NCBI GenBank assembly: GCA_002686955.1
Contig: NYZA01000244.1
Location: 1 to 22,560, forward strand
Direction: 5' to 3'
DNA from: Gemmatimonadota bacterium
GTDB lineage: Bacteria; GCA-2686955
DNA: 22,560 nucleotides
The notes beneath the pieces are model-generated. The model had not been told where the DNA came from. It was given only the letters and a program-made list of their open reading frames with translations, and ran no database searches. A program made the translations under genes and the position numbers. Shown here piece by piece: positions 1 to 22,560 of this stretch; positions within the stretch are counted from its first letter, which is position 1; each line of letters opens with the position of its first letter.

Positions 1-530
1 GCACGCCTCCGCGCGAAACGGTGCGAAGCACCGCCAGGGCACGAATCTGCGCCGCCTCGCGACGAAAGTTGGTGAGACATGCGGGCCAGGAGCCTGTTGC
101 GCATAGTCTTCGCTTCGCCCAGCATCCGTCTTCGTTCCGATCTCTGCGTCGCAAAGTCCTTGAAAGGCAACCAGCCTTCCCACGGACCCAGCTCCTTGAT
201 CTCGAAACGAACTCGAACACTGGGCTCGAAAGCCTATGCGCAACAGGCTCCTAGCGCCGCGCCAGAGCGATGGCACTTCACGTTTGGGCGCCCGCCGGGG
301 CCGGCTACTCGCCCGATCTCGGTCCGAGGTGGTGGGTTCTGGTCGGCGAGGCTACTTGGGACCCGCGTCGAAGTGAATCGCTCCAGCGGCAGACAGGGCG
401 TAGCGTTCGGGGACGCGGAGCCGCTGGGCGGGCCTGGCGATGATTGGCGGAGGCCGGCGAGCCAATACTCGGTCATCCCCCTCCTGGTCCCCTGCTTGTC
501 TATGTCGAAAGTTCTGTTCGCCCTTTCCAT
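1..530. other. gene-free region with repeat
   Basis: No convincing coding sequence is seen here. The open frames on either strand are GC-driven: they cross the inverted repeat or read antisense through the tRNA. The stretch contains a small perfect hairpin at 19-33 (CGGTGC, GAA loop, GCACCG), the 88-252 inverted-repeat element listed separately, and about 280 bases (253-530) in which I see nothing recognisable before the tRNA promoter. Confidence 0.6.
88..252. repeat. inverted-repeat-bounded intergenic element, ~165 bp
   Basis: The two ends are perfect 19-nt inverted repeats: AGGAGCCTGTTGCGCATAG at 88-106 and its reverse complement at 234-252. Inside the ends, imperfect complementarity continues for roughly another 40 nt per arm, for example GCCCAG and TTCGTTCCGA on the left against GCCCAG and TTCGTTTCGA on the reverse-complemented right arm. 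The whole element could fold into a long imperfect hairpin. It encodes no recognisable protein. The size and terminal symmetry suggest a MITE-like or REP/BIME-like repeat, but no target-site duplication is evident and only one full copy is present in this window. Confidence 0.6.
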
Positions 531-559
531 TTGACCCCACACGCTCGCACGACTAAAAT
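531..559 (+). promoter_or_regulatory. sigma70-like promoter for tRNA-Arg
   Basis: TTGACC (531-536) is separated by exactly 17 nt from TAAAAT (554-559), a near-consensus -35/-10 pair. The expected start site near 566 lies about 9 nt before the mature 5' end of the tRNA at 575. No other gene starts between the two. Confidence 0.6.
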
Positions 560-574
560 CAGCGATTGTCTCGC

Positions 575-651
575 GCACCCGTGGCTCAATTGGATAGAGC
601 ACCTGACTACGGATCAGGAGGTTCGGGGTTCGAATCCCTGCGGGTGTGCCA
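575..651 (+). tRNA. tRNA-Arg (anticodon ACG)
   Basis: The cloverleaf can be read by eye. The acceptor arm GCACCCG (575-581) pairs with CGGGTGT (641-647), followed by discriminator G and an encoded CCA (649-651). The D arm contains GCTC...GAGC. The anticodon stem CCTGA/TCAGG encloses loop CTACGGA with anticodon ACG at 609-611. The T arm is CGGGG-TTCGAAT-CCCTG. An ACG anticodon normally needs A34-to-inosine editing by TadA to decode CGU/CGC/CGA; tadA is not in this window. The CCA end is genome-encoded. Confidence 0.97.
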
Positions 652-662
652 TCTTTCACTGA

Positions 663-693
663 GGGCTCGGCGCTGCCGGGCCTTTGGCTTTTT
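663..693 (+). terminator. rho-independent terminator after tRNA-Arg
   Basis: A 9-bp GC-rich stem (663-671 with 675-683, two G-T wobbles) closes a GCT loop. It is followed by TTTGGCTTTTT, ending only 6 nt before the trmJ ATG. It is well placed to end the tRNA transcript 12 nt after the CCA, and may also limit read-through into trmJ. Confidence 0.5.
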
Positions 694-699
694 CGCCCG

Positions 700-1479
700 A
701 TGACCCGCGATCCGGAAACACGGCCGACCCCGCAGCTCCCCGGTCTTGCGATTGTGCTGGTGGAGCCGCGGGTTCCGGAGAACATCGGAGCCGTTTCCCG
801 CGCGATGATGAACTTCGGCCTCTCGGAGCTGCGCTTGGTCGCGCCGCGCTGCAACCACCTCGGGCGGGGCGCGCGAGCGGTCGCGGTGGGAACCGACCGG
901 ATTCTGAAAGGGGCGCTGCTCTTCGATGATCTGGGCGCCGCGGTGGGCGATCGAGGCACGATCATGGCAACGGTTCCTCGGCGTCCGACTCGGTCCTACG
1001 GCCTGATCCCCGCGCGGGAGGCCGCGCCACTCTTGATCGAGGCCGCCCTCCCTCCGGCGACCGCCGCCATCGTCTTTGGCCGGGAAGACAACGGTTTGAC
1101 CGCTGAAGAGCTGAGCCTCGCCTCACAACATGTGGCGATTCCCACCGCCGACGACTACCCCGTTCTGAATCTGGCGCAAAGCGTGCTGCTCGTTGCCAGC
1201 GAGCTCTACTCCGCGATGGAGCCACCCCGGCCGGCCGGTCGAAAACACCCCTCTCCACCGGCGCCCAACGACGAGATCGAAGACACCCTCGATCACCTCG
1301 ATCGAACGATGAAACTGCTTCGCTGCCCCGCGGCGCGCAGGGAGAGGATCCGCCGAGATCTGGCCGAGGTGCTCACTCGGCTACCATGGGAAACGAAGCA
1401 GCTCTCCGTACTGCACACCATCCTCCACATGTTCGACGTCTACGATCTCAAGGAGAAGTGGCGCCGTCCTCCGAGCTGA
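700..1479 (+). CDS. trmJ: TrmJ-like tRNA (cytidine/uridine-2'-O-) methyltransferase
   Basis: A SPOUT-class (TrmH family, group 1) 2'-O-ribose methyltransferase of 259 aa, probably acting on nucleotide 32 of tRNA anticodon loops with SAM as donor. The three family motifs are visible: LVEPRVPENIGAVSRAM (20-36; N28 and R34 correspond to the catalytic/tRNA-binding positions), IVFGREDNGLT (124-134), and IPTADDYPVLNLAQSV (147-162; the knot loop that binds SAM). The C-terminal helical extension (190-255) is typical of TrmJ rather than TrmL. The frame is open upstream to a GTG at 646, but that lies inside the tRNA, so ATG 700 is chosen; no clear Shine-Dalgarno precedes it. It sits directly behind a tRNA gene and its 3' end overlaps the convergent DUF2058 gene by 32 bp. 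The family assignment is firm; the exact target nucleotide is inferred. Confidence 0.9.
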   Translation: MTRDPETRPTPQLPGLAIVLVEPRVPENIGAVSRAMMNFGLSELRLVAPRCNHLGRGARAVAVGTDRILKGALLFDDLGAAVGDRGTIMATVPRRPTRSYGLIPAREAAPLLIEAALPPATAAIVFGREDNGLTAEELSLASQHVAIPTADDYPVLNLAQSVLLVASELYSAMEPPRPAGRKHPSPPAPNDEIEDTLDHLDRTMKLLRCPAARRERIRRDLAEVLTRLPWETKQLSVLHTILHMFDVYDLKEKWRRPPS

Positions 1480-2068
1480 AGAAGAGCACTCTGCGGCGAT
1501 CCAACTCGAGCAGCTGCTCAACCGCCGCTTTCGGCATGAGCCCCAGCTCGGCCTCGTTCGGTCCAGGCGTCGACGTGGCGGGGCCGCCGGCATAGACACG
1601 ACGCGTGCGCCGTCCGAAGGTCTGGGGCGTTCGCTCCGGGGCGAGCAGGTTGCGCAGGTCGGCATCGATCGAGACGAGGGCATGCTCGCCGGAAACGATA
1701 GACTCGTGCTGCTCGGCGCAGATTTCGACCTGACGCACTTGCCTGGAGCCGTCGACTACGAAGTTCAAGACCGCATCACCCTCGCGAAGTGGAACAAGCT
1801 CCGCGCGATAGAGCTCGGCCACCCGCGCCGCAGAGCTCATCGCCTGGGGGGGCTTGGGTGGCCGCTCCTTCTTCTTCGAAGGTCGTTTCTTCCCATCTTT
1901 CGGTTTCGACTGGGTCTTGCGCTCGGCTCCCGGTTTCGCCGGCCCATTCTCGCCGCCCTTTCCCTTCCTTCCCCGGGATCTCTTTTGATCGCGATCCGCT
2001 CGTTCAACATCTCCCGCCGAGACCAATCCGGCCTTCAGCAACTGCTCTCGTAGGCTGTTCGTCGACAT
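1448..2068 (-). CDS. DUF2058 (YaiL-like) family protein
   Basis: A 206-aa protein matching the DUF2058/YaiL architecture. The N-terminal helix SLREQLLKAGLVSAGDVERA is very close to the start of gammaproteobacterial YaiL. A Lys/Arg/Pro-rich, probably disordered linker follows (about 28-75). The C-terminal domain (about 80-200) contains the family-like stretch AVLNFVVDGSRQVRQVEI and ends near LELDRRRVLFFSS. YaiL-type proteins have been called nucleoprotein/polynucleotide-associated, but their biochemical role is not established; the basic linker is compatible with nucleic-acid or ribosome binding. Only 10 bp separate it from the upstream lipoprotein gene, so it is probably the last gene of the operon containing the Clp-RF2 fusion. 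No strong Shine-Dalgarno is seen, in keeping with translational read-on. Its 3' end runs 32 bp into trmJ on the opposite strand. Confidence 0.75.
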   Translation of the reverse strand: MSTNSLREQLLKAGLVSAGDVERADRDQKRSRGRKGKGGENGPAKPGAERKTQSKPKDGKKRPSKKKERPPKPPQAMSSAARVAELYRAELVPLREGDAVLNFVVDGSRQVRQVEICAEQHESIVSGEHALVSIDADLRNLLAPERTPQTFGRRTRRVYAGGPATSTPGPNEAELGLMPKAAVEQLLELDRRRVLFFSSEDGATSP

Positions 2069-2078
2069 GGCAACGCTT

Positions 2079-3860
2079 TTACCAGAGCCCCGCCAGCTCG
2101 ATCAACGCAATATCGTACGAGCCACCCACCGAGTAGACCAACGAATGCCCGTCCGGCATCCAGTCCGGTCCCCGCCGTGCCTTGCCGACCTTCGAAACCA
2201 AGAGCCTCGGGCCGCCGCCCTTCATCGGGGCGAGATAGAGATCCGAGTTGCTGGGGTCGGTTCTTTGGAACGCTACATAGACGCCGTCAGGAGAGAAGGA
2301 GGGTGCGGTGTCGGCGGTCAAAGGGTCCGATCCGAGGGTGAGTGGACGCTGCTCGCCGGTCTCGAGGTTGAACATCTCAATTCCGGGGGATTCACCCCAT
2401 TGAACGCTGTATACGATCCAATCGAGATCTTTCGATAGGGAAGGGTAGAGGGGCTTGCCGTCCCGTCCCGCATCGAGCAATACCGGCTCGCTCTCGGCGT
2501 CTTCGATATCGAGGCGATAGAGGCCGGTGGTTTCGTTCCGATTCGATGCGAAGATCACGCTCTTTCCGTCGGGAGTGAAGCTCGGCGTTTGATCGTCCGC
2601 CGGATCGGTGGTGAGCCGTCTCTCTCTGAGGCCGGGGAATGTCCGCAGATAGATGTCCAAATTGCCTTCACGTCGCGACGAGAACGCAAAGCTCAGGCCT
2701 CCGGGGGACCAGACGGGATCGGCGTTTTCCCATCGGTCCTCGGTCACGCGCCGCCGCTCCGTCCTCTCCGGTCGAATATCGGCGACCTCCAGGTCGCCAT
2801 TGCAGCAATAGAGCACGAGCGTGCGTTGGGGAGAGATGGCCGGCTGCGTCAGGTCGTGCAGCGGATCGCGCAGAATCGAATGCGGAGGCTTGTCCTCCTG
2901 ATTCAGCCAGATCCACTCCAACGCCGCCGGGTCGTAGCGCGTTACGAGAACCGCCCGGTCCCCCATCCACGATGGGGATGAGCCGAGGGGCGGATCGCCG
3001 TCGGTCGCTCTGAGGCGCCGCTTCTCCGTCTCGAGTATGCGAACGACACGCCCCCGCGAGGAGTGCTCGTCGACGGCCACCCATTTGCCGTCCGGAGACC
3101 ATGCGGGATGGCTCGGGTCGTTGAGATCGACCGCAACGGTTGTCGGCTTCGATCGATCGAGGTCTCCCAGCATCAGCACCCCCTTCTCACCGACGACGCT
3201 TCTGAAGAAAAGATGGCTGCCGCCGGGGTCCAGTGCCGGTTGCCTCTGGTCCCCCGGCCCGCCGTAGAGGAGTGTGGGCTCGCCGCCGATCAGGTCGGTC
3301 CGGTAGATATCGAGTCCCTCGGTGGTCCCTTCGAGTCTCCTTGCGTACAGGATCGCATCGCCCGAGGGCAGCCAGATCGGATCGAGCGCCTGTTCCCCCT
3401 CGGCGGTGAGCGGATTGGGATCCCCGCCGCGTGTGGGCAAGACCCAGATTCGGGTTTCGACGCTGTCCGGAAGTGTGTCGGCATCGAGGCGCAGGCGCCG
3501 GAGGTCGTGCGCTTTCCCCGATGCCTGCTGTCCCTGCCCGTCCGAGGCGCCCACGCAGAGAATCCGCTCACCATCCGGCGAAACCCGCGGAGTCGCGACC
3601 CGAAGCCCCTCTTGGGAAAGGCGATGGGGAAGGTCGGAGCCGTCCTCCAGCGAATGGAGAGCGGGGCCGGTCCCCAGATCGGCCACATAGACGAAACGGT
3701 CGCCGGCGCGTTGCGCGTCCCTCTCATCGGCGGGCGTGACCAGGAGATCTTCCTCGCGAAAACGGACCGCCGCGGGAGCCCGCTCCTCGTCCGCCTGCCC
3801 CGAACAGGAGGCGATGAGGGCGGAGGTCGTCCCGAGAACGATGGCCGCGCGGCTGCTCAT
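2079..3860 (-). CDS. PD40/TolB-like beta-propeller lipoprotein
   Basis: A 593-aa exported lipoprotein. The N-terminus is a lipoprotein signal peptide with lipobox IASC, making Cys19 the lipidation site. The rest is a string of PD40/WD40-like blades of the TolB type, each with an (S)PDG turn followed by a beta strand: RVSPDGERILCVG (92-104), WSPDGKWVAV (254-263), VWSPGGLSFAFSSRREGN (383-400), SFTPDGKSVIFASN (427-440), SFSPDGVYVAF (521-531) and DWMPDGHSLVYSV (566-578), plus more degenerate blades. It probably forms one or two propellers in the periplasm or at the outer membrane, mediating protein contacts; it lacks any catalytic domain. Its ATG overlaps the stop of the upstream Clp-RF2 fusion (ATGA), indicating translational coupling, and DUF2058 follows 10 bp later. 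It is not TolB itself: there is no Pal/TolA context, and it is longer than TolB. Confidence 0.85.
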   Translation of the reverse strand: MSSRAAIVLGTTSALIASCSGQADEERAPAAVRFREEDLLVTPADERDAQRAGDRFVYVADLGTGPALHSLEDGSDLPHRLSQEGLRVATPRVSPDGERILCVGASDGQGQQASGKAHDLRRLRLDADTLPDSVETRIWVLPTRGGDPNPLTAEGEQALDPIWLPSGDAILYARRLEGTTEGLDIYRTDLIGGEPTLLYGGPGDQRQPALDPGGSHLFFRSVVGEKGVLMLGDLDRSKPTTVAVDLNDPSHPAWSPDGKWVAVDEHSSRGRVVRILETEKRRLRATDGDPPLGSSPSWMGDRAVLVTRYDPAALEWIWLNQEDKPPHSILRDPLHDLTQPAISPQRTLVLYCCNGDLEVADIRPERTERRRVTEDRWENADPVWSPGGLSFAFSSRREGNLDIYLRTFPGLRERRLTTDPADDQTPSFTPDGKSVIFASNRNETTGLYRLDIEDAESEPVLLDAGRDGKPLYPSLSKDLDWIVYSVQWGESPGIEMFNLETGEQRPLTLGSDPLTADTAPSFSPDGVYVAFQRTDPSNSDLYLAPMKGGGPRLLVSKVGKARRGPDWMPDGHSLVYSVGGSYDIALIELAGLW

Positions 3861-6800
3861 GGGGCGGTGGGCTCCGCCGCGAGCGCCGCGAGGATGAAGT
3901 CGTCGATCTCTCCATCCAGCACCGCCCGCACATCGGTCGACTCGTGCTCACTTCGCGGATCCTGGACACTTCGCCGACCGATCAGCAGCACATTTCGGGC
4001 GATCGTCGCCAGCTCGTCGTCGTTCACATCCGACTCGGCCAGTCCGGCGGAGAAGGCGGCCGCCAGCTCTTCCGCCGCCGGGCTCTCGAGTGAGGTGCGC
4101 AAGCTCCAGCGCCGGTCTTTGACGCGGAACGATACGATCCCCCGTGGCGCGGAGATGAATTTCGTCTTCGAGGAGCGGCTCGCGCGGTAGCGAAGGTCGT
4201 TCGGGCGCGGCGGATCGCCCTGCGGCTCCGGGATCACATGAATCCGCGCCACGACGGTGCTCCTTTCACCATCCGGTCGGGTCTGAACCCGCCGGTGGGT
4301 ACCGGTCTCGCGCCGGAGCAATCCAAAAGCGAAGGCGCCATCGATGTGCAGCACCGCACTCCCCCGGGTCGATCCCCGAAAACTCCTCTCGCCGACGATT
4401 TCAGCCTCCATGCCGCGGCGGGTCCCCCAGCGCTCGTAGAGGCAGGCCAGCTCGTTCACCCAGGCTACATCATCGGGCGTATGGTCTCCCGCGGTGAGGA
4501 TCACGAATGCGCTCCTGACATCGCCGGGCATCGAGAGCAGGGTTTCCAGCTCCATCTCTTCCGACTTCAGCTCGATCTCGGCAAGCTTCTGGTCCGCTTC
4601 GGGGAGCAGCTCGCGGTGCCCCTCTCCCACCAAGTCGGCCAGCAGCGCAGCCTCCTCCAGCTCGACCCGAACCGCTCGGTCGCGATCGAGAAGGCGATTC
4701 TGCTCCGCCAAGGAGCGCAGAACCGATGTCGACGTTTCGGAATCGTCCCAAAAACCGGGTCTTTCCATTTCGCGACGAAGCTCCTCCGCCCTCTTTTGGG
4801 CGGACGGGATCCCGAGGCTTTCGGCGAGGTGATCGATGCGCGCCTTCGTCGCCTCGATCGCCTCCAAGATCGCCTCGAGGGAGCGATGCTCGCCCGCTTC
4901 GGCGGCTTTTGCCACGAGACCCGGTGATGCCGCGACCTCGTGCACGACTTCGGCGACCACCGAACCTTCTCGTGAAACGAGGCGCACCGTGTCTTCGGTC
5001 GAAAGGGCATGCCCGGCGAGCAGCCGGGCCAGAGGCACCGCCACGAGCTCTTCGACGGCCCGCTTGAGCTCGCGGGCGCCGTATCGTCCACTCTGTCCTC
5101 GATCGAGGACCAGATCGGCGACGCTGGGATCGGTCTCCACCACGATTCCACGACGGACGACCCCTTCGCGGGCGATGCAGCGCCCGATTTCGCGAAGAGC
5201 GACCGTGCGAAGATCGTTCAGGGAGAGACGGCGGAAGGGAACGACGCGGTCGATCCGATTCATGAACTCGGGACGGAAGAAACGCTGCACTTCTTCGCGG
5301 ATCGCCGCGGCCTCGGCGGCGGCGCGGTCGCGGGTGAATCCGAGGCCGCCCTCCGTGCCGCGATCGGAGCCGAGATTCGAGGTCATGATGATGACGCTCT
5401 CGTGGAAGCCCACGGTTTCGCCGCGCGTGTCGGTCAATCTACCCTCGCCCAGCACCTGTAGGAGCAGATCGAAAACGCGCGGATGGGCCTTTTCGATCTC
5501 GTCGAAGAGGATGACCGAAAGAGGATTCTCCCTTACGGCGCCGGTCAGATGCCCGCGAGCACCGGCCGCCCCCTCGCGGGCTTCGATCAGACGGTCGACT
5601 GCGAGCGGATCGGAGAACTCGCTCATATCGAATCGCAACATCCTTTTCTCGTCGGCGAAGAGATAGGCGGCGAGCACCTTGGCCGTCTCGGTCTTGCCGA
5701 CACCGGTCGGCCCGGTGAAGAGGTAGGTGGCGATCGGGCGCTGCGGATCCTGGAGCCCGGTTTTCATGCGCGCAACCGTGTCTTGCATCGTGGAGAGCGC
5801 GTCGTCCTGTCCCAGGATCCGTTCTCTGAAGAAGGTGCGTGTCTGCTCCAGATCGAGTGTTTCGGAGTCGAGCACCAAGAACTTCGGCAGTCCGGTCTTG
5901 AGGCTGAGCTCACGGGCCACGTCCTCCGGTGTGACGAGGCTTTCCGATCCCTCCCTTACGGTTTCGAAGGCGGTTCGCAGTAGATCGATCCCCTTCGCGG
6001 GGAATCGTTCGTGTCGCAAAAACCGGGCACTCAGGTCGATGACGCGGTCCACCGCCGCGGATTCGATCCTGGGGCCTTCGTTTCTGCGGATCCAGGAGCG
6101 CGCCGCCAGCAGGATCTCCCGCACCTGCCGCCGCTCCGGCTCCTTCACGTCGACGAGTGTGAGCGCCCGAGCGAGCTCCGGGCGACTGCGAAGCATGCGT
6201 CGCAGAGGTTCGGGGTTGCCGTCGGCGATCACCGTGAGCTGATCCGCGGAAAGCAGGGGCGCAAGCGCGCCGGCCATATCCTCTTCATGCGCGCGCGTGG
6301 CGCCGGCGCCCATCAGATGATGGAAGCGGGGGATATAGATGATCGTCCCGGGAGCGCGACGCGCTTCGTCGACCAGGCGGGTGATTTTGGTCTGCCACTC
6401 TCCCAGGTACTTGATATCGGTCTGCAGCGCGGTGGGGGAGAGCTCGAGGATTCGGCTCTCTTTAAGCGGCTCAGGGCATTCACCGGCCGCGATGCGTCGC
6501 GCGACTTCGTTGATCAGCGCAGTCTTGCCCACTCCCGGCTCTCCGGCCAGGAGGACCGAACGTCGCGCCGGTCGCGACAGGACCCGTATGACGCGGAGAA
6601 CGAGCTCATCCGATCCTCGCCAGGGCAGGGAGCGCTCCGCGTCGACCGTCATCGGACGGGCGTTCACCGAGAGCACGTCCTGCTCACTCCCGCCCGCCGG
6701 ACTGGTCACACTGTCGCCGGCCGGCATCGGCGAACCCGACTCGATCCGTGTCTCGAGGGTTTGAAGCGCCGCGGCCAACTCGGGATCATCGAGCCGATCG

Positions 6801-7894
6801 CGATCGATCTTGGCCAGAAGCTCAGCCGACTCCTCGCCGTCTCCGTATTGATCGAAGAGCAGTCGCGCCAGATCGAGGCGCGACTCCGCGTCATCCGGGT
6901 CGACGCTGATCGCATCGCGAAGCCAGCGCTCCGCCATCGGGAAGTTTCCGCGAGCGATGAAGAAGAGTGCCGTTCCAAGGTGAATGGAGGCCGGGCGAGG
7001 TGTCTCGATGGCCGCGAGGACCTCTTCGATCGGTCTGCCGTCCGATTCCGCCGCCCATTGCTCGATGACGAGCGAGGAGGGCGCATGGTCGAAGGCATCG
7101 ATTCCTGCGAGCAGCAACGCTGTTCCCGTTCTTCGGTTCCCACCGAGCAGCTCGATCCAGCCGAGCTCGCGCAGGTTGTGCGGGTCGTGGCCGTGGCGGG
7201 TGAGCTTGGTGAGGTGGGCGGCGCGGGCGAACTCCGGACGGCGCACGTGATCCCAGAAGATCAGTCCCAAGGGCAAGTAGGCTTCGGCCGCGGGGGACGG
7301 ATGGACGACAGCCGCGGCGAGCGCGCTGATTGCGAGATCGAGGTCGCCGTGTGCCTGGGCCAACATGCCGAGGCGAGATTGCAGCTCGGCGTTTCCTTTG
7401 TGCTCCCCCAGAGCGCGGGCCGCCTCTGCTCGCGCTTCCGCGCGCAAGTCGAGTCGCTCGAAGATCTCGATCGCATCGAGAGAGACGGCAATCTCCTGTG
7501 GAGCGCGGTTCCGCGCCTTTCTCGCCCAGTCCGCGGCCGACTCTCCGTCCTTGGCCAAGATGCAGAGTCTGGCCAGCTCAAAACAGGGGTCGGCGTCGTC
7601 GGGGCGGAGCTCGACGAGTCGCTGATAGAGGGGGGCGGCCTCGTCGAGCTGATCGAGGTCGATCAGGGCCGCCCCCTCGAGCGCGATCAGCTCCGGATCG
7701 TTCCGCCGAATCTCCGGATCGATCTCCGAGAGCAGCTCCATTGCCGCCTCGCCTCCGGACGATTCCAGCGCCGCGCGAATCTCCGATTTCGTCTCTTCGA
7801 CCGCTCCGTTCTTCTTGTTCGCCTCGCCTTTTTTCGCTCTCACCGTAAGGTTGCTCTCTCTGCTGGGTTGCCCCTGAAGCACCGCGCCTCCCAC
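3857..7894 (-). CDS. TPR - ClpA/B-type double AAA+ - RF2-like fusion
   Basis: A single 1345-aa frame. Residues about 40-390 are TPR-like helical repeats in place of the Clp N-domain. AAA1 (about 425-665) has Walker A GEPGVGKT (451-458) and pore loop KYLG (495-498), but its Walker B reads IIYIPRF (518-524) with the D-E pair replaced by P522-R523. AAA2 (about 680-985) has Walker A GPTGVGKT (728-735), Walker B ILFDEIEK (795-802), sensor-1 MTSN, Arg finger FRPEFMNR and sensor-2 GARELKR, but the pore motif GYVG is GAAG (775-778). Walker A spacing matches ClpA, so there is no M-domain. Residues about 1004-1340 align along their length with RF2: PCRF helices, LERWG-like and RRETGTHRRV segments, and C-terminal VRAVLDGEIDDFI. 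The GGQ loop is deleted and SPF is absent. GTG 7894 follows GGAGGA closely; GTG 7882 or 7843 are alternative starts. Domain calls are firm; function is inferred. Confidence 0.93.
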   Translation of the reverse strand: MGGAVLQGQPSRESNLTVRAKKGEANKKNGAVEETKSEIRAALESSGGEAAMELLSEIDPEIRRNDPELIALEGAALIDLDQLDEAAPLYQRLVELRPDDADPCFELARLCILAKDGESAADWARKARNRAPQEIAVSLDAIEIFERLDLRAEARAEAARALGEHKGNAELQSRLGMLAQAHGDLDLAISALAAAVVHPSPAAEAYLPLGLIFWDHVRRPEFARAAHLTKLTRHGHDPHNLRELGWIELLGGNRRTGTALLLAGIDAFDHAPSSLVIEQWAAESDGRPIEEVLAAIETPRPASIHLGTALFFIARGNFPMAERWLRDAISVDPDDAESRLDLARLLFDQYGDGEESAELLAKIDRDRLDDPELAAALQTLETRIESGSPMPAGDSVTSPAGGSEQDVLSVNARPMTVDAERSLPWRGSDELVLRVIRVLSRPARRSVLLAGEPGVGKTALINEVARRIAAGECPEPLKESRILELSPTALQTDIKYLGEWQTKITRLVDEARRAPGTIIYIPRFHHLMGAGATRAHEEDMAGALAPLLSADQLTVIADGNPEPLRRMLRSRPELARALTLVDVKEPERRQVREILLAARSWIRRNEGPRIESAAVDRVIDLSARFLRHERFPAKGIDLLRTAFETVREGSESLVTPEDVARELSLKTGLPKFLVLDSETLDLEQTRTFFRERILGQDDALSTMQDTVARMKTGLQDPQRPIATYLFTGPTGVGKTETAKVLAAYLFADEKRMLRFDMSEFSDPLAVDRLIEAREGAAGARGHLTGAVRENPLSVILFDEIEKAHPRVFDLLLQVLGEGRLTDTRGETVGFHESVIIMTSNLGSDRGTEGGLGFTRDRAAAEAAAIREEVQRFFRPEFMNRIDRVVPFRRLSLNDLRTVALREIGRCIAREGVVRRGIVVETDPSVADLVLDRGQSGRYGARELKRAVEELVAVPLARLLAGHALSTEDTVRLVSREGSVVAEVVHEVAASPGLVAKAAEAGEHRSLEAILEAIEATKARIDHLAESLGIPSAQKRAEELRREMERPGFWDDSETSTSVLRSLAEQNRLLDRDRAVRVELEEAALLADLVGEGHRELLPEADQKLAEIELKSEEMELETLLSMPGDVRSAFVILTAGDHTPDDVAWVNELACLYERWGTRRGMEAEIVGERSFRGSTRGSAVLHIDGAFAFGLLRRETGTHRRVQTRPDGERSTVVARIHVIPEPQGDPPRPNDLRYRASRSSKTKFISAPRGIVSFRVKDRRWSLRTSLESPAAEELAAAFSAGLAESDVNDDELATIARNVLLIGRRSVQDPRSEHESTDVRAVLDGEIDDFILAALAAEPTAP

Positions 7895-7946
7895 ACTCCT
7901 CCGGCGAGAGAGTACGGGAGGCGGGGGAGGAAGTGGAGAATCCGCG

Positions 7947-8981
7947 CTACTGAATCGTCACCTCGTAGCGGTCCCACTCCAACGTATCGTCCAAGCTCGT
8001 GCCGATCCAGGCCGCGACGCTGTAGGTTCCGGTCGGAGCGGCCATAGGGATCGGGAAGTTCATGGTGTATGTGTCGACGTCTCCCGACATGATCGAGTAG
8101 CTGTCCTGGAAGATCGGATTGGGGCCGATCTGGGTGCCGTTCCGGTAGGCGATCATCCAGATCTCGAGATCCTGATCGTTCCGGCTGATGTTCCTCATGT
8201 CGATCGGCACGGAGAGCATGTCGCCTCTCGAGACCGTGAAACTGTCACCATCGACATCCATCGGCACCTCGGAGAGCCGTTTCGCGCCGAGGATCTCCTT
8301 GTATTCGGGCTCCTGCACATAGACGACGACATTGAGATCGTCCTTCTTCCACGCGCCGTTGATCGAGATCGACTGGCTGAAATAGGTCATGCTGCCAACG
8401 TTCTTCCCGTTCAGGTCGATGTTCGCGACATGGTCGCGCAGAACGCCGTTGTAGTGGCGACTTCCGGCCGTCAGGTCGTTTTCGGTGAGCGCGATACGGA
8501 GCTCGGGGGTTCCTTGTTGCCAGAGTTGCTCGATGACCTCGACCGAACCCTGCACCGTCCAGGTGTTGTTGCCGGTCATGTCGCCGGTGAGCCGAATGTC
8601 GACCATCGGATCGTAGTTGCGCCGGCCGTTGAAGCGTTGGCGATAGGTGTTGTACATCGGACCGCCGGCCCCGATGACCTTGGTAATGCCGCCGAAGATC
8701 ATGGTCGGCGTTCCAGGATTCCCGTAGTAGGACCGACGAGCGTCGCCATCGGCGTTCGAGAGCGCATCGCTCATGTGGTACTCGATGAAGATGGTGCCGG
8801 CGCGGCCCTCCTCTACTCGGAGTTGCTCGGCGGCGGCGTCGGCCTGAGGGCAGTAGCCGCACCACGACGCGGTGACCAGCTCCATCGCGACGCAACGGGG
8901 AATGATGTCCTGGGCGGCGTGGGCCGGGGAAAGCGCGACGCCTCCCATCACGGCGAGGGCGAGATATGCGTGCTTGGTCAT
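7947..8981 (-). CDS. Omp28-like exported thioredoxin-fold protein
   Basis: A 344-aa secreted protein. The signal peptide ends near SPAHA-AQ (about 22). The thioredoxin-like domain carries the redox motif WCGYC (Cys41, Cys44) and the cis-Pro loop GTPTMIFGG, as in the Omp28 family of FCB-group bacteria. The remaining ~230 residues are beta-rich Ig-like modules without recognised catalytic residues. ATG 8981 is chosen over the longer frame because it starts the signal peptide and is preceded by GGAGAG seven nt upstream. It follows the DUF6029-like barrel gene by 40 bp and precedes the Clp-RF2 fusion by 52 bp without a visible terminator, so all may be co-transcribed. Its partner at 11227-12951 is a longer paralogue of the same type. 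It lacks a FlgD-like tail, so it may be periplasmic or attached differently. Confidence 0.82.
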   Translation of the reverse strand: MTKHAYLALAVMGGVALSPAHAAQDIIPRCVAMELVTASWCGYCPQADAAAEQLRVEEGRAGTIFIEYHMSDALSNADGDARRSYYGNPGTPTMIFGGITKVIGAGGPMYNTYRQRFNGRRNYDPMVDIRLTGDMTGNNTWTVQGSVEVIEQLWQQGTPELRIALTENDLTAGSRHYNGVLRDHVANIDLNGKNVGSMTYFSQSISINGAWKKDDLNVVVYVQEPEYKEILGAKRLSEVPMDVDGDSFTVSRGDMLSVPIDMRNISRNDQDLEIWMIAYRNGTQIGPNPIFQDSYSIMSGDVDTYTMNFPIPMAAPTGTYSVAAWIGTSLDDTLEWDRYEVTIQ

Positions 8982-9021
8982 TCGGTTCTCTCCAAACGAG
9001 AAATGGAGTGGTCGGTGAAAG

Positions 9022-10671
9022 CTAGAAGCGTTGGAGCAGCTCCATCCGCCAGCCTTGGAAGGGCTGGATGAATTTGCAGGTTCCGCCGCGGCACACCACA
9101 CCGCCCCGTTCTCGGCCGAACTGGAGTCCAAGACGCGACTGCTGGGTGATATCGAGGTCGACCCCGGCGATCCAGTAGAAATCCTCCAGCGGCTCCAATG
9201 CTCCTTTATAACCCACAGCCTCCCACTGCTCAGCCTCGTTCGTTCTCTCGTAGCTGACGAATGCCGACAGCCATGGGGATCGAGAGTAGGTCAGCGTGCC
9301 GATTCCATCGTGAAATATGGGCGGCCGATCATCCGGGAAGTCGCTTCGGAAGAGCTCCGCGAAACGGCGGTCATCGGTCCTTTGATACTCGAGCGCGACG
9401 ATCAATCCGTGCACCTCCCCCAGCTCGAGCTCATTGGTCAGGCCGAGGGTCTGCTGCGTCTTCTGGGCTCCGAGATGCCCGTCGACGGTCAGATCGGCAA
9501 CCAGATGCGCCGACCAACCTTCTCGCACGGGATGATCGACTCTGAGAGTCAGCTCTTCGATCGTGTTGGTGAGACTTCCGGAGAACCCTTCGAATCTCAC
9601 CCACCGCGGCCAGGCGAGCTCGACCTCGTCGCCGCCCCCAGCGAGATCGAAATACGACCGATCACCGGTCTGCAGATAGAAGAGCGAGAAAGAGCTGCCC
9701 GCGTCGGTCTCGAAGGCACCCTCGAGCGAGAATCCGAGCTCGTTGTTCTTGTTGACCAGGAACTGCTTGCGATTGAGTGTCGCGAGATCGGATATCGGCC
9801 GCAGTGAAGGCGGCTCCGACCAGGGAACGCCCACACCCGAAAAGGTCGACGTAAACGACTCTTCGCCGAATGCGTAGTTCTTGTAGGCCGCGGTCAGGGT
9901 GAAATCATCGAACCAGCGGTCGATCTCGACGAAAAACCCGCTTCCGGAAGGTCCACCGCGGGGGGCGCCGGAGATTCGAAGCCAGTTGCGAACGACTTCG
10001 CCATAGACCGATCCCTGATCAAAATCGGCGCGCAGCGTTGTAAGGCTTTTGCGGTTGATGTGCTGGCTCTCCCCCGGCACTCCATCGCGCGTCTCGACAT
10101 AACCCTGCCCGAGCTCCAGCCAGTCCATTGCCCGGTAGGTGCCGTGCACCGCCCCCACGCGGTCGCGGCGATACCCCTCGGGGAAGTCGAATTGAAGGAA
10201 GTTCCCAATCCCCCCCAAGAGGCGCAGAGAGTATCGGTCGACCCGTCTCTCCAGCAAAACCCCTTCGAGCTCTCGATCGACATTGACGGCCGGATCTTCG
10301 TAGAGATTCAGGCCGAGTCCTCGTCCGAGAAGCGCGCCAAACGATCCGACGCGCAGGTGGTTGGTGCCGTCCTCGTACTCGAGGAAGCGCTTGCGGACTC
10401 CGGTGTACTCGTCGCCGTAGAAGAAGGGATCGAGATGATCGAAGCGTCCGCCCAGGACCCAATTCTCCCAGCGCAGCTCGAGTGTCAGCCGGCTCTCCAG
10501 CACCTTCTTGTCCTGGTCGACGGGGCTGAGCCCTTCGAACACCGACTCGTCCCCGCGCTGAATCCACATCGATTCATGCCCGCGAATGGAAACCTCGCCG
10601 ATCTCGAATGCCGTGGCGACAGGGGCCGCGGCGGCAACGCCGACAAATGCGGAAACGCTGCGTGTCATCAT
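9022..10671 (-). CDS. DUF6029-like outer-membrane beta-barrel protein
   Basis: A 549-aa protein with an N-terminal signal peptide (cleavage near VATA-FEIG), many alternating amphipathic beta strands rich in aromatic and charged residues, and a C-terminal Phe (MELLQRF), the usual Bam recognition signature. Length and strand pattern fit the DUF6029 barrels found next to Omp28/TlpA genes in FCB bacteria. A feature worth noting is a CRGGTC motif 23 residues from the end (Cys527, Cys532), which could form a small disulfide loop before the last strand. The start is coupled: ATG 10671 overlaps the TGA of the upstream TlpA-like gene (ATGATGA), and no independent Shine-Dalgarno is visible. No ligand or transport role can be read from the sequence. 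The barrel assignment is stronger than the specific DUF number. Confidence 0.78.
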   Translation of the reverse strand: MMTRSVSAFVGVAAAAPVATAFEIGEVSIRGHESMWIQRGDESVFEGLSPVDQDKKVLESRLTLELRWENWVLGGRFDHLDPFFYGDEYTGVRKRFLEYEDGTNHLRVGSFGALLGRGLGLNLYEDPAVNVDRELEGVLLERRVDRYSLRLLGGIGNFLQFDFPEGYRRDRVGAVHGTYRAMDWLELGQGYVETRDGVPGESQHINRKSLTTLRADFDQGSVYGEVVRNWLRISGAPRGGPSGSGFFVEIDRWFDDFTLTAAYKNYAFGEESFTSTFSGVGVPWSEPPSLRPISDLATLNRKQFLVNKNNELGFSLEGAFETDAGSSFSLFYLQTGDRSYFDLAGGGDEVELAWPRWVRFEGFSGSLTNTIEELTLRVDHPVREGWSAHLVADLTVDGHLGAQKTQQTLGLTNELELGEVHGLIVALEYQRTDDRRFAELFRSDFPDDRPPIFHDGIGTLTYSRSPWLSAFVSYERTNEAEQWEAVGYKGALEPLEDFYWIAGVDLDITQQSRLGLQFGRERGGVVCRGGTCKFIQPFQGWRMELLQRF

Positions 10672-11189
10672 TGTTGGGCGTCGGTGCCCGGGGCGGCGGA
10701 CAGGAGTTTTTTGATCTCCGCCTCGATCTCATGCTCGTCCCCTGGACGATAGCCGGTAAATGTCCGCACCGATTGCCCCTTCTTGTCCACCAGAATGTTC
10801 GTGGGAAGCGCCGCCACACTCATTCGCTTCGAGTACTGCCCCTGCGGGTCGAGCAACACCGGATAGCTGAGCCCGAGCTTGCGCGCCGCGGGCTTCACTT
10901 TTCCGACCGAGCTCACATTGTCGACGCTGATCGCGACAACCTGCAAACCCTGAGCCTTGTACTTCTCGAAGAGCTTGATCAAATGTGGCGCTTCTTGCTT
11001 GCATGGCTTGCACCAGGTCGCCCAAAAGTTGATCAACAAGGGCCCCTTGCCAAGATAGTCCGCGAGCTTTGCGCGGCCGCCGTTCATCTTCTCGAGATTG
11101 AAAGTGGGCGTCTTCTCCGCGGCCAGGGCGGAGGGGATCGAGAGGGCCGTCAGTATCAGGGCGATGAGTGTGGCGCGAATTAGGCGCAT
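10668..11189 (-). CDS. TlpA/ResA-like thiol-disulfide oxidoreductase
   Basis: A 173-aa exported thioredoxin-like protein. The signal peptide is about residues 1-23 (hydrophobic LIALILTALSIPSALA). The redox site is FWATWCKPC (Cys60, Cys63), the cis-Pro is in AALPTNILVD (Pro129), and the AhpC/TSA-Redoxin-type insertion of the TlpA/ResA group is present. Such proteins keep periplasmic cysteines reduced, for example in cytochrome c maturation or for partner redox proteins; no ccm/ccs gene is nearby, so the client is more likely one of the co-encoded Omp28 or barrel proteins (inference). GGAG lies about 6 nt before ATG 11189. It starts 37 bp after the Omp28-FlgD gene and its TGA overlaps the ATG of the DUF6029-like gene. 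Confidence 0.9.
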   Translation of the reverse strand: MRLIRATLIALILTALSIPSALAAEKTPTFNLEKMNGGRAKLADYLGKGPLLINFWATWCKPCKQEAPHLIKLFEKYKAQGLQVVAISVDNVSSVGKVKPAARKLGLSYPVLLDPQGQYSKRMSVAALPTNILVDKKGQSVRTFTGYRPGDEHEIEAEIKKLLSAAPGTDAQQ

Positions 11190-11226
11190 GAAGGTCTCCG
11201 CGAGAAGGGCCGCTGAGCGTGTCGGA

Positions 11227-12951
11227 TCACTTGAGCAGGAGCATCCGGCGGGTCTGGCTGCTCTCGCCTGTGGTCAGGCGGTAGAGATAGACGCCGCTCG
11301 GCAATGAGAGCCCCTGAGCATTGGTGCCGTCCCAGACGACCCTGTGATGTCCGGCGGCCTTGGGGCCATCGACCAGGCTCTTCACCTCGCGCCCGCTCAG
11401 ATCGAAAACTCTGAGCTGCACCCTTTGTTCGTCGGTCTCGACCTCGTAGGTCAGAGTGGTGCGAGGATTGAAAGGGTTTGGTTGATTCTGATGCAGCAGG
11501 GTCGCGGTCGGGCGGGGCAGTCCTCGATCGTCTCCTTCGATGCCGACGGCGCCCACGGGCACATAAATCGTATCGATGACGACCGCTCCCTCGCCGTCGG
11601 TGAAGGTCTGGGCGAACGCCAGCGTCGAACCGGGCACCACATCGACATCGAGGATGAATCGACCTCCGCTTCCGTCCACCGTAGCGTCCTTTTCGATGTC
11701 GCCGTAGGCTTCATCCGCTTCGATAATGATGACGCTCGGATCGGTGATCGTGAGCTCCGAGGTCACATCGTATGCGATGAATGGCCCCGAATTGTGGGCG
11801 CGAGTGATGAACTCGATCGCCTCTCCAGGCTCAGGAATTCCGTTTCCATTTCCGTTGCTTCCACCCAGGTCATCGTCGTCGATCAGCAGCTCGGCGACCT
11901 CGAGAGCCACCGCGCCGGAGCGGGCGGTGTAGGTTGAGCCCTTGATGACATCGTAATTCTCGCCGTACTTCATGAAGAAGCTGCTCGTGATGGTCGGATC
12001 GGTCGCGCCGATGTCGACCCATTGGAGCTTGACCGTGACGGTCGAATCGGCCGGCATCGTCAGGTCGAGAGAATCGGGGAGGCAGATTCCCCACTCCAGG
12101 ATGCAGAATGTCGCCAGCCAACCCTGGGCGGTGAGGTCTTCCATCTGCATCCGCATGTCGATCGGATAGGAATTTGGGTTGGTGAGGTAGGTGTTGATCG
12201 TTCGCGATGAATCTTCCACTGCCGTCACCAACTCCTCGGTCGACGCGAACTCGGTGAAGAAGAGGCGCGTGGACTGGTCGATCCGTCTGTCGGCGTGATC
12301 TTGCACGAACGCGACGACCTCGAGCGCGGGGGTCTTCCACTCCTCTGCGATGGCGAACGACCCGGTGAAGACGGCTTCGTCGCCCTTCTGAACCAGCCCG
12401 GCCAGCTCATGGGAGACGATGCGGCGAACGACCGGGCGCATCTCCTCGTTGTCGTCGATCAGCCCGCGCTCCCCGAGCGCCACATAGAGCTTCGGATCGA
12501 CGTAGTCGGGTGGAGCATCCGCCAGAGCAAGAACCGTGTAGTCGACCCGGTCGCCGGCGACTGTCCCGGTCATCGAGAGCTCGATCTGCGCCTCTTCGAC
12601 CATGTCGGCATCGATTCGGTTCTTGTAGTCGTCGTAGACCTCATCGTAGCCGCCCACGATCTTCCGGTTGCCGTCGAAAGCGGTGGTGGGAGTACCGCTG
12701 ATGTTGTAGTAGCTGATCCTGCTGTTCGACTCCGCATTCGAGTACTCGTCGTTCACGTGGTAGCTGATCACGACGAAGCGGTCGTAGTCGTACTCCCCTT
12801 CGAGATCGTGGAGGGCGGACTCCGCCCAAGGGCAGTAGCCGCACCATGTAGCGGTCATGAGCTCCGCCATGACACTTCGATCCGCGGCCCGGGCGGAGCC
12901 GGCGGCGAGAGCGATCGTGCAGGCGAGGGCGATTCTGGGCGCGCGCTTCAT
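11227..12951 (-). CDS. Omp28-like thioredoxin-fold protein with FlgD-like sorting tail
   Basis: A 574-aa secreted protein. ATG 12951 begins a clear signal peptide (KR...ALACTIALAAGSARA) and has AAGGA upstream; the longer frame from 12981 would spoil it. The thioredoxin-like Omp28 domain has WCGYC (Cys37, Cys40) and cis-Pro motif ISGTPTTAFDG (Pro88). The middle (about 110-475) is Ig-like/CARDB-type beta sandwich with an acidic Asp/Gly/Asn-rich segment (DDDDLGGSNGNGNG). The last ~95 residues are a FlgD-type Ig domain with hallmark pieces QNQPNPFNP, VFDLSGREV and SGVYLYRLTTG, ending in MLLLK; such tails act as secretion/anchoring signals related to type IX sorting domains. It is the first gene of the minus-strand cluster and probably its promoter-proximal member. 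The redox role is inferred from the CxxC. Confidence 0.88.
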   Translation of the reverse strand: MKRAPRIALACTIALAAGSARAADRSVMAELMTATWCGYCPWAESALHDLEGEYDYDRFVVISYHVNDEYSNAESNSRISYYNISGTPTTAFDGNRKIVGGYDEVYDDYKNRIDADMVEEAQIELSMTGTVAGDRVDYTVLALADAPPDYVDPKLYVALGERGLIDDNEEMRPVVRRIVSHELAGLVQKGDEAVFTGSFAIAEEWKTPALEVVAFVQDHADRRIDQSTRLFFTEFASTEELVTAVEDSSRTINTYLTNPNSYPIDMRMQMEDLTAQGWLATFCILEWGICLPDSLDLTMPADSTVTVKLQWVDIGATDPTITSSFFMKYGENYDVIKGSTYTARSGAVALEVAELLIDDDDLGGSNGNGNGIPEPGEAIEFITRAHNSGPFIAYDVTSELTITDPSVIIIEADEAYGDIEKDATVDGSGGRFILDVDVVPGSTLAFAQTFTDGEGAVVIDTIYVPVGAVGIEGDDRGLPRPTATLLHQNQPNPFNPRTTLTYEVETDEQRVQLRVFDLSGREVKSLVDGPKAAGHHRVVWDGTNAQGLSLPSGVYLYRLTTGESSQTRRMLLLK

Positions 12952-13038
12952 TCCTATATCCTTGGAGACGGTGTGCTTCAAATAGGGCTATGAATGCAGT
13001 ATGGGCTGATTAGTATGGTAAGCGTATGAGCGCCCGTG

Positions 13039-13050
13039 TTGACGGGTCAA
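13039..13050. promoter_or_regulatory. inverted repeat in divergent intergenic region
   Basis: TTGACGGGTCAA is a perfect dyad (5-nt arms, 2-nt centre) between the divergent Omp28-FlgD (12951, -) and TlpA-like (13079, +) genes. It lies where both promoters must be, and TTGAC on each strand could serve as a -35 box or as a regulator half-site. No convincing -10 box could be matched on either strand, so this is only a candidate operator. Confidence 0.22.
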
Positions 13051-13078
13051 TCCGGCGATCTTCGATCAGGAAGCGATC

Positions 13079-13639
13079 ATGACGCGAAAGACCACCGCAA
13101 ACCGTTACGTGACTTGGGGCACGGCGGCACTCTCCTTCGCATTCTCGCCGGCCCTCGGCGTCACCGTCGGCGATCCGGCTCCCCCCTTCGACGTCCCGGA
13201 GGCGGATGGAGGCAACGTCTCGCTGGCCGAACACGCCGGCAAGGTGATCCTCCTGAACTTCTGGGCGTCGTGGTGCGGCCCCTGCCTCGAGGAGATTCCA
13301 CAGATCGAGACCGACATTCATCAGGTTTACGGTCCCGACCAGTTCACCGCGATCAGCATGAACGAGTTCGACGCGTTGAGCATAATCGGGCTCTACAAAC
13401 ACGGGCTGCTGGGGCTGGAGATGACCTATCCCTTCGGGGACGATGACGGCACGGTGTTCTCCGCCTACGGCGTTTCCGCTCTGCCTCGGAACTTCATCAT
13501 CGACCAGGACGGAATCATCCGCTACGACGAAGAGGGGTTCACGAAACAGGAGATCATCGATCTGATCGAGGAGCTCCTCGCGTCGGTGGCAGTGCAGTCC
13601 ACCACCTGGGGTAGCATGAAGGCGCGCGGGGAGCGCTGA
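13079..13639 (+). CDS. TlpA/ResA-like thiol-disulfide oxidoreductase (second copy)
   Basis: A 186-aa exported thioredoxin-like protein, divergent from the redox cluster. The N-terminal region (about 1-27, with hydrophobic TWGTAALSFAFSPALG) looks like a signal peptide or anchor. The fold begins at VGDPAPPFDVP, a Redoxin/AhpC-type start; the redox site is NFWASWCGPC (Cys66, Cys69) and the cis-Pro lies in SALPRNFIID (Pro136). AGGAAG stands 6 nt before the ATG. WCGPC resembles thioredoxin and ResA more than the WCKPC of the other TlpA-like gene, so the two copies may differ in redox potential or client. It is separated from the minus-strand cluster by a 127-bp divergent intergenic region. Confidence 0.9.
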   Translation: MTRKTTANRYVTWGTAALSFAFSPALGVTVGDPAPPFDVPEADGGNVSLAEHAGKVILLNFWASWCGPCLEEIPQIETDIHQVYGPDQFTAISMNEFDALSIIGLYKHGLLGLEMTYPFGDDDGTVFSAYGVSALPRNFIIDQDGIIRYDEEGFTKQEIIDLIEELLASVAVQSTTWGSMKARGER

Positions 13640-13661
13640 GCCACCGCGAGAAATCCTGGAC

Positions 13662-13683
13662 GCGCCGCCTCGACGAGCGGCGC
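13662..13683 (+). terminator. GC hairpin downstream of second TlpA-like gene
   Basis: GCGCCGC (662-668) and GCGGCGC (677-683) form a perfect 7-bp stem with an 8-nt loop, 22 nt after the TlpA-like stop. There is no T-tract after it, so it may be a Rho-dependent pause, a 3'-end protecting hairpin, or incidental in GC-rich DNA. Confidence 0.28.
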
Positions 13684-13709
13684 CTGCTGCGAAGATACGA
13701 AGAGCGTGA

Positions 13710-15140
13710 CCAGCCTGTGATATTCGACGCAATTCCGCGGGCTCCGGTGCCGGGGTCTACCAAACCGACGGCAATCTGGTCGTGCGAGAGTGCAGGATTG
13801 CCGGAAATGTCGGAATGGGACTCCGCAAGATCGGCGGATCGTTGGCTATTGAATCAACTACGATCTGGGAGAACTCCGACCCACCCTGGCCGCACATCGA
13901 CTGCGGTGGCCTTTGTGTCGATTACGTGGACGTCGACATCAGCAACAGTATCATCTGGAACCATGAAGCCGAGACAATCAGTGACTGGGGATCGACACTC
14001 GATATCGAATGGTGCGACATTTCCGGTGGCTGGCCGGGGGACGGGAATATAGACGCTGATCCCCTCTTCTGCAACGAGCCCTGTACGCCCACCGATCTGA
14101 GCCTGTCGCGCCTCTCGCCCTGTCGAAATGCGGGAAGGAACGGCGCCGACATCGGAGCCGGGGGGATGGGCTGCGAGGAGCCGTACGTCCATACGGCACG
14201 AACGATCCATGTGCCCTCCGATCAGGCCACGATCGCCGATGCCATCGACGCAGGCTGCGAAGGCGACACCGTGCTCATTGCTGCGGGCGCCTACTTCGAG
14301 GGCGATCTCGAATTCCAGCGACGGAACATCGTCGTGCGGGGCGAGAAGATGCCGCGCGGCATCGACGACGACGAAGTAGCGGTTGTCGACGCGCGTGACC
14401 ACGGTTACGGATTCCGTTTCATGCTCGACGAAGGGTCCGACACCGAGCTTTCGAGGCTCGTGATCGCCAATGCTCGAGGACGAGGCATCGTAGCCGCGGT
14501 GCCGGCGGCGCCCACTATCGAAAACTGCATCGTGAGGGGGAACCGTGGTGGAGGCATCGAATGTCAAGGCGCTTCCGAGATCCGCGGCTGCATTGTCACC
14601 GGCAATTCGGCCGATGCGGGCGGTGGGATCTCGATACCGCTGTGGGAGGCTCGGCCTCAGATCATCAACTGCGTAATCGAAAACAATGTTGCATCGGTCG
14701 GCGGTGGCCTTTACATATCTCAGTCGGAGGATGGACTGGTCGAGAATTGCGTCATTCGTGGGAACGTCGCGACGGCAGGCTCCAACGGTGGCGGGGGCGG
14801 TTTCTTCGGTGCCCATTGGTACACCTTCGACGTCGCGAACTCGATAATCTGGGACAATTCGCCCAATCAGATCGGTGTCTTCGATTCGGTCGCCGTGGCA
14901 ATCTCCCACTCAAACGTCATGGGCGGTTGGCCAGGCGAAGGGAATATCGATGCCGATCCGCTCTTTGCGACCTGGCACGGGCGCCCCAGCGTGCTGCGGC
15001 CCGCATCGCCCTGCATCGATTCCGGCGATCCGATGTCGGGTTCCGACGGCATCGATTGGCCGCCGCGTTACGACAACGACCCAGCACGAGCCGACATGGG
15101 CGCCTATGGGGGGCCGGGAGCGGACATCTGGCTGCCCTGA
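13710..15140 (+). pseudogene. 5'-truncated right-handed beta-helix protein
   Basis: Beta-helix (pectate-lyase-like/DUF1565-type) coding sequence with no proper beginning. Homologous-looking helix rungs (DIRRNSAGSGAGVYQTDGN) run in frame back to about 13713, but an in-frame TGA stands at 13707 and the first usable start is GTG 13782. A protein from there (452 aa) would lack a signal peptide, although relatives are secreted. The frame holds the end of one beta-helix module (to about 14190, closing with SPCRNAGRNGADIGAG) followed by a new module starting HVPSDQATIADAIDAGCEGD and ending ADMGAYGGPGADIWLP. Both contain GGWPG(D/E)GNIDADPLF (14025-14069 and 14922-14966). It ends 9 bp from the convergent subtilase gene. 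It is either a decayed gene or, less likely, expressed from GTG 13782 as a cytoplasmic fragment. Confidence 0.6.
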
Positions 15141-15149
15141 CCGGCCTCG

Positions 15150-17918
15150 TCAATCCCTGGAAACCACCTCCACATCGACCGCGTCGAAATCGTAAGGAGT
15201 GCTCGGGTGGACGCCGACCGTATTCTCGACCGTGTAGGCCCCTTCCGGTGCGGCCAATGGAACGGTGAGCCCCACCCCTCGCGTGCCCGACTGCCCGGCG
15301 GGGATATCGATATCGTTCGCCAGGACCAACAGTCCTTCACCGACCGGACCCGATATCCGCAGCCACACATCGACGGTTTGCGGCTGGGCCGTGTTGTTCG
15401 AGACATTCAGCTCCCACTCGACGAATTCGCCGGCGGTAACCGTCGCGGGTGCTCCAAGCGCGGCGATGGAAACATCGGGTAGGGTGCTGTCCACGACCAT
15501 GTCGTCGATGTGCCAGCCTTCTTCGGTCACGTAGCCGTCGGTACCGAAGCGGAAGCGCAGATAAGCCTCACCGGCGAAGGCGGAAAGATCGAAGCTCTCC
15601 TCTCGCCAGTCATGGGTACCACTGAAACAGGGTGTTCCCGGGTCGAAGGGCGAGGCCGGGTTGTCGACGATTGTGTACGGATAACCACCATCGGGAGTGA
15701 TCTGCGCGAAGTCGACCCCGTTGGTCGAGATCTCGACGATGCCCCCATCCCAGGCTGTGGTAGCCGTCTCGATTTCAGCGTCCATCCAATGCCAAAAGCT
15801 CAAGATGCTGCCCGGCCGCAGATCGAGGCAGTGTGTTACCAGGCCCGCGTCCACCAGATCGCTGTAGTCGCCGGGGCCATCAGCGCCACACTTCCAGGAA
15901 GTGTCGCCCCCAGGTGTGTGGTTTCTCTCTTGCGACAGATGCCATTCATCGAGATAGCTCGGGGTGACGGCGGCATGCGTCCATCCGTTCTCGCCCGATT
16001 CCATGTCGTCGACCTCGAGGTCGAGCAACGTTATATCGCCGCTGGCAACCTGGTTTGCGACGACGGTGATTTGGCGTCCCCCAGGGAGCAATCCGCACGA
16101 GCTGGCCCCGAGCTGATAGGTGGAGTCCGCCGGCACGTCGTCGATTCGGTAGGCACCCAAACCGTCCGTCGTGGTCGCCTCGATCGGTGTGTTCAGCACG
16201 GCGACATCCGCACCCACCAAAGGCACGCCGCCGATATCGCGCACGACTCCAGCGATGCTCCCGGTCGGAACCGGATCGAGGTCGACGAGCATTTGCAATG
16301 TGTCGCTCGGCGCGATATTCACCTGGAAGGCCGCGGGCGCATAGCCGAAGTAGGTGGTCTCGATATCGAAGGTGGAATCGGCGGGGAGCGGCAAGACGAA
16401 AAGACCGTCCTCGTCCGCGCGCGTTTGGCGCGGCGTTCCGAGCACCTGGATGCCGGCGGGAAGCGGATCGGCCGTCTCGGAATCCTGTACGAGACCGGAG
16501 AGTGTTCCGAACCCATTGGTGGCGGCGATGAAAGCCGCGTATAGATCGATGATGCCGTTGCCGTAGGTGTTGTCCTCACCTGGGGAGCCGGCGTCGCGAG
16601 CGGTCTCGATCAGAATCGTCTTGACCGTCTCGGGGTCCAGGCTCGGGTTCACCTCTTTCAGGAGCGCGACGGCTCCCGCCACGTGGGGTGCCGCCATCGA
16701 GGTGCCGGAGAGCAGCCCGTAGCCGGATGGCATCGTGGATCGCACATCGTCGCCGGGAGCAGTCGCCTCAGGCTTGATCGTCACGTGGTCGCAATAGGAC
16801 GGGCCGCGGGAGGAGAACGACGCGATCGATTCGTTGCTCTGCAGAGCACCGGTGGCGAAGATATTAACCGGTGTCGTCGCGCGGTTTTTCGGTGATGTGA
16901 TCGACTCCGGACTCGGGCCGGAATTGCCCGCGCTGAAGACGACGGCGGCACCGGCGGCCTCTGCATTGTCGATCGCTTCGAGTAGCGTGTTTTGGCACCT
17001 GGGCTGCAGATCGGTCCACGAATTGCTGATCACATCGGGATGGTCGGGCGTGCCCGGATCACCGTCCGGATCGGCTGCCCATTCGAAGGCCTGAAGCGTC
17101 TTCGAGATGAAATCCCCCGAGCCGCCGATCGTGAGTGCCGCGATCCACTGCGCGCCCGGTGCAACACCCACTGTGTCGCCGACTTCCGAAGCGACCATGG
17201 TCCCCATCGTGTGGGTTCCGTGGTAGCTGTCGTCGATTGGGAAGCTCGATCCCGTGCTGGGATCGAACCAATGGTGTTGCCAGTCGCCACCCTCGGCACC
17301 GCGCCACTTGTCCTGCAGCGCCGGATGCGTTCCCTCCACACCGGTGTCGAGGTTGCAGACGACCCGGCCGGCACCGAAGTAGCCCATCGCCCAGACCTCG
17401 GGAGCGCGAATCATGTCGATCCCCCATTCGCGGGCCTGAATGCTCGGGGCGTCGAAGTGCATCTCGACCGGCTCTTCGAGGGCGACGCGGGAATCCTCCA
17501 CGATTTCGCTCACGCCGAGAGCGCCGGCCGCTCCGCGAATGGCTTCAGCGGTGGCTTCGAAGGCGATCGCGTTGACGATCCAAAGGGGCGTGATCTCGCC
17601 TACCAAGCCCTCGAGCGCCGCTCGCCGCAGCTCGCGAAAGAGAGGGCCTTGGCTGCGGGCGGCGGCGATTTGCAACTCACAAACGACCTTCTCGTGCCGT
17701 TCCGCCGGGCTCCACCCTTCTACGTAGAGCCTGCGTGCGAGAGCCGGCGCATCGGGTCGATCGTCGAGTGTCGCGATCACGCGGAACTCGGTATTCGGCG
17801 ATGCAGCGCGCAGCCGCATCTCCAGATCGGGGTCGAGATCGCCCGCCCAAGCGGGAGGCGACACGAGGTTCATGGCTGCGATCAGAGCGGCGAAGGCTGG
17901 GGTGGAACCGAGTTTCAT
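15150..17918 (-). CDS. secreted subtilisin-like (S8) serine protease, multidomain
   Basis: A 922-aa exported protease. ATG 17918 is chosen because it starts the signal peptide (to about PPAWA-GD, residue 25) and has GGGAGG four nt upstream. An inhibitor-like prodomain (about 40-150) precedes the S8 catalytic domain (about 160-465) with the full triad: Asp191 (VVCNLDTG), His233 (SYHGTHTMGTMVAS), Ser407 (LSGTSMAAPHVAGA), plus oxyanion Asn332 (SAGNSG). After it come two carboxypeptidase-regulatory-like Ig domains (about 472-633), an M6/MAM-like jelly-roll (about 637-812, DDMESGENGW...WHIDDMVVD), and a CARDB-like Ig domain (about 813-922). No FlgD/sorting tail is present. It probably degrades extracellular protein after autoprocessing. 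It lies 109 bp downstream of lgt on the same strand, and converges with the beta-helix remnant 9 bp away; no terminator is visible there. Confidence 0.93.
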   Translation of the reverse strand: MKLGSTPAFAALIAAMNLVSPPAWAGDLDPDLEMRLRAASPNTEFRVIATLDDRPDAPALARRLYVEGWSPAERHEKVVCELQIAAARSQGPLFRELRRAALEGLVGEITPLWIVNAIAFEATAEAIRGAAGALGVSEIVEDSRVALEEPVEMHFDAPSIQAREWGIDMIRAPEVWAMGYFGAGRVVCNLDTGVEGTHPALQDKWRGAEGGDWQHHWFDPSTGSSFPIDDSYHGTHTMGTMVASEVGDTVGVAPGAQWIAALTIGGSGDFISKTLQAFEWAADPDGDPGTPDHPDVISNSWTDLQPRCQNTLLEAIDNAEAAGAAVVFSAGNSGPSPESITSPKNRATTPVNIFATGALQSNESIASFSSRGPSYCDHVTIKPEATAPGDDVRSTMPSGYGLLSGTSMAAPHVAGAVALLKEVNPSLDPETVKTILIETARDAGSPGEDNTYGNGIIDLYAAFIAATNGFGTLSGLVQDSETADPLPAGIQVLGTPRQTRADEDGLFVLPLPADSTFDIETTYFGYAPAAFQVNIAPSDTLQMLVDLDPVPTGSIAGVVRDIGGVPLVGADVAVLNTPIEATTTDGLGAYRIDDVPADSTYQLGASSCGLLPGGRQITVVANQVASGDITLLDLEVDDMESGENGWTHAAVTPSYLDEWHLSQERNHTPGGDTSWKCGADGPGDYSDLVDAGLVTHCLDLRPGSILSFWHWMDAEIETATTAWDGGIVEISTNGVDFAQITPDGGYPYTIVDNPASPFDPGTPCFSGTHDWREESFDLSAFAGEAYLRFRFGTDGYVTEEGWHIDDMVVDSTLPDVSIAALGAPATVTAGEFVEWELNVSNNTAQPQTVDVWLRISGPVGEGLLVLANDIDIPAGQSGTRGVGLTVPLAAPEGAYTVENTVGVHPSTPYDFDAVDVEVVSRD

Positions 17919-18027
17919 GCTGCCTCCCAGGGTTCGGGTGGAGTAAGAACCGCCTATTTTCAGCCTAAGCCGGTTTTTGGACGTGCGCGTCGATATCGCC
18001 CTCGGTCGCGGGCTCACCCGTGGATTG

Positions 18028-18816
18028 TCACTCCGCGGACCGCGGCCACAGCACGAGCCCGATCCCGACCGCCATCAGACCCACGCTGAAAAGCTGCGCC
18101 GCGGTGAGCGGCCCGAGCGCCGGCTCGTTCAAGCGCCAGGATTCGATGACGATTCGCTCCAGCGCCATGGCACACATCCCCAGGCCCAGCATGCGACCAG
18201 CTGGGGGGCGGCGGAGGCGCAGGGGCCACACAAGGGCAAAGAGAGCCCAGCTAAGGACGATTTCGAATAAAGGGGTGTTGAGGACCGGAGCGCCGGGTGT
18301 CAGACCGAGGCCGATGAGAGCGGGGTGGCGGTGCGGGGGCACGAGAGCGTCGGGGATCGAGACCGCGAAGGGGAAGGGGAGGGAGGAGGGGGGGCCGTAG
18401 TCGCCGTCCCCCGCGAGCAGACAGCCGACGCGGCCGAATCCGTAGCCGAGCAGGAGCACGGGGAAGATCATATCGGCGATCCGCAAGGGGCTCTCGTTGC
18501 GGCGGCGAACGATCCAGATCACGGCCAGTGCGCCTCCGATCGCGCCGCCGTAGAAAACAAGGCCGCTACCGGAAAGAAGGCCGCCGAGTGGATCTTCGAG
18601 GAACTCCTGCCATTTTTCCGCCACCGACCAGATACGGGCGCCGACGATTCCGCCGATCACCGCGGCCATCAGCGCTGAATCGGCGAGACCGGGATCGCGC
18701 CCGGTCCGCTCCAACTCCTTTCGAAAGAGGTGCCCGCAAGAGAGAAAAGCAACCGCGAGCATGAAGCCGTAGGCGTAGATATTGAGCGGGCCGATGGAGA
18801 GCAGGATCGGATACAC
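18028..18816 (-). CDS. lgt: prolipoprotein diacylglyceryl transferase
   Basis: Lgt moves a diacylglyceryl group from phosphatidylglycerol to the lipobox Cys of prolipoproteins in the inner membrane, the first step of lipoprotein maturation. The 262-aa protein has about seven hydrophobic segments and the family landmarks: MYPILLSIGPLNIYAYG N-terminus, SGLVFYGGAIGG (84-95; Tyr stands where E. coli has a His), the signature GRVGCLLAGDGDYG (128-141), NTPLFEIVLS, and a C-terminal ERIVIESWRLNE followed by LTAAQLFS. The signature has Cys/Asp where E. coli has Asn/Glu, a variant seen in other phyla. The start is GTG 18816 with GGAG seven nt upstream, inside a palindrome. A client, the PD40 lipoprotein, is encoded elsewhere in this window. 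The subtilase follows in the same orientation. Confidence 0.92.
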   Translation of the reverse strand: MYPILLSIGPLNIYAYGFMLAVAFLSCGHLFRKELERTGRDPGLADSALMAAVIGGIVGARIWSVAEKWQEFLEDPLGGLLSGSGLVFYGGAIGGALAVIWIVRRRNESPLRIADMIFPVLLLGYGFGRVGCLLAGDGDYGPPSSLPFPFAVSIPDALVPPHRHPALIGLGLTPGAPVLNTPLFEIVLSWALFALVWPLRLRRPPAGRMLGLGMCAMALERIVIESWRLNEPALGPLTAAQLFSVGLMAVGIGLVLWPRSAE

Positions 18817-18830
18817 GCGGATCTCCGCGT
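18815..18830 (-). promoter_or_regulatory. palindrome covering the lgt ribosome-binding site
   Basis: ACGCGGATCTCCGCGT is a perfect 16-nt dyad. Read on the minus strand it contains the GGAG Shine-Dalgarno and runs into the GTG start of lgt. As RNA it could fold as a 6-bp stem with a 4-nt loop and partly hide the ribosome-binding site. Functional relevance is not shown; it may be chance in GC-rich DNA. Confidence 0.3.
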
Positions 18831-18893
18831 TGAGGGTGGTGTGAAGGCCTGGACGTTATCGGTCCAATGTAGAGATCGCAAGTCGAGTCAGAG

Positions 18894-19012
18894 CCCAGGA
18901 TCCGCCACCTAATGCGTGCCCGAGCCTTGCGAAACTCGCTAGTTATTCTTGCGCGGACCCCCTAAGCCCAAGAGGCGCATGGCGAAGCACGTATTAGGTG
19001 GTGGATCCTGGG
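18894..19012. repeat. 26-nt inverted repeat flanking a 67-nt centre
   Basis: The arm at 18894-18919 (begins CCCAGGATCC, ends AATGCGTGC) and the arm at 18987-19012 are reverse complements over 26 nt with two mismatches. The right arm overlaps the last codons and TAA of fadH; the left arm lies toward lgt. The centre holds a 17-mer that recurs in inverted orientation at 22421-22437. The structure could act as a transcription terminator or barrier for fadH, or be a short mobile/REP-like element. No transposase is nearby. Confidence 0.7.
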
Positions 19013-21018
19013 AGCCGCGCGGCCAGTCGGCAGCCCTGCTCTATCGCTCTCTTTGCGTCGAGGCCCGCGGCTCCTTCCGCGCCCCCGATCAGATGCACCC
19101 TTTGGCCGGCTAGGCGATCGGCGAGCTCGCGGCACGGCTCCTGGCCGGCGCAGATGACGACGGTATCAACTTCGAGAACTCGCTCTTCGCCCGCGACGAC
19201 GATATGCAATCCAGCGTCGTCGATTTTCCGGTAGCCGACGCCATTCAGCATCCGCACTCCCCGCCGTTGGAGAATCGAGCGGTGGACCCATCCGGTGGTT
19301 CGCCCGAGGTCATTGCCTAGCTTCGTTGGCTTCCGCTGCAAGAGGTATACTCTTCTCGGGCTTTCTCGGACCACCGACTCGATCAGTCCGGCTCGCGCCC
19401 CTCCGCTCATATCGATGCCCCACGTGCGCATGAATGCGGCCACGTCGCGGTCTGCATCATCGCCCGGATCGCTGAGGAGTGTCGCGATGTCGAATCCGAT
19501 CCCTCCCGCACCGATGATCGCTACGGCATTCCCGACTTCGGCGCCTTGCAACACTTCACGATACCCGAGAGCCTTGGCATGATCGATCCCCTCGATCTCG
19601 GGTATTCGGGGCGCGACACCGGTGGCGACGACTATGTGGTCGAAGGAGCCCGCGACGAGCCTATCCGCGCCGACGCGGGTTTCAAGGCAAAGCCGGACCT
19701 CGGTCATCTCGAGCCGTCCGCGGAAGTAACGTAACGTCTCCCCGAGTTCGGACTTCCCGGGGATCTTGATAGCCAGGTTGAGCTGACCACCGATCTTGCT
19801 CGCCGCCTCGAAGAGGGTAACTCTATGTCCCCTCTCCGCGGCGACGACGGCGAACGAGAGGCCCGCCGGCCCGGCGCCCACCACCGCGATCTCTTTCGGC
19901 AAGTCGGTTGGACGATAGTGCAGCTCAGTTTCGTGGCAAGCGCGTGGATTAACCAAGCACGAAGCCTCCTTCATTTCAAAAGTGTGATCCAGGCAAGCCT
20001 GATTGCACGCGATGCAAGTGTTGATCTCATTCGCGCGCCCCTCGGCGGCCTTGCGAACGAACTCCGCATCGGCCAGCAGAGGGCGGGCGAGAGAGACCAT
20101 GTCGGCTTCGCCCTTGGAGAGCACTGCTTCCGCCACGGACGGGTCGTTGATCCGATTCGAGGCGATAACCGGCAGCCCAAGCTTGCGCCTCAGCCGTCCG
20201 GTGGCCCAAGCAAACGCAGCCCGCGGCACCATCGCCGCGATGGTCGGGATGCGCGCTTCATGCCATCCGATCCCAGTATTGATCATGGTCGCGCCGGCCG
20301 CTTCGATTGCACGGCCCAGTCGGACGACCTCGTCCCAACTGCTCCCCCCTTCGACTAGATCGAGCACCGAGAGACGGAATATGAGGATGAAGCGCTCGCC
20401 GACCGCCGCGCGCACCCGCGTCATAAGTTCAACTGGCAGACGGATCCTGTTTTCGAAAACCCCTCCCCAGGCATCGTCGCGACGATTGGTTCGCGCTGCG
20501 ATGAACTGGTTGATGAAATAGCCCTCGGAACCCATGATCTCGATACCGTCGTAGCCGGCGTCCTGGGCGAGCTTCGCGGTGGAGACAAAATCGCTGATCT
20601 GCTTCTCGATGCCTTCTTCGTCAAGGGCGGTCGGTTTGAAGGGGTTGATCGGAGAGCGAATCGCCGACGGACCGACCGCTCCGCCGCCGTAGCGGTAGCG
20701 CCCAGCGTGCAGAATCTGCAGGCAGATTCTGCCACCTTCCTCGTGGACCGCGTTTGTCACAACCTTATGTGCATCTGCCTCCTCAATCGTCGTCATCTTC
20801 GCCGATCCCGGGAACATCGCTCCCTCCTCGTTCGGAGCGAAACCGCCCGTCACGATCAGCGCGACGCCGCCGCGGACACGCTCCGCATAGAACACGCCCA
20901 GCCTTTCGAGACCGCCCTCCGCCTCTTCCAGATTGGTGTGCATCGAACCCATTACCGTTCGATTCGGGAGAACGGCGAAGCCGAGATCGAGAGGCGAAAG
21001 CAGCAGGGGGAAGGACAT
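18994..21018 (-). CDS. fadH: NADPH-dependent 2,4-dienoyl-CoA reductase
   Basis: FadH reduces 2,4-dienoyl-CoA esters during beta-oxidation of unsaturated fatty acids, using NADPH, FAD, a 4Fe-4S cluster and FMN. The 674 aa match E. coli FadH (672). An N-terminal old-yellow-enzyme TIM barrel (1-335) has LPNRTVMGSMHTNLE and catalytic Tyr167 (SEGYFINQF) and His253 (GWHEARIP). Cluster cysteines are Cys335, 338, 342 and 354 (CIACNQACLD...SCLVNPRACHE). The FAD domain has VVGAGPAGLSFA (380-391) and the NADPH domain VAIIGAGGIGFDIA. ATG 21018 gives the expected N-terminus, though the Shine-Dalgarno is weak. It follows the glycosyltransferase by 15 bp, so the two are co-transcribed although functionally unrelated on the face of it. 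The last codons (PGSTT) and TAA lie in an inverted repeat arm. A related enoate reductase specificity cannot be excluded. Confidence 0.93.
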   Translation of the reverse strand: MSFPLLLSPLDLGFAVLPNRTVMGSMHTNLEEAEGGLERLGVFYAERVRGGVALIVTGGFAPNEEGAMFPGSAKMTTIEEADAHKVVTNAVHEEGGRICLQILHAGRYRYGGGAVGPSAIRSPINPFKPTALDEEGIEKQISDFVSTAKLAQDAGYDGIEIMGSEGYFINQFIAARTNRRDDAWGGVFENRIRLPVELMTRVRAAVGERFILIFRLSVLDLVEGGSSWDEVVRLGRAIEAAGATMINTGIGWHEARIPTIAAMVPRAAFAWATGRLRRKLGLPVIASNRINDPSVAEAVLSKGEADMVSLARPLLADAEFVRKAAEGRANEINTCIACNQACLDHTFEMKEASCLVNPRACHETELHYRPTDLPKEIAVVGAGPAGLSFAVVAAERGHRVTLFEAASKIGGQLNLAIKIPGKSELGETLRYFRGRLEMTEVRLCLETRVGADRLVAGSFDHIVVATGVAPRIPEIEGIDHAKALGYREVLQGAEVGNAVAIIGAGGIGFDIATLLSDPGDDADRDVAAFMRTWGIDMSGGARAGLIESVVRESPRRVYLLQRKPTKLGNDLGRTTGWVHRSILQRRGVRMLNGVGYRKIDDAGLHIVVAGEERVLEVDTVVICAGQEPCRELADRLAGQRVHLIGGAEGAAGLDAKRAIEQGCRLAARLPGSTT

Positions 21019-21033
21019 GTCCGCCGGCGCGGC

Positions 21034-22305
21034 CTATCCTACGATGCCGAAGGCATTGTATAGCAAGATGCGCAGCTTATTGCGCAGCATTCGATATGAG
21101 AAGTGCTTCAGTGCAAGCTGGAAGTTCGTCTCTCCCCCGTGCTTGGCGTAGTCGGGATCGTCCATCAGGCGCCTGGCCTGCTCGACCGTATCGTCGGTGA
21201 TGAAATCATCGAAAACGACGACTTCGAAGCCCTTAGTTCTGATGTCGGTCTCGTAGATCGTGTAGTTGTTCACGACGATCGGTTTGCGAAAATACACGGC
21301 CTCGAGAAATGCGTTGCCGAATCCCTCGAAGAGGGAAGGATAGGTGACAAGGTCGGCGAATGGGTAGACATCCCACAGGCTGTAGATCTTCTTGCCGTCG
21401 GCGTTGGTCCTTCTGACTTCGTCGAAGTGTTGCTCCGCAAAAAGGATGTTCACGCCGAGCAGTCCGGCGTAGCTGACGACACGATCGACGTAGCCCACAT
21501 CGTCGTCACCGGTGGCATGGGAGATGACCAGGCGCGCCTTCATGTCCAGTCGGCTGATGAGCTCGACCGCATGTTCGATCCCTTTTCGTTGGACCACCCG
21601 CGTCGGCTGCAAGATCAGCCGCTCATCTGGATCGAGGCCGAGTGTTTGGCGAATATCGGTCGTGTAATCGTCGGGTTCGGGCGGATCGATCTCGTAGTTC
21701 ATGACGTTTGGGATAATAGTAGACGATAGGCCCCGCCTACGCGCCAGCTGGTATCTGGCCGACGAGTTGATAACCACATGCTGAACCGTGCTCAGGGTCG
21801 GCGGGAACGCCATCGTGAGGTAGTCACAGACCGAATTCACCAGGTACGGTTTCCGTTCCCAGTAGAAATCGTGGTGATGGGCGATTGTCTGGATTCCGCG
21901 CTCGGCGATCAGCTCGGTCAGGGCGATCGTGAGTGGGATGTTCAGCGGATAACAGAAGAGATTCTGGGGAATCAGAAGATCGATCGAGAATTCGTCGACG
22001 AAACGCTTGACATGGCCGTAGAAGAACTCCGTTTTCTCCTTGATCCAAAGCGTGTCCTCGTGACGGCGATCGGTGAACGCCCAAAAATGCCGGTGCTTTC
22101 CCACGATCTCAGAATGCTGGAAATGCGCATCTTCGACCACCATCGACACCTTCGCCGGCCGATCGGATTCGCCCGAGAAGTAGAAGCATCTGTGCCCCAG
22201 ATCCTCCAGGACTTCCGCCCATTTGGCCGTCTCGAGCGAGACGCCGTCGGTTCCGCAGAATCGGAACGAGATGAAGCCGATGTTGAGCGATCTGTCCTGT
22301 GCCAT
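21034..22305 (-). CDS. GT4-family glycosyltransferase
   Basis: A 423-aa GT-B glycosyltransferase of family 4 (group 1), cytoplasmic or membrane-associated, transferring a sugar from a nucleotide-sugar donor. The N-terminal Rossmann domain begins NIGFISFRFCGTDGVSLET, where GTDGVS is the glycine-rich acceptor loop. An HHHDF motif (143-147) follows, then the C-terminal donor domain with PTRVVQRKGIEHAVEL (Arg236, Lys241 as phosphate-binding residues) and the EX7E motif in SLFEGFGNAFLEAV (Glu337, Glu345). ATG 22305 is chosen over the longer frame to 22464, which runs into repeat sequence; an AAGGGG stretch lies upstream. There is no signal peptide. Donor and acceptor cannot be told from sequence; retaining chemistry is expected for GT4. 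It is the first gene of a pair with fadH (15-bp gap). Confidence 0.88.
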   Translation of the reverse strand: MAQDRSLNIGFISFRFCGTDGVSLETAKWAEVLEDLGHRCFYFSGESDRPAKVSMVVEDAHFQHSEIVGKHRHFWAFTDRRHEDTLWIKEKTEFFYGHVKRFVDEFSIDLLIPQNLFCYPLNIPLTIALTELIAERGIQTIAHHHDFYWERKPYLVNSVCDYLTMAFPPTLSTVQHVVINSSARYQLARRRGLSSTIIPNVMNYEIDPPEPDDYTTDIRQTLGLDPDERLILQPTRVVQRKGIEHAVELISRLDMKARLVISHATGDDDVGYVDRVVSYAGLLGVNILFAEQHFDEVRRTNADGKKIYSLWDVYPFADLVTYPSLFEGFGNAFLEAVYFRKPIVVNNYTIYETDIRTKGFEVVVFDDFITDDTVEQARRLMDDPDYAKHGGETNFQLALKHFSYRMLRNKLRILLYNAFGIVG

Positions 22306-22410
22306 CGATGAGTGCCCCTTTCTGGGCTGCAGGAACGTGTATCGAGAGGACGGGAGTCCATCATATACGCCGAGGGCGATACGTGGGGCGGCTGTCGCGC
22401 TATGCTCGCA

Positions 22411-22437
22411 CGGACCCTCAGGGTCCGCGCAAGAATA
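22411..22437. repeat. palindrome plus 17-mer shared with the fadH/lgt spacer
   Basis: CGGACCCTCAGGGTCCG (22411-22427) is a perfect 8-bp dyad around one base. Overlapping it, GGGTCCGCGCAAGAATA (22421-22437) recurs exactly on the opposite strand at 18944-18960 in the centre of the other repeat structure. Two exact 17-mers 3.5 kb apart in non-coding DNA point to a dispersed repeat family. Confidence 0.6.
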
Positions 22438-22473
22438 GCTTGTCATTTGGCATCCCATCTGCACCTCATCTCC

Positions 22474-22546
22474 GCCCGATCGGCGAGCCCCGAAAGCCTC
22501 GAAGTAGCGCTGCTACTCCTCCGGTTTCGGAACTCACCGATCGGCC
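22474..22546. repeat. long imperfect hairpin at window end
   Basis: The left arm from 22474 (GCCCGATCGGCGAG...CCGAAAGCC...GTAGC) and the right arm ending near 22546 (GCTAC...GGTTTCGGAACTCACCGATCGGCC) are complementary over about 35 nt each, with interruptions. They match at CCGATCGG, GAG, CCGAAA and GTAGC, with only a few bases at the apex. Together with 22411-22437 this makes the 255-bp region upstream of the glycosyltransferase largely repeat-derived. It could extend beyond the window. Confidence 0.55.
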
Positions 22547-22560
22547 AGATCTGCGGCACA

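Follow-up and report, generated by a model that had tools for sequence, protein, structure and literature searches.

The window analysed in the present study, the whole stretch of 22,560 nucleotides, carries on its minus strand a long fusion gene and a downstream neighbour (Table 1). The fusion frame opens with GTG and runs for 1345 codons without an internal stop, and the initial annotation had described it as one uninterrupted frame joining TPR repeats, two Clp AAA+ modules and an RF2-like region, a description borne out by Pfam matches to TPR, AAA (residues 447-560), AAA_2 (719-883, E 3e-47), ClpB_D2-small (913-971) and PCRF (1033-1210, E 3e-19). The real start may lie a few codons 3' of the GTG; the homologue in genome G001, which is 60% identical to the window protein over 1319 aa, begins later. 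The N-terminus varies by lineage: TPR repeats are also present in G369, other N-termini or none are found elsewhere, and an N-terminal membrane helix is predicted in some members. The downstream gene does not adjoin the fusion in G001, which makes a functional partnership doubtful, and it is probably not a functional partner. Apparent shared downstream genes were rejected as antisense ORFs.

Table 1. Features of the fusion gene and its downstream neighbour, with residues of the fusion protein and positions in the window
Feature	Residues	Positions	Strand	Basis
Fusion protein, TPR - AAA+ D1 - AAA+ D2 - RF2-like, 1345 aa		3857..7894	(-)	Frame, domain searches, homologues
TPR region	68-378	6761..7693	(-)	Pfam
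D1 Walker A GEPGVGKT, kept	451-458	6521..6544	(-)	Motif table
D1 pore loop KYLGE, present in window protein	495-499	6398..6412	(-)	Motif table
D1 Walker B position, IIYIPRFHH replaces hhhhDE, acidic pair lost		6317..6343	(-)	Motif table; same-genome Clp controls
D2 AAA+ module and D2-small domain, ATPase motifs intact	719-971	4982..5740	(-)	Pfam, motif table
D2 pore loop 1 position, EAREGAAGARGH in place of GYVG	771-782	5549..5584	(-)	Motif table; control Clp ATPases
D2 Walker B acidic pair DE, kept	798-799	5498..5503	(-)	Motif table
LGF tripeptide, ClpP-docking position of ClpA/ClpC	851-853	5336..5344	(-)	Comparison of fusions; PMC5540906, PMC12521514
RF2-like region	1004-1345	3860..4885	(-)	Pfam, NCBIfam, E. 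coli RF2 comparison, structure model
RF domain 1, helical, confident RF fold	1006-1118	4541..4879	(-)	Model pLDDT mostly 85-98
RF domain 2 core, with RRETGTHRRV	1128-1227	4214..4513	(-)	Alignment, model
SPF position, RPDGE instead	1206-1210	4265..4279	(-)	Alignment
RF domain 3 remnant, GGQ loop deleted, low model confidence	1228-1296	4007..4213	(-)	Alignment, model
RF C-terminal part of 2/4 core, VRAVLDGEIDDFI	1297-1340	3875..4006	(-)	Alignment, model
Downstream gene, PD40 beta-propeller lipoprotein-like, 4-nt overlap with fusion		2079..3860	(-)	Frame, neighbour comparison

The RF part aligns with E. coli RF2 over almost the full RF2 length (8e-22), and when searched alone against the NCBIfam prfB model it reached 2.7e-40, its 138 of 370 bits lying far under the curated cut-off. 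In the predicted structure, domains 1 and 2/4 adopt the RF2 fold (Z 22.2 to 1gqe), the AlphaFold model covering the RF part only and being biased toward an RF2 answer by an input alignment of RF2 sequences; the sequence E-values agree with the modelled fold. The C-terminus was thus predicted as an RF fold, and the opposite outcome, raised in the initial annotation, did not appear. Its "full-length RF2-like region" stood for domains 1 and 2/4, and had to be given up for domain 3, a degenerate remnant with pLDDT below 50 over most of fragment residues 241-309. The motifs that it had listed (RRETGTHRRV, the C-terminal segment, RPDGE in place of SPF, and YRASRSSKTKF in domain 3, from nt 4189 downward) were all located where it had placed them.

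The loss of GGQ was likewise confirmed: a Pfam search of the fusion protein returned no match to PF00472 (the GGQ domain), and GGQ is missing at domain 3 in all fusions, with G250 and Q252 (E. coli RF2 numbers) lost in every fusion group. SPF and the RF2 decoding tip (GxGGTEAQDW, replaced by AGDHTPDDVAW in the window protein) are also absent from all fusions inspected, and two lineages (G026 and G052) have lost domain 3 entirely. The one GGQ string of the G001 homologue, SAGGQSKED, was considered as a functional GGQ and rejected, as it sits at the decoding-tip position, outside domain 3. Because the GGQ loss is conserved, the fusion cannot act as a normal release factor. Nor does it serve as the termination factor, as the window's genome has separate genes for a normal RF2, for RF1 and for an ArfB-like protein. 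Continued hydrolysis of peptidyl-tRNA by the fusion, as a rescue factor for stalled ribosomes or as a release factor, has RF2 ancestry in its favour, but it was rejected on the missing GGQ and on the two lineages without domain 3, and is highly improbable. The residues kept in all fusion groups (Y152, L192, E195, G197, H199, R324, D335, G351 and D354 in E. coli RF2 numbering) appear to belong to the core of the fold. In Myxococcaceae, dN/dS is 0.06-0.27 over all RF sub-regions, and RF domains 1 and 2/4 are under purifying selection.

The AAA+ modules were compared in a motif table of 24 fusions and two later lineages (26 in total), the controls being ordinary Clp ATPases encoded in the fusion-bearing genomes. 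In D1, the ATP-binding motifs are retained; the normal Walker B pair and the Arg finger are absent, a normal DE being found in none of the fusions inspected, so that D1 is probably a nucleotide-binding scaffold. A KYxGE-like D1 pore loop is retained in the window protein, in G369 and in most of the G026 lineage, and is absent in Myxococcaceae and altered in G562. In D2, the Arg finger and sensors are present, and the retention of every ATPase motif marks this module as the predicted motor of the ring. None of the 26 fusions has the D2 pore loop GYVG, which 15 of 15 control Clp ATPases retain, and with this aromatic loop missing, classical grip-and-pull threading by the fusion ring appears unlikely. 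The initial annotation had applied to the fusion the statement that Clp AAA+ rings thread polypeptides, and this claim is weakened by the loss of GYVG and the degenerate D1 Walker B. At the position of the ClpP loop, 26 of 26 fusions carry a tripeptide of the form hydrophobic-G-F, known from ClpA/C/X as the motif for docking to ClpP (PMC5540906, PMC12521514); it was not found in one ClpB and two ClpV-like proteins, those with a readable loop. The motif suggests that the fusion ATPase is perhaps linked to ClpP. The tripeptide had gone unmentioned in the initial annotation. We know of no precedent for a ClpP-docking motif combined with an absent threading pore loop.

The same domain order, with conserved GGQ loss, recurs in at least six phyla: besides G001 and the Myxococcaceae, where nearly all sampled members carry the fusion (n=59 sampled carriers, several on finished, single-contig chromosomes), it was found in four further phyla. 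The halves are thus not always separate, an outcome that had been entertained in the initial annotation, and the recurrence indicates a real protein family. The window does come from a draft genome of 270 contigs, and a joining of clp and prfB genes by assembly or gene prediction might be suspected on that ground; however, the identical fusion and identical losses across phyla, some on single-contig chromosomes, together with a separate, ordinary RF2 gene with GGQ in the window's genome, ruled out an assembly join and leave an artefact with next to no probability. In the trees of the RF part and of the AAA part, all fusions group on one branch side (SH-aLRT 99 and 100). Judged by sequence, the RF2/Clp fusions form an old family of their own among the Clp/Hsp100 ATPases, each with a pseudo-enzyme derived from RF2 at the C-terminus. 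A search of genome contigs with the RF part as query yielded ordinary RF2 genes, and a plasmid collection gave only ordinary RF2-like matches. Inspection by eye suggested that the C-terminus of a tandem gene in G362 is kin to the fusion RF part; its hhalign probability against the fusion RF profile was 6%.

Among known systems, ClpA and ClpC share with the fusion two AAA+ modules, a D2-small domain, intact D2 ATPase motifs, the tripeptide at the same offset and the lack of a ClpB-type middle domain between D1 and D2. Unlike them, the fusion has no Clp N-domain among the Pfam matches shown, a degenerate D1 Walker B and Arg finger, no GYVG and an added RF2-like C-terminus. Its D2 sequence is most similar to ClpB/Hsp104 (best NCBIfam score), although the score against the ClpB model, 403 of 1232 bits, lies far under the equivalog cut-off, and the fusion differs from ClpB in having no middle-domain-sized insert and no GYVG and in carrying the ClpP-type tripeptide that ClpB lacks. 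Torsins, Clp-related AAA+ proteins reported to be without substrate-gripping pore loops (PMC7773337), share this absence with the fusion, which does not imply kinship, and in Pfam one Myxococcaceae fusion weakly matches Torsin (E 0.003); torsins are eukaryotic, with one AAA+ module rather than two and no RF domain. The prfB-type RF2 has the same domain order, fold of domains 1 and 2/4 and C-terminal motif, whereas the fusion lacks GGQ, SPF and the decoding tip, has a degenerate or absent domain 3 and lies within a larger ATPase. Dom34/Pelota, an archaeal-eukaryotic, catalytically dead release-factor relative in ribosome quality control (PMC6514570), offers a functional analogy only, being of an unrelated fold family and without an AAA+ fusion.

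Herein, we tentatively propose, at slightly less than even probability, that the fusion is an ATP-driven, non-classical Clp remodeller, perhaps linked to ClpP, with the pseudo-release factor as its docking module. ATP hydrolysis in D2 would act as a conformational switch of the ring, which might display its dead-RF2 modules, six at most, for docking and be guided by them to a partner recognised by release factors. The likeliest partner would be the A-site/GTPase-centre region of the ribosome or a different component of translation. There, something would be remodelled or evicted and possibly passed to ClpP, the order of binding, remodelling and hand-over being our inference. Ribosome docking by the RF module is plausible. 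A fuller version is possible, though less likely than not: the dead release factor would serve as a built-in A-site adaptor of a machine that remodels stalled or idle ribosomes or bound factors and optionally feeds ClpP, amounting to a fused quality-control ATPase for bacterial ribosomes. Against the ribosome, the fusion has lost the very RF2 surfaces that are best known for their contacts with the codon and with the peptidyl transferase centre. The membrane helix predicted in some members would be odd in a general ribosome factor.

With the codon-reading residues lost, the RF2-derived domain might instead have been exapted off the ribosome and now serve a Clp-type remodeller only as a protein-protein adaptor or as an oligomerisation or regulatory domain, its ties to translation lost. 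We consider this a possible account, given that none of GGQ, SPF and the decoding tip survives, that the universally kept residues resemble the fold core, that two lineages have no domain 3 at all and that some members have predicted membrane anchors. No gene neighbourhood is conserved across phyla among the neighbour clusters compared, and no translation genes are conserved beside the fusion, so that genomic context gives no support for a translation role, as exaptation would have it. However, domain 1 and the 2/4 core are retained as a unit in six phyla, and domain 1 of release factors contacts the GTPase-associated centre. We know of no off-ribosome function of the RF2 fold. A working, ClpP-linked threading protease ATPase, in which the pseudo-release factor recruits ribosome-bound or translation-factor substrates, ClpP degrading them once they have been unfolded via the D1 loop or a divergent D2 loop, would fit the consistently kept tripeptide, the intact D2 motor motifs and the D1 loop where it is retained; this reading is unlikely, as GYVG is missing throughout, the D1 loop is also lost in Myxococcaceae and changed in G562, and pore-loop tyrosines are important for substrate processing by ClpA and ClpB (PMC5540906).

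No description of a Clp/RF2 fusion was found in the literature searched, a 2019 release-factor survey does not mention ClpA or ClpB, and the family is apparently previously undescribed. An unfoldase and a translation terminator have been fused, both without their signature working parts, yet under selection in several phyla, and the fusion would provide a bacterial Clp-type ATPase that has lost its threading loop, as reported for torsins. As the fusion is widespread in sampled Myxococcaceae, its function is approachable in the genetically tractable Myxococcus, for which eight clpA/B/C copies have been counted (PMC11423568), and it could be tested there whether a dead release factor can serve a Clp ATPase as a tag that targets it to ribosomes. 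Only in two Myxococcaceae is there an RNase J gene close to the fusion, and in one of these it is directly adjacent.

The window's minus-strand frame encodes 1345 residues without a stop, and re-analysis of the frame and its domains confirmed the motifs and coordinates of the initial annotation. Pfam placed TPR repeats, two AAA+ modules (D1 and D2) and a PCRF domain in this protein, with no match to PF00472, the GGQ-bearing RF-1 domain. E. coli RF2 aligned with the RF part over nearly its full length (8e-22), and prfB matched it at 2.7e-40, yet the score of 138 bits falls short of the 370-bit cut-off. Real GGQ domains are observed at three other places in the same genome, in a separate RF2, RF1 and ArfB-like protein; thus, the fusion is an additional protein and not the RF2 of the cell. 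Clp/Hsp100 ATPases and RF2 are each already known, and what is new is their conserved union with both signature activities lost. No description of a Clp-RF2 fusion was found in searches of 5.39 million open-access papers, and the one release-factor survey consulted does not mention Clp fusions.

Positions of the fusion, its domains and related genes
Feature	Sequence	Position	Remark
Fusion gene	window	3857-7894 (-)	
TPR repeats	fusion protein		Pfam
AAA	fusion protein	447-560	Pfam
AAA_2	fusion protein	719-883	Pfam
ClpB_D2-small	fusion protein	913-971	Pfam
PCRF	fusion protein	1033-1210	Pfam
DUF2058 protein	window	1451-2068	
Omp28-like/TlpA-like/DUF6029 block	window	7950-12981	
Fusion paralogue	C136 (L124), window's genome (G000)	1-729	truncated by contig start
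Ordinary RF2	C178, window's genome		
RF1	C119, window's genome		
Short ArfB-like protein, GGQ domain	C109, window's genome		
Fusion with RNase J	L160, a Myxococcaceae genome	2881-7422	same strand, 6 nt between
Tandem Clp-like genes	L259, genome G362	2914-7212; 7223-10279	
Related gene	L258, genome G476	about 4600-6300	TAG in frame

The distribution of the fusion is patchy, covering at least six phyla. The same protein is present in G001, a genome of the same family (60% identity over 1319 residues), and the window's own genome carries a second, diverged paralogue, likewise without GGQ and 42% identical to the RF part. Matches at E<=1e-22 were obtained in 60 of the 146 genomes sampled from the phylum of G029, and 59 of these 60 belong to one family, which we take to be Myxococcaceae from full-length matches to the gliding equivalog GltE (12 of 13 genomes). 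The fusion was also observed in the phyla of G026 (10/80 genomes), G052 (1/5) and G369 (2/8), and in G562 and one near-identical relative among 61 genomes of the G562 phylum, where a 987-aa frame in G626 is a candidate only. When a profile built from the complete AAA-RF protein was run over 386 genomes, the fusions took the top ranks, and G369 and G562 came to light. Because single-contig genomes (G167, G143, G201, G171 and G210) hold several of the copies, an assembly join of clp and RF genes is excluded, and the uninterrupted frame initially described is genuine. The N-terminus varies with lineage, with TPR repeats in the window and G369 and hardly any N-terminal extension in Myxococcaceae, so the common core is D1-D2-RF. 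A membrane helix is predicted at the start of several fusions in the phyla of G026 and G052 (loci L119, L169, L173, L175 and L177; genomes G052, G210, G244, G249 and perhaps G215), suggesting membrane-anchored versions.

In maximum-likelihood trees, all fusions fell on one side of a branch, both for the RF part against 49-51 ordinary RFs (SH-aLRT 99) and for the AAA part, where 15 ordinary Clp ATPases of the fusion-carrying genomes served for comparison (SH-aLRT 100). Long branches were flagged in both trees, and this support alone is therefore no proof of common origin; the motif losses common to the fusions agree with it. G362 carries two Clp-like genes in tandem, both lacking GYVG, and G495 does so in part; the C-terminus of the second gene resembles, by eye, a decayed RF domain 2 (LLRAEIGIHRL). 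These genes are possibly a still more eroded branch of the family. The related gene in G476 (D2 Walker A, GPTATRKTE) is a pseudogene or contains a sequence error.

An AlphaFold2 model of the RF part, whose alignment of 49 ordinary RF2 sequences biases it toward an RF2 answer, was placed on RF2 (1gqe, Z 22.2; Foldseek and VIA-align). Its pLDDT was mostly 85-98 in domain 1 and high in the 2/4 core, whereas most of domain 3 stayed below 50. The sequence statistics indicating RF2 likeness are independent of this bias, consistent with an RF fold at the C-terminus. Positions conserved across 96 ordinary RF2s (in at least 90% of them) served as reference; the fusions retain 33-51% of these in domain 2, 44-67% at the C-terminus and only 5-24% in domain 3, which is wholly absent in the G026 and G052 lineages. 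The reported loss of GGQ and SPF was borne out, since G250 and Q252 (GGQ) and F207 (SPF) are gone in every fusion group, as is the decoding-tip glycine G137. Given dN/dS of 0.06-0.27 in each RF sub-region (Myxococcaceae pairs), selection maintains the RF domain for a role other than catalysis.

The AAA+ modules are also altered. In the alignment of 24 fusions, D1 could be read in 23. It retains Walker A and has lost the Arg finger, and its Walker B pair DE is abnormal throughout: P, R or Q replaces the first acid in each of the 23, and the second position mostly holds D or R, with E in two. The added G369 and G562 have ED and RD, respectively. In D2, Walker A, Walker B, the Arg finger and sensors 1 and 2 are all retained. 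None of the 26 fusions has the D2 pore loop GYVG, which is present in 15/15 ordinary Clp ATPases from fusion-carrying genomes. The D1 loop KYxGE is lost in Myxococcaceae but persists in the window and in most members of the G026 lineage. Tyrosines in the pore loops of both rings are important for ClpA and ClpB to process their substrates (PMC5540906), so the initially proposed threading of polypeptides, in its classical form, is doubtful. Torsins, which are Clp relatives, have likewise been reported without gripping pore loops (PMC7773337).

In 26/26 fusions, the loop that separates D2 sensor 1 from the Arg finger contains GF directly preceded by a hydrophobic residue (window, LGF; G369, IGF; G562, WGF), and this G and F are the sole invariant columns within a variable loop. 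The offset equals that in ClpA of G143 and G029, whereas one ClpB (G029_C52) and two ClpV-like proteins lack the tripeptide. ClpA, ClpC and ClpX dock on ClpP through such a tripeptide, which is missing from ClpB and Hsp104 (PMC5540906; PMC12521514). Docking of the fusion on ClpP is thus a testable prediction and not a result.

Herein, we propose that D1 would serve as the nucleotide-binding scaffold of a ring ATPase, and D2 as a motor that has exchanged threading for conformational remodelling; the dead RF2 would act as docking module, and ClpP perhaps as partner. The analysis itself establishes the motif states, the RF-like sequence with its predicted fold, the selection and the distribution, whereas the hexamer, ATP hydrolysis, the docking partner and the contact with ClpP are inferred. 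For the dock of an RF2-derived module, the first guess is naturally the ribosome. However, the codon-reading residues have been lost from the fusions, and an off-ribosome adaptor is therefore nearly as likely.

No neighbour genes common to the fusions across phyla were found in the neighbourhood comparison. In the window, the gene downstream of the fusion encodes a beta-propeller protein, and the two genes overlap by 4 nt. This gene does not adjoin the fusion in G001, where a DUF2058 gene directly follows; the window has a DUF2058 protein nearby. Two Omp28-like proteins, a TlpA-like thioredoxin and a DUF6029 protein form a block in the window, and G001 has this block upstream of its fusion with the order unchanged. 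In a second Myxococcaceae genome, RNase J lies about 3 kb from the fusion.

Follow-up and report, generated by a model that had tools for sequence, protein, structure and literature searches.

The fusion gene and its surroundings

The window, i.e. the whole stretch of 22,560 nucleotides that was analysed, contains a reverse-strand gene that joins a TPR region, two AAA+ rings (AAA1 and AAA2) and a C-terminal part related to release factor 2 (RF2); positions are given in Table 1. Judged by its sequence, the gene is a class-I Clp-type double-ring AAA+ ATPase that ends in a presumably inactive RF2 module. The frame is open from 7894 to 3857 and has the codon structure of coding DNA (GC by codon position 0.72/0.47/0.77), and the true start may instead be an in-frame GTG 17 codons downstream of position 7894. 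A full-length orthologue is found in the one genome of the same family that was compared (G001, locus L086; 61% identity over 1319 aa).

Table 1. Positions of the fusion gene, its domains and motifs, and the adjoining gene (all on the (-) strand)
Feature	Positions	Residues	Remarks
PD40 beta-propeller lipoprotein-like gene, downstream	2079-3860		start overlaps the fusion stop (ATGA)
Whole fusion gene, TPR - AAA1 - AAA2 - RF2-like	3857-7894		1345 aa; GTG start at 7894
N-terminal TPR region	6725-7807	~30-390	Pfam TPR_19 (E=1e-14), TPR_2, TPR_16
AAA1, ClpA/B/C D1-like	5945-6625	424-650	AlphaFold2 model, pLDDT 86
AAA1 Walker A, GEPGVGKT	6521-6544	451-458	Lys kept in 52/52 clade members and 27/27 canonical proteins
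AAA1 pore loop, KYLG	6401-6412	495-498	aromatic retained
P522-R523, replacing the AAA1 Walker B D-E pair	6326-6331	522-523	within IIYIPRFHH (6317-6343)
IADGN at the AAA1 sensor-1 position	6215-6229	556-560	sensor 1 lost
D558, end of AAA1 beta4	6221-6223	558	acidic (E or D) in 52/52 clade members; 26 Ala and 1 Ser in canonical proteins
AAA2, Clp D2	4940-5932	655-985	Pfam AAA_2 (E=3e-47) and ClpB_D2-small; catalytic set complete
AAA2 Walker A	5690-5713		Lys kept in 52/52 clade members
AAA2 pore loop, GAAG instead of GYVG	5561-5572	775-778	aromatic lost
AAA2 Walker B, FDEIEK	within 5489-5512		Asp and Glu kept in 52/52 clade members
AAA2 sensor 1, TSNLG	5369-5383		Asn kept in 52/52 clade members
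L851-G852-F853, ClpP-binding-loop position of ClpA/ClpC/ClpX	5336-5344	851-853	x-G-F in 52/52 clade members
AAA2 Arg finger, FMNRID	5249-5266		Arg kept in 52/52 clade members
AAA2 sensor 2, GARELKR	5060-5080		Arg kept in 52/52 clade members
RF2-like module, PCRF and degenerate domains 2-4	3860-4897	1000-1345	PCRF E=3e-19; NCBIfam prfB 132 bits
G-T-H-R, RF family motif	4292-4303		retained in fusions
YRASRSSKTK in place of the RF2 GGQ loop	4160-4189		YRAS-GAGGQHVN-RT in RF2 against YRAS-RSSKTK; loop deleted
RF tail QDPRSEHESTDVRAVLDGEIDDFI	3893-3964		most conserved stretch of the RF2-like module

A link between the PD40 gene and the fusion was sought beyond the window genome and was not found. 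Upstream (window 7947-12981) lie Omp28-like, DUF6029 and TlpA-like thioredoxin genes, an order that is kept in G001 (L144); a tRNA-Arg (ACG) gene occupies positions 575-651. The neighbouring genes were rejected as a clue to function, as the Omp28/TlpA/DUF6029 block is common to G001 only and no neighbour is conserved in the other lineages. A role as a defence system was likewise dropped: PADLOC matches only generic AAA and assigns no system.

Spread of the family and selection

The fusion was found in at least six lineages. The order AAA1-AAA2-RF occurs in at least 77 of the 195 genomes of one other phylum (all except one from a single family, mostly with genomes of 9-14 Mb), and further in G525, in G329 (with a TPR N-terminus), in G052 and, at a contig edge, in G026. 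In a broad sample an AAA+RF profile match was obtained for 7/386 genomes, which makes it a rare fusion with a patchy distribution. The G525 gene (L213) is flanked by apparent pyrR and pyrB. In G052 (L090 / L145) and G438 (L216) the TPR region is replaced by what looks by eye like an N-terminal membrane helix, followed by a HEAT-like helical region, and this sequence suggests a membrane-anchored form for the branch; the G438 copy itself is broken: its reading frame is split, and the Walker A of AAA2 is altered (GPTATRKTE).

A second form consists of three tandem Clp genes, present in G166, G227, G322 and a Lujinxingiaceae MAG (L047), where some of the genes have eroded RF-like ends. A contig scan gave almost only canonical Clp, but one of its hits proved to belong to the L047 cluster and thus to the clade. 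Inspection of the tandem genes at L153, L154, L217 and L047 shows a degenerate AAA1 and an AAA2 without GYVG in all three, together with some RF-like C-termini. Possibly the three ATPases form a hetero-oligomeric machine. By eye, type I restriction-like genes follow the cluster at L217 (14288-18035) and a DNA methylase gene lies about 2 kb from it at L047 (11900-12703); no such link to the cluster was seen in L153 or L154.

In a maximum-likelihood tree of the AAA1-AAA2 part, RF-type and cluster proteins (including L047) share one side with branch support 100/99, separated from the 30 canonical Clp rows used for comparison. The RF-like domains, which are present in most clade members, also form one group (support 100/100), though with long branches. 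The window protein fits the pattern of the clade: a degenerate AAA1 Walker B, an acid at 558, an intact AAA2 without GYVG and an RF-like C-terminus.

Over twelve pairs of sequences dN/dS amounts to 0-0.17 for AAA1, 0-0.10 for AAA2 and 0.02-0.27 for the RF-like module: every module, including the degenerate ones, is under purifying selection. Strain-specific noise, which a first-pass annotation of the window had named as the finding that would undo its reading of the rings, is refuted by this range for AAA1 and by losses that extend over all 52 clade members. A decaying paralogue or an assembly artefact might be suspected from the loss of several catalytic motifs, but the frame is open, orthologues exist, dN/dS is far below 1 in all modules and the protein is conserved across phyla; we therefore reject decay and consider this origin hardly conceivable.

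Motifs of the two rings and of the RF2-like module

Motifs were compared between 52 members of the clade and 27 canonical Clp proteins. The first-pass annotation had described an AAA1 that keeps Walker A and KYLG, with P522-R523 at the Walker B acidic pair and IADGN at sensor 1, and an AAA2 with a complete catalytic set and a GAAG pore loop; all motif positions that it named are correct to the base, and the description applies to the window protein throughout. Alignment of the homologues, the check it had proposed, shows that the two losses go together and are shared by the whole clade: a Walker B Glu in AAA1 is present in 0/52 clade members against 27/27 canonical proteins and GY[VI]G of AAA2 in 0/52 against 24/27, while the catalytic residues of AAA2 are kept in 52/52. 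The G001 orthologue also has P-R in AAA1, with QQIG, lacking the Tyr, in the AAA2 loop. In addition the Arg-finger pair of AAA1 (ERRF) is degenerate, a point that had gone unmentioned.

In the AAA1 pore loop the window lineage has an aromatic Tyr (KYLG), as does G329 (KYIG), while G525 has Phe. An aromatic is also retained by 8/11 cluster proteins; in G052 the position is taken by His. The aromatic is missing in 36/39 main-type proteins; these 36 are the ones from the large-genome phylum, the largest branch, and they carry a conserved Trp in the remodelled AAA2 loop. Going by the motifs, the only canonical aromatic pore loop of the window lineage is that of AAA1.

In the AlphaFold2 model of AAA1-AAA2 (built from a 29-sequence alignment; pLDDT 86) the AAA1 Walker B strand comprises residues 517-521 and the following strand 554-559. 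The strand following the Walker B strand is its neighbour in the established order of the AAA+ sheet, which places residue 558 at the tip of the neighbouring strand. On this model it is possible that residue 558 stands beside the lost Walker B Glu and could act as a substitute catalytic acid.

Two further elements had been overlooked in the first-pass annotation, namely the tripeptide at the position of the ClpP loop and the RF2-like module. The tripeptide I-G-F/L distinguishes ClpP-binding Clp ATPases from ClpB (PMC9495089), and x-G-F is likewise seen in certain Clp proteins with short linkers that may or may not partner ClpP. ClpP genes are present in 10/10 genomes checked.

Residues 1000-1345 match E. 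coli RF2 (PDB 1gqe) over RF2 residues 15-363 (E=8e-22), and the PCRF / release factor 2 matches of Pfam and NCBIfam span residues 1014-1242. For a single-sequence model of the module (pLDDT 56) Foldseek returns RF2 as top match (E=2e-11), but TM scores are low; given this weak model, RF2 homology is claimed from the sequence. The stand-alone RF2 proteins sampled share 79 conserved columns, 24 of which are kept in at least 60% of the fusions. The retained ones are mainly Trp and Gly residues of the core, the GxHR motif and the D-P-R-T...LxGExDxF tail; the GGQ, SPF and AGAGG blocks are lost. No fusion has the GGQ loop, which is deleted throughout (where the letters GGQ do occur, in a few fusions, they sit at other positions), and the SPF stop-codon motif is missing as well (RKSPFDSGGR in RF2 against QTRPDGERS in the fusion). 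With these motifs gone, the module is predicted to be no longer able to read stop codons or to hydrolyse peptidyl-tRNA.

Termination is not the task of the fusion, since the window genome encodes a separate canonical RF1 (L001, GPGGQ) and RF2 (L002, GAGGQ; adjoining a lysS-like gene) elsewhere. The same genome contains another RF2-like C-terminus without GGQ (G000:C136:1-726, L155); it shares 40% identity with that of the fusion, is cut by a contig edge and is probably part of a paralogous fusion.

Possible function and comparison with known systems

Our best guess, a tentative one that we place a little below an even chance, is that of an AAA2-driven Clp remodeller which an RF2 module without catalytic activity targets to the ribosome. 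What is established for AAA+ proteins suggests AAA2 as the motor. AAA1 would bind ATP and, having lost the canonical hydrolysis site, would serve as a structural or regulatory ring or work via an acid moved to beta4. With less certainty, the RF2-like module would anchor the motor to ribosomes, its site being probably the A site or its vicinity, and leave the chain unreleased; the TPRs would recruit a partner, the ATP-driven AAA2 would pull on or remodel a ribosome-bound protein, and the freed chain might pass to ClpP via the x-G-F loop. A replacement of the known ribosome rescue routes was considered and rejected, since SmpB and NFACT/RqcH-type genes are each present in 9/10 genomes checked.

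The retained GxHR and RF tail argue for docking on the ribosome, and the loss of RF-specific contact blocks, including SPF, argues against it. Because these blocks are lost, the RF fold may be reused for protein contacts only. Away from the ribosome it would then mediate protein-protein contacts or oligomerisation, and the protein, as a specialised Clp, would remodel or disaggregate unrelated clients; we take this reading seriously without regarding it as probable. It agrees not only with the absence of GGQ, SPF and AGAGG but also with the conserved neighbours of the fusion examined across lineages, among which no translation gene was found, and with the tandem-cluster paralogues, whose RF-like part is yet more eroded or absent. 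Nonetheless, very distant lineages keep GxHR and the RF tail, which would hardly be required of a free scaffold.

The rings themselves allow other readings. The first-pass annotation had proposed that the aromatic loop of AAA1 grips without hydrolysis while AAA2 hydrolyses without grip. The motifs of the window lineage, G329 and several cluster members agree with such a split of labour, but the main-type proteins, with no AAA1 aromatic in 36/39 and Trp in their AAA2 loop, do not; moreover, although the Walker B Glu is indeed lost, the absence of hydrolysis in AAA1 is not secure, as the acid at 558 in every member leaves room for it. We consider this split unlikely as a general explanation. It might also be argued that AAA1 is alive and has a rebuilt active site, in which the end of beta4 (E/D558) has come to supply the catalytic acid in place of the Walker B strand (beta3). 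The exchange is complete in both directions (558 acidic and Glu lost in 52/52; Ala or Ser at 558 and Glu kept in 27/27 canonical proteins), residues 554-559 form the strand next after Walker B in the AlphaFold2 model, and Walker A is kept in 52/52. Against this, sensor 1 is degenerate, as is the Arg-finger pair, and in a monophyletic clade the swap may be a single event. We judge a rebuilt site quite unlikely. Equally doubtful is the most specific version, a ribosome-docking Hsp100 in which the dead RF2 is a built-in A-site decoy and the acid of AAA1 has moved from beta3 to beta4, and which would remodel or extract nascent chains or ribosome-bound proteins, possibly handing them to ClpP.

In the full text of open-licence papers, searches on this architecture and its parts met with no account of a Clp ATPase joined to a release factor; a Clp clade whose intact-ATPase ring has lost its pore aromatic was not found either. 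If the RF module of the remodeller still binds ribosomes, translation and Clp unfolding would be directly and physically connected in bacteria. The fusion would also be a natural test of whether grip and power must share one ring for threading, and of whether an AAA+ catalytic acid can move between strands. As the protein is frequent in one large-genome family, a genetically tractable host probably exists.

Among known systems the AAA part is most like ClpC and ClpA: ClpC is the top Foldseek match, the AAA1-AAA2 fold is shared and the ClpB middle domain is absent (the inter-ring linker has 59 aa against 179-189 aa in ClpB; 57-66 aa over the clade against ~180). Of the features that mark ClpA and ClpC, the [LIV]-G-[FL] loop is found (LGF, 851-853), whereas two active sites and the AAA2 GYVG are not; AAA1 has lost its Walker B Glu and sensor 1 and has a degenerate Arg-finger pair, a TPR region takes the place of the N-domain and an RF2-like module is added at the C-terminus. 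To ClpB/Hsp104 the AAA2 is highly similar and TIGR03346 gives the best family score, but at 403 bits the fusion stays far under the curated cut-off of 1232; the window genome encodes its own ClpB (C173).

A ring site that is inactive or specialised is known from dynein AAA2. Pex1/Pex6 shows that a machine with an inactive D1 above an active D2 can function (PMC10518020). In p97 only D2, and not D1, bears the aromatic pore motif (PMC10216129); the window protein, with its aromatic in AAA1, is arranged the other way round. The aromatic that grips the substrate stays in the active D2 ring in all of these systems, whereas the intact-ATPase ring of the fusion has lost it.

With RF2 (PrfB) the homology is full-length, including PCRF, GxHR and the tail, but the fusion lacks GGQ and SPF and is joined to an AAA+ motor. 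The RF2-like rescue factors PrfH/RFH and ArfB keep GGQ. Descriptions of RFH are given in PMC1586002 and PMC6514570. Eukaryotic ribosome quality control offers an analogy only: in Vms1-Cdc48 a protein with a release-factor fold and an AAA+ unfoldase likewise meet at the ribosome (PMC6514570), but they are separate proteins, the RF fold is unrelated and Vms1 is catalytically active. Should the ribosome-docking Hsp100 prove true, the fusion would be a one-protein counterpart of this pairing.
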